Assembly (NCBI RefSeq): GCF_024347415.1
Contig: NZ_AP025477.1
Location: forward strand, 620,001-684,000
Direction of reading: 5' to 3'
Length of the DNA: 64,000 nt
Source: Vibrio crassostreae
Lineage (GTDB): Bacteria; Pseudomonadota; Gammaproteobacteria; Enterobacterales; Vibrionaceae
Every line of letters starts with the position of its first letter. The first letter of the stretch is position 1. Made by a program: the position numbers and the translations under genes. Below, one piece after another: positions 1-64,000 of the stretch. The notes beneath the pieces were generated by a model. The model ran no database searches. It was not told the DNA's origin and saw only the letters and a program-made list of their open reading frames with translations.

Positions 1-1094
1 GCAGCAAGTAGATCGCCACTGTTGGTAGTGAGTATTTTCTGCATGGGCAACTTCTGCATTAAACTCCAAGCCCTTGCCAAGTGCGTTGGGTGCAATCGAC
101 CTTCTGGATCTTCAAGGATCAAAAGTGGGCGAGCACATCGTCTTAAGTCGTTTGGCCCTTTAGCTTGTAGATAAGCGTTGAGTAACCCCATGAATAATAA
201 ACGAGTCTGTTTGTTTTTGGTTTCTTCAACAAGTTGATGAATACTCTGATCATTGGCACCCGCCGAATAAAGCAATCCGTCTCGCTGTTTTCTAGGGTTA
301 CGACGAGAAGTACTTTTAAAAGAAAAATAGTGTTCAATCAAACTTTGCATCGACTCTAGGCTACTGCGCATTTCACCTTTATTAACATGACCGGGTATCG
401 CCATTAGACGACGGCAGGTGTTGTCGATTCGCTTTTCTATTCTTGCCTGACGTCCATTGCCATTATTAGCGCCGTTTCCATTTGTGCTATTGCCATTGCT
501 CGCTTGATGATTCCCGTTCCCGTTTGAATTGGCATTATTCGCGTGACCATTGCTAGGAAGGTGAGCATTGTGGTTAAGAGACTTGCCGTTGAAGGGACGA
601 TCAAAGTGCCTTGCATCACGCAAACGGATGACGGGATGTAAGGTCATTAATTCTTGAGCGAGCTTTTCTGAATGATGAAGCTTGAGCGGATTACCATCCA
701 AACCAAGAAATGCATAGTGTGTGGTTGTTTCATACTGTTCTAGCGTCGCGCTGATTCGATAGTAGATGCGAAATACACCAAACTCATCCTGGACCCAAAT
801 AGGTTTGAGTTTGCGATAACGACCTGCGTTAAGTTCGCTCTTATCGTTGGCTTTTAAGGCGAGAACAATTTGAAGATGTTGAGACTGTGGATGTGAAACA
901 GAGTAATCGACATGAAAATCGGTCATTTCAAAGTGATATGGCACACCGTCTGAGGGCAGAACGACGGAAAGGGCATCCAATAATGAAGACTTACCCCAAG
1001 TATTTTCACCAATAAGCGTGGTTAGCTCGTCAAACGCGAGTGACATGCGCTTGATACCTCGAAAGCCAGAAATCTCGATTCTTTCTAGTTGCAT
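1..1094 (-). CDS. DUF2813/OLD-family ATP-dependent endonuclease-like protein (C-terminus outside window)
   Basis: The first 364 codons are present; the gene runs off the left edge. Residues 29-36 are a Walker A loop (GENTWGKS) and residues about 323-335 hold LILEDPEGRLHP, the Walker B/D-loop style motif of the OLD/RecF-like ATPases such as E. coli YbjD. ATP-binding and a role in DNA processing follow from the family, not from anything seen here, because the TOPRIM nuclease half would lie outside the window. The ATG at 1094 has a good ribosome site (AGGAGT, about 5 bases upstream). Residues about 175-215 are an unusual Asn/Gly/His/Ser-rich low-complexity insert interrupting the ATPase domain. 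The gene is divergent from the 5'-nucleotidase gene. Confidence 0.85.
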   Translation of the reverse strand, partial: MQLERIEISGFRGIKRMSLAFDELTTLIGENTWGKSSLLDALSVVLPSDGVPYHFEMTDFHVDYSVSHPQSQHLQIVLALKANDKSELNAGRYRKLKPIWVQDEFGVFRIYYRISATLEQYETTTHYAFLGLDGNPLKLHHSEKLAQELMTLHPVIRLRDARHFDRPFNGKSLNHNAHLPSNGHANNANSNGNGNHQASNGNSTNGNGANNGNGRQARIEKRIDNTCRRLMAIPGHVNKGEMRSSLESMQSLIEHYFSFKSTSRRNPRKQRDGLLYSAGANDQSIHQLVEETKNKQTRLLFMGLLNAYLQAKGPNDLRRCARPLLILEDPEGRLHPTHLARAWSLMQKLPMQKILTTNSGDLLA

Positions 1095-1332
1095 AGGCTT
1101 ACTCCTAACGAAAGGCTCTGCTAATTATTTGAAAGCTAACAGATATCTTTAATCATAATCGAAAAAACCAAATCCGGTATGCTCACCTGTCACAAAACCC
1201 GTTGTTTATTAATACGGTGCAAAATGAGATTTTTGATCTATCTCGAGTATTTTTTTGCAGTGCAGTTTCATAAAATTCACGATTCTGTCATGATTCTCGA
1301 CCTAGTATGAAGGGACTAAGAGAGAAGAAAAT

Positions 1333-3072
1333 ATGACTAAAAAGAATAAGCCGACAAAAATAGTGTTGGCACACATCAACGACACCCACTCATACTTTGA
1401 ACCAACCTCGTTACAGCTATCACTTAAAATGAACAACCACATCATTGAACCTTATGTCAGTGCTGGTGGCTTTGCTCGAATTTCAACACGCTTTAAACAA
1501 ATAGAACAAGATGCCCAGCGCCAGAAGGTTGGAACTTTGTTCCTACACGCTGGCGACTGCTTCCAGGGCACTTTGTACTTTTCTTTATTCAAAGGAAAAG
1601 CCAACGCCGATTTGTTGAATGCCCTCAATATAGATGCCATGACGCTCGGTAATCACGAGTTAGACATGGGTAATGAGCCCGTTGCGATTTTCGCGAAAAG
1701 AATCAAATTCCCACTGTTGGCCGGTAACTGGAATCTATCGAATGAGGATATCAATAAAACTCATACGCTAGCGGACAACGACATTGTTAAGCCTTATCTG
1801 CCTGAAACACGAAGTGCTTCTTTTATAACGAAAGAATTTGACGGCGAGAAGGTCGCAATATTCGGCTTAAGCATCGACAAGATGGCAGGCATCGCTAACC
1901 CAGATACCGATACACCGTTTGAAAATGCTTTGGAAACGGCAAAAGCGACCATTGAGCAAATTCATCAAGCAGGCATCAACAAGATTGTGTTACTTAGCCA
2001 TCTTGGTTACGAAGCTGATTTAGAGTTAGCAGCTAACGTAACAGGTATTGGCGTCATCGTTGGTGGTCATAGTCATCGCTTACAAGGTGATTTCTCTGAT
2101 ATCGGCTTAGTTAAAGATGATGAATACGGTGTGAAAATTGGCGATACCTATGTTGTGCAAGCGGGTTTCCACGCCATGAGCCTAGGACACTGCGAAATTG
2201 AGTTCGATTCTCAAGGTAAAGTGACGCACTTCAATGGTAAGAACGAACTGTTATTAGGTCGTCGACTCTTTATAGACGCGAAACTGAGTGAAGTAGGGCA
2301 AGACGACGCACATGATATGGCGTGTGAGTTTTTGAACAACCACCCGAATATCGCTGTATGTAAGAAAGATCCTGAATTGCATAGCATTCTGACGGATAAA
2401 TACCAGCCGCGAGTTCGTAAGCTTCAGCAGCAAGTGATTGCTCATGCTGACAGTAAACTTCGCCATGTTCGTATCCCAGATGAACAAGGGCCAAGCCAAC
2501 TTGCGCCGTTGGTTGCCCAGTCGTTCCATTATCTGATGAACAAGAAAGGACACGCGGTAGAATTTGCCATCCACAACTCTGGTGGAGTGAGAAACTCACT
2601 GAATAGCGGCGATGTTTCGGTTGCCGATATTGCCGGAAAACTACTACCGTTTGCCGTACCTATTGGTGTGTATGAAGTCAGAGGTGAAACGATCGCTGGC
2701 ATGCTGGAAGGCGCAATCAATAACGCATTGGATAACGGTGTGGTAGGTACGGGGTCGGGTAGCTTCCCTTACACACATAACCTAAGGTTCTGTTACCACA
2801 AAGAAGCACCTCTAGGGCACAGAATTCACAATCTTGAAATCCACTCTGAAGACGCCGGTTGGCAATCTGTTTCGCGTGAACGTGTTTATCGCGGAGCATC
2901 ATCAGCCTACACCATGAAAGGGAAAGAGGGCTATAACGCGGTGTTGGATATGATAGGCGATGGCACGGTAACTACTGACTCCATGGCAGACTGCTTCATT
3001 GCGTTTTTACAAGACCACCCAGAGTCGCTTCAACACAATGAACCGTTGAATTGCATGGATTGTTTCAGATAA
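1333..3072 (+). CDS. bifunctional metallophosphatase/5'-nucleotidase (UshA-like, cytosolic)
   Basis: 579 residues. The N-terminal calcineurin-like metallophosphatase domain shows the dimetal motifs in order: HINDTH (14-19), GDCFQGT (about 74), GNHELD (about 106), LSHLG (about 222) and GGHSHR (about 244). The C-terminal 5'-nucleotidase domain has the substrate-binding NSGGVRNSL motif (about 415). The family hydrolyses nucleoside 5'-phosphates and sometimes UDP-sugars. Unlike periplasmic UshA, no signal peptide is visible (the protein starts MTKKNKPTK), so it is probably cytoplasmic. The start has a purine-rich leader (AGAGAGAAGAAA). It stands alone, divergent from the DUF2813 gene. Confidence 0.92.
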   Translation: MTKKNKPTKIVLAHINDTHSYFEPTSLQLSLKMNNHIIEPYVSAGGFARISTRFKQIEQDAQRQKVGTLFLHAGDCFQGTLYFSLFKGKANADLLNALNIDAMTLGNHELDMGNEPVAIFAKRIKFPLLAGNWNLSNEDINKTHTLADNDIVKPYLPETRSASFITKEFDGEKVAIFGLSIDKMAGIANPDTDTPFENALETAKATIEQIHQAGINKIVLLSHLGYEADLELAANVTGIGVIVGGHSHRLQGDFSDIGLVKDDEYGVKIGDTYVVQAGFHAMSLGHCEIEFDSQGKVTHFNGKNELLLGRRLFIDAKLSEVGQDDAHDMACEFLNNHPNIAVCKKDPELHSILTDKYQPRVRKLQQQVIAHADSKLRHVRIPDEQGPSQLAPLVAQSFHYLMNKKGHAVEFAIHNSGGVRNSLNSGDVSVADIAGKLLPFAVPIGVYEVRGETIAGMLEGAINNALDNGVVGTGSGSFPYTHNLRFCYHKEAPLGHRIHNLEIHSEDAGWQSVSRERVYRGASSAYTMKGKEGYNAVLDMIGDGTVTTDSMADCFIAFLQDHPESLQHNEPLNCMDCFR

Positions 3073-3172
3073 CCACGGTGATACAGATACTTAGCATTAT
3101 TACCTTGGCTTATTTATAAAATTGGCATCGTTTATGCTTTATCTCTGCAGGTTCCTTCTTGTGGAGATTTGC

Positions 3173-3268
3173 ATGGATAAGAAAGATTGGTTAGATGCGG
3201 TAGCTGTTGTAGGTTGGGTATCTGTTTGGTCAGCGTTAGTGTATTTGGTGCCGACTACAGGTTTATAA
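3173..3268 (+). CDS. 31-residue putative small membrane protein
   Basis: A short frame begins with ATG 7 bases after GGAG and encodes MDKKDWLD followed by a hydrophobic stretch (AVAVVGWVSVWSALVYLV) and a stop. The charged N-terminus plus a single membrane helix is typical of bacterial small membrane proteins. A rho-independent terminator follows at about 3361. I do not recognise the family and the function is unknown. Being too short for normal gene calling, it rests on the ribosome site, the helix and the downstream terminator. Confidence 0.55.
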   Translation: MDKKDWLDAVAVVGWVSVWSALVYLVPTTGL

Positions 3269-3358
3269 TGGTGTTGCATTCTGGATAAGACTAGCTTTTG
3301 AACAGTCGCAGTATTCCTATTATCAATACACGCTATACCAAGCGAAAGTGGAAGAAAT

Positions 3359-3388
3359 AAAAAAGGAGCAGATTGCTCCTTTTTTGCT
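3359..3388 (+). terminator. rho-independent terminator
   Basis: AAAGGAGCA / TGCTCCTTTTTT inverted repeat with a GAT loop and a T-run, downstream of the 31-residue peptide gene and before the riboswitch leader of the TerC gene. Confidence 0.8.
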
Positions 3389-3440
3389 TTTTCCGTGCAA
3401 ATTTATATAGACGAAACACAATCAGAGGATTATTATCCAC

Positions 3441-3550
3441 GCGTTTGGGGAGTAGTTAGCGCAAGTTTACATATCGTCATCTCGTTAGGCCAAGAGTCTA
3501 TCCGGTATGTAAAGGTGAAATCCCATATTTCACTTCAACGAGACCAACGC
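3441..3550 (+). ncRNA. yybP-ykoY (manganese) riboswitch
   Basis: The leader carries the class hallmarks: a closing helix GCGTTTGG / CCAACGC, the 5' conserved GGGGAGTAG loop at about 3447 and the 3' conserved GAGACC at about 3540. The family senses Mn2+ and controls exporters such as MntP, Alx and TerC-type proteins. A second hairpin, GCGGAAG...CTTCCGC (about 3594-3620), lies directly before the GGAGG ribosome site of the TerC gene and is a good candidate for the expression platform (translation control). The assignment is by motif reading; a covariance-model search would settle it. Confidence 0.85.
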
Positions 3551-3631
3551 AATCACAGTCAAGATCCGTAATGGAGCTTGATATGCTTTGTTTGCGGAAG
3601 GTCTTATACAGTTCTTCCGCCCGGAGGAATA

Positions 3632-4633
3632 ATGAACTCAACTCAATCTCTATTATCTACAAATAGTGAATCCTTTTTTTCATCGCCAATCATGACGACT
3701 TATGCGGGCTTTTTCCTGCTGACGGTTATTCTCGTCTCTATTGATATCTATCAGACTCGTGGCGGCAACGTTACTATTAAGAAAGCGGCAATCTGGAGTG
3801 TTTTCTGGTTTGTACTCGCGTTTTTGTTTGCTGGCTCTATTTATCTGTTTTGGGACATTTATGCGCCGAATAGTGACTACACAGCGCAAAAAGCAACAGT
3901 GTCATTCATTACGGGTTACTTGTTAGAAAAATCCCTTAGCGTAGACAACTTGTTTGTTTTTGCGATGATCTTTGCTCAATACCAAGTTCCTGAGCATCTA
4001 CGACCTCGTGCGCTTCTTTGGGGCGTTATTGGTGCATTGGTGCTTCGTGCAATTATGATCGCACTAGGTGCGCAGCTATTGGCTGAATACCACTGGGTAC
4101 TTTATGTGTTTGCAGCGTTCTTGATTGGTACTGGTATTAAACTGGCGTTAGACAAGGGCGAAGAAGAGAGTGTGAATACACTGCCTGAAAAGCTACTTCG
4201 CAAAATCATGCCGGTAACAGAAGACTTCCATGGCCCAGCATTAATGATTAAGCAGGGTACCAAATGGGTACTAACACCAATGATGTTGGTGATTGGTGCC
4301 ATCGCAGTCATGGACGTGATGTTTGCACTGGACTCTATCCCTGCAATCTTCGCGGTAACACAAGAACCGTTCTTGGTACTTGCTGCTAACGTGTTTGCGT
4401 TACTTGGCCTGCGTTCGTTGTACTTTGTACTACAAGGTATGATGGATAAGTTCATCTACTTGAAGCCGGCACTGGCATTCATCATGGTCTTCATCGGTGT
4501 GAAAATGCTATTGGTTGACAGTGAATGGGCTATCCCAACTTACTGGTCTTTAGCGGTGCTGATTTCAACGATGACGATTGCGGTTATAGCGTCGATTTAT
4601 GCAAAGAAGCCAGACATTGAACAAGTAAATTAA
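3632..4633 (+). CDS. TerC/Alx family integral membrane protein, probable metal (Mn) exporter
   Basis: 333 residues with about nine hydrophobic helices. The family motifs are present: GYLLEKSLSVDNLFVF with its acidic Glu/Asp pair, and AVMDVMFALDSIPAIFAVT with Asp residues in the membrane. TerC/Alx proteins export manganese and relate to tellurite resistance and alkaline response. I chose the ATG at 3632 because it follows a strong GGAGG; the upstream in-frame extension to 3578 would run through the expression-platform hairpin. The yybP-ykoY riboswitch directly upstream fits Mn-responsive control. Confidence 0.92.
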   Translation: MNSTQSLLSTNSESFFSSPIMTTYAGFFLLTVILVSIDIYQTRGGNVTIKKAAIWSVFWFVLAFLFAGSIYLFWDIYAPNSDYTAQKATVSFITGYLLEKSLSVDNLFVFAMIFAQYQVPEHLRPRALLWGVIGALVLRAIMIALGAQLLAEYHWVLYVFAAFLIGTGIKLALDKGEEESVNTLPEKLLRKIMPVTEDFHGPALMIKQGTKWVLTPMMLVIGAIAVMDVMFALDSIPAIFAVTQEPFLVLAANVFALLGLRSLYFVLQGMMDKFIYLKPALAFIMVFIGVKMLLVDSEWAIPTYWSLAVLISTMTIAVIASIYAKKPDIEQVN

Positions 4634-4666
4634 AACAAATATAACTTATCGAAAACTCGATAAGGA

Positions 4667-4733
4667 ATACGTGGCCGATGAAGTAGAAAATTTATTTATG
4701 TAAAACTTCTGTGACATTGGCCACTTTTGTTTG
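4667..4733 (+). terminator. long hairpin, probable terminator of the TerC gene
   Basis: An imperfect stem-loop, with outer arms GTGGCC...GGCCAC and an inner pair GAAGT...ACTTC, is followed by TTTTGTTT. It lies 35 bases after the TerC stop. The rest of the gap to 4946 (AT-rich, about 210 bases) should hold the promoter of the next gene; I see no further structure there. Confidence 0.55.
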
Positions 4734-4945
4734 AGGGTTATTTGTACTAAATGCATGATTTTTGCATCATGTTGAATTTATACTCACTCATTGTGCATAT
4801 GTATTTCTTAGGGTTGTTAATGGTTTGTTTTATTAGAAAAACTAATTCGAATGTCTAATTTTAGTCATTTTTTAACCTGCAAAAGATCACCTATTATTCT
4901 TGTCATCAGAACGAACCACATAAACAAATTTATAGAGAGGCAATC

Positions 4946-5134
4946 ATGGCTCAAGCAATGCAAATGAATACTATCGCTGTTCCTAACTCTATGGATAAGA
5001 AGACCTACTCGGTTAACTTCAAAGGATTGATTGCACACATTTTCGATATTCTTTTCGTAGACAACTCTCCACGTAGTTACTACACAAGCGACCTATCTGG
5101 TCACATGCAACGCGACATCGGTATCAACCGTTAA
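4946..5134 (+). CDS. small DUF1127-like protein (62 aa)
   Basis: 62 residues starting after an AGAGAGGCAATC leader. The C-terminal SDLSGHMQRDIGINR resembles the end of DUF1127 (YjiS-type) domains, which end in a similar RDIG(L/I)xR signature, but the N-terminal half is not typical, so this is a weak family call. DUF1127 proteins are often RNA-binding or stress regulators; no function can be assigned here. A strong terminator follows 35 bases downstream, so it is a monocistronic unit. Confidence 0.7.
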   Translation: MAQAMQMNTIAVPNSMDKKTYSVNFKGLIAHIFDILFVDNSPRSYYTSDLSGHMQRDIGINR

Positions 5135-5168
5135 TCTAAGCGTTAACATGTAAAATATAGAATTTTAA

Positions 5169-5200
5169 GAAAACGCCAGCTTCTGAAGCTGGCGTTTTTG
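5169..5200 (+). terminator. rho-independent terminator
   Basis: AAAACGCCAGC TTCT GAAGCTGGCGTTTTT: a strong GC stem with flanking A and T runs after the DUF1127-like gene. Confidence 0.92.
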
Positions 5201-5203
5201 TAT

Positions 5204-5289
5204 CTGAAAGAAAACTTTATCTCTGAAATAACCCCGGCACCTGAAAGAAACTATGCATCTGAAATAAACTTATCACTTGAAAGAAATAC
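5204..5289. repeat. degenerate 18-bp tandem repeat, five units
   Basis: The core (C/T)TGAAA(G/T)AAA recurs at 5204, 5223, 5241, 5259 and 5277, a spacing of 18-19 bases. Units alternate: the 1st, 3rd and 5th are TGAAAGAAA and the 2nd and 4th are TGAAATAA, giving a 36-bp higher-order period. It lies between a terminator and the DUF1223 gene. Confidence 0.6.
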
Positions 5290-5348
5290 TTAGGCATAAC
5301 GGTCTGTATTTGAGCGCCAGTAAATTCGCTTCGTACAAGGATCACGGT

Positions 5349-6089
5349 ATGTCACACGCCAAATGCAACTCACCATTGATTACACTTTGTTTACTTGCCT
5401 TACCGATCGGCTTTTATTCCTCTGTGTCGATTGCACAAACCTGGAGTAATGAAGGTCAGCCTGCGCAGGTTATCGAACTGTTCACCTCTGAAGGCTGTTC
5501 GAGTTGTCCACCTGCTGATGAGTACCTCAGTACTTTTGAAGATCACCCGAAACTCTGGACACAAGTCATTCCGCTCGCTTATCACGTTGACTACTGGGAT
5601 TACCTAGGGTGGGGAGACAAGTTCGCCAGCAAGGCATTCAGTCAAAAGCAACGCCTATACAAAGCTTATGGAGTGACAAGCGGGGTTTATACTCCGGGGT
5701 TTATCGTTGACGGAAAAGAGTGGCGTGGTTATTTCAATTGGCTCGATAGAACGTTACCTTCGCTCCCACAACAAAATAACCCCAAGCTGACAGTCAATCA
5801 TAAAGGCGACACGTTCAGTGTGAGTTACGAAGGTAAAGGTGATTATGTAGCTCATATTGCCTTATTAGCTATGAACGAAGTCACTAGCGTCAAAGCGGGA
5901 GAAAACAGAGGTAAGAAACTCGAACATGATTTTGTCGTGGTTTACGACGGTTACCAACGTGGTGAATCTGAATGGCAATTCAATGTGGACTTTGACCCGC
6001 TAGTCGCCTCGCCAGATGCTTTAGCTGTATGGTTAACCGCACCCAACTCGTATGCACCTGAACAAACGGTAGCAGGGTGGCTGAACTAA
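5349..6089 (+). CDS. DUF1223 family exported thioredoxin-fold protein
   Basis: 246 residues from the ATG at 5349, chosen because AAGGA precedes it and a signal peptide (hydrophobic LITLCLLALPIGFYSSVSIAQ) follows; the longer frame back to 5277 runs into the tandem repeat. The mature protein opens with VIELFTSEGCSSCPPADEYL, the DUF1223 signature with a CxxC-like CSSCPPAD motif in a thioredoxin fold. The family is widespread and of uncertain function; a secreted redox role is inference. It is monocistronic. Confidence 0.85.
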   Translation: MSHAKCNSPLITLCLLALPIGFYSSVSIAQTWSNEGQPAQVIELFTSEGCSSCPPADEYLSTFEDHPKLWTQVIPLAYHVDYWDYLGWGDKFASKAFSQKQRLYKAYGVTSGVYTPGFIVDGKEWRGYFNWLDRTLPSLPQQNNPKLTVNHKGDTFSVSYEGKGDYVAHIALLAMNEVTSVKAGENRGKKLEHDFVVVYDGYQRGESEWQFNVDFDPLVASPDALAVWLTAPNSYAPEQTVAGWLN

Positions 6090-6307
6090 GTGCCAACCAC
6101 GGCAATGTTTCAACCACGACAATCATATAACTAGAATACATTTAGACGAAGTAGGTACGGCGAGTATCAACGTTCTCACATCGATAACTTCGTTTATGGA
6201 GGCTATTAATCGGCGAAATAGAAGCGAAAGGGCGATTTAGTTACGTAATACTGCTGAAATACGTTAATATAGCGCGCTATTATTTTAGCTTTGAGTTCCT
6301 GCAATTA

Positions 6308-7597
6308 ATGACTAACACCACTACACCAACCAACTTCTCTGATCTTGGCTTAATTTCTCCTTTGATGGCTCGTCTTACCGAGCTTGAATATCAACAGCCA
6401 ACGCCTATCCAAGCGCAAGTTATTCCAAGTGTGTTAGCAGGACGCGATTTAATTGCAGGCGCAAATACTGGTTCAGGTAAAACTGCAGCATTTGCACTTC
6501 CACTGTTACAAAAGATTCATGAAGATGCACCTTTAGACCGTCGTTCAGGCAAAGGTAACTTCGTTTCTGGCCTTATTTTAGTGCCTACACGCGAACTGGC
6601 AAAGCAAGTGGCTGATAGCGTTAAATCTTACGCAGTGCATTTTAACGGTGCGATTAAGACTGTTTGTGTGTTTGGTGGTGTGTCTGTGAACACTCAGATG
6701 CAAGCACTACGTGGCGGCACTGATATCTTGGTGGCAACGCCAGGTCGTTTACTTGACCTTATTTCAAGCAACGCAATCAAGCTAGACAAAGTTAAAACGT
6801 TAGTGCTTGATGAAGCTGACCGTATGTTGAGCCTTGGCTTCACAGAAGAACTAGACGCTATCTTGAAGCTTCTGCCAAGCAAGAAGCAAACTCTATTGTT
6901 CTCTGCGACGTTCCCAGAGCAAGTTCAAACGCTTACTCACGAACTACTTACTGACCCAATTGAAGTTCAACTTCAAAGCGCCAACGCGAGCACTCTAGTT
7001 CAACGTGTATTCGAAGTAGAAAAAGGCCGTAAGACTGCATTGTTAGCGCACCTGATTCAACAACACGAATGGCGCCAAGCACTGATCTTCGTAAACGCAA
7101 AGAACAGCTGTGAGCACCTAGCAGATAAGCTTTACAAACGCGGCATCATCGCAGAAGTATTCCACGGCGATAAAGGACAAGGTTCACGTACTCGTATCCT
7201 TGAAGATTTCAAATCTGGCGAGATTGATGTTCTGATCGCGACAGACATCGCAGCACGTGGTCTGGATATCGAAAAGCTTCCAGTTGTTATCAACTTTGAT
7301 TTACCGCGTAGCCCATCAGACTACATGCACCGTATTGGCCGAAGTGGTCGTGCGGGTGAGGTTGGTCTAGCGTTATCTCTGATCGATCACGAAGATTACC
7401 ATCACTTCAAAATCATCGAGAAGAAGAACAAAATTCGTCTTGAACGTGAGCAAATTGAGGGCTTTGAAGTGGATGAAGAAGCGACAGCTGAACTGATCGC
7501 AGCACTAAAACCTGTTGCGCCACCGGCTGGTACAGGCAAGAAGAAAAAGAAGAAGAAAGCTCCACAAAACCAAGATGTGTGGCTAAACAACAACTGA
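6308..7597 (+). CDS. DEAD-box ATP-dependent RNA helicase (RhlE-like)
   Basis: 429 residues with all helicase motifs in order: Q-motif (PTPIQAQ), motif I (ANTGSGKT), Ia (PTREL), Ib (TPGR), II (DEAD, within VLDEADRML), III (SAT), IV (IFVNAK), V (ATDIAARGLDI) and VI (HRIGRSGR). A short basic tail (GKKKKKKKAPQ) presumably binds RNA. RhlE/SrmB-type helicases act in ribosome assembly, RNA decay and cold growth. It is monocistronic with its own terminator. The exact subfamily is not certain. Confidence 0.92.
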   Translation: MTNTTTPTNFSDLGLISPLMARLTELEYQQPTPIQAQVIPSVLAGRDLIAGANTGSGKTAAFALPLLQKIHEDAPLDRRSGKGNFVSGLILVPTRELAKQVADSVKSYAVHFNGAIKTVCVFGGVSVNTQMQALRGGTDILVATPGRLLDLISSNAIKLDKVKTLVLDEADRMLSLGFTEELDAILKLLPSKKQTLLFSATFPEQVQTLTHELLTDPIEVQLQSANASTLVQRVFEVEKGRKTALLAHLIQQHEWRQALIFVNAKNSCEHLADKLYKRGIIAEVFHGDKGQGSRTRILEDFKSGEIDVLIATDIAARGLDIEKLPVVINFDLPRSPSDYMHRIGRSGRAGEVGLALSLIDHEDYHHFKIIEKKNKIRLEREQIEGFEVDEEATAELIAALKPVAPPAGTGKKKKKKKAPQNQDVWLNNN

Positions 7598-7623
7598 TCC
7601 AGAATCAGTAAACAATAGAGTAT

Positions 7624-7655
7624 CCAAAGGCGCTAATCAGCGCCTTTCTTGTTTT
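7624..7655 (+). terminator. rho-independent terminator of the DEAD-box helicase gene
   Basis: AAAGGCGCTAATCAGCGCCTTTCTTGTTTT, a perfect GC-rich stem with a short loop and T-rich tail. Confidence 0.9.
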
Positions 7656-7689
7656 CTTATCCCAAGTTAAGCTAATCGACGTAACGAGA

Positions 7690-9045
7690 TTAAGCGATAC
7701 TCTTGACTCTAAAGAGGTCGGTAAATAATTTGCCTATCATCAAAATGATGAGCAGTGTGGTTAACATCAGCAATGGTGTTTGAATCTGATAAACTGGTGT
7801 TAGATTAAGCGCACCAGATGTAAGCACGACTAACAAGTTGATACCCAAGATTCGATGTACCATCAGTTTAGGTGTCGCGAATACTTTCCATATAACAATG
7901 CTGTTGATGAAATAGAACAGCGCCAATTGCCACAATTCAGTCATCATCGGCATGATAAAGATATATTGAAGCAAGATAACTGTGCCCGTACCAATAACAC
8001 CAAAAAACGCGTCCTTAATAACACTTGGCGGCATAGTTGGAAGCATTGAAGAAAATATGCCTGCAATCATCGGGAAGATAAAACCACCCGGCACAGGCAG
8101 GTATATCCAAACCAATAATGACGTGACGAACATCGAGACACCTTGTAAGACTTTTCTCCCATCTTCATTAAGGTGTTGAACAAAAGTACGGTGCTCATGG
8201 TGCCAAGAAACGTTTTTCTTTTCAGTCATCACAAATGGCACATCATCAATCAATAAAGAGTTTGGCGCCATTAACTCCAGTTTTTCCATTTTTTCGGTGA
8301 GAGCCGCCCAATCAAGAGTTTGACTCAGTTCATCCGAGGCAAGTTCAAGCAGACGATCTTGAATATGCGCCATTTCATTGATTCGTAAACGCCATGCGTG
8401 AATATTTTCTTTTAGGTGATAACTGCCAGTGAGCGGTAAATCCAATAGTTGATAGAGCTTTTCAATATTAGCGGTATTGGACTCTAAGGCCTCTATATCA
8501 AGGTTGTCGGTATCGCTCATTGCTGCGATCAGCGTTTCTCTGCTTGTTTCAAATCGTTGTACGAAGTTCTGTTCAGTGTTTACAGGCCAGATCAGACGAT
8601 AAACAATCGAGAAGGTGATAACACCTAATAGAGTTTCTTGTATTCGAAGCACTGCAAAATAGAATGTAATTTGGTTATCGAATCCACCCATGCAAGAGAT
8701 GATTGAGCAAACTGCAAAGCCTATAGAAAAGACATAACCGTATTTTTCATCACTCGACATGAAGATGCATGTACCTAGAAATAAGGTGAAAAACATCAGG
8801 AATAGAAAACGGTCTTGCGAAAACATCGCAATCAAGAAAAAGGCGTAGCCAGTTCCTAACAAGGTGCCCATTAATCGGTTATGGCCTTTGTTTATTGAAT
8901 GAGCAAAGCTCTCGTTAAGTGCCATGACCGAAACCGCAATCGCCGCCCAATAGGGTTTCTCCCATTGAAACCACAACGCAACACAGATAGATATGACAAT
9001 AGCGAGAGCTGCTTTAATGGCTTCTTTGGTTGATGCACTGAACAT
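7690..9045 (-). CDS. FUSC/aromatic-acid exporter family inner-membrane protein (AaeB-like)
   Basis: About 450 residues with two blocks of hydrophobic helices separated by a soluble segment (about residues 165-290), the layout of FUSC/AaeB transporters. It follows the HlyD-like gene directly and with the DUF1656 gene forms an AaeXAB-like efflux unit; in E. coli AaeAB exports p-hydroxybenzoate. I prefer the ATG at 9045 (GGAT 6 bases upstream); an in-frame TTG at 9057 would add four residues. The substrate is not deducible. Confidence 0.87.
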   Translation of the reverse strand: MFSASTKEAIKAALAIVISICVALWFQWEKPYWAAIAVSVMALNESFAHSINKGHNRLMGTLLGTGYAFFLIAMFSQDRFLFLMFFTLFLGTCIFMSSDEKYGYVFSIGFAVCSIISCMGGFDNQITFYFAVLRIQETLLGVITFSIVYRLIWPVNTEQNFVQRFETSRETLIAAMSDTDNLDIEALESNTANIEKLYQLLDLPLTGSYHLKENIHAWRLRINEMAHIQDRLLELASDELSQTLDWAALTEKMEKLELMAPNSLLIDDVPFVMTEKKNVSWHHEHRTFVQHLNEDGRKVLQGVSMFVTSLLVWIYLPVPGGFIFPMIAGIFSSMLPTMPPSVIKDAFFGVIGTGTVILLQYIFIMPMMTELWQLALFYFINSIVIWKVFATPKLMVHRILGINLLVVLTSGALNLTPVYQIQTPLLMLTTLLIILMIGKLFTDLFRVKSIA

Positions 9046-9057
9046 AAAGACATCCAA

Positions 9058-9918
9058 CTATTTGATTATTTTGAGCGAAGCTGTCATGCCAACACGAAGT
9101 TGTAAGTCTTCAGGCACGTTATCGAGCTTTACTTTGATTGGTATGCGTTGAGCAAGGCGAATCCATTGAAAGTTTGGGTTCACGTTAGGAAGAAGGTCAT
9201 TACCAGTGCTGCCGTCTTGTGTTGCAATACCAAACCCAATGCTTTTGATATGACCCTCTAATTGAATATCGTTATGCATCATGAGAGTGACAACAGCTTT
9301 GTCGTTTGGGTCAACATTAACCAGATCAGTTTCTTTGAAATAACCTTCGATCCAGAAACTGTCTTCATCGATCAACGCAACTACCGGTGTATTGGCGACC
9401 ACTTGAGAGCCTTCTCGTAGGTTTAAGTTCGTGATGTAACCGTTTGTTGGCGCGTACACTTTGGTGTATTCAAGATTTAAATGCGCTTCTTCAACGTTGG
9501 CTTTTGCTAGTGCAACGTTAGCGGTGTTTGTCTCAACTGCGTTATTCAGGTTATTCAACGTCAGCACTGGCATTGCGCCAGGCGTTCTCTTTTCTAAGTT
9601 CAACGCGCGTTGCTCTTCGTTTTTAGCTTTTGCTAAGAGCGCGCGAGCCTGTTTCTGTGCCGCCAACGCTTTATTGTAGGCCGCTTGATAAATGCTTGGG
9701 TCGATCTCAAACAGTAAGTCGCCTTTAGCCACCTGTGAGTTGTCCTCAATATGGACTTTAGTCACTTGCCCTGTAACTCGGGGAGTAATTGAAACTATGT
9801 AAGCGCTGACTTGACCATCTCTAGTCCAGGGGGTACTCGAATAAGATTGGTAATAGCTATAAACCACAGAGCTTGCAGCAACGACCAGTAGTAGCGTGAT
9901 GAGATAACGTTTAATCAA
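9058..9918 (-). CDS. HlyD-family periplasmic adaptor subunit (AaeA-like)
   Basis: 286 residues: an N-terminal membrane anchor (YLITLLLVVAASSVVYSY), then the biotinyl-lipoyl-like half motifs (TPWTRDGQVSAYIVSITPRVTGQV and GYITNLNLREGSQV), an alpha-helical hairpin (about 80-150) and a C-terminal beta barrel. These adaptors bridge the inner-membrane transporter and an outer-membrane channel. It sits between the DUF1656 gene and the FUSC gene, all on the reverse strand with tight spacing, so one operon is expected. Confidence 0.9.
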   Translation of the reverse strand: MIKRYLITLLLVVAASSVVYSYYQSYSSTPWTRDGQVSAYIVSITPRVTGQVTKVHIEDNSQVAKGDLLFEIDPSIYQAAYNKALAAQKQARALLAKAKNEEQRALNLEKRTPGAMPVLTLNNLNNAVETNTANVALAKANVEEAHLNLEYTKVYAPTNGYITNLNLREGSQVVANTPVVALIDEDSFWIEGYFKETDLVNVDPNDKAVVTLMMHNDIQLEGHIKSIGFGIATQDGSTGNDLLPNVNPNFQWIRLAQRIPIKVKLDNVPEDLQLRVGMTASLKIIK

Positions 9919-9928
9919 GGTTAGTGCC

Positions 9929-10141
9929 TCAGAAAATGGTAATGAATTGGCCGATAACGCCGACGAAAATCACGATTAGGCTTAATTCGGCAATTGCAGG
10001 AAAAGCGACATATTTATGTAGCCCAAGTTTTGTTGCGATTGAGCCAGTCAGTATCGTCAATACATAAGCTAACGCGATAACCAATAATAAAGGAGGGAAA
10101 TAGATTTCACCCCACACGAGTTCATGCGGCATTGTGTTCAT
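9929..10141 (-). CDS. DUF1656 family small membrane protein (AaeX-like)
   Basis: 70 residues with two hydrophobic helices and the family opening PHELVWGEIYFPPLL. DUF1656 proteins are the usual first gene of AaeXAB-type efflux operons. It ends 10 bases before the adaptor gene start. Its exact biochemical role is unknown in the family. Confidence 0.87.
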   Translation of the reverse strand: MNTMPHELVWGEIYFPPLLLVIALAYVLTILTGSIATKLGLHKYVAFPAIAELSLIVIFVGVIGQFITIF

Positions 10142-10339
10142 GGGTTTGTCTCTATCGTTTTGAGAAGGTAACGATAACGGAAGTAGTTCAATGTTAATAA
10201 TCGTATATAGAGGACCAGATCCATCAAAAGTAAGTAAATTTGGGTATATACTAGAGAGTAAGGTTGTAAACGGGTAAAAGAGTAATCGCTATCTCTTACT
10301 CTGAATTCAATGAATTATTAAGAAACGAAGCACATCAAC
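10142..10339. promoter_or_regulatory. divergent promoter region, efflux operon / LysR regulator
   Basis: 198 bases between divergent start codons. The layout (LysR gene transcribed away from the operon it probably controls) predicts LysR-type operators here; near-repeated TATATA-containing segments (about 10202 and 10243) are candidates, but no clear T-N11-A pair stands out. Confidence 0.5.
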
Positions 10340-11254
10340 ATGAATTTTAGTATTGAACAACTTCTCGCGTTTGTGACTGTCTATGAACAGCTTTCGTTCA
10401 GTAAAGCCGCGATAAAGCTCAATAAACACAGAACGACCGTGGGTCAGGTGATTACAAACTTGGAAGATCATCTGGCGGTGAATCTTTTTGAAAGAGTCGG
10501 GCGCTCTGTTGAACCAACAGAGGACGGGCACCTCCTTTATCACTACGCAAAACAGACGATTGAGCAAGCACGTACTTTTGATAAGGTGGCGTTGAGCCTT
10601 TCTTATGGTGGGTTAGAGAAAATAACAATCGCGTATTCTAGTTTCGTTCCTCAACGTGTGTTGGTCGATATACGTAAACGACTCAAGCACGATTTCCCAA
10701 TGATGCGAGTGAACTTTCTGGTTAGGAATAAGAACGAAATTAAACAAGGAATACAAAGTGGGGAATATCACTTTGGACTTGTGAATGCTCACAATAGCCG
10801 GGCGATGCATAGTTTTGATTCTACTTTCCTTGGGCATTTTGAGTTCTACCCATTCGGACAGAAAGGGGGAGAACTCTCACATATCGATAAAGACGAAGTA
10901 TTAGTCGCACTAAGGAACTCTAAACAGTTCGTATTGAAGTCTCTGATTGACGAAGGTATGTCTGAAAAGATTATCGTGAGCTCTGACTATGAAGAGATTG
11001 ATCAGCTTTCGCTAATGATCAAAATGCTTGAAGAGGGTTTTGGGTGGGCACTTCTTCCTAAGGCATTTTTTACCGCCTCTGAATTTTCAAAACATTCAAT
11101 AGAGCCCATTCACTCTGCGCAAATGGTGGAAGGATTCAAATTTGGATTTGCATTGTGGTGCCCGCACTCAAAACAAGTCAGTGGTATCAAAGGCTCTTTG
11201 GTGTCTGTCATTAAGGAGTACCGTGAGCAACTTATTCATAGTCTTAAGCCGTGA
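10340..11254 (+). CDS. LysR-family transcriptional regulator (AaeR-like position)
   Basis: 304 residues. The N-terminal winged helix-turn-helix (residues about 3-62) has the LysR pattern QLLAFVTVYEQLSFSKAA and NLEDHLAVNLFERVGR; the rest is the periplasmic-binding-like effector domain. It is divergent from the DUF1656-HlyD-FUSC operon, so it is probably its activator, responding to an aromatic or weak-acid ligand by analogy with AaeR. Ligand and regulon are inference. Confidence 0.88.
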   Translation: MNFSIEQLLAFVTVYEQLSFSKAAIKLNKHRTTVGQVITNLEDHLAVNLFERVGRSVEPTEDGHLLYHYAKQTIEQARTFDKVALSLSYGGLEKITIAYSSFVPQRVLVDIRKRLKHDFPMMRVNFLVRNKNEIKQGIQSGEYHFGLVNAHNSRAMHSFDSTFLGHFEFYPFGQKGGELSHIDKDEVLVALRNSKQFVLKSLIDEGMSEKIIVSSDYEEIDQLSLMIKMLEEGFGWALLPKAFFTASEFSKHSIEPIHSAQMVEGFKFGFALWCPHSKQVSGIKGSLVSVIKEYREQLIHSLKP

Positions 11255-11267
11255 AAATTTGAGATAT

Positions 11268-11303
11268 TAAAAAGGCGCTAATTATTCATTAGCGCCTTTT
11301 TAG
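11268..11303. terminator. bidirectional terminator between LysR and PhnA-like genes
   Basis: AAAAAGGCGCTAA TTATTCA TTAGCGCCTTTTT, a symmetrical stem between two convergent genes. Confidence 0.9.
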
Positions 11304-11326
11304 ATTTTGTTCAGCTTAAAGAAGAA

Positions 11327-11884
11327 TTACTTCTTGCGGCAGAACTCAGCGATTACGTACATTGATTGACCGCCGTTTGTTTTACCAGAAACAAGCTTAG
11401 GATCGTCACCAACGCTGATACCACGGATAACAGTACCTTGCTTAATCACTTGGTTAGTACCTTTGATTGGCAGGTCTTTGATTACTGTTACGTCGTCACC
11501 TTTCTTAAGTTCAACGCCGTTCACGTCAAGAGGTTTGTCATCAGCAGACATACCGATTTGTGCCCAAACTGACGTTTCTTCTTCAAGGTACATCATGTCT
11601 AGCGCGTCTTGAGCCCAGCTTTCTGTGTTCAGACGAGTAAGTTGACGCCATGCAGTTACTTGAACTGGCGCTTCTTGACTCCACATGCTGTCAGTCAGAC
11701 AACGCCAGTGGTTGATATCTTTAGGGTCGTCAATCTCACCAAGACATTTGTCACATACCATGATGCCGTGATCCACTGTTACGTGGCTGTGTGGCGGCAC
11801 TGCGTATGCAGTAAGAGAAGAATCAGAACCACATAGTTCACATTTAGATTGGCAGCGTTCTAGCATAGTAGCTTCAGAAGACAT
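11327..11884 (-). CDS. PhnA/YjdM domain protein
   Basis: 185 residues. An N-terminal zinc-ribbon-like part (CQSKCELCGS and CDKCLGEI) is followed by the C-terminal PhnA domain (DVNGVELKKGDDVTVIKDLPIKG, ending MYVIAEFCRKK). The old name 'alkylphosphonate utilisation protein' is misleading; the family has no proven role in phosphonate use. The alternative start MLERCQ, six codons in, cannot be excluded. Monocistronic. Confidence 0.85.
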   Translation of the reverse strand: MSSEATMLERCQSKCELCGSDSSLTAYAVPPHSHVTVDHGIMVCDKCLGEIDDPKDINHWRCLTDSMWSQEAPVQVTAWRQLTRLNTESWAQDALDMMYLEEETSVWAQIGMSADDKPLDVNGVELKKGDDVTVIKDLPIKGTNQVIKQGTVIRGISVGDDPKLVSGKTNGGQSMYVIAEFCRKK

Positions 11885-12057
11885 AATGGACTCACATTTA
11901 TTAGGTATTAAATTACGGGGCTATTATCCACTTTATTTACAATAAAGAAAGAGGTCGTACGGTATTCTGTCTTGATTAATTTTAGCTGAGATCAACCATT
12001 TGTGTTTTAAAGTTTTATGCAAACGGTTAACTAGGGGACTTGTTCGAACGACAGAGA

Positions 12058-12088
12058 CAAAAATGCCAGCGGCTAGGCTGGCATTTGG
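12058..12088 (-). terminator. rho-independent terminator of the fadL-volA unit
   Basis: AAATGCCAGC CGGCTA GCTGGCATTT-type stem; on the reverse strand it is followed by TTTTTGTC, 25 bases after the volA stop. Confidence 0.85.
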
Positions 12089-12112
12089 TTAAATTAAATT
12101 TTGCTCATGCGC

Positions 12113-14617
12113 TTACTTACTCGCATCTAACAAGCCAGCGGTTACGGTTGCAATGCCAGTACCTTGCGACAAGGTAAATTGTACAATTTGTGAGGTCATT
12201 TCTGCGTTGGCTGCTGCATCACCAGCATTTTGCTGAGAAATTACAGTGGAGTGGTCTGCTTCTGAAGATGCTTTGTCAAAATACGAAGCCAGCTTGTCTC
12301 CCGAAGAGTCCAGTGCAGTATTAACCAAGGATAACTTTTTAAACAGGGGTTCGGTACCTGCTGTTGGAAACTCAGCGACCGAGTTTGGTATCGTTTCGTC
12401 ACCATTCGCTTGAATACCAAGCACAGGTCCCGTAGTTGTAGATGCAATATTATATGGGTCAACGTTATCTAGAACTGTTTGCGCAGCATAAGTGAATGAA
12501 GTAAGGGTCGAATCGATTGTCGCTTTGACTGCTTTGTCTGAGGCTGAAGCACTATCACTACTTAGGGCTGTGTAGTATTCATTAAAGCAATCACCACCTG
12601 ACTTACTGACTGGCACACAGTTACTTACATAATGTGCTTGGTACTCGGTTACACTTGATAGGCTCACGGTGTGCTTAATCTCAGGAGAAAACGAGCCTGA
12701 CTTAAGCAAGAAAGGTGCAATGCCACCACCTGGGTTAGCAAGTGTTGCACTTGTATAACTAAACATAGAATCAATCGCAGGGTTCAACGAACTGTTACCA
12801 ACGGTATAAGAGCTGATACCTGTAATCGCCCCGATAGAATGCCCAAATAGAGACACATTCGTTTTGTCGAGGTTACTAAATGCTGCATTAGTAGCAAAAT
12901 TTAACGCAAAACGAACTCCAAGACCATCAATGGCGCTCTGACGGATGTTATCTCGTGCAACAGGTAAATACTCAAGATTCATGTATACAGTAGGTGTTGT
13001 TGGTGTCGTAACAACATCTGCACTTAGTGCGCGTTGACCGTGAAGTGGTTGGTCGATAGCAATAATTGCATAGGGTTTGTATGGTGCTGCTCCAGTAAGT
13101 GCGCCGCCAATATGCTGCATCGCAAAAGCATAAGCACTCTCTTTGATGCTAGTGATACCGTGTTGGTACTGTAAAATTGGTAAACTGCTGTCGATAGCTG
13201 CTCCTTCAGGTACAAACATAACGAATGGCACTGACTTTGCTGCTCGAATTTGCGGTACAGCGCTGTATTTCGTCATAACTCTAGCGCTATCCAATTGCTC
13301 TCCGCTTGCAAGAGTTAACTTTTCTCCAATGAGTAATTGTTGGTACTCTGCTTGATAGAGTTGAGTAGCAGGCTCTGTGATCCCTAAACCTGCCAGCTGT
13401 GTAGCAATAGCTGTTTTGTCCGAGTCACTTCCTGAGCTGAGTACATTCAAGATAGTTAAAACACTAGGCATCGCACTGCGCCAAGGCGTTGTTTTCCACG
13501 CATTGTTAGTTAACGAATCTGACAGGAAGTACGGTAATTCAACTGTTCCTCGATACACTTGAATAGAAGCTGCTGCTGGTGTTGAAAAGTTAGTGTTATA
13601 ACCCGCAGCTAATTGTGTTGCAGCATCGTCACCAAATGCACTCTTAAACATCGCGTCAGCTTGTACAGCTGTAGCAAAATCCTGTTTCGTTCCATCAACT
13701 GTAAATGTATACAGATTATCAAGATCAGCTTCCGAAATACTATTTGGATTCGCTAGGTTCTTCCATATATCAGACGGGGTAACTGCGGGGCTAACTGTTT
13801 GTGCAATTGCAGCTTTGGTCCCGTTCATAACGTTACCTGCCGACGCCGTAGTAAACCAAGATGAGTATATGATTTCATCTGAGCTTGATACAGAACCATA
13901 GCCAGCGAACAACGCTTCAACTTGATGGATGATTTTCTGTGGTAAATCGAGCGAGCCTGCTTGGTCAATATCTTTCGTTTTTAAAGATGCGTAAGAGCTT
14001 GATGTTCCAAGTGGTTCATCTGCGCTATCAACAATTGAGTCAGTTAATGCATAGATGTAGTCAGAGCTAGGATCTAAACCTTTAAGAGGTAAAACTTGTA
14101 TGGTCTTAAAATCGCTAGATGCCACTAAGTAGTCAACTCCAGCAGTTAGAGCAGTAAAGTTAGACATGACACCGGTGCTCAGGTCAACATCCACTTTAGC
14201 AACTTTTACACCGGCATTTAGGTGCGCGCTAAACGGTGTCGTACCCATCATCACGACATCATTCTTCAGCGTCCTATCACTTGGAAGATTCACATTGATA
14301 GTGAACGGCATGATAGTACTCCAACCATCAGCTTCACCCATGGCTACTTTTGGATCATTCAAGAGTCCCGTTGAATTTGCATCTAACGGAATATTTAGAG
14401 TGTGATCGTTGGTATCGAACAAGAAAAACGAAGGAAGAGGAACATCCGCTTCATTACCTAGAAGAGTGAAGCTAATTTTTGAACTTCTAGCTAATGATTG
14501 GTTGATTGCATCTGAATAAGGTGCCGCTGTTGAATCACCAGAGCTTTCACTATTGTCCCCACAGCCCGCAACTAGTAATGCTGAGCATACGAGAGATAAA
14601 GAAAATTTGTTGTTCAT
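12113..14617 (-). CDS. volA: VolA/Pla-1 family surface lipoprotein lysophospholipase
   Basis: 834 residues. A type II signal peptide ends in the lipobox LLVAGC (Cys19) followed by Ser/Asp-rich sequence. The C-terminal alpha/beta-hydrolase half carries the nucleophile elbow GHSIG (about residue 597) and an N-terminal 'virulence factor lipase' domain precedes it. In V. cholerae, VolA is an outer-membrane surface lipase that cleaves lysophosphatidylcholine and passes the fatty acid to FadL. The fadL gene lies immediately upstream on the same strand (18 bases apart), which reproduces that pairing and supports the call. Confidence 0.92.
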   Translation of the reverse strand: MNNKFSLSLVCSALLVAGCGDNSESSGDSTAAPYSDAINQSLARSSKISFTLLGNEADVPLPSFFLFDTNDHTLNIPLDANSTGLLNDPKVAMGEADGWSTIMPFTINVNLPSDRTLKNDVVMMGTTPFSAHLNAGVKVAKVDVDLSTGVMSNFTALTAGVDYLVASSDFKTIQVLPLKGLDPSSDYIYALTDSIVDSADEPLGTSSSYASLKTKDIDQAGSLDLPQKIIHQVEALFAGYGSVSSSDEIIYSSWFTTASAGNVMNGTKAAIAQTVSPAVTPSDIWKNLANPNSISEADLDNLYTFTVDGTKQDFATAVQADAMFKSAFGDDAATQLAAGYNTNFSTPAAASIQVYRGTVELPYFLSDSLTNNAWKTTPWRSAMPSVLTILNVLSSGSDSDKTAIATQLAGLGITEPATQLYQAEYQQLLIGEKLTLASGEQLDSARVMTKYSAVPQIRAAKSVPFVMFVPEGAAIDSSLPILQYQHGITSIKESAYAFAMQHIGGALTGAAPYKPYAIIAIDQPLHGQRALSADVVTTPTTPTVYMNLEYLPVARDNIRQSAIDGLGVRFALNFATNAAFSNLDKTNVSLFGHSIGAITGISSYTVGNSSLNPAIDSMFSYTSATLANPGGGIAPFLLKSGSFSPEIKHTVSLSSVTEYQAHYVSNCVPVSKSGGDCFNEYYTALSSDSASASDKAVKATIDSTLTSFTYAAQTVLDNVDPYNIASTTTGPVLGIQANGDETIPNSVAEFPTAGTEPLFKKLSLVNTALDSSGDKLASYFDKASSEADHSTVISQQNAGDAAANAEMTSQIVQFTLSQGTGIATVTAGLLDASK

Positions 14618-14635
14618 GTAATTATTCCCGTACGG

Positions 14636-15889
14636 TTAGTTGAAGGTGTAGTTAAGTTGTATCGCTGAAAGGTAAGCAACGCCTTCAGCATCAAATGTAA
14701 GCTTTTGTCCCGCCGCATCAGTTTCGGTAAACGAACCGCTTTCACTTTGTACGAGTGCAAATGCAGCATCGACAGTCATATTCTCTGAAATAGAATAGGT
14801 GAGGCCTGCTGAATACCACATACGATCGCTGTCTGGAATGCTTAATGTCGCTTCACCAGCTTGCTCGTCATACGCTAGACCCGCTCGTACCGTCCAATTT
14901 TGATTAACCATGTAGGTTGCACCTACAGACCATCTTTGATTGTCTTCGTAATGTTCGGTTTTTAAGAAACATTCATTGTTTTTACAATCTGAACTAGTGG
15001 CTTTTAACTCTTTGAACTTACTCCACTTAGTTAACTGCCAACCATAGTGTATTGCCCAAGCATCGTTAAGTTGATGAAAAGCAGATAATTCGAAGATATC
15101 GGGCAGTTCAATTTCTAGGCGCCCTGTGGTTTTACCAGGAGCGCCGTTTTCCATTTTTAGACTTGTGTAATCAGTGAACTCACCGTCATCAAAGTCGAGT
15201 TCAACGGATGATCGGTAACCAAATCCAAAACGGTTGTACTCATTCAGTTCATATAACGCGCCCACATTCCAACCAAAAGCAAAAGTCTCACCAGTCATCG
15301 AGATTAGTTTGTCACTTGGTGAGCCACCAACAGGAAGGCTGCCTTTGTGTCTGTTGAGCTCGGCCTCTGCATAAACAAAGTTAACGCCAGCTCCTACACT
15401 AAAACTATCGTTAACTCTGTACGCGATATTTGGATTTAAGTTGACTGAAATTAGTGATGTGTCACCTGCCAAATCACCTGCATAAATATCATCTGGGTAA
15501 TCAGTGGCTACTCCGTAAGTCGTGAACATGCCAATTCCCCAAGCCCATTTGTCGTTGATAGGACTAATGTAATAAGCAGCAGGGACAATTTGTAAAGGAG
15601 CGACATCTGATGATTTTTGGTTGAAGTCGCTGTCATTGATTTTGGTTTGAGTAACGTCTACCTCGGGATCAACGATAGAAACCGCGCCTGAAAATTGGGC
15701 TGTATCAAATAGGGTCATTGCGGCGGGGTTTCTCGCTAGTACACTCGCGTTATCGGCTACAGCGCCTTCACCTGAGAATGCGCGACCAAGACCTGAAGCA
15801 GAATGCTCAGCAACTTGGAAGCCAGCCGCAAGTGAATTGCACGCAAATAGCACAGAAAGTGAAACGAGAGAGCGTTGTATTGTTTTCAT
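14636..15889 (-). CDS. fadL: FadL-family outer-membrane long-chain fatty acid transporter
   Basis: 417 residues from the ATG at 15889, which follows a perfect AGGAGG; the longer frame to 15979 would run through this ribosome site. A signal peptide ends SLAAG, the mature N-terminus FQVAEHSASGLGRAFSG and the NPAAMTLFD segment are FadL hallmarks, and the C-terminus ends in an aromatic beta-strand (IQLNYTFN). It imports the fatty acids released by VolA, encoded next in the same operon. Confidence 0.93.
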   Translation of the reverse strand: MKTIQRSLVSLSVLFACNSLAAGFQVAEHSASGLGRAFSGEGAVADNASVLARNPAAMTLFDTAQFSGAVSIVDPEVDVTQTKINDSDFNQKSSDVAPLQIVPAAYYISPINDKWAWGIGMFTTYGVATDYPDDIYAGDLAGDTSLISVNLNPNIAYRVNDSFSVGAGVNFVYAEAELNRHKGSLPVGGSPSDKLISMTGETFAFGWNVGALYELNEYNRFGFGYRSSVELDFDDGEFTDYTSLKMENGAPGKTTGRLEIELPDIFELSAFHQLNDAWAIHYGWQLTKWSKFKELKATSSDCKNNECFLKTEHYEDNQRWSVGATYMVNQNWTVRAGLAYDEQAGEATLSIPDSDRMWYSAGLTYSISENMTVDAAFALVQSESGSFTETDAAGQKLTFDAEGVAYLSAIQLNYTFN

Positions 15890-16246
15890 CCTTGACCCTC
15901 CTAGGGCATCGAATTTCATTATTATCGTTTGAAAACACACTGAGCATTGTTGGTGTTGAAGCTCTAATGTAAACAGCATGTTAAATTCATGTTTTATATA
16001 AAGTCAAAGAAATAGTTGCTATTTTGTGAGGTTATATTTTCGAGGGGCGGCACTTTAACACTAATAATATAATTACAATCAATAGTTTATTTGTGGTTGG
16101 AGGTGTGACCAGAATGTTTATGTTAGCTATTGGTACAAATAGTGTTCAATAGCTCAATATGTAACAACTTTGTTTATGTTTACCGCCGATCGCTAAATCG
16201 GCATAATATCGACACTCGTTAGAAGTCATTAAATTGGAATTTAAGT
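15890..16246. promoter_or_regulatory. divergent promoter region fadL / M50 protease, with FadR-like half site
   Basis: 357 gene-free bases. At about 16097-16115 the sequence GGAGGTGTGACCAGAAT resembles a degenerate FadR operator (CTGGTCNGACCAG type): the GACCAG half is intact and the other half is poor. It is about 210 bases from the fadL start, so a role is uncertain. No other structure seen. Confidence 0.35.
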
Positions 16247-17329
16247 TTGGAATTACTCGCGATAGAGTTTCTTGGTAAACCACTTCGATTAGAAGGGGCA
16301 ATGGCAGGGTGGCAACAGTTGTATTGGGACAACACTCTGGTATCTCAATTAGATGCGACCACAGACCAAGAAGACGAACGAACACACGAATTTGCACTAC
16401 GTGCTGGAGAAGAAACGTTGCAGTGTCACGTTGAGTCGACCGTTCAGTGGCAACCGTTTGAGATGACGTATAAAGCATCGGTTAATGGCCAAACTATTAC
16501 CGAAGGCAATCGAAATACCAAAGATATCGAGCAACAAACCCCTGTTGTTGCTCCTAAACCAGAGAAGCGTTTTAGCTTAATTGGGTTGGTGTCGCTTGGC
16601 ATGAAAGCGCTGAAAAGCGCTAAGCTAATTAAGGTCGTTCTTGCTTCTGCGAGTTTAGCGGCTTACTCATGGTTGTTTTCAATTCAGTTCGCGCTTGCCT
16701 TGATCGCTTGTCTTATGTTCCATGAGTACGGTCATATCAGAGCGATGAAATACTTTGGCATGAAGACCAAAGGCATCTATTTGATACCATTTCTTGGTGG
16801 TTTGGCGTTATCCGATGAAAAGATTAATACGCGCTGGCAAGATGTGGTTATCTCAATCATGGGGCCATTGTTTGGCTTGATATTGTCGTTGATATTTATG
16901 GTGTTGTACTGGGCGACTGGCGAGATGTTTTTTGCTGGGCTTGCGGTATTTAATGCCTTGTTAAACCTGTTCAATCTACTGCCGATTTTGCCTCTTGATG
17001 GCGGTCATGTTCTTAAAAGTATCAGTTTCTCGATGAACAGTGTGCTTGGCATTGTATTGTGTGTCGCGGCAGCTGTTGCTGGCGTGGTATTGAGTTATCA
17101 ATTGAATTTAACCCTGTTTGGTTTCTTATTGATCATGGGCAGTGTTGAAATACTGTTCGAATGGAAAGGGCGTCATCACAGTCATTTGTTGCCGTTAGAC
17201 AAATACGGTCAAGTCGTGTCGTTCGTTTGGTATGTGGGTTTAGTGAGCAGTTTGATCGGTGTTATCTGGTATTTTGCATCGACAGGTGATCAGCTATTGA
17301 GCCTACCTTTACAAATTCTTGGTACTTGA
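16247..17329 (+). CDS. M50-family intramembrane site-2 metalloprotease
   Basis: 360 residues. After a soluble N-terminal part (about 1-120) come about six membrane helices with the zinc motif HEYGH (159-163) in the first and LPLDGGH (about 249-255) supplying the third ligand, as in site-2 proteases. The start appears to be TTG at 16247 (no in-frame ATG before residue 19, and a stop lies 27 bases upstream); TTGGAAT about 9 bases before it may act as ribosome site. The substrate is unknown; the N-terminal domain is unlike RseP PDZ domains. Confidence 0.85.
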   Translation: MELLAIEFLGKPLRLEGAMAGWQQLYWDNTLVSQLDATTDQEDERTHEFALRAGEETLQCHVESTVQWQPFEMTYKASVNGQTITEGNRNTKDIEQQTPVVAPKPEKRFSLIGLVSLGMKALKSAKLIKVVLASASLAAYSWLFSIQFALALIACLMFHEYGHIRAMKYFGMKTKGIYLIPFLGGLALSDEKINTRWQDVVISIMGPLFGLILSLIFMVLYWATGEMFFAGLAVFNALLNLFNLLPILPLDGGHVLKSISFSMNSVLGIVLCVAAAVAGVVLSYQLNLTLFGFLLIMGSVEILFEWKGRHHSHLLPLDKYGQVVSFVWYVGLVSSLIGVIWYFASTGDQLLSLPLQILGT

Positions 17330-17398
17330 CCAGTGAGTTTCTGTTGTTGGATTCATTTAGCTGCATAGTGCACTTGAACTGTTAGTTAGCAAGAAACT

Positions 17399-17434
17399 AA
17401 AAATGCCCTAACCAATATGGATAGGGCATTTTTG
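17399..17434. terminator. bidirectional terminator between M50 and M48 protease genes
   Basis: AAATGCCCTA ACCAATATGGA TAGGGCATTTTT: a strong stem between convergent genes. Confidence 0.9.
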
Positions 17435-17466
17435 TAGATACACCAACTAAGCGATTCTAACTTAGA

Positions 17467-18255
17467 CTACGCTTTGCAATTTGGTCTTAGTGAACCCGAT
17501 TGAGGAAGCGTCTTTATCGTTGCTTGAAGATCTTTAATACGCGTACTGTGGGAAGGGTGCGTAGAAAGCAATTCTGGCGGCTGATTTCCACCTGATGCTT
17601 TCGCCATGTTTTGCCACAAGTTGACACTTTGGTTTGGATCGAACCCAGCTTGAGCCATATACTCTAAGCCAACAACATCGGCTTCAGACTCTTGAGTTCG
17701 CCCATACGGCAGAATAACGCCATATTGAACGCCTAAACCTAACGCGGCCATCGTCATACCTTGATACTGCTTGTACTCTGATGCACCTAGCGCGACGTTA
17801 GTAATAGATAAGCCAGTATTAGCGATTTGAGACTGAGAAAGACGCTCATTACTGTGGTCCGCTAGAACGTGTGCCACTTCGTGACCGATAACCGTCGCGA
17901 GTTGGTCCTGATTAACTGCAACCTTAAGTAAGCCTGTGTATACACCGATTTTTCCGCCAGGTAGGGCGAATGCATTCACTTGGTCGCTATCAAAAACCAC
18001 CACTTCCCATTCACTAAAACCTTGCTTAGGAATGTGTTGAGTAATACTGTTCGCTACGCACTGTACATAAGCGTTAGTGTTGGCATCTTTACTGATGGGT
18101 TGTTCTTTCTTCATTTGTTCAAAAGATTGTGCTCCGAGCTGAGACATGTCTTTATCTGAAAAAAGCAGCAATTGGTTTCTGCCTGTCGGAGAAGCGCTAC
18201 ATGCGGTTAGGCCTGCAAGTGTGAGAAGCGAGGCAAACTTCATCCATGACGTCAT
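17467..18255 (-). CDS. M48-family metalloprotease lipoprotein (LoiP/YggG-like)
   Basis: 262 residues from the ATG at 18255 (ribosome site AGAGGAT). Signal peptide with lipobox LAGLTAC, then the M48 domain with HEVAHVLADH (zinc ligands and catalytic Glu) and the downstream ESEADVVGLEYM carrying the third ligand. Related to LoiP, an outer-membrane periplasmic quality-control protease. It is convergent with the M50 gene, sharing the terminator. Extending to 18288 would precede the ribosome site and is unlikely. Confidence 0.9.
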   Translation of the reverse strand: MTSWMKFASLLTLAGLTACSASPTGRNQLLLFSDKDMSQLGAQSFEQMKKEQPISKDANTNAYVQCVANSITQHIPKQGFSEWEVVVFDSDQVNAFALPGGKIGVYTGLLKVAVNQDQLATVIGHEVAHVLADHSNERLSQSQIANTGLSITNVALGASEYKQYQGMTMAALGLGVQYGVILPYGRTQESEADVVGLEYMAQAGFDPNQSVNLWQNMAKASGGNQPPELLSTHPSHSTRIKDLQATIKTLPQSGSLRPNCKA

Positions 18256-18394
18256 ACAATATCCTCTGTGTATTCGGTTTTTATGCATGTTAACATCAAC
18301 TTGTGTAATAGCTAAGGGCTGTAAGTTAACTAACAGCGGTAATATAGAAAAAAGCTATGCACGCGATAATAAGATCAATAATTAAGGAACCTAT

Positions 18395-18820
18395 ATGAGT
18401 ATTTGGAAAAAGCCCGTTGACCTAGATACCTTCAACGCGACCTCAAAAAATACCTTAATTGAACACCTCAACATTGTTTACACCGAGGTTAACGACAATT
18501 CCTTGGTGGCAACCATGCCAGTTTGTCATTTCACGCACCAACCACTGGGCATGCTTCACGGCGGTGCATCCGTGGTTTTAGCAGAAACTCTTGGCTCACT
18601 CGCTGCAAATTTCTGCGTTCCAGAAGGCTACTATTGCGTTGGACTCGATATCAATGCTAACCACGTAAGATCAATGCGCGAAGGCAACGTCATCGGTACT
18701 GCTGAGCCCATTCACCTTGGTGTATCGACACAAGTATGGCAGATCAATATCACAGATGAACGTCAACGTTTAGTTTGCACCAGCCGCTTAACCATCGCTG
18801 TAAAGAAACACAAGCGATAA
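18395..18820 (+). CDS. hotdog-fold acyl-CoA thioesterase (PaaI/MenI-like)
   Basis: 141 residues; the motif PLGMLHGGASVVLAETLGS is the hotdog active-site helix of YdiI/MenI-type thioesterases. Such enzymes hydrolyse aryl- or acyl-CoA (for example DHNA-CoA in menaquinone synthesis); the substrate cannot be told here. ATG with AAGGAACC upstream. Followed 52 bases later by a small gene on the same strand. Confidence 0.88.
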   Translation: MSIWKKPVDLDTFNATSKNTLIEHLNIVYTEVNDNSLVATMPVCHFTHQPLGMLHGGASVVLAETLGSLAANFCVPEGYYCVGLDINANHVRSMREGNVIGTAEPIHLGVSTQVWQINITDERQRLVCTSRLTIAVKKHKR

Positions 18821-18872
18821 TAGACTTAAAGTCATCAGTTTTTTGTATTTAAAGAAGTAGCCCGAGAATCCC

Positions 18873-19106
18873 ATGGTCATAACGTTTAAAAGTGGAAAAG
18901 TCATCGCAACGGCACATGAGCTGGTTGTTCGTTTAGATGGTGAACATAGAGTCACGCTACAAGCTCAAGTTGATGCCATTCAACTGATCGGAAAAGGGGC
19001 AAATGTCATTTCAGCCAATGGCTCTGAGTGTAAATGGTCGATAAAATTGGACGACGAACAGCAGCTTCGTGAGATCGCTAATGAAATTGGCTGCGATGTG
19101 ATGTAA
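18873..19106 (+). CDS. small conserved protein, possibly DUF3389
   Basis: 77 residues, no signal peptide or membrane helix; beta-rich N-terminal half (MVITFKSGKVIATAHELVVRL) and charged C-terminus. The length and opening recall the Vibrio DUF3389 family, recalled rather than searched. It may be cotranscribed with the thioesterase gene. Function unknown. Confidence 0.7.
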   Translation: MVITFKSGKVIATAHELVVRLDGEHRVTLQAQVDAIQLIGKGANVISANGSECKWSIKLDDEQQLREIANEIGCDVM

Positions 19107-19260
19107 TCCTATGTTGTAAAAGCACTTAACCCTTCAGATTGAATAACGTCTTAGGATGTCATACTCAATAATCCATAATAAAATTGTGCCAGTAATATTG
19201 CTTTTAGGCCGTAAAATAGGGAAACTGAATTCAATGTCCTTTGAATAAGTTTTCCTCTTT

Positions 19261-20952
19261 ATGAGCAGCCCAAGACTTCGCGTTCAATTTGAAACCCTGT
19301 TTGAATACTTCGATGGTAAAGATTCTGATGTTCAGTTAGACGACATCACGGATGTGCTCTGTTGTACCCGTCGTAATGCCCGAATGGTCCTCAACAAGCT
19401 TGAGGAAGAAGGATGGGTCGAATGGTTACCGGCGGCGGGTCGAGGGAAGTTATCTCAACTTATCTTTAAGCAAAATCGTTGTGATGTGAGCGAGAACTTA
19501 GCGAGACGCTACTTACAGGAAGGCAAAATTGGACAGGCGCTGTCAGTGCTTGATCACAATGCTGCGAAACTCACCCAAGTCATTCAGAACTACTTGGGTG
19601 TGCAATATCAAGAGGGCGAACAGGTCATTCGTTTGCCTTATTATCGTCCGCTATCCATGCTTAATCCGACAAAGTCTATGCGTCGTTCAGAACAACACAT
19701 CGCCTGCCAAGTCTTCAGTGGTCTAACGCGTTTGGATGAAAACGATCAGCTCCAGCCTGATCTTGCGCACTCGTGGCAGCAGATTAGTGACTATCAATGG
19801 CGGTTCTTCTTGAGGCCAGGTGTTCGTTTTCATAACGGGGAACCTCTGTTAACCAATCATGTTGTGGATACACTTCTTGCCCTTGAACCTCTCAACATGT
19901 TTTCGCATATCAAAGATGTATCTTCACCTGCAAATTGTGTTGTAGATGTTTTCCTCACACGTCCAGACAAGTATTTTCCGCTCGCACTAACGGAATCGGT
20001 CGCTAAAGTCACTTTACCGGTCACTTTACGTGGTGAAGACTACGATATTCGACCGATTGGAACAGGGCCTTACCGCATCGAAAAGAACGACGAGAAACAA
20101 CTCGTGTTAACGGCTTTCAACGGATATTTTGGTTTCAGACCGTTAATTGATCGCGTTGAAGTTTGGGTAGTGGATGAGGCTTATTCATCAATGGTTTATC
20201 CAAGTCTTTCTAAGCCTGTAATGGCCGACCGCGGCGATAGCGATGAAGTAGAGCTCGATCCGGGGTGTACGTATCTATTACTCAACAGAAAGAAAGGTAT
20301 AGCGCAAGATCCCGCTTGGGCGGAGTTTTTGTCAAATGCGTTAAATGCTGCCGGTCTTTTTGTACATATACCAAAAGAAACCGTCATTGATTTGGGCGTT
20401 TTGCATGCTTATGGCATCAAGCCTGGTTGGTACGATATCAAGTTAAAGGTTCCGGAATGTCCACCAGCCGATAATAAGCCTGCAATAAAGTTAGCTTACC
20501 AATGCCAGCACCCAATGTTTCCTACGCTCGCGAAGGCCATTGTTACTGTGCTTAAACAATATAATGTTGATGTTGAGCTTTTGGGTTACGAAACCGATCC
20601 ACCGCATGCTGATGATGTGGACATTTGGATTAACCCCATGGGAATTGCGAATAACAGAGACGACGCACTGGCATGTTGGCTTATGGATTATAGTTTCCTC
20701 GATGAATCCAGTCCCGCAGACGATTTTGATCAATGGTGCCATATGATTGATCGTTGGCGCTCTGGTGAATTTGAACAGTTTCCAGCAAGGCAACTCGGTA
20801 AGCAACTGGTACAAAGCAACCAATTGATTCCGATGTTCCATTGTTGGTTAGGCGTAAACAAAGACCAATGTGGTACCTTACAAAACGCTAAGTGCAATGC
20901 GCTTGGTTGGTTTGATTTTAGCCAAGTATGGGTTAAACCTGACGTTGATTAA
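19261..20952 (+). CDS. SgrR-like transcriptional regulator with solute-binding domain
   Basis: 563 residues: an N-terminal winged helix DNA-binding domain (about 1-115, with VLCCTRRNARMVLNKLEEEGW) joined to a type 5 extracellular solute-binding-like domain (about 160-460, with RPGVRFHNGEPL). This fusion defines SgrR, which in E. coli senses sugar-phosphate stress and activates sgrS. No sgrS-like RNA is visible nearby; instead a DMT transporter gene follows 36 bases later on the same strand, so the pair probably forms one unit. The ligand is unknown. Confidence 0.85.
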   Translation: MSSPRLRVQFETLFEYFDGKDSDVQLDDITDVLCCTRRNARMVLNKLEEEGWVEWLPAAGRGKLSQLIFKQNRCDVSENLARRYLQEGKIGQALSVLDHNAAKLTQVIQNYLGVQYQEGEQVIRLPYYRPLSMLNPTKSMRRSEQHIACQVFSGLTRLDENDQLQPDLAHSWQQISDYQWRFFLRPGVRFHNGEPLLTNHVVDTLLALEPLNMFSHIKDVSSPANCVVDVFLTRPDKYFPLALTESVAKVTLPVTLRGEDYDIRPIGTGPYRIEKNDEKQLVLTAFNGYFGFRPLIDRVEVWVVDEAYSSMVYPSLSKPVMADRGDSDEVELDPGCTYLLLNRKKGIAQDPAWAEFLSNALNAAGLFVHIPKETVIDLGVLHAYGIKPGWYDIKLKVPECPPADNKPAIKLAYQCQHPMFPTLAKAIVTVLKQYNVDVELLGYETDPPHADDVDIWINPMGIANNRDDALACWLMDYSFLDESSPADDFDQWCHMIDRWRSGEFEQFPARQLGKQLVQSNQLIPMFHCWLGVNKDQCGTLQNAKCNALGWFDFSQVWVKPDVD

Positions 20953-20988
20953 TACACGGCTAACCTCAGCAAGGACAAGGAAAGACCA

Positions 20989-21909
20989 ATGCAAACCGTT
21001 TTAGTAACCCTGATTACATTGGTGGCATTTGCTGCTAACTCCGTGCTTTGTCGCTGGGCCTTAATGGATCAAACGATTGATCCCTTGAGCTTTTCGATTG
21101 TACGTATCTTGTCTGGAGCGCTAACACTTCTGATTTTATTAACGTTATCTTCGCAGTCTAAATCTAACTCCAAACCTAAACAGGATTCATATAACAGCGG
21201 TATATCGGGATACACAAAGCTCAAATCACAGTTCCAATTAACATCCATATTGTCACTGCTCGTGTATATGTTTGGCTTCTCGTTTGCTTATTTAGAGCTT
21301 GGCGCAGGTCTTGGTGCTCTGGTGTTGTTTGTCGCAGTGCAATTTACAATGATTGCCGCGCATTTGTTCTCTGGCAACAGAATGTCACTCATTGAGTGGG
21401 GCGGGTGTTTGTTATCTGTGGCAGGGCTTGCTTACTTGTTAATGCCAACGGAATCGACACAGGCACCCGACTTAGTTTCTATCCTCTTGATGTCTTTGGC
21501 TGGAGTTGGGTGGGGCATTTACACGTTGGCCGGAAAGAAATCGTCAAACGCACTGCAATCGACCACCGCTAACTTTGGATTCAGCTCGCTAGTTATCCTT
21601 TTGGCATTAAGCTTATTTTCTTTGATACCTAATGCGTTACCGCAAGTATCTATCACTGAGCAAGGTTTGATTTACGCGGTTATATCGGGCGCAGTGGCTT
21701 CTGGTATCGGTTATAGTTTGTGGTATTACGTGGTGAAAAAACTGAATACGGTGGTTGCGTCTATTGCACAGCTTTCTGTTCCAGTTATCGCGACACTTGG
21801 TGGCGTATTACTGTTATCTGAACCTGTCACCATGCAATTTATAGTCTCATCAACCGTTATACTTCTTGGGATAAGCTTGGTTCTTGTCGCTCCTAAACAT
21901 AAGAAATAA
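20989..21909 (+). CDS. EamA-domain DMT-superfamily transporter
   Basis: 306 residues, ten hydrophobic helices in two EamA repeats; internal tell-tales are SFSIVRILSGALTLL and the C-terminal ASIAQLSVPVIATLGGVLLLSEP. DMT proteins export amino acids or metabolites. The position after the SgrR-like gene suggests it is the transporter that regulator controls (inference, by analogy with sgrR-setA). Ribosome site AAGGAAAG. Confidence 0.87.
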   Translation: MQTVLVTLITLVAFAANSVLCRWALMDQTIDPLSFSIVRILSGALTLLILLTLSSQSKSNSKPKQDSYNSGISGYTKLKSQFQLTSILSLLVYMFGFSFAYLELGAGLGALVLFVAVQFTMIAAHLFSGNRMSLIEWGGCLLSVAGLAYLLMPTESTQAPDLVSILLMSLAGVGWGIYTLAGKKSSNALQSTTANFGFSSLVILLALSLFSLIPNALPQVSITEQGLIYAVISGAVASGIGYSLWYYVVKKLNTVVASIAQLSVPVIATLGGVLLLSEPVTMQFIVSSTVILLGISLVLVAPKHKK

Positions 21910-21930
21910 AGAGTTCAATCATTAACTTCT

Positions 21931-22182
21931 ATGGCTAAACCAAACAAGAAACAACCGACCAAGACGGTTCAGATTTTCTGCGCCAAATGTAAAACGCAAC
22001 TTTTTAAATATCGGAAAGGTGGCAAAGGTGCACTCGTGAAATGTTTTAAGGAGCGTATCGTTGAAGATTTCACGACAGAGCCATGTGTGTGCCCTGAATG
22101 CGGGATTGAATTTGCGCGAGATACCTTGGTTCGAGGTACGCCAGCCTACAAGTTTGTTGGTGGCAAGGTAACAATGAAATAA
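21931..22182 (+). CDS. small zinc-ribbon protein
   Basis: 83 residues with two Cys pairs, CAKCKTQ (about 19) and CVCPECGIEF (about 53), a zinc-ribbon arrangement, in a strongly basic protein. No assigned function; possibly nucleic-acid or ribosome associated (inference). Starts 21 bases after the transporter stop, so may be cotranscribed. Confidence 0.78.
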   Translation: MAKPNKKQPTKTVQIFCAKCKTQLFKYRKGGKGALVKCFKERIVEDFTTEPCVCPECGIEFARDTLVRGTPAYKFVGGKVTMK

Positions 22183-22215
22183 AAATGCCACCGCACTCAT
22201 TGTGTGGCATTTCAG
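22183..22215. terminator. bidirectional terminator
   Basis: AAATGCCAC ... GTGGCATTT stem between the zinc-ribbon gene and the convergent DUF2238 gene. Confidence 0.8.
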
Positions 22216-22249
22216 AACTGTTATTGAAGTTCAGAATCAAAAGCTAGTA

Positions 22250-22858
22250 TCAATGAACTTTGACACGCCCTTGGAGCTTAAGAAGTATTAGCGAGACAAT
22301 TGCGCCAGTTGTATCACACAGCATGTCTTTCTGCGCATCCCAAATATCACCTTGTGAACCAAGGAATGCGATACCTTCATCACCACCTGCAATCTCCGCG
22401 TACCACCACTCGATAATTTCATAACCTGCAGCAACACCCATGATCGCAAATAGCGCAAAGAAACACGCCAGTACCGGTTGAGCCAGTTTTTTACGAATCA
22501 AGTACTCTGCGAGTGGGTAAGCATAAAGGCCAATAGAGAAATGGGCGACACGGTCAAAGTTATTGCGTTCAGAACCTATCATGTTATTAAACCAATCAAA
22601 TGGCACTTCAGCGAAGGTATATTTCGCGCCTATCGTATGCAAAATCAGCCAGATAAACATTAAAACGTAGGCTGTCTTAGTGAAGGTGACCTTTGTTGAT
22701 AACCACCAAATACCCACCAATATCGCGAGCGCTGGGACAATTTCGGCAATCCACACAGCTCTTGAAGAGGGAGCGAACGCTGAAAATAGAAACACAGTCA
22801 GATACAGCGTCGTCAATGACAGTAATGGCCGATTTTGAGCAAGTGGTGTGATTGTCAT
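22250..22858 (-). CDS. DUF2238 (YjdF-like) inner-membrane protein
   Basis: 202 residues from the ATG at 22858 (GAGAGATCTTGAT upstream). Five to six membrane helices and the family motifs RVAHFSIGLYAYPLAEY and GYEIIEWW...GDIWDAQKDML. The family function is unknown. The in-frame extension to 22930 lacks a ribosome site and is unlike the family N-terminus. Confidence 0.87.
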   Translation of the reverse strand: MTITPLAQNRPLLSLTTLYLTVFLFSAFAPSSRAVWIAEIVPALAILVGIWWLSTKVTFTKTAYVLMFIWLILHTIGAKYTFAEVPFDWFNNMIGSERNNFDRVAHFSIGLYAYPLAEYLIRKKLAQPVLACFFALFAIMGVAAGYEIIEWWYAEIAGGDEGIAFLGSQGDIWDAQKDMLCDTTGAIVSLILLKLQGRVKVH

Positions 22859-23059
22859 ATCAAGATCTCTCGTCGAAGTTTTTAATAGTGTTACACAATA
22901 ATGAACAGCGTTCAATTGAGGTTTAATCACCAGATTTGTTGAAAAGTGGCGTTATCGCCCAGTATCTAGACAAACGGTTGCTAGAGTTTCACAAAAGTTT
23001 GATTTACAACAAAGCGATCCTTAAAATCGCTCTATTACTACATAACAAGAAAGAAAGTC

Positions 23060-23899
23060 ATGAAACTGGAAACTGTCGATTACCTTGCTGACGACGCAGC
23101 AGAACAATTTGTTCGCTCTCTACGTGAAACTGGTTTTGGTGTTCTTAAGAACCACCCAATCCCGAAAGAGCTTGTTGAGTCAATTTACGAAAACTGGTAC
23201 CAATTCTTCATCTCTGAAGAGAAAGAGAACTTCCACTTTAATGTTGAAACACAAGATGGATATTTTCCACCTTCAGTCTCTGAAGTTGCTAAGGGCCACA
23301 CTGTAAAAGACATCAAAGAGTACTTTCACGTATACCCTTGGGGCAAAATCCCTGAACAGCTCAAAGAACAGATTCTAGATTACTACCAACGTGCGAATGC
23401 TTTTGCTCAAGAGCTGCTAGGTTGGGTTGAAGCTCATGCTCCTCAAGAAGTACAAGAGAAATTCTCTATTGCGTTATCAGAAATGATTAACGGCAGTGAA
23501 CAGACTTTGCTTCGTGTTCTTCACTACCCACCAATGCAAGGTGATGAAGAGCCAGGTGCAATCCGCGCTGCGGCACACGAAGACATCAACTTACTGACTG
23601 TTCTTCCTGCAGCAAACGAGCCGGGCCTTCAAGTTAAAGCACAAAATGACGAGTGGTTAGATGTTCCATGTGACTTCGGTAACATGATCATCAACATCGG
23701 TGACATGCTTCAAGAAGCATCAGGTGGTTACTTCCCATCGACAACTCACCGTGTAATCAACCCATCAGGTGAACGCCAAGAGAAGTCTCGTATCTCTTTG
23801 CCTCTATTCCTTCACCCGAAACCAGAAGTAGTGCTATCTGAAAAGTACACAGCAAACGAATACCTAATGGAACGTCTAAGAGAGCTTGGCGTTATCTAA
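23060..23899 (+). CDS. 2-oxoglutarate/Fe(II)-dependent dioxygenase (isopenicillin-N-synthase-like)
   Basis: 279 residues. The non-haem DIOX N-terminal region is followed by the 2OG-Fe(II) core: HEDINLLTVL supplies the His-x-Asp metal ligands (about 173) and STTHRVINP the second His (about 231), with an RISLPLF segment for the 2-oxoglutarate Arg. The substrate is not predictable. Ribosome site AAGAAAG; own terminator at 23938. Confidence 0.88.
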   Translation: MKLETVDYLADDAAEQFVRSLRETGFGVLKNHPIPKELVESIYENWYQFFISEEKENFHFNVETQDGYFPPSVSEVAKGHTVKDIKEYFHVYPWGKIPEQLKEQILDYYQRANAFAQELLGWVEAHAPQEVQEKFSIALSEMINGSEQTLLRVLHYPPMQGDEEPGAIRAAAHEDINLLTVLPAANEPGLQVKAQNDEWLDVPCDFGNMIINIGDMLQEASGGYFPSTTHRVINPSGERQEKSRISLPLFLHPKPEVVLSEKYTANEYLMERLRELGVI

Positions 23900-23937
23900 T
23901 GAGTTAAATGCTTAGTCCCTAATACTGGATAGATGTG

Positions 23938-23967
23938 AAAGGTCAGCTAAATTACTGACCTTTTTTG
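23938..23967 (+). terminator. rho-independent terminator of the dioxygenase gene
   Basis: AAAGGTCAG CTAAATTA CTGACCTTTTTT, perfect stem with T-run. It also overlaps the 3' end of the doubtful reverse-strand frame at 23952-24164. Confidence 0.92.
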
Positions 23968-24164
23968 TATCCGTGCCAAAGAAGAGCGGCTTTATTACTA
24001 ACGGTTGTATTCAACAAAATGGTACTCAGTTTTTGACGATGAAAGGTGTCTTTAAGCCAAGCGTTAGAAAGTTGTTTGTCCTTAAGCTCGACAAATCGTA
24101 GAAAATCGCTTTCAATTAAAGAAGATACGTAACGGATGCGAAACAGGTTACTTATAGTATCCAC
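23952..24164 (-). CDS. possible 70-aa protein, uncertain
   Basis: A reverse-strand frame with a GTG start fills most of the gap between the dioxygenase and DnaJ-related genes. Composition looks protein-like (charged, helix-prone, VELKDKQLSNAWLKDTF) but I recognise no family. Its stop lies inside the terminator stem of the neighbouring gene and no clear ribosome site precedes the GTG, so it may be spurious. Confidence 0.3.
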   Translation of the reverse strand: MDTISNLFRIRYVSSLIESDFLRFVELKDKQLSNAWLKDTFHRQKLSTILLNTTVSNKAALLWHGYKKGQ

Positions 24165-24208
24165 GGTTCTAGAAATCCATTAATTCAGAGAAGCTAACTG
24201 AGTCAACT

Positions 24209-24829
24209 ATGTCGAATCATCAAGATGTGAGAGCAAACTTTCATTGTCATATGGAAAACCCATTGCTTTGGCCGATAATGGAAGTGCTTAAGCAAAAGCC
24301 AAGTGGATGGAAAGTTCACACATTGGCGGCTCATCTGAACGACCTTGGGTTTGTGCCAGAGTTAGATCCGGTGCCTGAGAAAGAGTTGTTTAAAAAGAAC
24401 TTCCTGATCATGAATGCGCTTTATCAGCTTCAAGAAACTTTACATCCTGATGGTTGGCTACAAGTCCAAGCGATGGACATTGAATTGATGAACGGTCGTT
24501 ATCACGGAAGCAACCACAACATCGAGCGTCAAGATCCACTTCGAGACTACTATATTAATTGGGTTAACTATGAAGCGGATGAAGGTGAAGTTAAAAGACT
24601 GTTGAACGAATTTTGGACTCGGTACCGGAAGTTTGTTGGTGGTGATGAGCTCGATATGGATCGAAGCCGAGCGTTGAACTTATTTGAGCTACCCATAGAC
24701 GCCACTCACCATGAGATTAGAAAACGTTGGCGACAACTGGCGTTGAGATGGCATCCAGACCGAGACGAGGGTAACACCGCAAAATTTCAGACGCTCTGTG
24801 AAGCATGGCATGTATTACGAAGCTCATAA
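24209..24829 (+). CDS. DnaJ-related protein with C-terminal J domain
   Basis: 206 residues. An N-terminal DNAJ-related domain (about 1-140; starts with NPLLWPIMEVLKQKPSGW) precedes a C-terminal J domain in which the diagnostic HPD tripeptide is seen (WHPDRDEG, about 188). J proteins stimulate Hsp70 ATPase. The J domain at the C-terminus and no Cys-rich region separate it from DnaJ itself; the client is unknown. Confidence 0.88.
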   Translation: MSNHQDVRANFHCHMENPLLWPIMEVLKQKPSGWKVHTLAAHLNDLGFVPELDPVPEKELFKKNFLIMNALYQLQETLHPDGWLQVQAMDIELMNGRYHGSNHNIERQDPLRDYYINWVNYEADEGEVKRLLNEFWTRYRKFVGGDELDMDRSRALNLFELPIDATHHEIRKRWRQLALRWHPDRDEGNTAKFQTLCEAWHVLRSS

Positions 24830-24873
24830 TCGACAGTCACTTTTAACTGCCTAGCTGGGTGGAACCCTAAAAT

Positions 24874-24914
24874 ATAAAGCCCCATATTGTGAGTGACACA
24901 AGTGGGGCTTTGTC
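24874..24914. terminator. terminator between DnaJ-related and PBP2 genes
   Basis: AAAGCCCCA ... TGGGGCTTT with an 18-base loop, between convergent genes. Confidence 0.75.
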
Positions 24915-24974
24915 GTAATTACGTTATGTTTTGGGTAACTACGTTATGTGTTGTAGCGACTTAAGTTGTTGGTG

Positions 24975-26873
24975 CTAGGAGTGATCTTTACTCTCACCAC
25001 TTTTATGCTCAAAGGCATAGTCGAGTACTTTACGGATATAAGGTGCGCCGACTTTCGAGCCGCCGTTACCGTGTTCAATGACCACAGTCGCGACATATTC
25101 AGGGTGTTCATAAGGTGCGAAAGCTGTGTAAAGCGCGTGGTCAAGTAGATGCCTAGCGAGTTTCTTCGAGTTGTAGACCTGATCTTTCGCAAGATCAAAC
25201 ACTTGTGCAGTTCCTGATTTACCGCCGCTCGTGTATTTAGTTCCCTTAAATGCACGCCTGCCGCTGCCTCGACTTCCGTGGTTCACGAGTCGCATCGCGT
25301 TGATGGGCACATCCCAAATTCTATCCGGTACTTCAGTGATTGAGGGCATTGGCTCCGGTTCGACAAGTTTTTGGGTACTGAAATCTTCACCGTGGTCTAA
25401 GGTAGCTCGTAAGATATGCGGTGGCATCACCTTACCATGATTAACCAATACTGAAGTTGCTTTAGCAAGTTGCATCGGTGTCGAAGTCCAATAACCTTGG
25501 CCAATACCAATCGGTACTGTGTCGCCCTGATACCAAGGGGTGCGATAACGCATCATTTTCCATTCTCGAGTCGGCATGTTGGCGGTACTTTCTTCATAGA
25601 TGTCGATACCTGTCGGTTCACCAAATCCAAATCGGTTCATCCAACTTGAGATTCGGTCAATACCCAAATCAAAAGCGGTTTGATAAAAGAATGAATCCAC
25701 AGACTCTTCAATCGCTTGGGTGACATCAACAGGCCCGTGCCCCCAACGTTTCCAGTCACGCCACGATTTGGAGTTTCGTTTTGAACCGGGAATTCTCCAT
25801 ACCCCATGGTCGTTACGAATTGTATCTTCAGAGATAACATGCTCTTGCAGTCCTGCCACAGCCATAAATGGTTTAACAGTTGATGCAGGAGGATAAACAC
25901 CTAGAGTCGTACGGTTTACCAACGGGTGAGCAGGGTCATTCAATAAGCGTTGATAGTTCTTACTCGAAATGCCGTCGACAAAAAGGTTAGGGTCGTAACT
26001 CGGGCTTGATGCCATCGCTAACACGCTGTTGTCTTTTGGATCGAGAATAACTGCGCTGCCAGTTCTATGGTCAAGTTGCTCAAAAACGTATTTTTGCAGT
26101 TCAAGGTCGATATTTAGCACGATATCTTTGCCGGCTACTGGCGGCACGTATTCAATCGTTCGAACAACTCGTCCGCGGCTATTTACTTCTACTTCCTGAT
26201 AGCCCTTGGTTCCATGTAGGATATCTTCGTAATAACGCTCAACGCCGAGTTTACCTATAATTGTTGTAGCTTGATAATTCGCATCTATCCCTTGTTCTTC
26301 GAGTTTTCTTAGATCGCTATCGTTGATATGCGCCACGTAACCAAGAACGTGGGTAAGAACCTCACCATTCGGGTAAAAACGCTTTAAGCTGGTATCGATA
26401 GATAACCCGGGGAACTGGTACTGATGAACAGAGAACTTCGCAATCTCTTCTTCCGTTAAGTTCTCTAGAATGGTCACTGATTTAAAACGGCGGGTGTTGT
26501 GATAACGTTTTTTGAAACGAGCGATCTGCTCGGCATCACGTGGGACGTATTTGTCTAGCTTGGCGAGCATTGCATCGACATCATCGGTTTGCTCTGGAAT
26601 CATAGTCAGATCAAAGACAAGTTTGTTCTCTGCAAGCAATACGCCGTTGCGGTCGTAAATCAGCCCACGAGTAGGGGCGATAGGCAACACTTTGATCCTG
26701 TTACCATCGGCACGAGTTTGATAGCTTTTAAAATTTTCAACTTGAAGTCGGTATAGGTTGCCGACTAAGACAAGAGTGAACATCAAGATCCCACAAAATG
26801 CGACGATTACGCGGTTTTTGAATAGGTTCACTTCGATTTTATGGTCACGCATCTTAACGCGTTTATGATTCAT
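24975..26873 (-). CDS. mrdA: penicillin-binding protein 2 (stand-alone MrdA paralogue)
   Basis: 632 residues: a single N-terminal membrane helix (about 19-41), PBP dimerisation domain, then the transpeptidase with catalytic PASTVKP (Ser about 330), a SVD motif in EESVDSFFYQ replacing S-x-N as in PBP2, and KSGTAQ (about 552). PBP2 makes side-wall peptidoglycan in the elongasome. The normal mrdA sits in an rlmH-mrdA-rodA cluster; this copy has neither neighbour, so it is probably a second paralogue (inference). TTGAGG precedes the chosen ATG. Confidence 0.88.
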   Translation of the reverse strand: MNHKRVKMRDHKIEVNLFKNRVIVAFCGILMFTLVLVGNLYRLQVENFKSYQTRADGNRIKVLPIAPTRGLIYDRNGVLLAENKLVFDLTMIPEQTDDVDAMLAKLDKYVPRDAEQIARFKKRYHNTRRFKSVTILENLTEEEIAKFSVHQYQFPGLSIDTSLKRFYPNGEVLTHVLGYVAHINDSDLRKLEEQGIDANYQATTIIGKLGVERYYEDILHGTKGYQEVEVNSRGRVVRTIEYVPPVAGKDIVLNIDLELQKYVFEQLDHRTGSAVILDPKDNSVLAMASSPSYDPNLFVDGISSKNYQRLLNDPAHPLVNRTTLGVYPPASTVKPFMAVAGLQEHVISEDTIRNDHGVWRIPGSKRNSKSWRDWKRWGHGPVDVTQAIEESVDSFFYQTAFDLGIDRISSWMNRFGFGEPTGIDIYEESTANMPTREWKMMRYRTPWYQGDTVPIGIGQGYWTSTPMQLAKATSVLVNHGKVMPPHILRATLDHGEDFSTQKLVEPEPMPSITEVPDRIWDVPINAMRLVNHGSRGSGRRAFKGTKYTSGGKSGTAQVFDLAKDQVYNSKKLARHLLDHALYTAFAPYEHPEYVATVVIEHGNGGSKVGAPYIRKVLDYAFEHKSGESKDHS

Positions 26874-27255
26874 TGAAGCCTCAAGGGTTTGTTACATTTG
26901 GTTACACTTGTCGAGTCGGGACTTTATCTGAATATCACTAGGGTTTTGTAAAAGCTGTGTCATGATTTTAGGGAACGACAGCATTAGATGGCGGTAAACA
27001 GCGCCTTTAATTTTCTTATTACAAAAGTTGATAAGTAATTGATGTAAAGATTAGTTTTGTGAATTTTTAGAGTTGAAGAGTTTTGATAACACTAGAAGTT
27101 GGGCAAATAGAGGTTAGAAAGATTTACGGCCCTCAGAATGAGAGCCGTAGACCGTTAATTTGCTGACTTAGTAGCTAGTGACTTAGAAGCTTAGTAAATT
27201 GGAAGCTTGGAACTTCAAAAGCTTAGAAGCACAATAAATCCTATAGTTAACGAAA
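26874..27255. other. gene-free interval between PBP2 and ABC-ATPase genes
   Basis: 382 bases. It must hold the PBP2 promoter (right to left). A hairpin ACGGCCCTC AGAAT GAGAGCCGT lies at about 27128-27150, a candidate terminator for the ABC-ATPase gene though its T-run is poor. Between 27170 and 27235 the motif (A)AGCTTAG or close variants recurs several times. I see no frame worth calling. Confidence 0.5.
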
Positions 27256-28911
27256 TCAGTTCGAAGGCTTGAACTGAGATTTACGCATACGGTTAAGAGC
27301 TGCCATCACATCTAATGTTCTTGGTTTCGCTAAATCACCGTAGTTAGGCATGTTAGCGTGCCATTCGTTTTCCAAAATAGCGTTGAACTCTTTCGCAGGG
27401 TTGTTTGACCAACCTGGAGTTTGTGCAAATTGGAACCAAGCCCAACCGATCGCGTTTACTTCAGACGGCGATTCTAATTGCTCAAGCGCAGAAAGGTCTG
27501 CGAACTCCTTACCAAAACGCAGTGACTCTTTGCCTTTCGCATTAACACGGAACTTACCGTCAGTAAGAATGTTCATGAGTGAAGCACGGTTCAATGAACG
27601 CGGCACAAACGTTTCTAAAGCCGTCTCGCATTCATTAGTACGCTGAGTAGGGTGCTGAGCAATAACGTCTTTTGCTTTTTCCGTCACATCTACCGCTTGG
27701 TAGTCGTGCATTTGAATCACAGTGTTCGCCACATCCAGGTAATCACCAGAGCCACCCATTACAACAATGGTAGAGATGTCCATCTCTTCACGAAGTTGGC
27801 CAATGCGGTCGACAAGTGGCGTGATTGGCTCATCGCCTTTTGACACTAGCGCTTGCATACGCTCATCACGAATCATGAAGTTAGTCGCTGACGTATCTTC
27901 ATCGATAAGTAGAGTTTGAACACCGGCTTCAATTGATTCTTGTAACCAAGCCGCTTGAGACGTAGAGCCAGATGCATCTTGTGTACTGAAATCAGACGTG
28001 TCTTTCTGCATAGGTAAATGGTTGATATAGTTTGACAGGTTCAAGCTGTGCACACATCGACCATCTTCAGCACGGATCTTCATCGTATCAATCGCAGTTA
28101 CGATGCCTTCACGACCGTCACCAGGAATGTGGTTGTAGATAGAACGTTCAACGGCGTTCAACAGAGTCGATTTACCATGAAAACCACCACCAACGATTAG
28201 CGTAATGCCTTTTGGAATACCTAGGCCAGTCACGTCACCTTGGTTTGGTGTGTTTAATGTAACGCTCAACGACTCTGGAGCTGCGAAAGGCACCGCGTCT
28301 TTCATCGGCAGGTCACAGTTACCCGCGATACGCGGTAGTACACTGCCGTTTGCAACGAACGCCGCTAGGTTATTTTCGTCCAATTGAGCACGCAGTGCTT
28401 CTTGGTCTTCAATCGTTTCACAGTGCTTAATCATTGCATCGATGTTCAACTCACGCTCAAGCGTTGCGCGACGAATAAACTTCGGTAAGTAGAAAGTGAT
28501 GATGTTGTTCGCTTTCTTAGCAAGAATGCTACGGCCATCAGCAGGTAGGTTGATACGGAAACGAATTTCGATACCGTGTTCTGTGAAAACAACGGCCGTA
28601 TTGTCTAATACTGTTTGGCCCGTCAGGGCGATAGACACGGTCGATTCTTGTTTCGCGAACTCAGAGAAGCTACGTGCGATAAAGTCACGAGCGGCTACTT
28701 GGTATTCATAAGATTTTTCTTTCAGCCAATCTAACCCGGTCAAAGACCACGCGCGCGTTGCACGAAAACGAGAAGCTGACGCGTATGGGTCACCTTGAAT
28801 GTGGTCGATGTGTAATTCAAAATCAGCAAAGTCGTATTGACCTTTAATTTGTTGATATGCACGGTAGTTTTGTTTTTCGAGCTTTTTAAGCTTTGCAGTC
28901 AACTGATCCAT
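27256..28911 (-). CDS. predicted ABC-class ATPase (ABC_ATPase/PF09818-like)
   Basis: 551 residues. Walker A is GGGFHGKST (about 239) and an acidic Walker-B-like LLIDEDTSATNFM (about 342) follows, with R-D-E-R nearby. This stand-alone soluble ATPase family is conserved across bacteria and lacks membrane partners; its role is unknown. Monocistronic, ATG preceded by CGTTATGG-type leader with weak ribosome site (AGGAATGCC region is on the complementary side, so translation strength is uncertain). Confidence 0.82.
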   Translation of the reverse strand: MDQLTAKLKKLEKQNYRAYQQIKGQYDFADFELHIDHIQGDPYASASRFRATRAWSLTGLDWLKEKSYEYQVAARDFIARSFSEFAKQESTVSIALTGQTVLDNTAVVFTEHGIEIRFRINLPADGRSILAKKANNIITFYLPKFIRRATLERELNIDAMIKHCETIEDQEALRAQLDENNLAAFVANGSVLPRIAGNCDLPMKDAVPFAAPESLSVTLNTPNQGDVTGLGIPKGITLIVGGGFHGKSTLLNAVERSIYNHIPGDGREGIVTAIDTMKIRAEDGRCVHSLNLSNYINHLPMQKDTSDFSTQDASGSTSQAAWLQESIEAGVQTLLIDEDTSATNFMIRDERMQALVSKGDEPITPLVDRIGQLREEMDISTIVVMGGSGDYLDVANTVIQMHDYQAVDVTEKAKDVIAQHPTQRTNECETALETFVPRSLNRASLMNILTDGKFRVNAKGKESLRFGKEFADLSALEQLESPSEVNAIGWAWFQFAQTPGWSNNPAKEFNAILENEWHANMPNYGDLAKPRTLDVMAALNRMRKSQFKPSN

Positions 28912-28948
28912 AACGAGGAATGCCTATATAAGGGGAAAGATAAAAACA

Positions 28949-28980
28949 GAAAGGCGGCGATTATAAAAATCACCACCTTT
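28949..28980 (-). terminator. terminator of the EAL-domain gene
   Basis: On the reverse strand AAAGGTGGTGATT ... AATCGCCGCCTTT folds into a continuous helix using two G-U pairs, followed by CTGTTTTTATC. As DNA the two arms differ at two positions, which suits RNA pairing on the reverse strand only. Confidence 0.7.
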
Positions 28981-29031
28981 AGAGTAAAGAGAAAGTAGGC
29001 CTAAATCCAAAACTAACTGCTCTTTTTCGCT

Positions 29032-30939
29032 TTAAGCGTAGCGAGTTGTCCCCAAATAGTTTTGATTGATTAAGCTGTGTTCGAATTCTTGGCTCGGCAT
29101 TGGCCTTCCGTAAAGGTAGCCTTGGCCCACATCGCAGCCTTCATTAATAATAAATTGCTCCTGAACCTCAGATTCTATGCCTTCAATCGTGACTTTTAGG
29201 TCGAGCTTTTTCGCAATTTGAACAATAGAACGAACAATTTCCGAGTCTTCGTGTGAGTTGAGCATTTGGTCGACAAAGCTCTTATCAATCTTAATGGTAT
29301 CAAATGGGAATTTCTTGAGGTAACTGAAAGAAGCGTAGCCCGTGCCAAAGTCATCCAGTGACAATGTAACGCCAATATCATGCAGAGATTCTAAGGTATT
29401 CTTGGCAACCACTTCATCTGCAATCAGGCCGCTCTCCGTGACTTCAAGTTCTAAGCAACGAGGTTCTAGATGGTAGGTTTCGAGTAGATGAACCACTTGT
29501 TCCGCAAAGTGCACGTTCTTAAGTTGAATCGCAGACACATTCACGGCCATTTTGAAATCGTCAACGTATTCAGACCACTCTTTGGCTTTTTCAATCGCAT
29601 TGCGAAGAACAAAGCTACCCACTTCGAAAATCAAACCGTTTTGCTCAGCCATATGTATCAAGGTTTCGTTAGAAATGTCACCCAAAACAGGATGTCGCCA
29701 ACGGAGCAAAGCTTCTGCACCAACCCAGCGATGCGTCAGCGGGCATACCTTGGGTTGAAAGTAGAGCATAAGGTCATCATTGCGAACGGCTTGAAGCAAA
29801 TAGCCTTCGATCTTATTAATATGGGTTTGTTCTTCGGTATGAGATTGAGAGTAGTAAGCGAACTTTTGTCCTGAATCTTTACAGGCTAACATCGCTTCAG
29901 AAGATTTTTGCAGAATGCGTTCCGCATCATCTTCGTCGTTCGTAACTGCAATCCCAATAAAGGCGTGCAAATGCACTTTGTCACTTTCGATATCAAATTC
30001 TGAATGGCCAACTTTAACTAGCGTCTGGCAAAGTTCTTCTAGGCGATGGTCTAAATCTTTAACGCTAAACGCCAACACGAGGTCAACTGAAGTAGGGCGT
30101 GCTGTTAACACTTCTATATCAGAGATACTGTCGATGCGTTGTCGGTATTCAACAAGTACTTGGTCTAACGCACTATAGCCGTATCGAGCTTGTATGCGTC
30201 TGCCGTTGGTAAAACCAATATGAACGACTGCAAATGAGCTGTCTGTTAGCCTTCTTTGTGACAGTAGCTTGTGGTTCAAGCGAGATTCAAATGCGGTTCG
30301 GTTTAAAAAGCCTGTACCGAGATCGTGATTCTTTTGGAAATTGATCTTTTGCTCTGCTGCTTTTCGCTTATCAATCTCTTGATTTAATGAATAATTAAGA
30401 CTCGCAAGGTCTTTAGTCCGAGTGTAAACACGGTTTTTCAAGTCTCTATTCATTTGAGTGAGCTTAGCATGCTGAAACAGGGTTTTAAGCTGGGACTCTA
30501 TCGAGGTGCGAAAGCTCTGTAAAAGCTTGATATAGGTGGGAGTGTAGTGGTTTTCTTTTGAATCTAAAATGCAGATGGTGCCAAATAATTCGCCATTCGG
30601 CCAAAGCAGCGGAATACCACAGTAAGAGACTAAGCCGAGCTTGATATCTGGATTGTTTTCCCAGTCAGGATCGGCGAGGGCATTGGGTACAACAAGTTGT
30701 TGTTGAGACTCCATCACCGTTTCACAGTAAAGCCCATTACCTAAGGTTTCAGAGTCACCTTTGTTGTAAGGGTTATTTTCACTACGGCTGGTTGAGAAAA
30801 CTTCAATATAGTTGGCGTGAACACGCATGATAAGTGCGGCGGGCACTTGAGTGATTTGAGCCAAGAGGTCAACAATGTTCTGCCAACCTGACTCCATATC
30901 GTCTGGAATATCTAAGTCTATCGTTTTTATTTTCTTCAT
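29032..30939 (-). CDS. GAF - degenerate GGDEF - EAL protein, probable c-di-GMP phosphodiesterase
   Basis: 635 residues from the ATG at 30939 (GGAG upstream; the frame extends to a TTG at 30954). GAF domain about 10-160, a coiled linker, then a GGDEF-like domain (about 200-340) whose signature position reads ARPTSVDL, so cyclase activity is lost. The EAL domain is intact: EALLRW, NVSAIQL, ELEVTESGL, DDFGTGYASFSYLKKFP, IEGIES and QGYLYGRPMP carry the metal and catalytic acids. It should hydrolyse c-di-GMP, gated by the GAF ligand (unknown). No membrane helix, so cytoplasmic. Confidence 0.88.
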   Translation of the reverse strand: MKKIKTIDLDIPDDMESGWQNIVDLLAQITQVPAALIMRVHANYIEVFSTSRSENNPYNKGDSETLGNGLYCETVMESQQQLVVPNALADPDWENNPDIKLGLVSYCGIPLLWPNGELFGTICILDSKENHYTPTYIKLLQSFRTSIESQLKTLFQHAKLTQMNRDLKNRVYTRTKDLASLNYSLNQEIDKRKAAEQKINFQKNHDLGTGFLNRTAFESRLNHKLLSQRRLTDSSFAVVHIGFTNGRRIQARYGYSALDQVLVEYRQRIDSISDIEVLTARPTSVDLVLAFSVKDLDHRLEELCQTLVKVGHSEFDIESDKVHLHAFIGIAVTNDEDDAERILQKSSEAMLACKDSGQKFAYYSQSHTEEQTHINKIEGYLLQAVRNDDLMLYFQPKVCPLTHRWVGAEALLRWRHPVLGDISNETLIHMAEQNGLIFEVGSFVLRNAIEKAKEWSEYVDDFKMAVNVSAIQLKNVHFAEQVVHLLETYHLEPRCLELEVTESGLIADEVVAKNTLESLHDIGVTLSLDDFGTGYASFSYLKKFPFDTIKIDKSFVDQMLNSHEDSEIVRSIVQIAKKLDLKVTIEGIESEVQEQFIINEGCDVGQGYLYGRPMPSQEFEHSLINQNYLGTTRYA

Positions 30940-31046
30940 ATGACTCCGAGTCAATTATGCTAAATGCATCAACACATCCTGTGTTAATTATGATGAACCA
31001 AATAAACTATGAACCTTACGTTAATTAAGTATAAGAAATGTTGCAC

Positions 31047-31079
31047 GAAAAAACCTCCGCAATTTTGCAGAGGTTTTCA
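31047..31079. terminator. terminator downstream of fabV
   Basis: AAAACCTCCGCA ATT TTGCAGAGGTTTT, symmetrical stem with A/T runs, between the fabV stop and the EAL gene promoter. Confidence 0.82.
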
Positions 31080-31117
31080 AATGTGAATCTGGGTCTCAGT
31101 AATGAGATAAGTTTCGA

Positions 31118-32317
31118 TTAAGGCTTTAATTCTATAAAATCTTCAGTATTAAGTTTCTGATTATAGTCTACCGAAGGTTGAGCAAACCCATTTAACTGCA
31201 GAAACTCCTCTTTAAACCCTTGGTAATCGCCTAACATTTTGAAGTTGTTCTCATCCATCTTTTCTAACAGCTCTGTGACGTGTGCTTGGGTTTCAGGGTC
31301 TAATTCCCAGTCATCCATACGAATCAGACGTTCACCATCAAGTGGCACTTTGGTTTGTCCATACAGTTTGCAGCTAAACAAGCGCTGCATCTGTTCAATA
31401 CAACCTTCGTGGGTCTCTTTCTCTTTCATAACTTTGTACAAAGCAAGTAGATAAGGGCTGAGTCCCGGGATGAAAACGCTCGCTTTAGTGACTAGGGCTT
31501 TACAGACAGTCGCGTAAGCGTTGCCATCAAAGTTAGCTAACTCTAAGTTAAGTGCGTGGCTGGTTTGGTGAAGGTCGATCTTAGCTCGCCCCAATGTCCC
31601 GTCTAAATAGATAGGGTGTGTGACTTCTGGACCAACATAAGAAAACGCGATTGTCTTACAACCCGGGGCGATAGATTCAGCGTTGATAAGCTCATCTATC
31701 CATTGTTCCCAATCTTCGCCGCCCATCACTTTGAGTGTGCTTTCGGCTTCTTCTTCCGTTGCAGCATCAAGTGTGTTGGTCACCCAATTGTCGTGCTCCA
31801 GAGAAATCGTCGCGCCAGTTACGCTTTCACCAATAGGCTTGATGGCAGAGCGCCAAAACTCATCGGAATCTGGTTTAGGACGAACGCCCGCAGCCAAGCT
31901 ATAGATAATCAGGTCCACTTCACCTTCAAAGTAGGTTTCAATGGCTTCAACAACTTGTGAACGTGTTTCTTGCGAAAATGCATCGCCAACGATATTGATA
32001 GCAGTGCATTGCTCTCGTTCTGCTTCTTTTTTGAAGTAGATGTTGTTGTACCAACCAGCACTACCTAGGGATTTTTCGTTTGGACCGCGCTCGAATGAGA
32101 CGCCGATAGTGTCAGCTTTTGCGCCGCCAAAGGTAAGGGCAATACGAGCGGCAAGGCCAAAGCCTGAGGAAGCGCCGATAATCAGTACGCGTTTAGGGCC
32201 ATCTTTGATTTGCGGCGCACTCTTAACAAACTTGATTTGTTGCTTTACGGCTTCTTGACAGCCAATAGGGTGAGCGCTTTTGGCTACCACACCCTTGATA
32301 ACAGGTTCGATCAGCAT
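31118..32317 (-). CDS. fabV: FabV-type enoyl-ACP/trans-2-enoyl-CoA reductase
   Basis: 399 residues. A Rossmann NAD-binding loop (VLIIGASSGFGLAARIA, about 44-60) and the FabV-specific active site Tyr-x8-Lys (YLDGTLGRAK, about 237-246). It catalyses the last reduction in fatty acid elongation and is naturally triclosan resistant. The sequence differs clearly from the V. cholerae FabV I remember (for example MLIEPVIKGVVAKSAHPIG at the start), so this may be a second, divergent FabV; the canonical copy would lie elsewhere. Monocistronic. Confidence 0.88.
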   Translation of the reverse strand: MLIEPVIKGVVAKSAHPIGCQEAVKQQIKFVKSAPQIKDGPKRVLIIGASSGFGLAARIALTFGGAKADTIGVSFERGPNEKSLGSAGWYNNIYFKKEAEREQCTAINIVGDAFSQETRSQVVEAIETYFEGEVDLIIYSLAAGVRPKPDSDEFWRSAIKPIGESVTGATISLEHDNWVTNTLDAATEEEAESTLKVMGGEDWEQWIDELINAESIAPGCKTIAFSYVGPEVTHPIYLDGTLGRAKIDLHQTSHALNLELANFDGNAYATVCKALVTKASVFIPGLSPYLLALYKVMKEKETHEGCIEQMQRLFSCKLYGQTKVPLDGERLIRMDDWELDPETQAHVTELLEKMDENNFKMLGDYQGFKEEFLQLNGFAQPSVDYNQKLNTEDFIELKP

Positions 32318-32398
32318 AAATAACCTTACAGTTAACGGTGATATGCACTCAGGCTAACGTAAAGCTGTGTAAAATTTATTGAGCTAGACCATTAAAAC

Positions 32399-33016
32399 TT
32401 AAAGATACTGATATAATTCTTCGGCGACGAATTCAGCAATCCAAGGTTGAGCTTCTGGTTTTGGATGCAGTCCATCGTTCATCATCCACTCAGGTTTAAG
32501 GATGATGTGCTCAAGGAAAAATGGCAAAAGTGGCACGTTTTGTTGATCAGCAAGCGCTGCAAAAACGTATTCAAACTGCTGGTTGTAACGCTTTCCGTAA
32601 TTCGGTGGGATTCTAATCTGCATCATTATAGGTTTCGCGCCCGCAGCTTTTATCTGCTCAATGATTTGATCTAGATTTGCAGACATCAGCTTCGGTGGGA
32701 ATCCACGAAGTCCATCATTCGCACCAAGTTCAATAAGAACAGTGTCTGGAGCGTGTTCTTCAAGCAATTGTGGTAGGCGAGCCAAACCATTGCCAGTTGT
32801 GTCACCCGAAATACTTCCGTTAACCACGGTGACTGTTTTGTGATGCTTTGCTAATGCGTCTGGTAACAGGCTTGGCCAACTCTGTTTGATGTCCATGTTG
32901 TAACCAGCACTCAAGCTATCACCAAGGACCAGTAGCTTAGAATCTAACTCGGTATCTTGAGCCAAAGAAGCGGTTGAAAATAAAATAAAGAATAAAAAGG
33001 AAATTAGTCGAGTCAT
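32399..33016 (-). CDS. tesA: TesA: periplasmic acyl-CoA thioesterase I / protease I / lysophospholipase L1
   Basis: 205 residues from the ATG at 33016. A signal peptide (LISFLFFILFSTASLAQ) precedes the SGNH-hydrolase blocks: GDSLSAGYN (nucleophile Ser), NGSISGDTTGNG, ELGANDGLRG and DGLHPKPEAQ (catalytic Asp-x-x-His). Hydrolyses acyl-CoA and lysophospholipids in the periplasm. Its start codon overlaps that of the divergent ybbA by two bases; the same divergent tesA-ybbA arrangement is known in E. coli. A start at 33031 is possible. Confidence 0.92.
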   Translation of the reverse strand: MTRLISFLFFILFSTASLAQDTELDSKLLVLGDSLSAGYNMDIKQSWPSLLPDALAKHHKTVTVVNGSISGDTTGNGLARLPQLLEEHAPDTVLIELGANDGLRGFPPKLMSANLDQIIEQIKAAGAKPIMMQIRIPPNYGKRYNQQFEYVFAALADQQNVPLLPFFLEHIILKPEWMMNDGLHPKPEAQPWIAEFVAEELYQYL

Positions 33017-33689
33017 GCATACATCCATCATTAAAGCAGAAGCTGTTTCGAAGACAGTGTCTACTAATCAAGAACATTTAACAATCCTAGAGCACGTCGA
33101 TATCGATATTCGTGAAGGCGAAACCGTCGCGATTGTCGGCACGTCTGGTGCAGGTAAGTCGACCCTAATGACGCTGCTAGCTGGTCTTGACGTACCAACG
33201 AAAGGTGAAATCAGTTTATTAGGGCAGCCACTTTCACAGCTTGATGATGAGGCAAGGGCTAAGATCCGCAGTGAATCGGTTGGGTTTGTATTTCAAAGCT
33301 TCTTATTAATCCCAAGCCTTTCTGCACTACAAAATGTCACGCTGCCTTGTTTGTTGAAAGGAGAAAACGAAGACATCGAACGCGCGACTGCTTTGCTTGA
33401 ATCCGTAGGCTTGAAAGACAGGCTTGATCACTTGCCGTCCCAATTATCTGGTGGTGAGCAACAAAGGGTCGCGTTGGCGCGCGCATTTATGATCAAGCCA
33501 AGAATCCTTTTTGCTGATGAACCCACAGGTAACCTAGACCAGCAAACGGCTGCCAAGATTGTTGAGTTGTTGTTTGAATTGAACTCATCTCACGGCACCA
33601 CGTTGGTTTTGGTGACACACGATCCTAAGCTTGCACAACGTTGCCAAAGAACACTTAAGATGCATGTCGGTCAGATAGAGGAAGTCTAA
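33015..33689 (+). CDS. ybbA: YbbA-family ABC transporter ATP-binding protein
   Basis: 224 residues with Walker [10 protein letters not shown] (about 43), Q-loop (FVFQS), signature [14 protein letters not shown], Walker [13 protein letters not shown] and switch THD. It belongs to the LolD/MacB-type class and pairs with the FtsX-like permease encoded 2 bases downstream. The transported lipid or mechanochemical substrate is unknown, although the conserved linkage to tesA hints at lipid or envelope work. Confidence 0.92.
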
Positions 33690-33690
33690 A

Positions 33691-36129
33691 TTGAATTCAT
33701 CAAACGGACTGAATAAACGCCTTTTTTCATGGAGTATTGAAGAGATTCGACACGGTCAGTTGTGGCCAGTTTCAATCGCTTTAACGCTTATTATTGCTTG
33801 TGTGTTTGCATTGTCGGCGTTGGCAGAACGTATGGAGCAGGTAATTGTTAAGCAGGGCAAAGATGCACTTACTGCCGATAGCGTGTTCATATCAGCAAAC
33901 CCAATTCCGCAACCCTTGTTAGACCTCACTCAAGTTGAGCAACTAGAAAGCTCCCAACTAACCCGTTTTTCAACCATGGCATTCAGTGACAACTCGATGC
34001 AGTTAGTGACGGTGAAAGCGGTTGAAAGTAATTACCCATTACGTGGCGAAATGATCTTAGAGGGCGTTGATAAAGCATTAAGTAACCATGTTGAGCCGGG
34101 TGAACTTTGGCTAGACGAGCGTATATTTGCGCAGTTAGAAGTAGACATTGGTGACAATGTCACTATTGGCGATGCCGATTTAACGATAACAGGGCGTATC
34201 ACTCAAGAACCGGGCTTGAGCTTTAACCCATTCCAGCAAATGCCAGCTGTATTGATACACAAAAGCGATATCGATGCGACTGGTGCCATTCAACCGGGAA
34301 GCCGTGTGAGTTTCAGGCTGTTCTTGAACGGTGATGATTCAAAACTGAAAGCCGCGCAAGACAGCGTAGAATTAACCCCGAGTGACCGCTGGCGTACTCA
34401 AGATTCTGCGAGCCGTACTAACGACATGTTCGAAAGCACGACTCAATATCTTTCGCTAACCGTTGCTATCGTTGTGATCATGGCTGCGACCACTTTGGTA
34501 CTCACGTGCCAACATTATGTGGCGAGTCGTCGTAAAACCATCGCGATGCTTAAGAGTTTAGGTGCAAGCAAGCAGTGGATCGTTAAATGGTTGTCTGTAC
34601 AGGTCTCTCTGTTAGTGGTTATCGGTGCAGTACTGGGAATTACCATAGGTATCGGCTTAGAGTTTTTGCTTCGTATACCTCTGGGTGACTTATTACCAAC
34701 GCCGCTTCCTAGCTATGGTATTGAACCTGCTATCTTGGCGATTTTATCAAGTATCTTAATTGGTGTTCCTGCTCTTGGTATCCCGTTAATTGGCTTGGTC
34801 AACACCTCAGCAATCAGTGTTATTCAATCAAGTCACCAGTCAAATGAAAGCTATAAGAAATACTTGTTGTTACTGGTACCGATTATTCCAATGATGCTGA
34901 TGTATGGCGACAATCTATTGGTATGGATAGTTCTAGCTGGTATCGCTTGCCTGTTCTTAGTACTCGCAATTGTGAGTACGCTTGTTTTGCGCTTAGTTGG
35001 TAAGCTGCCGACGTCGACATCTATGCGTTTGGCACTAAGCCGAATTAATCGCACACCATTAGCAACTGGAATTCAATTTGGCTCTTTGGCACTGTCACTG
35101 ATGTTGTTGTCTATCATCTGGTTGGTCAGAAGTGATTTACTGTCAGATTGGCAACAAACCTTGCCCGAGAACGCGCCCAATGCGTTTGCACTTAACATTG
35201 CAAGCTATGAAAAAGACAGTTATCTCGAGACGATTGATGCAAACCAAGTAGAGCGTACTCAGGCGTTTCCAATTATCCGAGGAAGATTGACGACTATCAA
35301 CGGTGTTGAAGCGTCGGAATACAGCGATACCTCAGGAGAAACAGACGCACTAAGTCGCGAGATCAACTTCACTTGGGGAGATAGCTTACCTGAGTACAAT
35401 GAAGTGTTAGAAGGCAGTTGGACCCAGGAGCATGGCGTATCGGTGGAATCGGATGTCGCGGAGCAGTTGGGTCTAAAGATTGGCGATGAGCTTTCGTTCA
35501 CAATCAACAGCCAGAATGTCTCTGCCCAGGTGAATAGCATCCGTAAAGTCGAGTGGCGTGAAATGAAGCCGAACTTCTATTTCATCTTTACTCCAGATGT
35601 CTTGAGTTCAATTCCTTCTACTTGGCTAGTGAGCTTCAGATTAGAAGAACAACATAATCAAATGCTCAACGAACTCTCTCGCAATCACCCAACCGTGAGT
35701 TTGATGGATATTCGTAAGATGGGTAGCAAGATACAAGAACTGCTCAAACAGATTGTTTGGTCGATTACTGTACTTGCGGCGTTAGGTGTGGTGGCGGGGC
35801 TGTTGCTTATCTTCACTCTATTACGATTAAGCTTATCTCAAAGACAACAAGAGATACGCTTGTATCGAACATTAGGCGCGAGTAAGAAGCGAATTCTCAA
35901 TACTATTTGGTGTGAGTACGGGTTAATGGCGTTAGTCGCAGGCTCAATTGCAGCACTCGGTTCTGAGCTCAGCGTAGCAGGCGTTATGAACTTTGGCTTT
36001 GAGTTACAACCTTCACTTCACCCGATGCTGTGGATAGCGCTACCTGTGCTAACGTTCATCACATTGGCCGCGGTAGTGAATAGCTTAATCAAACGCTTGT
36101 TGGCACCAGTAAACAAGGATTTTGGTTAG
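33691..36129 (+). CDS. ybbP: YbbP-family FtsX-like permease
   Basis: 812 residues; a first membrane helix (about 24-44), a large periplasmic domain, then two FtsX/MacB-type blocks of helices (about 255-480 and 690-800), the ten-helix layout of YbbP. It starts with TTG at 33691 directly after the ybbA stop, ribosome site GAGGAAG inside ybbA, so translation is coupled. Forms the ABC complex with YbbA. A perfect matS site lies within its coding sequence at 34151. Confidence 0.9.
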   Translation: MNSSNGLNKRLFSWSIEEIRHGQLWPVSIALTLIIACVFALSALAERMEQVIVKQGKDALTADSVFISANPIPQPLLDLTQVEQLESSQLTRFSTMAFSDNSMQLVTVKAVESNYPLRGEMILEGVDKALSNHVEPGELWLDERIFAQLEVDIGDNVTIGDADLTITGRITQEPGLSFNPFQQMPAVLIHKSDIDATGAIQPGSRVSFRLFLNGDDSKLKAAQDSVELTPSDRWRTQDSASRTNDMFESTTQYLSLTVAIVVIMAATTLVLTCQHYVASRRKTIAMLKSLGASKQWIVKWLSVQVSLLVVIGAVLGITIGIGLEFLLRIPLGDLLPTPLPSYGIEPAILAILSSILIGVPALGIPLIGLVNTSAISVIQSSHQSNESYKKYLLLLVPIIPMMLMYGDNLLVWIVLAGIACLFLVLAIVSTLVLRLVGKLPTSTSMRLALSRINRTPLATGIQFGSLALSLMLLSIIWLVRSDLLSDWQQTLPENAPNAFALNIASYEKDSYLETIDANQVERTQAFPIIRGRLTTINGVEASEYSDTSGETDALSREINFTWGDSLPEYNEVLEGSWTQEHGVSVESDVAEQLGLKIGDELSFTINSQNVSAQVNSIRKVEWREMKPNFYFIFTPDVLSSIPSTWLVSFRLEEQHNQMLNELSRNHPTVSLMDIRKMGSKIQELLKQIVWSITVLAALGVVAGLLLIFTLLRLSLSQRQQEIRLYRTLGASKKRILNTIWCEYGLMALVAGSIAALGSELSVAGVMNFGFELQPSLHPMLWIALPVLTFITLAAVVNSLIKRLLAPVNKDFG
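34151..34163. promoter_or_regulatory. matS site (MatP binding, Ter macrodomain)
   Basis: GTGACAATGTCAC matches the matS consensus GTGAC-RNY-GTCAC exactly and is palindromic except at the centre. MatP condenses the terminus region of enterobacterial and Vibrio chromosomes. With an identical second site 3.9 kb away and a dif-like site 24 kb away, this indicates the terminus macrodomain. Confidence 0.75.
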
Positions 36130-36662
36130 TCGTTAGCGTGATCTAACCAAATGCTTTAAAACGGTCTAAAAGTGAAATTATTTATATTTAGTCATGCACT
36201 ATTTATAAGACGTCGCTTTAGACCGTTTTTTATTTGAGCAATACATAGCACAACTGGCAAATATCTCACCTTAATTTCCCAACTTTTTAGTATTTTTTAA
36301 AACTAATTGCACAATAATGCCGATTTAATGAACAGCGGTTAGTCCCTGTAAACAAAGGGTTTGCGCAACTTAGCAAGAACGTTATCAACAGTTATCCACA
36401 AAAACGGTGGATAACTTTAGGGATAAGTTAACATCTATGTTTTAAGAGTACTGAGGCAGCCTTTATGTGGCGTCACTTAGGACAAATTTGACTGTTAGAA
36501 TAACCTTTAAAACTCTATCTGGAGTTATTGAGTCAAGAGATTATTTATGTTTTTTACATAGATATTAAATCCCGCCTATCTAAGACCTTGATAAAAATGT
36601 GTTTTAATTCATCGCAGAACAAAAGTAGAATAGCGGCAGTTAATCTTATTCTACAGAACACG
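36130..36662. other. 533-bp gene-free region with terminator-like stem and DnaA-box cluster
   Basis: Contains a long-range stem (AACGGTCTAAA...TTTAGACCGTTTTTT, about 36159-36229) that may terminate ybbP transcription, then the DnaA-box-like cluster listed separately, then AT-rich sequence leading to the oxidoreductase start. No convincing gene: the in-frame extension of the next gene back to 36528 lacks a ribosome site. Confidence 0.6.
36382..36426. promoter_or_regulatory. cluster of DnaA-box-like 9-mers
   Basis: In 45 bases: TTATCAACA (36382), TTATCCACA (36392, perfect consensus), and on the other strand TTATCCACC (36406-36414) and TTATCCCTA (36418-36426). The second and third form a 9-bp inverted repeat GTTATCCAC ... 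GTGGATAAC. There are few GATC sites, so it is not an oriC; DnaA titration, DnaA-controlled transcription, or a palindromic operator are alternatives. Confidence 0.5.
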
Positions 36663-38117
36663 ATGAACCACAACAAAACGGATACAAATCAACCTTCTAT
36701 TGCCATTGTTGGTGGTGGTATTGCCGGAACAACAAGCGCGATTCACTTTAGTGAGTTGGGTTTTAAGGTCACTATCTTGGAAAAAGGGCCGAGTTTGGTT
36801 AATGGTCCACCAATTTGCCACCTACACGCTGGCGGCAATTTGTATCGAGATATTTCTGTAGAGCAGTGTCTCCAGTTGCTCACGCAGTCAATTGATACTG
36901 TCCGCTTATTTCCTCATACGATCAATATCCGCCCGACAATCATAGCCGTTCCGCACAGTGATGGTGGAGAGCCGTTGGATCTGCTTCCTCGCCTTAAGAT
37001 AATCAAGAGCGCTTATGCCGAACTTGTTAAACAAGATAAGAGCAACCAAGTGCTTGGTGATCCGGAAGAGTATTACAAGCTGTACAGCAAAGAAGACTTA
37101 CTAGCACTTTCTACAAAAACTCAGCCTCTGAAACCAACATCGCTTGATGATTGGTGTATTCCTTTTGCCAAACATACGGATTTAGAGACCCTTAAGTATC
37201 CTGTTGCTATGGTTCAAGAGTATGGTTGGAGCGTATTCCGCTTATCTGCGACCGCTCAACTGTCTTTAGGGCAACAAGCTAACTGTACCGTGTTAACCAA
37301 TAGCCGATTACAATCTGTTGAGTCGACAGGTCAAGGTTGGTCTTTGACTTATACCGATGCCGAAAACCAAAGCTGCCAACTAACGACCGATTACTTGATC
37401 AATGCCAGTGGATTTGAAACAGGTATTGTGGACGACTTTGTTGGCTCTAAGCAGCAAAGACTGGTTGAGTTTAAAGCCGCATACGTTACAGAGTGGCCGT
37501 ATTCACAAGAATGCAAGGAAGAGTGGCCAGAGGTTATCTTCCATGGTCCGAGAGGCACTCCGCAAGGTATGGCCCAATTAACGCCGTATGCTGATGGTGT
37601 ATTCCAACTTCATGGTATGACAGAAGGGATTACTTTGTTTGAGGGAGGGCTTGTTTCATCATCAACAGACTCGTCACAGCCACAGTTGCCTTCGAAGTTG
37701 CTTAAGAAAATTGTATCGGGTTGGAGTGAAGAGCAGCTTGAATTAAGAACTCGCGCGGCAATAACGCATATGTCTCAGTTCATCCCAAGTTTCAGCTCTG
37801 CACAGGTAGGTGGCAAGCCTTTGTTTGGAGCGCAGCAAATACCAGGAACGGATCCTAGCTTAAGAGCTTCAGACGTCTCATTCTGTGGTGAACGCTATGC
37901 TCGACTTGAAGTAGTGAAAGCTTCTTCAACATTAGAAGCGGCACAAAAGGTTGCTGAGCAATGGTTTGATGTATCAGAGGCGGTATCTATTGAAGATATG
38001 CACTCAGTGACAATGTCACTTAATCTAAATGATATTGAGAACCGAGCAATAGATTTGACCAAAGAACGCGGATACCCAGAAGCGCTTGCAAAAGTGTCAG
38101 GCCAAGATCACGCTTAA
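36663..38117 (+). CDS. FAD-dependent oxidoreductase (DAO-type)
   Basis: 484 residues from the ATG at 36663 (MNHNKTD...). The N-terminal dinucleotide-binding fingerprint IAIVGGGIAGTTSAIHFSELGF...LEK is at about 12-40, and a second FAD contact (LINASGFETG) in the middle. It belongs to the D-amino-acid-oxidase-like flavoprotein group, whose substrates include amines and amino acids; no specific call possible. Monocistronic; the promoter would be next to the DnaA-box-like cluster. A matS site lies near its 3' end. Confidence 0.85.
   Translation: MNHNKTDTNQPSIAIVGGGIAGTTSAIHFSELGFKVTILEKGPSLVNGPPICHLHAGGNLYRDISVEQCLQLLTQSIDTVRLFPHTINIRPTIIAVPHSDGGEPLDLLPRLKIIKSAYAELVKQDKSNQVLGDPEEYYKLYSKEDLLALSTKTQPLKPTSLDDWCIPFAKHTDLETLKYPVAMVQEYGWSVFRLSATAQLSLGQQANCTVLTNSRLQSVESTGQGWSLTYTDAENQSCQLTTDYLINASGFETGIVDDFVGSKQQRLVEFKAAYVTEWPYSQECKEEWPEVIFHGPRGTPQGMAQLTPYADGVFQLHGMTEGITLFEGGLVSSSTDSSQPQLPSKLLKKIVSGWSEEQLELRTRAAITHMSQFIPSFSSAQVGGKPLFGAQQIPGTDPSLRASDVSFCGERYARLEVVKASSTLEAAQKVAEQWFDVSEAVSIEDMHSVTMSLNLNDIENRAIDLTKERGYPEALAKVSGQDHA
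38007..38019. promoter_or_regulatory. matS site (second copy)
   Basis: GTGACAATGTCAC, identical to the copy at 34151 and a perfect match to the MatP consensus, inside the 3' part of the oxidoreductase gene. Confidence 0.75.
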
Positions 38118-38149
38118 TAGCCAATCATCATCGACTGCGCTTAACTTCT

Positions 38150-38184
38150 CCAATTCGGCTTACCGTAATAGATAAGCCGATTCT
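38150..38184 (+). terminator. probable terminator of the oxidoreductase gene
   Basis: TCGGCTTA CCGTAATAGA TAAGCCGA stem followed by TTCTTCATT; T-run weak. Also convergent with the pxpC end. Confidence 0.55.
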
Positions 38185-38286
38185 TCATTCAAACGCCAGC
38201 TTAGATACCGAGACTCATCTAAACTACATCTTCCTAGCTAATTATTCTTAGCTACATAACAATTAGCATATAACACATAGCAAAAA

Positions 38287-39237
38287 CTAATAGCCGAAAA
38301 ACTGAGCCCATTGGCACCAAACATCTTGCAAGCCTAAGCGATCGCCTTTGCTGAACGATATCTCATGTCCCGGTTTGGCTTGTGCCAAGCGCGGTAAATC
38401 GATTCTGGCGATACATCCAATCTTCGGGTAACCACCTATGGTCTGTCTGTCATTAAGCAACACGATAGGTTGTCCATCTTGAGGGATTTGAATTGCACCT
38501 AAGGCAATGCCTTCTGACAACAGCGAAATGTCAGGCGATTCGACGGGGTCGCCACTGAGTCGATAACCCATCCGATTAGAATTTTGATCAACATGATACT
38601 GCGCGTTATACAAAGTCTCTCTTGCTGAATCGGAGAATAGCTCGCTTTGATAGCCTTCAATAACTCGTAGGTTCACGGGCAGGTTGTAATTAGGCGTGTA
38701 TCTGAAGGTAACACTCAACGCTTTGAATGGACGAGAAAGTGGGTGTTGGGTAAATGCTATTTGTTGACCTTGCTGGCATGACTCTCCATCTTGCATTAAT
38801 CCACCAATCTTTTCACGAGTCACCGTAGAGCAGCTATGAAGAGTTGATGGAACATCAAAGCCGCCTTTAATGGCTAAATACGCCCTTAAACCATTTTTAG
38901 GTAAACCAAATGAGAGGACTTGCCCCTTAAAAGCTTGAAAAGTGCGCCAGTTAGCCTGTGGTTTACCATCAAGTTTCGCTTGTAAATCTCCCCCGCATAA
39001 AGCCATCTCGCAATCAAAATCAATTCGTAACGAGCATTGCCCAAGCGTGATTTCCAACGCCGCTTGGTTTACTGGGTTGCCCAATAGGTGATTGGCCCAG
39101 CTATAAGAGTAATCATCAACCGGTCCACCTTGCGTTAATCCTAGATGAGCAACACCAAATCGCCCGAAGTCTTGTATCAAACTCAACGGACCGGGCTTAA
39201 TCACGGTCAGTGTTGGTCTAGCGTTTGTCTTAGCCAT
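38287..39237 (-). CDS. pxpC: 5-oxoprolinase subunit PxpC (biotin-dependent carboxyltransferase family, KipA-like)
   Basis: 316 residues with the family opening IKPGPLSLIQDFGRFGVAHLGLTQGGPVDD and the later DRQTIGGYPKIG. With PxpA and PxpB it forms the ATP-dependent 5-oxoprolinase that opens pyroglutamate to glutamate. Its start overlaps the pxpB stop by 8 bases, indicating translational coupling. Last gene of the reverse-strand pxpABC order. Confidence 0.93.
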   Translation of the reverse strand: MAKTNARPTLTVIKPGPLSLIQDFGRFGVAHLGLTQGGPVDDYSYSWANHLLGNPVNQAALEITLGQCSLRIDFDCEMALCGGDLQAKLDGKPQANWRTFQAFKGQVLSFGLPKNGLRAYLAIKGGFDVPSTLHSCSTVTREKIGGLMQDGESCQQGQQIAFTQHPLSRPFKALSVTFRYTPNYNLPVNLRVIEGYQSELFSDSARETLYNAQYHVDQNSNRMGYRLSGDPVESPDISLLSEGIALGAIQIPQDGQPIVLLNDRQTIGGYPKIGCIARIDLPRLAQAKPGHEISFSKGDRLGLQDVWCQWAQFFGY

Positions 39238-39982
39238 TTACGATGCCTCCACCCAAATCTGCAAATTCTTGTTTTGAAATCGCGATGAAACGAACGGTGT
39301 CACCAACATTAAGCAGAGACAATGGTCTTTGAGTAATATCGGCGTTCTTCAATTGGCTATGATCGAACAACGGAAGCGGGCAATTACCAATAATATTCCA
39401 GCCACCCGGCGAGTCCGAAGGGTACACAGCTGTTTTAGTATCCGCGATGGCGATACTGCCTTTGGGCACATTTAAACGGGGTGTAGAGTGACGGGGCAAA
39501 GCAAGCTCATTAACCACATCAGACATAAACGCAAAGCCAGGCATAAACCCAATAGCAGTGACGCTGTATGTCTGTGAGGTGTGATATTGAATAATATCGA
39601 CCAGCGATAAGCCTTTGTCTTGATACCTGTCTAAATCGAGCGCCGTTTCTGGTGAATAATAGGCAGGAAGCTCAATCGTATTACGAGTTTTACTAACACT
39701 AGAAAAGGACGATAGAGCGTGATTCATCAAATTATTGAGTTGTTCAATGAGCTGCTGTTCTGATATTCGATAAGGTAGGTAATCGACCAATATTGTTTGG
39801 TAAGCCGGCGTCACATTCATCAACACCGATGCTAAATTTTGGCGAATGGCATCGGAAAAGTGAGCCATATACTGCACATATTCAGCGCTAGATTGATTAT
39901 TTGAAGGCGATAGCGTCAAAGTCACCAAAACGCTGCATTCCGCGACTGGCGCTATATTGAATTCAATCTTATTCGTCGTCAT
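39230..39982 (-). CDS. pxpB: 5-oxoprolinase subunit PxpB (KipI-like)
   Basis: 250 residues from the ATG at 39982. Hallmarks are the GFMPGFAFMSDV and LPRHSTPRLNVPKGSIAIA segments and PSDSPGGWNIIGNCPLPLFD, typical of the AHS1/KipI family. Part of the 5-oxoprolinase complex. An extension to 40060 has no ribosome site. A 163-base gap separates it from pxpA, larger than usual, with no gene in it. Confidence 0.92.
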   Translation of the reverse strand: MTTNKIEFNIAPVAECSVLVTLTLSPSNNQSSAEYVQYMAHFSDAIRQNLASVLMNVTPAYQTILVDYLPYRISEQQLIEQLNNLMNHALSSFSSVSKTRNTIELPAYYSPETALDLDRYQDKGLSLVDIIQYHTSQTYSVTAIGFMPGFAFMSDVVNELALPRHSTPRLNVPKGSIAIADTKTAVYPSDSPGGWNIIGNCPLPLFDHSQLKNADITQRPLSLLNVGDTVRFIAISKQEFADLGGGIVNG

Positions 39983-40145
39983 TTCGTTTCCATACGTTTG
40001 TTTGTTTGCCCTTTGTTTGCTTACTTGGCATGTCTCACTTCCGCGAATAAACCAATACAAAGCAATTGAATCTTACGAGCGATTGATTAGGTGCTTGGTT
40101 AGGCGAACGAACAGGCCATGCGTCATACCAATCACACGCTTCATA

Positions 40146-40889
40146 CTAATTAAAAGCGTTGAGGTCTTGTCTAATTTTTCTAATTAATGCAATAGATTGA
40201 GGGTTATCGCCATGAACACAGATGGTATCGGCTTCAATAGGCAGTCTTTCGCCCTCTAAAGTCGTGACTGAGCCATAGTTAATGATTTGCATGACTTGGT
40301 TATAGATATCGTCTTGATTGACGTAAACCGAGCCTTTTTGAGTACGTGGTGCTAGTTGCCCGTTGTTCAAATAGGCACGGTCGGCAAACGCTTCAAACAA
40401 GAGAGGCAAGTCATGATCGTCAGCAATATCCAAATACTGTTGATTGTCTGATGAAGAGAGGATCATCAAGGGGATGTTAAATTCAGCGACTGCTTGGGCT
40501 ACCGCATTAAACACATCAATGTTCGCCATCATATCGTTATAAAGGGCGCCATGAGGTTTTACATAGCCAACAGAGGTGTGGTGATAGCGACATAGAGCTT
40601 GTAGTGCACCGACTTGATAGCAAACCAGCTCACTGATTTCATCCATAGTGTGTGGAATGGAGCGGCGTCCAAAACCAACTAAATCTTGATAACCGGGATG
40701 AGCACCAATTTGAGTGTGGTAGTGCTGAGCCAGTTTTATCGTCTTGGACATAACGTGTGGATCAGACGCGTGAAAACCACAAGCGATGTTTGCCATATCG
40801 ACCCATTCCATGACCGACTCATCATCGCCCATCTTCCAATTGCCGAAACTTTCTCCCATGTCGCAATTAAGCAAAATCTTCGTTGTCAC
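40146..40889 (-). CDS. pxpA: 5-oxoprolinase subunit PxpA (LamB/YcsF family)
   Basis: 247 residues, starting ILLNCDMGESFGNWKMGDDE and containing ANIACGFHASDP and YVKPHGALYND, the LamB/YcsF signatures with metal-binding Asp/His residues. First gene of the pxpABC set degrading 5-oxoproline, a spontaneous glutamine/glutathione by-product. Confidence 0.94.
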   Translation of the reverse strand: MTTKILLNCDMGESFGNWKMGDDESVMEWVDMANIACGFHASDPHVMSKTIKLAQHYHTQIGAHPGYQDLVGFGRRSIPHTMDEISELVCYQVGALQALCRYHHTSVGYVKPHGALYNDMMANIDVFNAVAQAVAEFNIPLMILSSSDNQQYLDIADDHDLPLLFEAFADRAYLNNGQLAPRTQKGSVYVNQDDIYNQVMQIINYGSVTTLEGERLPIEADTICVHGDNPQSIALIRKIRQDLNAFN

Positions 40890-41059
40890 GTGGTGCTAAT
40901 CCTTTACGTTGAGGTAAGTAATGACGGTCTTATAAATACCATAAATAAACAGTGACCTAACTCATACTTTCGATACCGTAAATTTACCAGTATGGCATTT
41001 CATATATAGTTGAGCTATTGATTAAAGGATTAATATCTATCTGTATATTAGGTGAGCAC

Positions 41060-43123
41060 ATGATATCCCGCCAGGTTTGCTTAGGACTAGCATTAACGAC
41101 ACCTGTTTTTGTCTATGCTCAAGAAAACTCTCTAGACCAACTCATGTCGATGAGTCTTGAAGAGCTGTCGATGTTAGATGTCGAAATGGAAACGGCTTCG
41201 AAAGTGACACAAAAACTCACTGACATTCCCTCGTCGGTGTATGTGCTTTCTAATGAGCGAATTCAGCGCAGTGGGGCAAAAACCATTGCGGAAGTCCTAA
41301 CGCTTGTCCCTGGACTCAAAGTAACTAAGTTTAACGAAACCTCATGGTTTGTTTCTGCCCGTGGTTTTCATGATGGGCTGTATAACAAGATGCTCGTGAT
41401 GATGGATGGACGAAGCTTGTTTAGCCCAGTCTATGGCGGTACGTATTGGAGCGACGTTGATTATGTACTTGCCGACATCGAACGCATCGAAGTACTAAAA
41501 GGTCCCGGCGGAACAATTTGGGGAGGCAACGCGGTTAATGGTGTTGTCAATATCATTACTAAGTCTGCCAATGATACGCAGGGGACTTATCTCTCAGGTG
41601 TCGCTTCTAATACTGATAACTATGAATTTAGTGTTCGTCAGGGATTAAGCCTCAACGACAGTGTGAATGCTCGTGCCTTTTATAAGTACCGAGAAGAACC
41701 CACATATCGCACAAACGAATCTGAAAAATGGAAAGCACAAACGGCAGGGATGGTATTTCAGCCAAGTAATGCTGAAGAAAGTTGGTCATTACGTATTGGT
41801 GGTGAGAAAAGCTTTTATGAGTCGGAGTTGTATACGTTCCAATATGATAATTCAGGATCGTTTGTCGGATCACAAGCCAACGATTTTGATAATAAAAGCC
41901 AATCTGTTTATATCCAGTTCAACGATTCTCGCCATTTTGATGAAAGTTCGACACTCTCATATTCGTTATGGGGTGAATATAATGAGGATAACGCGCCAGA
42001 CGCTCCGGGAAGCTATTCGACCATCGATTTTGACTCTACTTATATCAACCAACTATCGGCAAACCATCAGCTAACACTCGGGGGTGGCCTGCGATATATG
42101 TACCTTGATTTCTCCTCTAGCCAAGTTTCGGACGTGGATTGGTACAATCCCGATTACTACGGTAGAGCCTACAATATCCAATCTGCTAACGATTATATTG
42201 CGAACGCATTTGTACAGTCTCAAATTCAAATGACAGAAGCGCTATCGATAACTCTTGGCTTCAAGGCAGAACACTTTACACAGAATGACTCGACAGAACT
42301 TTCACCTCAACTACGCGGTTTATATCAGCTAAATCAACGCCATTCTGTTTGGGCTGGCTTGAGTCGTGCGGTGGTTGCTCCTTCTTATATGGATTCAAAC
42401 TCCACATATTACTTCAACAGTTACTATGCTGATTCTAACGACAGCTACCTTGATGTCTATAAATCGAATTCTGACTTGGAAACAGAGAGCGTCGTAACGG
42501 CGGAAATGGGTTATCGCTACTCAAACAATTCAAATTTCGAACTCGATGCGACGATATATCTGAGTGAACATGACAACCTTCGCTTCCACAGTTATGACCC
42601 AAATGATATCCCCGCGAATCATGTCTATGTCGGTGTGCTGTCTGATGATTATAAAGCGAAAACATATGGCTTGGAGTTAGGCGCAAGCTATCAGCTCACT
42701 CAAGATATTACCAGTTACTTGAGCTATGCCTACACAACATTAGAGGGAAAAAACAAAGGTGATGACCCTAAATCTAGTCCTCAAACGAGTGTTTATTACG
42801 ATATTGATAATGAACATTTAGCCACGGCACAGTTGATGTGGAATATCACAGAAAGTTGGCAATTCGATGTGATTGGCCAGTACATTAATGTGAATTACCC
42901 AGACTATTGGGTAGCAGGCGATGGCACTCAATATGAATCGCAGTCTTACCCACATGAAATAACCTTTGATGCGCGTCTCGCATGGAAAAAGTCGTCCGCA
43001 GCGCCTTTAGTTGAAGTGGTTGTTGAAAACATAGGTAAGAGTGACGGCTATCAAGCTGAATTCACATCTCAGAAAAGCGTCAATCAAGAATCGGTGTATG
43101 TGAGGACCTCTCATGAATTCTAA
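41060..43123 (+). CDS. TonB-dependent outer-membrane receptor, linked to c-di-GMP signalling
   Basis: 687 residues from the ATG at 41060 (GGTGAG upstream). Signal peptide (VCLGLALTTPVFVYAQ), a short N-terminal segment with LDQLMSMSLEELSMLDVEM, then the plug domain (TDIPSSVYVLSNERIQRSGAKTI...; PGGTIWGGNAVNGVVNIITK) and a beta-barrel ending in SHEF. The MSLEEL-type start is typical of receptors encoded with YfiR and a diguanylate cyclase. Overlaps the YfiR-like gene by 11 bases. Ligand unknown; no Fur box seen upstream, which argues against simple iron control. Confidence 0.9.
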   Translation: MISRQVCLGLALTTPVFVYAQENSLDQLMSMSLEELSMLDVEMETASKVTQKLTDIPSSVYVLSNERIQRSGAKTIAEVLTLVPGLKVTKFNETSWFVSARGFHDGLYNKMLVMMDGRSLFSPVYGGTYWSDVDYVLADIERIEVLKGPGGTIWGGNAVNGVVNIITKSANDTQGTYLSGVASNTDNYEFSVRQGLSLNDSVNARAFYKYREEPTYRTNESEKWKAQTAGMVFQPSNAEESWSLRIGGEKSFYESELYTFQYDNSGSFVGSQANDFDNKSQSVYIQFNDSRHFDESSTLSYSLWGEYNEDNAPDAPGSYSTIDFDSTYINQLSANHQLTLGGGLRYMYLDFSSSQVSDVDWYNPDYYGRAYNIQSANDYIANAFVQSQIQMTEALSITLGFKAEHFTQNDSTELSPQLRGLYQLNQRHSVWAGLSRAVVAPSYMDSNSTYYFNSYYADSNDSYLDVYKSNSDLETESVVTAEMGYRYSNNSNFELDATIYLSEHDNLRFHSYDPNDIPANHVYVGVLSDDYKAKTYGLELGASYQLTQDITSYLSYAYTTLEGKNKGDDPKSSPQTSVYYDIDNEHLATAQLMWNITESWQFDVIGQYINVNYPDYWVAGDGTQYESQSYPHEITFDARLAWKKSSAAPLVEVVVENIGKSDGYQAEFTSQKSVNQESVYVRTSHEF

Positions 43124-43649
43124 ATGGCTTAAGCACCGCATTAAGCTCGGTTTCTTTAAATTAGGCCTTGCCGCTTTAACGATGCTTATTATGCCTTTGA
43201 ATACCTCGGCAGCTAGCTTCAAACCTTATGAAGTGAAAGCGGTGTACCTTTTTAGAATTGCGAATTTTATACGTTGGAATGATGAAAGCTCAATGAACGC
43301 TGTGAACTTTTGTGTGATTGGCGATGAAAAGGTAAGCCAAGTGCTGACGTCAATTACAGAGGGGAAATCTATTCGTTCGCTCGCTATCCAAGTTCAACAG
43401 TCGATTACTTCTAAGTGTGATATTACGTATTTGTCTGACCGTAAAAATGACCAATTCCTTAGTCAAGAGCACTCCCCACATACTGTGACAATCAGTGATA
43501 TCCCTAACTTTACAGACTTAGGTGGAGTCATTGAGCTTACTCACATTGATAATAAGCTCAAACCTAAGATCAATCTCGAGAATGCAAGGCGCGGTGACTA
43601 CGTCATTGGCTCAAACCTGTTACGAATCGCTATAGTGGAGGACCAATAA
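43113..43649 (+). CDS. YfiR family (DUF4154) periplasmic protein
   Basis: 178 residues: signal peptide (LAALTMLIMPLNTSAAS), then the YfiR/DUF4154 domain beginning YEVKAVYLFRIANFIRW and containing FCVIGDE and a C-terminal INLENARRGDYVIGSNLLRIA. YfiR-type proteins repress a partner membrane diguanylate cyclase from the periplasm. Its stop overlaps the start of the cyclase gene (TAATG), so stoichiometric synthesis is likely. Confidence 0.92.
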   Translation: MNSKWLKHRIKLGFFKLGLAALTMLIMPLNTSAASFKPYEVKAVYLFRIANFIRWNDESSMNAVNFCVIGDEKVSQVLTSITEGKSIRSLAIQVQQSITSKCDITYLSDRKNDQFLSQEHSPHTVTISDIPNFTDLGGVIELTHIDNKLKPKINLENARRGDYVIGSNLLRIAIVEDQ

Positions 43650-45622
43650 TGCTGTCTTTCATTAATAATATATCGATAAAAAACAAGTTGATATTACCGA
43701 TTATCATCTTCATCACGGTTACTTTGGTGACAATTCAATCGGTAAATTACACTGTCACGTTTGAAAGAGAAAAAGAAAGCCTGATCCAGCGAGTTAAAGT
43801 GTTAGCACAAGGTGTTGCTTATAATCTACAAGCCGCGATTCTATTTGAGGACAAATCTTCGGCTCAAGAGATTTTGTCAGCTTTCGTTGCAGATAAAGAT
43901 ATTGTCAGGGTCAAACTCTATGACATTAACGAACAGCTATTTGCTAGCTACCAAGTGAACAACACATTGGTTCCAAGGCCGAACGCAGATGAATTAGACG
44001 ATATCGCGGATCATCAATTTGCCATCTCTGAGCATTTCATCTTCTTGCTCGTTCCTGTGACGCTGGATGACGCTGTTATCGCGAACTTGAGAGTGACAAT
44101 ATCAAAAGAGACGTTTAATTCAATCTTAACGAATATTTTCAAGGTTGCAGCCGTCTATCTTCTGTTTCTGGTGATCTTAGGCGGCGTGCTGGTCAAATTG
44201 GTTCAACGCTTGATTATCGAGCCGATGTTTGACCTCAATGACGCGATGCAAGCCTTTATCGAACGCCGATCAGAGCAGCCAAAATTAGTCGTAACCAACC
44301 GCGATGAGATTGGGGAGCTGGTTCGAGCTTTTAATACCATGCTTGAAAGGCTTCAACACCGGGACAACCAAATCAATTTTACACTGGATAAACTCCAAGA
44401 AGAGAAGTCGTTCGCGAATGAGGTCATTGAGACCGTTCAGCACTCATTGTTGGTTGTAGATGAAAAAGGGGTCATCGTTCATGCAAATGCAGCCACTCGC
44501 GATATTTTTAAGTGCTCGGAAGCCTTTCTTGAACACTTGTTGATCCAAGAGTTGATCGTAACCAAGCAAGTTGGGTTCTTACAAGATGTTATCAACGCCA
44601 ATATTGAACTGAATGACGAATTGCTGGAAACCACTGATCTCTTTCAATCTAAACGTTGGCTTCGAGTGAGTAGCCGTTCATTGTCAAAACATGGCCGTAT
44701 CCTTTATGCAATTCAAGATGTCACGAACATCGAAACGGCAATGAGCCGCCAACGTATTGCGGCCGGTGTTTTTGAGAATAGTAAAGACGGCCTAATCGTA
44801 CTTAACTCGTCCAACGTAATTACCATGGTAAACCCAGCGGTCACTGAACTACTGGGGTATCACGCCGATCTGCTGGTGGGCAAAACACCATTTGAAGTAT
44901 TTTCTTGGCAACAGTTTTCGTCACTCATGCCGACTATTCGCAGCTCATTGGAAAATTATGGGCAGTGGCAAGGCGAAGTGTGGGAGAAAAGCGCATCCGG
45001 CACGTTAGTCCCTATGTTTGTCAAAGTGAATAGAGTTGCCTCAGACAACGAAAAAGACGAGTTTGATATGGTGTTAACTCTGTCTGATTTATCTAACGTT
45101 AAAGAGATGGAAAGACTCGAACACTTAGCTCATCACGACGCATTAACCGGGTTAGCGAATAGAGCGCAACTGTATAAAGTTATGGATGATGTTGTCACGT
45201 CGAGCCACTATTCAAATCAGCATTTTGCGGTTATCTACTTGGATTTGGATGGCTTCAAAGAAGTGAATGACAACTATGGACACGATGCAGGTGACGAAAT
45301 CCTGAAAGAAGTGTCAAACAGGTTGTTATCTCAGGTAAGAGCGGGAGATTTGGTTGCACGTTTGTCGGGAGATGAATTTGTACTTATTATTAAGCAGACA
45401 AACAAAATCTTATTAGCGAAGCTAGCCGAACGTTTGTTAGAGCTTATCGGGCAAGAAGTGAATTATAAACAGCGTTCGCTTCATGTTGGAGCGAGCTTGG
45501 GCATACACTTAGTTGACGGTTTGGAGCGTGATATCGACGTGATTCTAAAGGTTGCCGATGAAGCGATGTACGAAGCGAAACGCAAAGGAAAAGGTCAATT
45601 TGTGTTCTCTCGTGATAGTTAA
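43649..45622 (+). CDS. membrane diguanylate cyclase (YfiN/DgcN-like with two PAS domains)
   Basis: 657 residues: two membrane helices (about 13-33 and 168-190) flank a periplasmic CHASE8-like sensor; HAMP about 190-245, PAS about 255-360 and 375-485, GGDEF about 495-655. The active site reads SGDEF (RLSGDEFVLII), an accepted variant, so c-di-GMP synthesis is expected. The last two steps of the operon (YfiR-like repressor and cyclase) mirror Pseudomonas YfiR-YfiN, with a TonB receptor replacing YfiB as outer-membrane input. Confidence 0.92.
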   Translation: MLSFINNISIKNKLILPIIIFITVTLVTIQSVNYTVTFEREKESLIQRVKVLAQGVAYNLQAAILFEDKSSAQEILSAFVADKDIVRVKLYDINEQLFASYQVNNTLVPRPNADELDDIADHQFAISEHFIFLLVPVTLDDAVIANLRVTISKETFNSILTNIFKVAAVYLLFLVILGGVLVKLVQRLIIEPMFDLNDAMQAFIERRSEQPKLVVTNRDEIGELVRAFNTMLERLQHRDNQINFTLDKLQEEKSFANEVIETVQHSLLVVDEKGVIVHANAATRDIFKCSEAFLEHLLIQELIVTKQVGFLQDVINANIELNDELLETTDLFQSKRWLRVSSRSLSKHGRILYAIQDVTNIETAMSRQRIAAGVFENSKDGLIVLNSSNVITMVNPAVTELLGYHADLLVGKTPFEVFSWQQFSSLMPTIRSSLENYGQWQGEVWEKSASGTLVPMFVKVNRVASDNEKDEFDMVLTLSDLSNVKEMERLEHLAHHDALTGLANRAQLYKVMDDVVTSSHYSNQHFAVIYLDLDGFKEVNDNYGHDAGDEILKEVSNRLLSQVRAGDLVARLSGDEFVLIIKQTNKILLAKLAERLLELIGQEVNYKQRSLHVGASLGIHLVDGLERDIDVILKVADEAMYEAKRKGKGQFVFSRDS

Positions 45623-45707
45623 TAGCCACAGGCGTTTGTGGGCATTGTCTAAGTTGTTGTATCATAAGTGATAGGTTGAATAATTTTAATTAAAAGGTCT
45701 GCTAAGC

Positions 45708-46721
45708 ATGAATGTTTTAGTTACAGGTGGCATGGGTTACATTGGTAGCCATACAAGTATCCAGATGATCAACGCAGGTATGACGCCTGTACTTTTTGAT
45801 AGCTTGTACAACAGCAAACCAAGCGTTTTAGAACGTATCGAAAAAGTATCGGGCGTTCGTCCCAACTTCATTGAAGGTGACGTTCGTGATAAAGCGCTTT
45901 TGACTGAAACAATGAAGCAACACAACATCGAAGCGGTTATCCATTTTGCGGGTCTAAAAGCCGTCGGAGAGTCTGTGGAAAAGCCTCTTGAATACTACGA
46001 TAACAACGTAAACGGCACGTTAGTTCTTGTTGATGCAATGCGTGATGCGGGTGTAAAAACCTTGGTATTCAGCTCTTCAGCGACAGTCTACGGCGATCCA
46101 GCAAGTGTTCCAATTACTGAAGACTTTCCAACAAGCGCTACCAACCCATATGGTCGTAGTAAATTAATGGTTGAAGAGTGCTTAACCGATTTCCAAAAAG
46201 CCAATCCGGATTGGAGCATTACACTGCTGCGTTACTTTAACCCAGTAGGTTCACACCCAAGTGGTGAGCTAGGTGAGGATCCACAAGGTATTCCAAATAA
46301 CCTAATGCCATTTGTATCTCAAGTCGCTGTTGGCCGCCGTGAGTTTCTATCTGTGTTTGGTAGCGATTATCCAACAAAAGACGGAACTGGCGTTCGCGAT
46401 TACATCCACGTAATGGATCTATCTGATGGTCACATTGCAGCGCTTGAGAAAGTAGGGCGCAAAGACGGTCTTCATATCTACAACCTTGGTACGGGTAACG
46501 GTTCAAGTGTATTGGACATGGTTAAAGCGTTTGAGAAAGCGAGCGGTAAAGATATCCCTTACAAGCTTGTGGAGCGTCGTCCTGGTGACATCGCTGAATG
46601 TTGGGCAGATCCTGCTAAAGCTCAGAAAGAACTCGGCTGGAATGCTACACGTACACTGACTGAAATGACTGAAGATACATGGCGCTGGCAGTCAACCAAT
46701 CCTGATGGTTTCCCTGGTTGA
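45708..46721 (+). CDS. galE: UDP-glucose 4-epimerase GalE
   Basis: 337 residues; the NAD-binding GGMGYIGSHT (7-16), catalytic Ser in FSSSATVYG (about 124) and YGRSK (Tyr/Lys pair, about 149) identify a short-chain epimerase of the GalE family, which interconverts UDP-glucose and UDP-galactose for envelope sugars. It stands apart from galK/galT here. AAGGTC-type ribosome site; own terminator. Confidence 0.94.
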   Translation: MNVLVTGGMGYIGSHTSIQMINAGMTPVLFDSLYNSKPSVLERIEKVSGVRPNFIEGDVRDKALLTETMKQHNIEAVIHFAGLKAVGESVEKPLEYYDNNVNGTLVLVDAMRDAGVKTLVFSSSATVYGDPASVPITEDFPTSATNPYGRSKLMVEECLTDFQKANPDWSITLLRYFNPVGSHPSGELGEDPQGIPNNLMPFVSQVAVGRREFLSVFGSDYPTKDGTGVRDYIHVMDLSDGHIAALEKVGRKDGLHIYNLGTGNGSSVLDMVKAFEKASGKDIPYKLVERRPGDIAECWADPAKAQKELGWNATRTLTEMTEDTWRWQSTNPDGFPG

Positions 46722-46748
46722 TCTAGTTGTTTCATGAATAGTTAACTT

Positions 46749-46779
46749 ACAAAAAGATGCTTTAGGGCATCTTTTTTGA
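46749..46779 (+). terminator. rho-independent terminator of galE
   Basis: AAAAAGATGC TTTAGG GCATCTTTTTT. Confidence 0.9.
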
Positions 46780-46889
46780 TCTAAATCGAATAAAAAGTAA
46801 ATTAGTGGTTAAAAAGTATCATTCTGTATCTGTTGTGTTATCATGCACGCGAATTATATGTTTAATGTTAATTTTCTTTGGAGTTAATC

Positions 46890-46964
46890 ATGGAACTAGG
46901 TCTAATCATCACTTTCATCATTGCTGCAGCAGTAATGGTTAAGAAAGAAATGGCAGAGAAGTAA
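46890..46964 (+). CDS. 24-residue putative small membrane peptide
   Basis: ATG with TTTGGAGTTAATC upstream, encoding MELGLIITFIIAAAVMVKKEMAEK: one hydrophobic helix and a basic/acidic tail. It has its own intergenic promoter space (46780-46880) and was once followed by the terminator now split by the insertion sequence. Function unknown; the ribosome site and clean architecture make it a credible gene. Confidence 0.6.
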   Translation: MELGLIITFIIAAAVMVKKEMAEK

Positions 46965-47006
46965 TTTCACTTTATCCCTTTTTGATACAATTTTTAGTGA
47001 AATAAT

Positions 47007-47016
47007 AAAAGCCAGC
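47007..47016. terminator. left half of an interrupted bidirectional terminator
   Basis: AAAAGCCAGC here pairs with GCTGGCTTTT at 48451-48460. Without the insertion sequence and its ATT duplication the site reads as one 25-base terminator with a 5-base ATTTA loop, placed between the small peptide gene and hutA. Confidence 0.75.
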
Positions 47017-47065
47017 ATTTGAACTGACCCCCAATAGTTGGACACCAATTATTGGGGGTCTTTTT

Positions 47066-47575
47066 ATGTCCAAATATAGCCGAGAGCTAAAATGTATCAT
47101 TGCTAAGCAATACTTAGATGGCACGTCATCTCTCTACTTAGCCAAACAATATTCAATTTCGTCAAGACAGATTCGGTATTGGGCTCAAGTGTTTGCCATC
47201 CACGGCACTGCTTCATTTTTACCAACTAAGCATGCTGCTACTGCTCAGACAAAACGAAAAGCATTGAATTTAATGTGGACGAATGAATGGTCTCTCACGC
47301 ACACTAGCGCTGTATTAAACCTCTCATCCCCTGGGATACTCTCTGTCTGGCTCAAACGATTTAATGAGCTGGGTATCAAAGGGCTCAAAATGCGCCAGAA
47401 AGGAAGACCCTCAATGAAACAGCAACCTCAACGTACCACTAAGCCTGATAATGAAATGACGCTTGAGGAGCTAAAAGAGGAGTTGGTCTACTTACGAACC
47501 GAGAATGCCGTTCTAAAAAAGTTGGAAGAGTTGGAGCAGGAAAAAAACCGTCGAACAAAGAAAAAGCGGTCATAG
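47066..47575 (+). CDS. IS3-family transposase OrfA
   Basis: 169 residues with an N-terminal helix-turn-helix (YSRELKCIIAKQYLDGTSS...YSISSRQIRYW), a second HTH-like repeat and a C-terminal leucine-zipper coiled coil (LEELKEELVYLRTENAVLKKLEELE), the DNA-binding part of IS3 transposases. Near its end A-AAA-AAC (47542-47548) is a canonical -1 slippery heptamer leading into OrfB. Confidence 0.93.
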   Translation: MSKYSRELKCIIAKQYLDGTSSLYLAKQYSISSRQIRYWAQVFAIHGTASFLPTKHAATAQTKRKALNLMWTNEWSLTHTSAVLNLSSPGILSVWLKRFNELGIKGLKMRQKGRPSMKQQPQRTTKPDNEMTLEELKEELVYLRTENAVLKKLEELEQEKNRRTKKKRS

Positions 47576-48414
47576 CTCTAACTCTTAAAGGCAAGTACCC
47601 ACTAAAGCACTTACTGCACACTCTACAGCTGGCAAAAAGTGTCTTTTATTATCAGGCTCAAACGAGCAAGCGCCCAAATAGCTACGAACGTGAGCTGCGG
47701 TTGATAAAGTCAATTTATCATGAACATAAGGGTCGATACGGCTACCGCCGTATTCACTTGGAACTAAAAAATCAGGGGGTCGTGCTTAATCACAAAACGG
47801 TTCAAAGACTTATGGCTCAGCTGAACCTTAAATCGACAGTCAGGATTAAAAAGTATCGTTCATACCGAGGAGAGTCTGGAACAGCAGCTCCCAACGTGCT
47901 TGAAAGAGATTTTAGTGCGACTCAACCCGACGAAAAGTGGGTAACTGATGTCACGGAGTTCAAAGTCAAAGAGCAGAAAGTATACTTGTCTCCCATTGTC
48001 GACTTGTTTACTCAGGAAGTGGTTGCTTATAGAGTGGCCCAAAATGCCTGCTTGCCGCTTGTCACGGATATGCTGACGGAGGCTATATCAAAGCTGAAAC
48101 CCAACTCAAAGCCAATTATACACAGCGATCAAGGTTGGCAATATCGCCATCGACAGTATCAGAAAAAGGTAGCGGAGAGTGGGTTAACGCAAAGCATGTC
48201 GAGAAAAGGTAACTGCTTGGATAATGCGGTTGCTGAAAACTTTTTTGCTTTACTCAAAACAGAGATGTATCACAACCAAAGCTTTGAAGATGCAGATGCT
48301 CTGATAGAGCAAATTAAAGAATACATCGAGTACTACAATACCAAACGTATAAAAGTGAAACTAAAAGGCCTGACTCCGATAGAATATCGAACTCAGGCCT
48401 TGAAAGCCGCTTAA
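47548..48414 (+). CDS. IS3-family transposase OrfB (made by -1 frameshift from OrfA)
   Basis: The frame is open from before the slippery site; the coordinates give the part after it. It has the HTH_21 segment (HKGRYGYRRIHLEL) and the rve integrase core with Asp (VTDVTEF), Asp (IHSDQGWQY) and Glu (DNAVAENFFALLK), 35 residues between the last two in IS3 style. No good separate start codon exists, so the active transposase should be the OrfAB fusion. Confidence 0.92.
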   Translation, partial: PSNKEKAVIALTLKGKYPLKHLLHTLQLAKSVFYYQAQTSKRPNSYERELRLIKSIYHEHKGRYGYRRIHLELKNQGVVLNHKTVQRLMAQLNLKSTVRIKKYRSYRGESGTAAPNVLERDFSATQPDEKWVTDVTEFKVKEQKVYLSPIVDLFTQEVVAYRVAQNACLPLVTDMLTEAISKLKPNSKPIIHSDQGWQYRHRQYQKKVAESGLTQSMSRKGNCLDNAVAENFFALLKTEMYHNQSFEDADALIEQIKEYIEYYNTKRIKVKLKGLTPIEYRTQALKAA

Positions 48415-48450
48415 CAGAAATGTCCAACTTTACGGGGTCACTTCAATTTA

Positions 48451-48460
48451 GCTGGCTTTT
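48451..48460. terminator. right half of the interrupted terminator
   Basis: GCTGGCTTTT, the partner arm of 47007-47016. It lies 30 bases downstream of the hutA stop on the reverse strand, so hutA has lost an intact terminator and its transcripts may run antisense into the insertion sequence. Confidence 0.75.
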
Positions 48461-48489
48461 TAGTATCTGCAATTCAGGTTTTTAACGAA

Positions 48490-50637
48490 TTAGAATTCGT
48501 ATTTAGCTGAAATACCGTAGTTTCTTTCCGCTTGTGAGTTCTCTTTATAAAGCTCATCATCGCCGCGAATGTCGTTCCAACGGTAGTACTCTTCGTTAGT
48601 TAAGTTGAATACACCACCACGAATAGTAAGATCTTTCATTGGCTTGTAGTAAGCTGTCAGGTCAACAACCGTAGCACTCGGAAGCTCAGCTTGATCAGCG
48701 TTGCCGCCGCTTTCGTCCTCGAAGTTGATGTCTGAACCAGACTTGCTAGCTGTGTAGTTTAACTTAAGGCTAGTACCCCAGTTTTGGTTTGGCGCATCAT
48801 AGTTAAGACCAAATACTGCATTCCAAGGATTCACACTGTTTAGCGCATTTCCGTTACCGTCTTCGCCTTCAGTGTAAGACGCCACGAAATGAGTTGAAAT
48901 ACCTGCAGGTGCGCCCACTAAAACATCCCAAAGTAACGTGTTAGAGAATTCAACACCCTTAATTGTTGCTGAATCTAAGTTAACGTTAGAGTAGTGTGTG
49001 GTACCACCAACTTTCTTCGTTACCACAGTTTCAATGAAATCATCGTAATCACTGTAATAAGCCGCAATTTCAGATGAAGAAGCCTGAGTATTATGACGGT
49101 AACCTAGCTCGTAAGAGATACTGGTTTCAGACTTAAGATCCGGGTTTGGGTCATTTACGTAACCATGTCCTGGGTTGTCATACGTGTAGTACAGTTCATC
49201 GAAAGAAGGGGCTCTAAAGCCTTGGCTAATTTGGCCAAAGATGGTGCCTGTATCAGTAAGTTTGTATGTTGAGCCTAAACGTCCAGTCACCGCGGAATCT
49301 GAGAAATCAGTTAACGATTCTGCCGTATTGTTGCCTGGATCCGTTGAGAAGTAGTCAAATCGAACACCTGGAGTAACAACAAGTTTGTCGTTCATTAGGC
49401 TAATTTCGTCTTGTACAAACAGACCAAATTTCTGCTCTTTAGCATCAGGAGTGTATACATAAAGCTGGTCATCAGTAGCAGGATCAGAGTTGTACTCCAT
49501 GTTTGTATTGCTAATGTCACTATGTGTATATGTCGCACCGTAAACTAGGTAATGGTTGTTAATCTCTTTATCTAACTGCGTTTCGATCTCAAGCTTATCT
49601 TCTGTGTATTCATAATCTTTGGTTTGCAAGTTATCGTTGTTGGCTGGCACCCAAGGTTGCATACCTGGACCCGCTGGCTTAAAGCGCTTCGTCACACCAT
49701 TTTCTTCCTTAGAAATGTATGACACTTTGCTCGTCACTGTGTCAGCGATAGCGCCATCTGCGAACCAAATGTGCTTAATAGCGAAGCGATTTTGTGTTGT
49801 GTCATCAGCACCAGTATAGCTATCGTAACTTGAGTGGTAGATGTCAGAGTCTGAAGTATCTTTGATTAGCTCAGCTAAAAACTCGATACGATGGCTTTCA
49901 TTCAATTGATATTGCAGTTTTACCAATAGGTTATCTGCTGATGTGTCTTGATCTTCTACCGCGTAATTTTCTAAGTTATTCGAGTCGCGGAAGTTTTGAA
50001 GCTCTTCACCGTCACGGCGCGTGTAGGCAACCAATGTTTCAAGATCACCAAATCGATTAGCTAATGCAACATGCTCACTGAACGAGTTATCTTCTGAAGA
50101 GTAAGACAGTTTCGCTTGTCCACCGAAGTTTTCGCCATCTTTCAAGAAGTCAGAAGGGTCTTTAGTTTCGAAAGCAACAACACCACCAATAGCGTCACTT
50201 CCGTGTAAACTTGAAGCAGCGCCTTTGATGATTTCAACGCTTTTTAACATGTCGGGATCGATTGAAATACCGCTAGAGTTGATAAATGCATAAGGGCCAC
50301 CATCAAATGAACCTGGTTGCGACGAGCCATCTACTAAGATCTTGACGCGTTTACCTTCCATGCCACGAATGTTGATGGTTTGTGCACCTTGGCGAGAGCT
50401 TGAGTTCATCGTTACACCCGGAGTGTATTCGAAGATTTCATTCACATCTTTCGCCATATTTTCTTCAATTTGCTTATCCGAGATGACAGTAACAGAAGCT
50501 GCTGTATTGATAAGTGTTTGATTAGTACGAGTCGAAGATACAACAACCTCGTCAAATAGGGCATAATCTTCAGCAAAGGCTGATGTTGATGAAAGCGCTA
50601 AAACGATTGAAGCAGAGAGTAGGGATTGCTTATACAT
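48490..50637 (-). CDS. hutA: TonB-dependent heme/hemoglobin receptor HutA
   Basis: 715 residues: signal peptide (SIVLALSSTSAFAE), TonB-box region (DEVVVSSTRT), plug (NIRGMEGKRVKILVDGSSQPG...), and barrel with the heme-receptor FRAP motif followed by an NPDL element (FRAPSFDELYYTYDN...NPNPDLKSETS), ending in KYEF. It imports heme iron under iron limitation. A Fur-box candidate lies about 60 bases upstream, and a LysR gene is divergent, the order known for hutA in V. cholerae as I remember it. Confidence 0.92.
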   Translation of the reverse strand: MYKQSLLSASIVLALSSTSAFAEDYALFDEVVVSSTRTNQTLINTAASVTVISDKQIEENMAKDVNEIFEYTPGVTMNSSSRQGAQTINIRGMEGKRVKILVDGSSQPGSFDGGPYAFINSSGISIDPDMLKSVEIIKGAASSLHGSDAIGGVVAFETKDPSDFLKDGENFGGQAKLSYSSEDNSFSEHVALANRFGDLETLVAYTRRDGEELQNFRDSNNLENYAVEDQDTSADNLLVKLQYQLNESHRIEFLAELIKDTSDSDIYHSSYDSYTGADDTTQNRFAIKHIWFADGAIADTVTSKVSYISKEENGVTKRFKPAGPGMQPWVPANNDNLQTKDYEYTEDKLEIETQLDKEINNHYLVYGATYTHSDISNTNMEYNSDPATDDQLYVYTPDAKEQKFGLFVQDEISLMNDKLVVTPGVRFDYFSTDPGNNTAESLTDFSDSAVTGRLGSTYKLTDTGTIFGQISQGFRAPSFDELYYTYDNPGHGYVNDPNPDLKSETSISYELGYRHNTQASSSEIAAYYSDYDDFIETVVTKKVGGTTHYSNVNLDSATIKGVEFSNTLLWDVLVGAPAGISTHFVASYTEGEDGNGNALNSVNPWNAVFGLNYDAPNQNWGTSLKLNYTASKSGSDINFEDESGGNADQAELPSATVVDLTAYYKPMKDLTIRGGVFNLTNEEYYRWNDIRGDDELYKENSQAERNYGISAKYEF

Positions 50638-50697
50638 CTGATAGTTACCTTAATTCCATAGTATTATCTTGATTTGCGAAAGATAATATTGGATCTA

Positions 50698-50724
50698 AAT
50701 GATAATTACTATTATTTGCATTTA
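50698..50724 (-). promoter_or_regulatory. Fur-box candidate upstream of hutA
   Basis: AAATGATAATTACTATTATTTGCATTT is a near-palindrome of the Fur type (TGATAAT-x-ATTATCA core with mismatches), 60 bases before the hutA start. Expected to repress hutA when iron is plentiful. Confidence 0.7.
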
Positions 50725-50861
50725 AATAATTTTCAATCTTATCAACTAGTTCATAATTAACACTCTTAAATGACTGTATTAAAAAGATTTTTACAGTTCC
50801 ATTCATAACCTGAATGCTTCTGTTTTTGTGATTCAAGTCTCATTTATAAAGTAGGAAAGCT

Positions 50862-51749
50862 ATGCATAGTCCAATAACACTTGAAGCATTACACATATTA
50901 GATGCCATTGATCGTCGTGGGAGTTTCGCAGCTGCAGCGAATGAACTGGACCGAGCACCTTCTTCATTGAGTTATCAAATCCAGAAGTTAGAACAAGACT
51001 TGGATATCATGATTTTCGACCGCTCAGGACACCGCGCCAATTTCACTGAAGCGGGGCGGTTAATATTAGAGCAAGGTAGGATCATTCTGGGTGCCACTGA
51101 ACAACTCGTTAACGATGCGAGTATTCTTGCTAACGGTTGGGAGTTGGATTTAACCATTGCTTTCGATGGCATTATTCCGATTGCTAATTTCTTCTCGTTA
51201 GTCGATGAACTAGGGAAAATCAGCAAAACACGCGTTCGCTTACAAGAAGAGATCTTAGCTGGATGCTGGGAATCACTCACCGATGGTCGTGCTGACCTGC
51301 TTGTTTGCCCGAAACTCGACACCATCCCGAACGATATGAAAAGTGACGTAATCGGCAAGATGGAAATGGTATGGGTCGCGGCATCAAACCACTACGTTCA
51401 CAAGCGTTCTGGCGAGTTTGACCAAAAGGCTAGAGAAAGTTACAGGGTAATTGCAATCGCAGATACTGCACGCGATCAACCCGCTTTAAGTCGAAACATT
51501 CTAGAGAAGCAACCTCGTTTAACCGTGACAAGTTTCCCTGCAAAGGTTGAAGCTCTGACAAGTGGATTAGGGATTGGCACCTTGCCGAGTAGTATTGCTA
51601 AGCCGCTGATTGAATCTGGCGTACTACAGCAGATTTCGGGTACAGAACCACAGCCGATCGATATCGTCATGGCTTGGCGACGTAACAAAATGGGCGACGC
51701 CAAGTCTTGGTGTATCCAACATCTTAAAAAGACATGGGCGTTAAAGTAA
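50862..51749 (+). CDS. LysR-family transcriptional regulator, divergent from hutA
   Basis: 295 residues: winged helix at about 6-65 (LHILDAIDRRGSFAAAANELDRAPSSLSYQIQKLE) and a substrate-binding-like effector domain. It is divergent from hutA but such neighbours often control other genes; its target is unknown. Its 3' end overlaps the convergent acetyltransferase gene by 9 bases, so neither has a terminator there. Confidence 0.9.
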   Translation: MHSPITLEALHILDAIDRRGSFAAAANELDRAPSSLSYQIQKLEQDLDIMIFDRSGHRANFTEAGRLILEQGRIILGATEQLVNDASILANGWELDLTIAFDGIIPIANFFSLVDELGKISKTRVRLQEEILAGCWESLTDGRADLLVCPKLDTIPNDMKSDVIGKMEMVWVAASNHYVHKRSGEFDQKARESYRVIAIADTARDQPALSRNILEKQPRLTVTSFPAKVEALTSGLGIGTLPSSIAKPLIESGVLQQISGTEPQPIDIVMAWRRNKMGDAKSWCIQHLKKTWALK

Positions 51750-54422
51750 CGGTAACACCATATCTGCAGTACCGTCTTCAAAACTGATATCTAGCTTAAA
51801 ACCGAGCTTTTGAGCTAGTGTCAGCATCCCTCTATTGGTTGGCATCGTCATACCCGACATCTGTTTAGTCTGCTTTGCTCGGCAGTAATCGATAACTTTC
51901 GTCATCAGAATACGACCTAAGCCGACACCTTTCAGATCGGAACGTATCAGAATCGCAAACTCGGCATCGGTGTTCTCTGGGTTAATCAGCGCTCTCGATA
52001 CACCGATGATTGCAGGAACCCCTTGTTCTTCACGCACCACAACAAAGGCGATCTCTCTATCGAAATCAATCTGAGTAAAATTAGCCAACGCTTCATGATT
52101 GAACTCACCGACATCACTAAAGAAACGTTTATAAAGATCCTCTTTAGATACGCGATTAATAAAGTCAGCATGGAGCGGTTCATCTTCGGGCAGAATAGGG
52201 CGTAACAACACTTCGGTTCCATCTTTTAGCTGGATACGTTCTTCAAGCTCGACTGGGTAAGGGCGAATGGCCAACCTTTCTTGCGGGTCTCCTTCGTAAG
52301 CTTTCAATATGATATCGGCATCTAAGATCGTGAACTTGTCTCCGTTGGCCAGTACTGGATGGATATCTAAATCATGTATTTCAGGGCAATCAACGACCAT
52401 CTGCGATATACGAACCAATAATTCAGAAAGGCCCTCTATATCAATCGGGTTAGGGAGCTTTTGTAGGCGAATCTTGCCACTTTTTATCGCTCGAATAATC
52501 AAGTAGCGCGCCAGTGTCATGTTGAGCGGTGGGAAAGCAGCGGCCGCATCAATCGATTCATCCCACTCCGAACCACCTTGTCCAAGTAAAATGATTGGGC
52601 CAAAGGTTTCATCGGTTGTTACTTTGACTCGTAGCTCTTGGCCACCCGCGAGCTTGGCCATACCTTGAATTAACAAGCCGTGGATGTGAGCTGTAGGGAA
52701 GGATAGTTGAGAACGATCGAGAATTGCCTGAGCAGCATTGGCAACTTCACTGCTGTTTCGTAAATTGAGCATCACACCTTGAACGTCTGACTTGTGTGCA
52801 ATGTCTGGCGAACGAAGTTTTACGGCAACCGGATAACCAATTGTTTCTGCAATGTGTACCGCTTCACTTGGGTCAGAAGCAATCCATGTCGGTAGCACAT
52901 CGAGGTTAAAACTCTTGAAAAACTGGCTATTTTGGTGAGTATCAAGGCTAACTGTGTCTTTATCCAGTAGTTGTCGTTCTATCCAACTTTTCGCATCTGC
53001 TAGATCTTCAATATGTACTTTTTCTGCCGTGGTAGGCGTTTCCATTAACTGACGTTGGTTTCGTCTGTACTCGACTAAGTGCATGAATGCGACCACTGAG
53101 CTTTCAGGCGTTCGATAGGTCGGGAAACCCGCTTCGGTAAACAGCTTTCGCGCTGGCCTAGCTGTTAACTCACCAGACCAATTCGTCAGGATGTTAAAGC
53201 GCTTGTGGCGAGGGTGCTTCTTAATCGCTTCAATAATTCGTTCAGCCGTTCTAGCGGAATGTGCAATCGCAGAAGGGCTATGCATGATAAGAATCGCATC
53301 CGCTTCATCGCCATCGAGTAAGATGTTTATGGTATCGATATAACGCTGATCACCAGCATCACCAACAATATCGATAGGATTGCTGTGAGACCAACTAGAT
53401 GGCAACACCTTGTTCAACTTATCAAGAGTCTCTTGTGAAAACTCTGCGAGCTTGCCACCGCGGTCAAATAGCGTATCCACGGCCATAATCGCAGGGCCGC
53501 CACCGTTGGTAACAATAGCCAAACGCTCACCACGCAATGGTACTGAATGAGTCAGTGTCTCTACCGCAGCAAACAATTCATGTAAGTTCTTAACTCGCAA
53601 CATACCACTACGGCGAATCGCGGAATCGTAGATAATATCTAAAGTATCGGCACCACCGGTGTGTGCCATTGCGGCCGCTCGCCCTTTCGCTGTTCGTCCG
53701 CCTTTTAGCACTAGAATTCGTCTGTTGCGCGATGCCGCACGCGCTGCAGAAATAAAGCGCCTCGCATCAGTAATGCTGTCTACATAAAGTAATATCGCTT
53801 CGGTGTGAGAATCGGTACTCAGATAATCCAATAACTCCGAGAATTCGATGTCACTGCCATTACCTATAGAGATAAACGCCGAAAAACCGATCTCTTTGTC
53901 ATTAGCCCAATCGAGAATCGTGGTACACACAGCTGCAGACTGAGAAACAAAGGCGATCTTACCGGGTAATGCTGTCACAGGAGAGAATGAGGCGTTTAAA
54001 TTTAACCAAGGGACAATTACTCCCAAACTATTGGAACCTAACACTCGAATGTTGTGTTTTTTGGCAATCGCTAGGCATCGTTCATCATACGTCTCACCAT
54101 TATCGCTTTCTTGCTGCATGTCGGAAGAAAGCACAATGACAGAGGCTATACCTTTCTCGGCTAGTTCTTTAAAAATGGCGACATTACGGGTCGCATTGGT
54201 ACATAAAATGGCAAGGTCAGGAACGATCGGTAGCGACAAAATGTTTTTATAAGAGAGTACGCCTGCCACAGAGTCATATTTTGGCGTAACTGGCATCACT
54301 GCACCTTTAAAATCCCCGTGCAACAAATTGTTCATGACGATATACCCTGCACGCGTTTCTCGTTGAGAAGCACCAACAACAGCGATTGAACGGGGTTTAA
54401 GTAGGGGATCAAGATGATTCAT
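51741..54422 (-). CDS. PatZ/YfiQ-type protein acetyltransferase (acyl-CoA synthetase-like + GNAT)
   Basis: 893 residues. Order: CoA-binding domain (SIAVVGASQRETRAGYIV), succinyl-CoA-ligase-like domain (IAFVSQSAAVCTTILDW), ATP-grasp domain (GYPVAVKLRSPDIAHKSDVQGV), and a C-terminal GNAT domain (about 740-893; LKGVGLGRILMTKVIDYCRAK). PatZ acetylates metabolic enzymes such as acetyl-CoA synthetase; the synthetase part is catalytically dead in PatZ but senses acetyl-CoA. The ATG at 54422 is best placed for AGGAT; 54428 is also possible. Confidence 0.9.
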   Translation of the reverse strand: MNHLDPLLKPRSIAVVGASQRETRAGYIVMNNLLHGDFKGAVMPVTPKYDSVAGVLSYKNILSLPIVPDLAILCTNATRNVAIFKELAEKGIASVIVLSSDMQQESDNGETYDERCLAIAKKHNIRVLGSNSLGVIVPWLNLNASFSPVTALPGKIAFVSQSAAVCTTILDWANDKEIGFSAFISIGNGSDIEFSELLDYLSTDSHTEAILLYVDSITDARRFISAARAASRNRRILVLKGGRTAKGRAAAMAHTGGADTLDIIYDSAIRRSGMLRVKNLHELFAAVETLTHSVPLRGERLAIVTNGGGPAIMAVDTLFDRGGKLAEFSQETLDKLNKVLPSSWSHSNPIDIVGDAGDQRYIDTINILLDGDEADAILIMHSPSAIAHSARTAERIIEAIKKHPRHKRFNILTNWSGELTARPARKLFTEAGFPTYRTPESSVVAFMHLVEYRRNQRQLMETPTTAEKVHIEDLADAKSWIERQLLDKDTVSLDTHQNSQFFKSFNLDVLPTWIASDPSEAVHIAETIGYPVAVKLRSPDIAHKSDVQGVMLNLRNSSEVANAAQAILDRSQLSFPTAHIHGLLIQGMAKLAGGQELRVKVTTDETFGPIILLGQGGSEWDESIDAAAAFPPLNMTLARYLIIRAIKSGKIRLQKLPNPIDIEGLSELLVRISQMVVDCPEIHDLDIHPVLANGDKFTILDADIILKAYEGDPQERLAIRPYPVELEERIQLKDGTEVLLRPILPEDEPLHADFINRVSKEDLYKRFFSDVGEFNHEALANFTQIDFDREIAFVVVREEQGVPAIIGVSRALINPENTDAEFAILIRSDLKGVGLGRILMTKVIDYCRAKQTKQMSGMTMPTNRGMLTLAQKLGFKLDISFEDGTADMVLPLL

Positions 54423-54638
54423 AGACATATCCTAGCAATGAACGTAAGTTCATCGTAACTTACTTTGCACTCACGGGTTGATGGCAAATTCACCGAATTA
54501 AGATGAATAAGCAGGCACTGCATAAAGTTTGTGAAATAGGTCACCCACTAATGGTGTATAATCTCAAAGTTAACTTGATTCTAAACCGACGTATCGGCAT
54601 GATTTATAGTAATTATTATTAAGGATATAGAGCTTTCC

Positions 54639-55202
54639 ATGAAAAAATTTGCAATTGTGACTTTGCCACTGCTCTTGGCTGCATGTGTATCTGACGACTA
54701 CGTTACCAATGTCACTTCAGATAGTTATCAAGAAGAATACAAAACGGCCAAAGTTGAAGCTCCAGTTGTATCTCAATCTGAGCAAACAGGCGTTGTTGAA
54801 GAAAACGTTGTCAACGTGATCAGAACTGAACCTGTTGAACAGAAAGTCACTCAAACGACTCAAGCGAAGCCAGTTGCAGTAGTGACAGGCCCAACCAAGA
54901 AACAGCAAGACATGAATCAGCGTTTTGGTTACACAGTTCAAGTTGTTGCTGTTGGCAGCCAAAGTAAAGTCGATTCTTTCGTGAAAATGCTACCTACGAG
55001 TTCTCAACCAGTTTGGGAAAACTACAAAATGGTTAACGGTACCAAATGGTTCACCGTACTTTACGGTGACTACGCAACGCGCTTAGACGCTAAAAAGGCA
55101 ATCTCAACACTGCCGAACACTTTCCAAAACTTGAAGCCGTTCGTTAAGAGCATTGATGACATCAAGAACTCTGAATACCCAACGCTTAACAAGTTGAACT
55201 AA
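54639..55202 (+). CDS. SPOR-domain lipoprotein
   Basis: 187 residues: a lipobox signal peptide (IVTLPLLLAAC, Cys16), a low-complexity acidic/Gln-Val linker (about 30-90) and a C-terminal SPOR domain (FGYTVQVVAVGSQSKVDSFVKML...WFTVLYGDYATRLDAKKAI). SPOR binds denuded glycan at the septum; so this is a probable envelope or division protein. Own terminator. Confidence 0.87.
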   Translation: MKKFAIVTLPLLLAACVSDDYVTNVTSDSYQEEYKTAKVEAPVVSQSEQTGVVEENVVNVIRTEPVEQKVTQTTQAKPVAVVTGPTKKQQDMNQRFGYTVQVVAVGSQSKVDSFVKMLPTSSQPVWENYKMVNGTKWFTVLYGDYATRLDAKKAISTLPNTFQNLKPFVKSIDDIKNSEYPTLNKLN

Positions 55203-55213
55203 GTTTTGATTCA

Positions 55214-55246
55214 TTAAGAAGGGGCAAATGCTCCTTCTTTTGTTTT
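55214..55246 (+). terminator. rho-independent terminator
   Basis: AAGAAGGGGCA AA TGCTCCTTCTTTTGTTTT after the SPOR lipoprotein gene. Confidence 0.85.
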
Positions 55247-55381
55247 AAGACTCGCTGTTTTGTTTAATAGTTAATCGCTCGATCTTTCGAACGCAATTTT
55301 AACAATCAAAACACTGTACCTATCTCGACTTTTGTTTATCATTGAAGTCAGTATTCCTAGTTTCAAGGACCGAATTTACCC

Positions 55382-56377
55382 ATGAACACCACAAACATAC
55401 TTCTACTTTGCGGCGGTGGATCTTCAGAGCATGAAGTGTCTTTAGTTTCAGCCAATTACCTTTTCGAACAACTCAATAGCGTTGCAGATTTCAACGTTGT
55501 GAGAGTTGAAATTAAAAACGAAGGCTGGTGTCTTGATTCAGGTGAATTGGTTTATCTTGATATTAACGATCAAACCCTGCGCGGTGACAATTTAACATCT
55601 AAAGTCGATTTCATTGTTCCTTGCATCCACGGTTTCCCAGGTGAAACAGGTGATATTCAATCACTGTTTGAAATGGCTAAAATCCCGTACCTAGGTTGTG
55701 GTTCAGAAGCGAGTAACAACAGCTTTAACAAAATCACTTCAAAGCTATGGTACGACGCACTTGGCATTCCAAACACGCCGTACCTGTTCTTATCAGACAA
55801 CAATGATCAAGCTCATTCACAAGCAACTCAAGCATATGAAAAGTGGGGTAAAGTGTTCGTGAAAGCGGCTCGTCAAGGTTCTTCTGTAGGTTGTTACCAA
55901 GTTAACCAAGTAGAAGATTTGAGCGAGGCTATCAACAAGGCGTTCACTTTCTCGGACCAAGTATTGGTTGAGAAATCAGTGGTGCCTAGAGAGCTAGAAG
56001 TTGCTGCTTATGAAATCGATGGCGAGCTACATATCAGCAAACCGGGCGAGGTGATTGCACCGAACGGCGCATTTTACTCTTACGAAGAGAAGTACAGTGC
56101 AGACAGTCACTCGATCACTGAAGTTGAAGCAAGCAACCTCACTGATGAGCAGCGTGAACTGATTGCAGAAAGCGCTCGAAAAGTGTTTACACAGATGAAG
56201 CTCCGCCATTTATCTCGTATCGACTTCTTCTTAACGCAAGACAACGAAATCTATCTGAACGAAGTCAACACCTTCCCAGGTATGACGCCAATCTCCATGT
56301 TCCCTAAAATGGTTGAGCATGACGGCCACAAATTCAGCCAGTTCTTAGAGAACTGCGTGAGAACAAGCCTTTCTTAG
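55382..56377 (+). CDS. ddlA: D-alanine--D-alanine ligase
   Basis: 331 residues with the ATP-grasp layout of Ddl: GGGSSEHEVSLVSA (10-23), VPCIHGFPGETGDIQSLFE, the VKAARQGSSVGCYQV nucleotide loop and NEVNTFPGMTPISMFP with Mg-ligands at the end. It makes the D-Ala-D-Ala precursor dipeptide. The DdlA or DdlB assignment rests on its isolation from the dcw division cluster. Monocistronic. Confidence 0.93.
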   Translation: MNTTNILLLCGGGSSEHEVSLVSANYLFEQLNSVADFNVVRVEIKNEGWCLDSGELVYLDINDQTLRGDNLTSKVDFIVPCIHGFPGETGDIQSLFEMAKIPYLGCGSEASNNSFNKITSKLWYDALGIPNTPYLFLSDNNDQAHSQATQAYEKWGKVFVKAARQGSSVGCYQVNQVEDLSEAINKAFTFSDQVLVEKSVVPRELEVAAYEIDGELHISKPGEVIAPNGAFYSYEEKYSADSHSITEVEASNLTDEQRELIAESARKVFTQMKLRHLSRIDFFLTQDNEIYLNEVNTFPGMTPISMFPKMVEHDGHKFSQFLENCVRTSLS

Positions 56378-56412
56378 GTTTCTAACTCGTTTTCGTTCAC
56401 TTAGAGCTGAAC

Positions 56413-56450
56413 CCAAAAGTGCCTTAAGCTTTCGCCAAGGCACTTTTTGT
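56413..56450 (+). terminator. rho-independent terminator of ddl
   Basis: AAAAGTGCCTT AAGCTTTCGCC AAGGCACTTTTT. Confidence 0.9.
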
Positions 56451-56534
56451 TTTTAAAGCTAGCCGTTTTTTACGAATCTATCATTTAGCCACAACTTATA
56501 TCCAAGTAACAATATCCAAGTAATTACGAACCGT

Positions 56535-57503
56535 TTATTGCCAAGGTATTAGCGCCTTAAACTTCATCTTCTCACTCTCAGCCGCTCCCGTGAAACCCAC
56601 ATATTGGGCTGGCATGGCAGGGCTAAGCCAGCGACCAAAGTCCTGAATCTCTCTAATCTTAAGACCTTGTTTCGACAACTCTTGTGCGGCACCAACACGA
56701 ATCGAATTTCCAGAGAAATGGTGGTTTTCTGGAAGTTGAAGTAAGTCGCTTGCTCTTCTCAATATTCGGTAAATGGACGAATCATCTAAAGGCTGTAAAC
56801 CAATATTCTCATGCTTGTCTATCGCACGAAACACAGGCAAATCGTCTTTTGGTCCAGTAAACGAAAGCCAACGTTGAAGTGCAACACTGGCTATTTGTGA
56901 TAACTGATAAGCTGAATCTTTGACTGTTACTTGGTAATGATCTTCAACGTACTCAACATCGGTCATCGACAACGCCTTAAGTTCTGAGCGCTTTAAAGCA
57001 CACTCGAACATAACGTTATAAATAGCGATGTCTCTGATCTCTTTCAAGTTTGCTTTATCATGGGAGAGTAACGTATTTAAATCAGTGAGATGCACAGATG
57101 TCATAGCATTGGTTTGTTTGGCGTCACCGGCCATTTGAGATTGTAAGTGGAGCAGGGTAAAGCGAACTTGCCTATGCTTGATCGGGTTAGCAAAGCTCAA
57201 CACAGTATGTAACATACTAAGCGTTGCAGTGTAACGTTTCAAGGATGCGTATTTTCTATCGTTGGACTCCGTCTCAAGAAATCGACGCACAGCGGTTATA
57301 GAAGCGGGAAGTGTGTTAATACGATGTTTGGTACAGAACGCATGATAGCGATTCCAATCACTGTAGATACCCAACAGTGAATTGTGAGAGTATTGAAATC
57401 CTGTCAATTCATCTATAATTTCAATTGTCGCGTGCCTGTTTAATTTTTCAACAAATGAATTAATTATCACAGAGTCGGTTAAAATAGGGACTTTTTTTCT
57501 CAA
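56535..57503 (-). CDS. Cre-like tyrosine recombinase with an atypical catalytic box
   Basis: 322 residues from a TTG at 57503 (GAGG 9 bases upstream; another TTG at 57518 is in frame). N-terminal core-binding domain about 15-125, catalytic domain about 135-305. Catalytic positions by comparison with Cre: Arg172 (ALKRSEL), Lys195 (VTVKDS), Asn266-x-x-Arg269 where His is expected (SGNSIRVGAAQ), Trp292 (FGRWLS), Tyr301 (PAQYVG). Not an integron integrase (no IntI-specific insert). It lies 1 kb from the dif-like site. Conserved role unknown. Confidence 0.82.
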   Translation of the reverse strand: MRKKVPILTDSVIINSFVEKLNRHATIEIIDELTGFQYSHNSLLGIYSDWNRYHAFCTKHRINTLPASITAVRRFLETESNDRKYASLKRYTATLSMLHTVLSFANPIKHRQVRFTLLHLQSQMAGDAKQTNAMTSVHLTDLNTLLSHDKANLKEIRDIAIYNVMFECALKRSELKALSMTDVEYVEDHYQVTVKDSAYQLSQIASVALQRWLSFTGPKDDLPVFRAIDKHENIGLQPLDDSSIYRILRRASDLLQLPENHHFSGNSIRVGAAQELSKQGLKIREIQDFGRWLSPAMPAQYVGFTGAAESEKMKFKALIPWQ

Positions 57504-57603
57504 ATTACCGTACCTCAACAGGTTTTTTTACCATATTATGCTTGATATCATTATAAGTATACTTATGATTAATGTAGTGAAAACAAAAAGATGATTAATA
57601 GAT

Positions 57604-57972
57604 ATGGCTAATTCAATTTACCGAAGCGTCCATCTTCAATCGATAGATGCTAATAACACAGTTTGGCGTGCTAAATTAAAAAACAACGTTATTCAGGGCA
57701 ACCTAGCTGCCGTAAAAAAGAGTATTGATTGGTGGATTGAAACCGCGTCTATTATTGATCCAAAAGAATTCACGTCATTAAATAAGTCGAGAGGAACTGG
57801 TGGCTCGACTGAAAACTTCAACGGCTACCAAATCAAGAATGACACCGGTGAGCCTAATGCGTGGTATTGCATGTTTAACGGTCGCTTAATCAAAGGCGGC
57901 AAGATTGCAATCCAGCGTCATATAGAAGCTTACTTACTCGCAAAACAAAAAGCAGAGCAACAAAAGAAGTAA
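57604..57972 (+). CDS. conserved small Vibrio protein, possibly DUF3319
   Basis: 122 residues, soluble, with IYRSVHLQS near the start, SIDWWIETA and a C-terminal GKIAIQRHIEAYLLAKQKAEQQKK. Its stop is 3 bases before the yciH start, so the two form an operon. I recall DUF3319 proteins at this position in vibrios but cannot verify it. Function unknown; the operon link with a SUI1 protein could imply a translation-related task (inference). Confidence 0.75.
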   Translation: MANSIYRSVHLQSIDANNTVWRAKLKNNVIQGNLAAVKKSIDWWIETASIIDPKEFTSLNKSRGTGGSTENFNGYQIKNDTGEPNAWYCMFNGRLIKGGKIAIQRHIEAYLLAKQKAEQQKK

Positions 57973-57975
57973 TTT

Positions 57976-58287
57976 ATGAGCCTAGTATATTCAACAGAAA
58001 CAGGTCGTATTAAACCTGAAGAAGAGAAAGTCCAACGTCCTAAAGGCGATGGTATCGTTCGAATCCAAAAAGAAACCAAAGGCCGTAAAGGCAAAGGCGT
58101 TTCTGTCGTAACTGGCTTAGACCTAGATGACGCACCATTAAAACTAATGGCAGCAGAACTCAAAAAAGTGTGCGGCTGCGGCGGCTCAGTAAAAGATGGT
58201 AACATCGAAATTCAAGGAGATGCTCGTGACAAGATCAAAGCGCACCTTGAAAAGAAAGGCTACAAAGTTAAATTTGCTGGCGGTTAA
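57976..58287 (+). CDS. yciH: SUI1/eIF1-like translation factor YciH
   Basis: 103 residues: a basic N-terminal arm then the SUI1 domain, with KGVSVVTGLDLDD, VCGCGGSVKDGNIEIQGD and KIKAHLEKKGYKVKFAGG. YciH affects initiation fidelity in bacteria. Short operon with the preceding gene; a stem-loop at about 58406-58440 lies downstream. Confidence 0.92.
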   Translation: MSLVYSTETGRIKPEEEKVQRPKGDGIVRIQKETKGRKGKGVSVVTGLDLDDAPLKLMAAELKKVCGCGGSVKDGNIEIQGDARDKIKAHLEKKGYKVKFAGG

Positions 58288-58403
58288 TCTCTAACTAATA
58301 CCAGGGTTAAAATCGAAGATTATTATCACTGGTTATTAGGTATTTTATGGTAAATAGCCAATATGGTTAAATACACAGTATAAATTAGAGACTATCGACT
58401 CAA

Positions 58404-58442
58404 TATAAAGGCAGGGCATCACATAAAGATATCTGCCTTATA
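58404..58442 (+). terminator. probable terminator after yciH
   Basis: TAAAGGCAG ... CTGCCTTATA stem with an 18-base loop, 120 bases after the yciH stop and 14 bases before the dif-like site. Confidence 0.5.
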
Positions 58443-58455
58443 ATCCCCAAAAACA

Positions 58456-58483
58456 ATTTAACATAACGTACATAATACGCACC
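58456..58483 (-). other. dif site (XerCD recombination site), probably dif of chromosome II
   Basis: On the reverse strand the 28 bases divide into GGTGCGTATTA, TGTACG, TTATGTTAAAT: an 11-bp XerC arm, 6-bp centre and 11-bp XerD arm. The XerD arm is identical to that of E. coli and V. cholerae dif sites and the XerC arm differs by one or two bases. XerCD resolves chromosome dimers here, under FtsK, and many vibriophages and islands integrate at this site. Base match is seen directly; function follows from the family. Confidence 0.85.
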
Positions 58484-58750
58484 GAAGTGCGTGAAATCTG
58501 ATAAGTTTCAGTACGTTAGTTCTTTCAGATTTTGCGTACACGCGTGTTATAGACGCTTGAAATTCAAAATGTTTCCACATAAATACGATCATTAATTAGT
58601 TTTCGTCCTTCCATTTTCCGTTATACCTAGTTTTCGTCACTGTTCTTTTTTCCGGTTTGACGACCCGTTTCATCGAATTCACCGATGGACATCGTGTTTT
58701 GTCATCGAAAAAATAATTCGACGGATGTTTGATAACTTGAAGGAGATCAC
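58484..58750. other. leader region of the dif-adjacent element
   Basis: 267 bases with no gene. It contains two direct copies of TAGTTTTCGTC (58597 and 58628) and several CATCGA/TCGATG-type inverted segments (58670-58715), candidate operators, just upstream of the DUF3653-like gene, whose ribosome site is GAAGGAGATCAC. Confidence 0.5.
58597..58638 (+). promoter_or_regulatory. direct repeat TAGTTTTCGTC x2, operator candidate
   Basis: Two identical 11-mers begin 31 bases apart, i.e. three helical turns, upstream of the phage-like regulator gene. Related sequences (TTTCATCGAA, TTTTGTCATCGAAAA) follow at 58670-58712. Confidence 0.5.
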
Positions 58751-59173
58751 ATGCTCACTCCCCGTTTTGCCGATCTATTGAATCGCTACTTCGACGATAT
58801 TCATGAAGCCGCCGCGTATTTTTACGTGCAACCGATCACGATCAAGCGTTGGCTGTCTGGCGCGGTACCGGTCAATCCACTGGCCGAAAAATTGATGAAC
58901 ATTCACGCCCGTGGCTACTTACCGTTGGATCATCGTTGGAACGGATTTCGTATCAACGTCGACCGCGCCATTCTGATTACCCCCGAAGATCGCGAATTCA
59001 ATCCCAAGGAATTGCTCAGTTTTGCGTACTGGCGTGACGAGCACCGGCAACTGGTTGAGCGCCACGGCAAAATTGAGTCCCCGAAATACTATCCAGCCAA
59101 GGAGCATCCCTTGCCATTTCGTGGTGGTCGACGTATGCCGCCCAAGCCCTGGATCCCGGCCAAATTCAAATAA
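58751..59173 (+). CDS. DUF3653-like phage protein (putative DNA-binding regulator)
   Basis: 140 residues. The N-terminus (RFADLLNRYFDDIHEAAAYFYVQPITIKRWLSGAVPV) is a helix-turn-helix-like block of the kind that begins DUF3653 proteins of Vibrio phages and islands; the C-terminus is basic and Pro-rich (GGRRMPPKPWIPAKFK). A very good ribosome site (AAGGAGATCAC) precedes the ATG. Codon use is GC-richer than the chromosome genes to the left, fitting acquired DNA. It probably regulates the element, which is inference. Confidence 0.75.
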   Translation: MLTPRFADLLNRYFDDIHEAAAYFYVQPITIKRWLSGAVPVNPLAEKLMNIHARGYLPLDHRWNGFRINVDRAILITPEDREFNPKELLSFAYWRDEHRQLVERHGKIESPKYYPAKEHPLPFRGGRRMPPKPWIPAKFK

Positions 59174-59235
59174 CGGCGCCATTCAGAGCCAAAACCCTCG
59201 AGATAAGCTTCTTGACCTTAGGAACGTATAACGTC

Positions 59236-59967
59236 ATGACAACGATAATAGCCAACCCGAACATCTTCATCGCGGGCGATGCCATGTGGACCAGCCAAGT
59301 CAGCGGTTTGGCAGTCGACTGTGAGACGCGCAAACACGTTGTGTGTCTCGAGCAAGTGATCTTTTTTTCGGGTGATGAGCACCCTATTATCCTCGCGCAA
59401 GCCGTGCTTCTGGCCCTCATTTCTGACGAGGAATACATTCAGTTAGCCCAAGCGCTCGACGAACGCGATGAGATTGGCTTGATTGCCTTAGCTGAAAACA
59501 CTGGTGCGTTGATAGACATACCCATCGGCAATAATGCGACCACCGGAGAGCTAATGTTTACGGGCTCTGGAGGCTTCCACGCGGCGACGTTCTTTCAAGA
59601 TCTCAATAATCTGCCTTGCCTATTGCAACGCATAGACACGGCCATGACGATGGCGTTCCACGTTGACGAGCAATCCGGTAACGGGATCCACAAGAAGGTG
59701 TGGCCTCAGCGCTACGACAACTTGTGTTATACTGACACCAGTTACCGAGAATACATCGGGGCTAAAATTCAAGAATATCACGAGTTCATCGCCGAATGGG
59801 CATCAATGGAGGGCGACAATATGGCAGCGCAACTTCCCCGCTCTACAAACCGCACAGCGCCGGCACCAAACGCGCCCAAAGCGACCCCAGAGCGCATGAA
59901 AGAAATACTCGAAGCGTTAAGAACAAATCAGAAGAAACAGACGAAAAAACAAGAAGAAAGCGCCTAA
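59236..59967 (+). CDS. HslV/proteasome-type Ntn-hydrolase-like protein encoded on the phage-like element
   Basis: 243 residues from the ATG at 59236. Mature numbering after Met: Thr1-Thr2-Ile; Asp14 in FIAGD (HslV Asp17); Lys32 in TRKHV (HslV Lys33); and TGSGGFHAA (about 111-119) matching the GSGG loop of HslV. Secondary-structure order also fits (beta strands, then LAQAVLLAL helix). An HslV-like C-terminus ends about residue 190; a Lys/Pro-rich tail (about 200-243) is additional. No HslU partner nearby. Function in a phage could be virion or host protein processing (inference). Confidence 0.65.
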   Translation: MTTIIANPNIFIAGDAMWTSQVSGLAVDCETRKHVVCLEQVIFFSGDEHPIILAQAVLLALISDEEYIQLAQALDERDEIGLIALAENTGALIDIPIGNNATTGELMFTGSGGFHAATFFQDLNNLPCLLQRIDTAMTMAFHVDEQSGNGIHKKVWPQRYDNLCYTDTSYREYIGAKIQEYHEFIAEWASMEGDNMAAQLPRSTNRTAPAPNAPKATPERMKEILEALRTNQKKQTKKQEESA

Positions 59968-60096
59968 ACAAGCGTTTTTTACTAATACGTTTAGTGATTG
60001 CTAACAATACATAATATGTAAACAATGCTATAACCTTAATTATTGCACCGTATAAACTCAGAGTGCCTGCAGTCTGAAGCAACTTAGTAGGTTTAA

Positions 60097-60741
60097 TCAG
60101 TAAACGATGTCCGTAAGAAATACTTTGTTATCATTAGAGAATTTTCCACACTCAAGGGAAATTAGACTGTCCAACTGTTCTATCGTTTGAGTATGAGCCC
60201 AAGAACTAAAACAATAAGCATCATTTATACTTATGAATAATGGGCCAATACAGCCTCCAGAGCCACAAGACCATTCATCCACAATAAGTAAATCACTTTG
60301 TTGTGAGCTACTTACTACTACCTCAATTGCTTTTATTGATAACGGGTTAGCCATTGAGCCACCTTCACTCACAGTTTGTTCAAAATACTTCCTATATTCA
60401 GTGATAATGTCTTCTTTACTAAAGTAAAGCCTATCGCTGTTTATCAAATATTCGAATCGAGTTTCGGCGTCTACAACTGAAAAGTACAATTGTTCTGCAT
60501 AGCTTTTTTGATTAGCAGTTTTCCTATTGGCGTTTTGTAAATCTGCTACTTTATCAGAAAGCACTGCAAGACGAGACTCAGCATCACCTAGGAAGCCTTT
60601 TGTTCTTTCTAGTTCATCATGCTGCTCAAATCTTGGGTGAACTGTATGAAAGTAAGCAAAAATGACAAATATCAAACTTATCAATGGTACGGAAGCGAAA
60701 AAGTAATCACATATCCCCTTTGATGAATCAACCCATTTCAA
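60097..60741 (-). CDS. integron-cassette gene: membrane-anchored coiled-coil protein of unknown function
   Basis: 214 residues, TTG start with GGAG 8 bases upstream. One N-terminal membrane helix (about 13-33, VPLISLIFVIFAYF), a coiled-coil segment (about 40-75), and a soluble C-terminal domain with a CGSGGC element. No family recognised. AT-rich compared with the phage-like genes. It is the last gene of the cassette array; its 5' side is bounded by attC1, but no attC follows its stop, so the distal attC may be lost. Confidence 0.7.
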   Translation of the reverse strand: MKWVDSSKGICDYFFASVPLISLIFVIFAYFHTVHPRFEQHDELERTKGFLGDAESRLAVLSDKVADLQNANRKTANQKSYAEQLYFSVVDAETRFEYLINSDRLYFSKEDIITEYRKYFEQTVSEGGSMANPLSIKAIEVVVSSSQQSDLLIVDEWSCGSGGCIGPLFISINDAYCFSSWAHTQTIEQLDSLISLECGKFSNDNKVFLTDIVY

Positions 60742-60760
60742 ATTTTATTCTCCATCTTAA

Positions 60761-60885
60761 AGCAAACGTCTTGTTAAGGTGTGAGGCACGCTATACCAAA
60801 GCCTCCATATACCACCCTGACCACTAAAAAAACGCATAGTAAAAATGCCACGTATTGCGAATCATTTTTAAACAGTTTGTTGAAC
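60761..60885 (-). other. attC recombination site 1 (integron cassette site)
   Basis: 125 bp. Reverse strand begins R'' = GTTCAAC, just after the upstream cassette's stop, and ends near CTTAACAAGACGTTTGC. Its AACAAACTGTTTAAAAATG...CGTGGCATTTTT portion follows the VCR layout. R' is imperfect (GTTTGCT rather than GTTRRRY), the weakest of the three. Confidence 0.75.
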
Positions 60886-60889
60886 GAAT

Positions 60890-61483
60890 TTACCGCCATG
60901 GTGCAATTGTTTTACTTTCTTCTACAACTCTCACATTGATTGGTTTTGAAGACTGATCACTAAGCACTTTGAAATAACCAATAGAAGACGCAGCTAAAAA
61001 TACAGCACAAATAACAGAGCACAGTAGACTCCTTGACAACCAAACTGTTCGTTTTAAATTAACAGAAGAGTTATGATCTATACACTCTGAGAATGTCCGG
61101 TTTAAATAGTCTTCATAATTTTCAGCTTTGCCAACATTTAAACTATGAGCTTTGTTATAAGAAGCTTGTTCTTCTTCATAATGCTCTATTTCCTTCTTAT
61201 AGGCGAGTAACTCTGTATATTTAGGTGCAATTCTATACTCGAATTTTGAGAGAATTGAATAGCATATGAAGGTACAGGACAAAATAAAAAATATTACCGA
61301 CATAAGAAGACTGATACTAAAAAGTAAATCTGGCTCAGACTCACTAGTATAAACCTTAACAATAGTTACAAGTACGCCACCAAGTATTGCAAGCAAACTA
61401 ACTGGAAATGTTAGCTTTTCATTAAAGTTGTATATTCGATTAAGCTCACTGAAATAAACTTCCTTTAAGTCACTGAATTGCAT
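60890..61483 (-). CDS. integron-cassette gene: multi-helix membrane protein, unknown
   Basis: 197 residues. Two adjacent N-terminal helices (about 25-45 and 52-75), a charged central cytoplasmic segment rich in Glu/Tyr, and a third helix near 147-167. No known domain recognised; the helix-pair plus soluble loop recalls small membrane effectors of bacterial defence systems, which is only a resemblance. Ribosome site GGAGTTTAA, directly behind attC2, so expression may depend on upstream cassette promoters. Confidence 0.7.
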   Translation of the reverse strand: MQFSDLKEVYFSELNRIYNFNEKLTFPVSLLAILGGVLVTIVKVYTSESEPDLLFSISLLMSVIFFILSCTFICYSILSKFEYRIAPKYTELLAYKKEIEHYEEEQASYNKAHSLNVGKAENYEDYLNRTFSECIDHNSSVNLKRTVWLSRSLLCSVICAVFLAASSIGYFKVLSDQSSKPINVRVVEESKTIAPWR

Positions 61484-61496
61484 TTAAACTCCATTC

Positions 61497-61622
61497 GTAT
61501 AACGACCAATTAAGGTGTAAGCCACGCTACCACGACACTTAAATTGAACGCCGTAAACACTAAACTTAATTCAAACCAAAAATGCCAAGCGTGGAGAATT
61601 ACTCTTAAATTGTTTGTTAAAT
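61497..61622 (-). other. attC recombination site 2
   Basis: 126 bp. Reverse strand R'' = ATTTAAC (overlapping the stop of the upstream cassette gene) and R' = GTTATAC; arms AACAAACAATTTAAG and CTTAATTGGTCGTT are complementary. Core motif CACGCTTGGCATTTTT matches attC1 and the Vibrio VCR family. Confidence 0.85.
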
Positions 61623-62555
61623 GAATTCTTGACCATTAGTGCCTGTGTTATCGATATAATTTTTATAATAGTTTGAATAGTTTTCTAATTGGCTAAACTT
61701 AACCAACTTTTCAATCGTATCATCAGTGTGCTTGAGCTTCATATTAGCCTTTAAAAATACTAACATTAGCCCAGAGAAAATTACGGATATCAATGAAAGC
61801 ATTGCTCCTTTTAAAGAAAAGAGAATATCCCAAAACGCTCCTATCGATAAACTTATTTCCGCATTTACTTCCAATGGAAGAAAGCTCAGTGGGTATACAA
61901 CACCAGCGAAAAACAATAGCAGTACAGAAATTATTGAAAAGTTAATCAGATTAGACGAATCTTGCCCTGAACTAAGTTTATCGACATGAGACTTATTGAC
62001 TTTAACCTGATGGAGAGTTCTAACTAATAAGTTATCGATTTCTTCTCGCTCAGGCGTTGTATCTATACTGACAAATGACAGTGATTTCATATGCAGCGAC
62101 TTTGGCATTGCATATGCAATGCCAAATGTATTGTTTTCGAACTTGTCTCGCTCTGCCTGTTCTTTCGCTCTTATAGAGTGAAATTCCGCTATTTTTTCTT
62201 CTAATAATGGAACAATATCTCCCTTAGCATCAAAAGATGAAAAATTATACTTCTCTAAGTATTCAGCAGAGGTTAACAATTCGCCTTTCTCGTGAAACGC
62301 TTCATCTATATCGCAGAGCTCTATATCTCTAATTCGCTCATTGTACCACTTAAAATATCGCGACTTAGCCTCATCACATAAAGCTTCAGACTTTAATATT
62401 GAATTTGAAGCGTCTGCTTTGTCCTGCGAAAATTCTGCTTGGTTTGAAACTATTTTTGTAATCAAAAACGCAGCAAAAATTCCCACTATAGCGCCCGATG
62501 TTTGGCTGATAGTGCTAAAAAATACGTTCCAATCCAAAAGTGTACTCCTATTCAT
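61617..62555 (-). CDS. integron-cassette gene: three-helix membrane protein with long soluble segment, unknown
   Basis: 312 residues if the ATG at 62555 is used; this codon is immediately after attC3 (only 5 bases from the recombination point). An internal TTG at 62537 is preceded by AGGAG with suitable spacing and may be the true start. Helix about 13-35, a charged soluble region about 40-205, then two helices (about 208-228 and 248-272) and a C-terminal tail. No recognised family; defence-related role is speculation. Confidence 0.7.
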   Translation of the reverse strand: MNRSTLLDWNVFFSTISQTSGAIVGIFAAFLITKIVSNQAEFSQDKADASNSILKSEALCDEAKSRYFKWYNERIRDIELCDIDEAFHEKGELLTSAEYLEKYNFSSFDAKGDIVPLLEEKIAEFHSIRAKEQAERDKFENNTFGIAYAMPKSLHMKSLSFVSIDTTPEREEIDNLLVRTLHQVKVNKSHVDKLSSGQDSSNLINFSIISVLLLFFAGVVYPLSFLPLEVNAEISLSIGAFWDILFSLKGAMLSLISVIFSGLMLVFLKANMKLKHTDDTIEKLVKFSQLENYSNYYKNYIDNTGTNGQEFI

Positions 62556-62679
62556 TTAACGCCTTATTAACTTGTGACAAAACAATGCAACCAAACCTAA
62601 TGTGACCAGCGTAATCACAAAAGTTGACCATTACAAATTTGCCAAATGTTTTGGAATCCAGTTGAACAATTTGTTAAGT
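62554..62679 (-). other. attC recombination site 3
   Basis: 126 bp. R'' = ACTTAAC, overlapping the stop of the NYN gene, and R' = GTTAAAT (perfect RYYYAAC and GTTRRRY matches). The internal sequence differs from attC1/2 but keeps the AACAAATTG...CAAGTTAATAAGGCGTTA arms. Confidence 0.85.
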
Positions 62680-63417
62680 CTTTTTAGGGCGATACGCAAT
62701 AATATTAACCGTCCCTTTCCCTTTATATTTAGTCATTTCAAACTCATGTTTTAGAAGAGCTATTACTTCTGGTAGTTTTGATACACCGTAAGTTCGAGGA
62801 TCAAAATCTGGCTTTGCTCGTTTCACAAATCCAACGACAGGTGATACATTTGCCCAACCTGAATCATCCTGAAATCTCTCCCACGCTTTACTAAGCACGG
62901 GTATAAGTTGTTTTACGTTAACTTGTTTATCACCTTTTGCCTTTGGCGCCTTTGCAGTCTCTTCGGTATCTTCAGATCCCAAATTCTCAGTGTAAATAAA
63001 GTCGTCACAAGCATTTCTAAATGCTACGGGTGTCGTATTTTTTCCGACTCCAAAAACAAATATTTCGGACTCACGTAGACGCGACGCTAGTTTCGTAAAA
63101 TCACTGTCGCTAGACACAATAGCAAATGCATCAAACTTTCCTGAATATAGCAAATCCATTGCATCTATTATTAGATATGCATCTGTAGCATTTTTTCCTT
63201 GGGTATAAGCAAACTGCTGAACAGGCTGGATAGCAAGCTCGTTTAAAACTCCCTTCCAGTTCTTCAAATATTCACTAGACCAGTCACCATACGCTCTTTT
63301 GATAACCATGTGTCCATGAGCTGATATTTCGTCAAGAATCAGGTTTAGCTTTGAGTATTGAGTGTTGTCAGCATCTATTAGAACAGCAATTTTTTTATGA
63401 TCATCTAAATCCTTCAT
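62674..63417 (-). CDS. integron-cassette gene: NYN/PIN-like ribonuclease with LOTUS/OST-HTH domain
   Basis: 247 residues. N-terminal NYN domain: IAVLIDADNTQ (Asp15/17), KNATDAYLIIDAMDLLYSG, AIVSSDSDFTKLASRLRE with the acidic metal-binding residues of LabA-like/NYN RNases. C-terminal OST-HTH (LOTUS) segment (about 165-245; RTYGVSKLPEVIALLKHEFE) binds RNA. The family acts on RNA; homologues occur in phage-defence and stress contexts. Ribosome site GGTGGT, first gene of the array, so nearest to its promoter. Confidence 0.82.
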   Translation of the reverse strand: MKDLDDHKKIAVLIDADNTQYSKLNLILDEISAHGHMVIKRAYGDWSSEYLKNWKGVLNELAIQPVQQFAYTQGKNATDAYLIIDAMDLLYSGKFDAFAIVSSDSDFTKLASRLRESEIFVFGVGKNTTPVAFRNACDDFIYTENLGSEDTEETAKAPKAKGDKQVNVKQLIPVLSKAWERFQDDSGWANVSPVVGFVKRAKPDFDPRTYGVSKLPEVIALLKHEFEMTKYKGKGTVNIIAYRPKKT

Positions 63418-63653
63418 ATACCACCATATTTGAATAATAACTTAACAGCTATTAGACCGAATTATTCTGCATTTAAAAACAGAGTTTTTCTGTCTAGTCT
63501 GATTTATGGGAAGGGATTATAATCATAAATCCTAGTTATAACAGTGATTTAAATCATTAACTGTGAAACTGGATGACTAAAGTACAGATTGTTGTCTTAA
63601 GGAAGACAGAGAGGGCCACTGTCCTAAAGAAATAGCCCTGTGATTGATCTGAT
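63418..63653. other. gap between the cassette array and phage-like genes
   Basis: 236 bases. On the reverse strand it ends with the ribosome site of the NYN gene, so an array promoter must be here. A G^TTATTAT-like junction at about 63436 could mark the array's upstream limit but no full attI or attC is recognisable. The segment around 63610-63645 forms an AGGGCC...GGCTAT-type imperfect hairpin. KOPS-like GGGAAGGG at about 63508. Confidence 0.45.
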
Positions 63654-63776
63654 TTATCGACGTTTTTTGTAGCGTTTTCGTGTGGTGTTCGCCCTTACCA
63701 CGCGCCCGTTCTTGAGCGTGTAACCTTTCTTAAGTTGGCCGTTTGGTCGGCGGCCTTTGCACTTGTGTCCTTTCAT
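63654..63776 (-). CDS. 40-residue highly basic phage-like protein
   Basis: ATG at 63776 with GGAG upstream (GGAGATACCGA). It encodes MKGHKCKGRRPNGQLKKGY... and ends RKRYKKRR: about 40 percent Lys/Arg. Small basic proteins like this are virion components (DNA or membrane contact) in compact tailless phages such as corticoviruses and autolykiviruses, but I have no homologue in hand. It overlaps the upstream gene by 47 bases in another frame. Confidence 0.65.
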   Translation of the reverse strand: MKGHKCKGRRPNGQLKKGYTLKNGRVVRANTTRKRYKKRR

Positions 63777-63924
63777 TCGGTATCTCCAGTTTTCGTATCC
63801 GTTGCTCTTGGTCTTGTTGCACTCGCTTTATCCAATTAATGTCCGTTTTCAAAGCCGCAATCGTGCCCAGGCTTGAGACTCCGCCTGTCATGAACGCAAT
63901 AATCAGTGTGTCGATAAAGCTCAT
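63730..63924 (-). CDS. small membrane protein of phage type (about 64 aa)
   Basis: The best start is ATG at 63924 (GAAGGGG 5 bases upstream; 63927 and 63939 are also in frame). One N-terminal hydrophobic helix (SFIDTLIIAFMTGGVSSLGTIAA) then a charged amphipathic tail (DINWIKRVQQDQEQRIRKLE) and a basic C-terminus. This is the shape of small phage membrane/holin-like proteins; function not established. Its start overlaps the upstream gene's stop. Confidence 0.6.
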   Translation of the reverse strand: MSFIDTLIIAFMTGGVSSLGTIAALKTDINWIKRVQQDQEQRIRKLEIPNERTQVQRPPTKRPT

Positions 63925-64000
63925 CATTTCCCCTTCCATCGCGAGACGTAAAACTCGAGGAGATAGCGCACCATGGCGCGCATCCCGAGCGTATCAACTA
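63924..64000 (-). CDS. C-terminal end of a phage-like gene (truncated by the window)
   Basis: The reverse-strand frame entering from the right edge reads ...VDTLGMRAMVRYLLEFYVSRWKGK and stops with TGA that overlaps the start of the next gene (ATGATGA). Only 25 residues are visible, so no family can be given. Confidence 0.55.
   Translation of the reverse strand, partial: VDTLGMRAMVRYLLEFYVSRWKGK

Follow-up and report, generated by a model that had tools for sequence, protein, structure and literature searches.

A corticovirus-like Vibrio prophage at dif with an attI-like site and integron-type cassettes

As a place of phage integration, dif is known chiefly for filamentous phages, among them CTXphi, VGJphi and TLCphi, which count as IMEX (integrative mobile elements exploiting Xer). 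Chromosomal integrons are regarded as sedentary, attG sites mark cassette insertion outside integrons, and attC sites have also been reported in phage genomes. Here we describe a prophage of Vibrio crassostreae that lies at dif and carries cassettes next to an attI-like site. The window (the whole stretch of DNA analysed, 64,000 nt) stops inside this prophage, which is 13.87 kb long and continues for 8.35 kb beyond the right edge. The preliminary description of the window had proposed a phage-like element at dif with an embedded cassette array, and both parts of this proposal held: the prophage lies between two dif-like sites, and three minus-strand attC sites (80, 108 and 65 bits) are found within it. 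Its features are the following.

58456..58483, minus: attL, the resident dif; good XerD arm facing the chromosome, XerC arm facing the phage
58751..59173, plus: DUF3653 protein (PF12375, E 1.2e-14; phrog_8213, E 5.5e-56), PM2 gp-c-like according to a note in record PQ189304
59236..59967 (from 59212 with a TTG start), plus: proteasome/HslV-like peptidase gene, cargo (phrog_1040 'peptidase HslV family', E 7.3e-5)
60097..60741, minus: cargo gene beyond the last attC; own attC not found
60764..60884, minus: attC a (covariance model R1 80.1 bits; HMM 76.8 bits)
60890..61483, minus: cassette gene 3, membrane protein (weak PADLOC matches to PycTM, E 2.2e-5, and a CBASS 2TM effector, E 4.6e-4)
61500..61621, minus: attC b (R1 107.9 bits; HMM 86.4 bits)
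61617..62555, minus: cassette gene 2, 312-aa membrane protein (open reading frame)
62557..62678, minus: attC c (R1 65.0 bits; HMM 36.3 bits)
62674..63417, minus: cassette gene 1, NYN and OST-HTH protein (PF01936, E 2.7e-37; PF12872, E 6.3e-9)
63446..63500, minus: attI-like site (attI model R2 59.6 bits, E 2.1e-16)
63730..63939, minus: gp-k-like phage late gene, 69 aa (91% identical in PQ189304, annotated GPK_BPPM2 there)
63924..64000, minus: 3' end of a 136-aa phage late gene that continues past the window edge
C2:684001-692354, after the 136-aa gene: late operon (endolysin, spike-like, capsid P2, ATPase, 218-aa protein), HTH gene and attR

The element is a corticovirus-like (Vinavirales) prophage from a Vibrio lineage found at dif. 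Its capsid protein is of the double-jelly-roll P2 type: it matched phrog_8536 (major head, E 2.6e-72), and its predicted model (pLDDT 70.6) had 2vvf, the P2 protein of PM2, as top PDB match in Foldseek (E 4.5e-15, TM 0.71); a phmmer search of the capsid protein against PDB gave no match. Adjoining the capsid gene are the rest of the late operon, in the order seen in PQ189304, and the packaging ATPase gene, which matched a head-and-packaging family named terminase large subunit (phrog_2666, E 1.1e-36). The compact overlapping reverse-strand genes reported earlier at the right edge proved to be the end of this operon. Looking past 64 kb, as had been advised, yielded the expected distal dif-like site, capsid and ATPase but not the expected replication gene; no rolling-circle replication initiator was recognised among the 21 element proteins by PHROGs, Pfam or both, which a divergent one could escape. 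In PM2 this initiator is P12, and we make no claim as to whether it defines the order. PG21 (vB_VruC_PG21), an isolated corticovirus filed as Corticoviridae, likewise has no gene named replication initiator. The 218-aa protein is a marker of the dif-type lineage; its predicted model (pLDDT 69) gave weak winged-helix matches only, none at E <= 0.001. A capsid search found one locus in IMG/VR and three loci in genome contigs.

The start given in the preliminary description (58484) directly follows the resident dif, the reverse complement of which reads GGTGCGTATTA TGTACG TTATGTTAAAT; the next-best dif match within the window has mismatches at 8 of 28 positions. At the other end, the second dif-like site (C2:692327-692354) has a degenerate XerD arm. 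The left flank at dif is the same in six other genomes (G129, G010 C1, G017, G016, G026 and G023). None of the 16 integrase-family (PF00589) matches in the genome falls inside the element, and profile scans with PHROGs and Pfam recognised no recombinase of another family in its proteins. The predicted pre-insertion dif, composed of the element's own XerD arm, the centre and the right-hand XerC arm, is identical to the 28-mer at dif2 of G023, a genome of another species. No match to any of the element's proteins was found at that dif2; the comparison with an insert-free site proposed in the preliminary description was obtained across species and not within one. A related genome, G168, contains an integrated copy together with a contig of 11,916 bp; the contig aligns as the circular form of that copy, and the att core is common to both. 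In PG21, an intact XerC arm lies between the HTH gene and the DUF3653-like gene. From these sites we infer that the element, a temperate phage with no recognised recombinase gene, would integrate at dif by means of host XerC/XerD. Its attP would lie between the HTH gene and DUF3653; in this lineage its XerC arm would be good and its XerD arm degenerate, with a centre identical to that in the host dif. Integration of such an attP would therefore leave one good and one poor dif.

The DUF3653-like gene next to dif and the forward-strand proteasome-type gene, both named in the preliminary description, were recovered by profile searches, the latter with the PHROG match listed above and no match in Pfam. 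It is part of a segment that has no DNA counterpart in the related phages compared. The four AT-rich reverse-strand genes with three attC sites were likewise confirmed; they span 60097-63417, with a GC content of 33–37% versus 45–55% in the late operon (per 500 bp). The attC covariance model was built from 32 attC sites of other Vibrio integrons and the attC HMM from 56 such sites. Window or phage sequence was the bait with which the sites behind the attC and attI models were initially located, though none of it is part of the models. The core of cassette 1 (GTTAAGT) is the exact reverse complement of the R'' of attC c (ACTTAAC), and that of cassette 2 (GTTAAAT) of the R'' of attC b (ATTTAAC); in cassette 3, five of seven bases match, so that core and R'' agree exactly in two of the three attC-bearing cassettes. 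A gene 89% identical to cassette gene 1 is flanked by two attC sites in G033. Relatives of cassette gene 2 at E <= 1e-20 were found in one of 227 Vibrio genomes, its own. For the gene at 60097-60741, the best attC candidate (60013-60056) reached 4.8 bits (E 6.9), and the array's right end has no clean cassette end. Rfam at gathering thresholds gave no match in 56000-64000. The cargo probably has a defence or toxin-antitoxin-like function that helps the lysogen.

The array starts at an attI-like site, which the earlier reading had missed, as it had the other cargo at the same place in relatives. Identification of this site is by sequence similarity: in addition to its score with the attI model, 47 of 55 aligned bases (85%) are identical to the attI beside IntI in G105, G139, G129 and G076. 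The stretch is only about 55 bp long and near-palindromic. Its crossover falls between 63446 (G) and 63445 (TTAAGT). When 300 bp of the phage were included in the query, the match to the chromosomal cassette of G033 started exactly at the crossover G, where homology to related phages stops. Chance attC or attI sites were rejected, because the best scores in 300 shuffles (Markov shuffles of the element for attC) were 10.6 bits for the attC HMM and 11.6 bits for attI versus 36–86 and 40.9 bits for the real sites. No sigma-70-like Pc promoter was found at the attI-like site (locus L009:7380-7760). The whole host genome has no integron integrase (TIGR02249) match above cut-off, so capture would have taken place elsewhere or before IntI was lost; probably the cassettes were captured by the IntI of an earlier host.

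Relatives share the attI-like site while the first gene varies: it is NYN here, DUF2971 in PE003 and HNH in the phage remnant of G010 C1. All of them lose phage homology at roughly the same position. The HNH cassette of the G010 C1 remnant occupies the aligned crossover of that site, and its core and R'' match exactly; PE003/PE004/1F273 and G129 lack such a match. G129, G016 and G218 have a weak attI, and the model found none in the G010 phage element L044, though it has two attC sites (36 and 29 bits). The differing first genes and the common stopping place argue against a one-time homologous or illegitimate recombination with a chromosomal array that delivered the attI-like site and cassettes as what is now a fixed passenger. 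We think such an event unlikely, even if it would fit both the host's other attI-like sites, which have cassettes and no IntI, and the unclean right end of the array. Far less probable still is that the cassettes are ordinary chromosomal superintegron sequence next to an unrelated prophage remnant, a concern raised in the preliminary description. The cassettes and attC sites are indeed typical of Vibrio integrons, but there is no IntI above cut-off in the genome, the array lies between phage genes within two dif-like sites, and related phages carry cargo at the corresponding position; a host superintegron or CALIN was rejected on these grounds.

Similar sites occur in at least 54 of 227 Vibrio genomes, the counts being lower bounds because stricter filters were used and 23 candidates were scored per genome. 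Many of these genomes have several copies, where opposite-strand matches of one palindrome count twice, and filamentous and P2-like Vibrio phages also have such sites; exact attI patterns had no matches in IMG/VR. The near-palindromic form and the copy numbers would suit a dispersed 55-bp Vibrio repeat, an incidental, attG-like target of IntI (perhaps as a folded strand) and not a copied attI, with phage, chromosomal and integron sites all being copies of it. We examined 30 loci among the matches listed, nine of them from genomes that contributed sites to model R2 and one (L237) being the G010 C1 remnant. In twenty, the 3 kb contain no IntI, and eight of those also lack a downstream attC, as a repeat would predict. 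However, the palindrome holds the attI position beside IntI in the other 10, and the core/R'' signature is present at the site both inside and outside integrons. A downstream attC lies within the 3-kb locus in 16 of the 30, with an exact core/R'' match in 10 of these 16, a number reached in none of 20,000 permutations; three loci with a misplaced crossover (L241, L251 and L252) were counted as having no attC or no match. In a separate list of 15 matches, three had no downstream attC and six of the other 12 had an exact match. Moreover, all five copies among the matches listed for the host's own genome have a same-strand attC no more than 2.7 kb downstream. A dispersed repeat is thus possible but, in our view, doubtful.

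We consider it likely that the element is a corticovirus-like, Xer-integrating phage with an intI-less attI-like site that loads cassettes in hosts with IntI. The site lies between the 3' end of the late operon and DUF3653. In an IntI-bearing host, the host integrase would recombine cassettes into it, and the array, here an NYN/OST-HTH cassette and two membrane-protein cassettes, would then travel with the phage. Because a tailless virus at dif has an apparent docking site for cassettes, viruses of this kind may carry cassettes from one bacterium to another. An attI-carrying phage would be a vehicle, loaded in one vibrio and unloaded in another, and would explain the movement of cassettes and anti-phage genes between integrons and phages. 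A wider idea, for which we see the chances as about even, is a distributed Vibrio integron in which many IntI-less attI sites on chromosomes, plasmids and three unrelated phage groups (tailless, filamentous and P2-like) are served by one IntI in trans, and phages collect defence cassettes and move them between species via dif.

As a comparison, the closest known phages include Vibrio phages 10N.239.311.C11_PE003/PE004, H11_PE003 and 1F273_PE003 (PQ189304, 305, 312 and 385; Vinavirales). Their capsid is 98.5% identical to that of the element and late gene order is the same in the three compared for it, whereas their cargo differs. PM2 shares the P2 fold predicted for the capsid. In PG21, a DUF3653-like gene and an annotated HTH gene are present together with a relative of the 218-aa protein, but cargo of comparable size is absent from between gp-k and DUF3653, and the attI model gave no match. 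Like the IMEX phages, the element lies at dif, has no recognised recombinase and is bounded by one good and one degenerate dif; unlike those filamentous phages, it is a double-jelly-roll dsDNA phage, a type now placed at dif. As in an integron or CALIN, an attI-like site is followed by cassettes with attC, but IntI is absent from both element and genome and the array is located in a phage. Finally, as at attG sites, the cassettes lie outside an integron, but here their target shares 55 bp of homology with attI.

The element lies in a genome (G000) of 5.80 Mb in four contigs, of which the window covers C2:620001-684000. For its analysis we included the sequence beyond the right edge of the window (contig C2, positions 684001-716000), and the scans for dif, attC, and attI also covered window positions 1-54000. 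The resident dif and a second dif-like site are spaced 13,871 bp apart. The two sites share the same central hexamer and show two mismatches across the 11-base XerC arm; the XerD arm of the right-hand site is degenerate (TGGGGTTAAAG). The features from left to right are as follows.

58456-58483: resident dif
Left part, plus strand: DUF3653 gene, then proteasome-like gene
Middle, minus strand: four AT-rich genes
Late operon start, minus strand: gp-k-like, 136 aa, endolysin (Peptidase M15), 146 aa, 299 aa
Late operon continued, minus strand: 310 aa, 75 aa, 89 aa, capsid protein, packaging ATPase
Late operon after the packaging ATPase, minus strand: 162, 155, 79, and 218 aa
Right end, beyond the late operon, plus strand: HTH gene
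C2:692327-692354: second dif-like site

To the right of attR there appears to be another such element in a decayed state (extracted loci L009:16518-20000 and L010:1-1435); it has DUF3653, cargo genes, gp-k, and a truncated version of the 136-aa gene, and chromosome follows. Immediately left of the resident dif (dif2) is a tyrosine-recombinase-like gene (56535-57518, minus strand), and the flank in which it lies also occurs at dif in the Vibrio genome G105.

The capsid protein matched the PHROG major head protein phrog_8536 with an E value of 2.6e-72, and the top PDB match of its AlphaFold2 model (pLDDT 70.6) was P2 of phage PM2 (2vvf; E 4.5e-15, TM 0.71). It is 98.5% identical in four GenBank records from V. 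cyclitrophicus, and the three of these that were inspected are all filed as Vinavirales. Capsid matches occurred in 46 of 50,697 phage records, with relatives in 39 of 148 sampled Vibrio genomes. Two kinds of capsid-bearing phages can be distinguished: one, exemplified by PQ189313, combines an integrase with a replication-A-like gene, and the other, to which our phage belongs, has the 218-aa protein and no integrase annotation. The 218-aa protein was found in 15 of 227 Vibrio genomes and in six of the 50,697 phage records, including the isolated corticovirus vB_VruC_PG21. G000 has two further capsid genes of this family (C1:307064 and C1:632215), each with tyrosine-recombinase genes approximately 6.5 kb away.

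An HMM of the three attC sites in the window led us to arrays adjoining IntI in four Vibrio genomes (G080, G139, G105, and G129). From these chromosomal arrays we built an HMM (56 sites) and a covariance model, R1 (32 sites); these models contain no window sequence, yet their sites were located using the window sites. R1 scored the three window attC sites at 108, 80, and 65 bits and found no further attC in the window at E 5. Across the whole of G000 it gave 21 matches (19 with E ≤ 1e-6), although no IntI over the family cut-off was found in this genome. Of the other 38 genomes with a capsid relative, 13 were searched for IntI, and six of these 13 had one over the cut-off, including G129, which carries our kind of phage. 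G010, another carrier of this kind, has an integron integrase in two fragments (C1:1154531-1154904), which is consistent with IntI having been lost in the group. The cassettes were probably captured by IntI acting in trans.

The DNA homology of our phage ends at L009:7439 against the phage record PE003 and at L009:7443 against the G129 phage, close to the crossover G at L009:7446 (window 63446); against the G010 phage it ends sooner, at L009:7612. The stretch just within this border shares 47 of 55 aligned bases with attI beside IntI in G105, G139, G129, and G076. Built from these four attI sites alone, an HMM scored the phage site at 40.9 bits (E 2.7e-10; 80 loci, 1.42 Mb), with a maximum of 11.6 bits in shuffled sequence. 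With a model of 11 chromosomal attI sites, none phage-derived, our site scored 59.6 bits. Among the 36 sources searched with it, a remnant on G010 C1 scored 66.7, three PE phage records scored 53.4, and G016, G218, and G129 scored 23-24; at E 0.1 there was no match in PG21 or the remaining sources, including the G010 phage (L044).

In a cassette, the 5' core and the R'' box of the attC belonging to that cassette are expected to pair. Pairing is exact in cassette 1 (GTTAAGT with ACTTAAC) and cassette 2 (GTTAAAT with ATTTAAC), and cassette 3 agrees at five of seven bases. At the aligned crossover the G010 C1 remnant carries another first cassette (HNH), and there too pairing is exact (GTTATGC with GCATAAC); in PE003 and G129 core and R'' do not match. 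At the 30 loci with the best-scoring attI-like sites, IntI was within 3 kb in 10 and attC was downstream in 16, and in these 16 pairing was exact in 10 and had one mismatch in three. Random pairing gave a mean of 1.07 and a maximum of 7 in 20,000. Cassette 1 is also a cassette elsewhere: an 89%-identical gene in G033 lies between two attC sites (104.6 and 81.0 bits). When the query was extended by 300 bp into the phage, to the left of the crossover, G033 homology began at the crossover G and ran for 838 columns, reaching into attC c.

Such sites are not confined to this phage. At E 1e-4 the attI model matched at least 54 of 227 Vibrio genomes, often several times each. A 58-nt attI consensus matched eight of the 50,697 phage records, and the reversed consensus, as a control, matched none. 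The eight all come from V. cyclitrophicus: four are of our kind, three are filamentous (PQ189294, PQ189339, and PQ189387), and one is the P2-like tailed phage PQ189370. Matches also occurred in four of 72,556 plasmid records. Behind the site of PQ189370 lie a gene and one attC, which scored 73.9 bits; core and R'' agree at six of seven bases. In the two filamentous phages scanned, PQ189294 and PQ189339, no attC was found behind the site. Although G000 is without IntI, it retains, among the matches listed, four further attI-like sites (C2:406403, C1:1648697, C1:1993668, and C1:1676885), and attC follows each of them on the same strand. Other copies, with no IntI in the surrounding 3 kb, recur at chromosomal loci, some followed by attC: after an ABC-transporter permease (G136 C1:1509079, G200 C91:151606, and G169 C1:1668882), beside a MATE exporter (G152 C102:46348, G198 C2:1297559, and G133 C64:21938), and beside a protease (G145 C1:1678294), with neighboring ORFs identified by eye.

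The cargo at the same place differs among phages: a ThsB-like TIR protein (PADLOC E 8e-128), a ParA-like ATPase, and ParDE in G010; ParE with Phd/YefM and a beta-flower protein in G129; and DUF2971 (PDC-S31) with PfiAT/ParD annotation notes in PE003. One of our cassette proteins has a weak PycTM likeness (E 2e-5). The cargo probably has a defence function.

We inspected the surroundings of all 18 matches to the 218-aa protein in the 227 genomes. Capsid and 218-aa genes occurred together in 14 stretches, all 14 with a dif-like site (at least 20 of 28 bases, or 15 of 17 on one side), that of G087b being diverged. No capsid was found in the stretch around the 218-aa gene in G205, G147, and G019, and the eighteenth match is a separate copy in G168. 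Element ends could be paired via a common centre in six of the 14. A separate contig of G168 (11,916 bp) aligns with the integrated copy as its circular form would, the two alignments abutting with a 34-bp overlap at the att core. In PG21, the HTH and DUF3653-like genes flank an intact XerC arm, at the position where prophage ends would join. The predicted uninserted site of our element, ACTGCGTATTATGTACGTTATGTTAAAT, is identical to dif2 of G023, where no protein of the element had a match. We infer that the element is mobile. In G010, this kind of phage is at dif of a 3.70-Mb contig, not at dif2 of its other chromosome. Remnants of gp-k and the 136-aa gene alone are kept near dif in several species, some with cargo and DUF3653. 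In G129 (L045:668-2148 and L045:15338 onward), an identical 25-bp sequence adjoins both att sites, and a transposase-like gene, identified by eye, follows attL, possibly reflecting an IS inserting beside dif; the 25-bp sequence also adjoins attR in G010.

The att sites are of two types, with a good XerD arm in G168, G148, and G190 and a good XerC arm in G000, G129, and G010. In the latter type XerC would make the first exchange, which is presumably akin to the situation in VGJphi.
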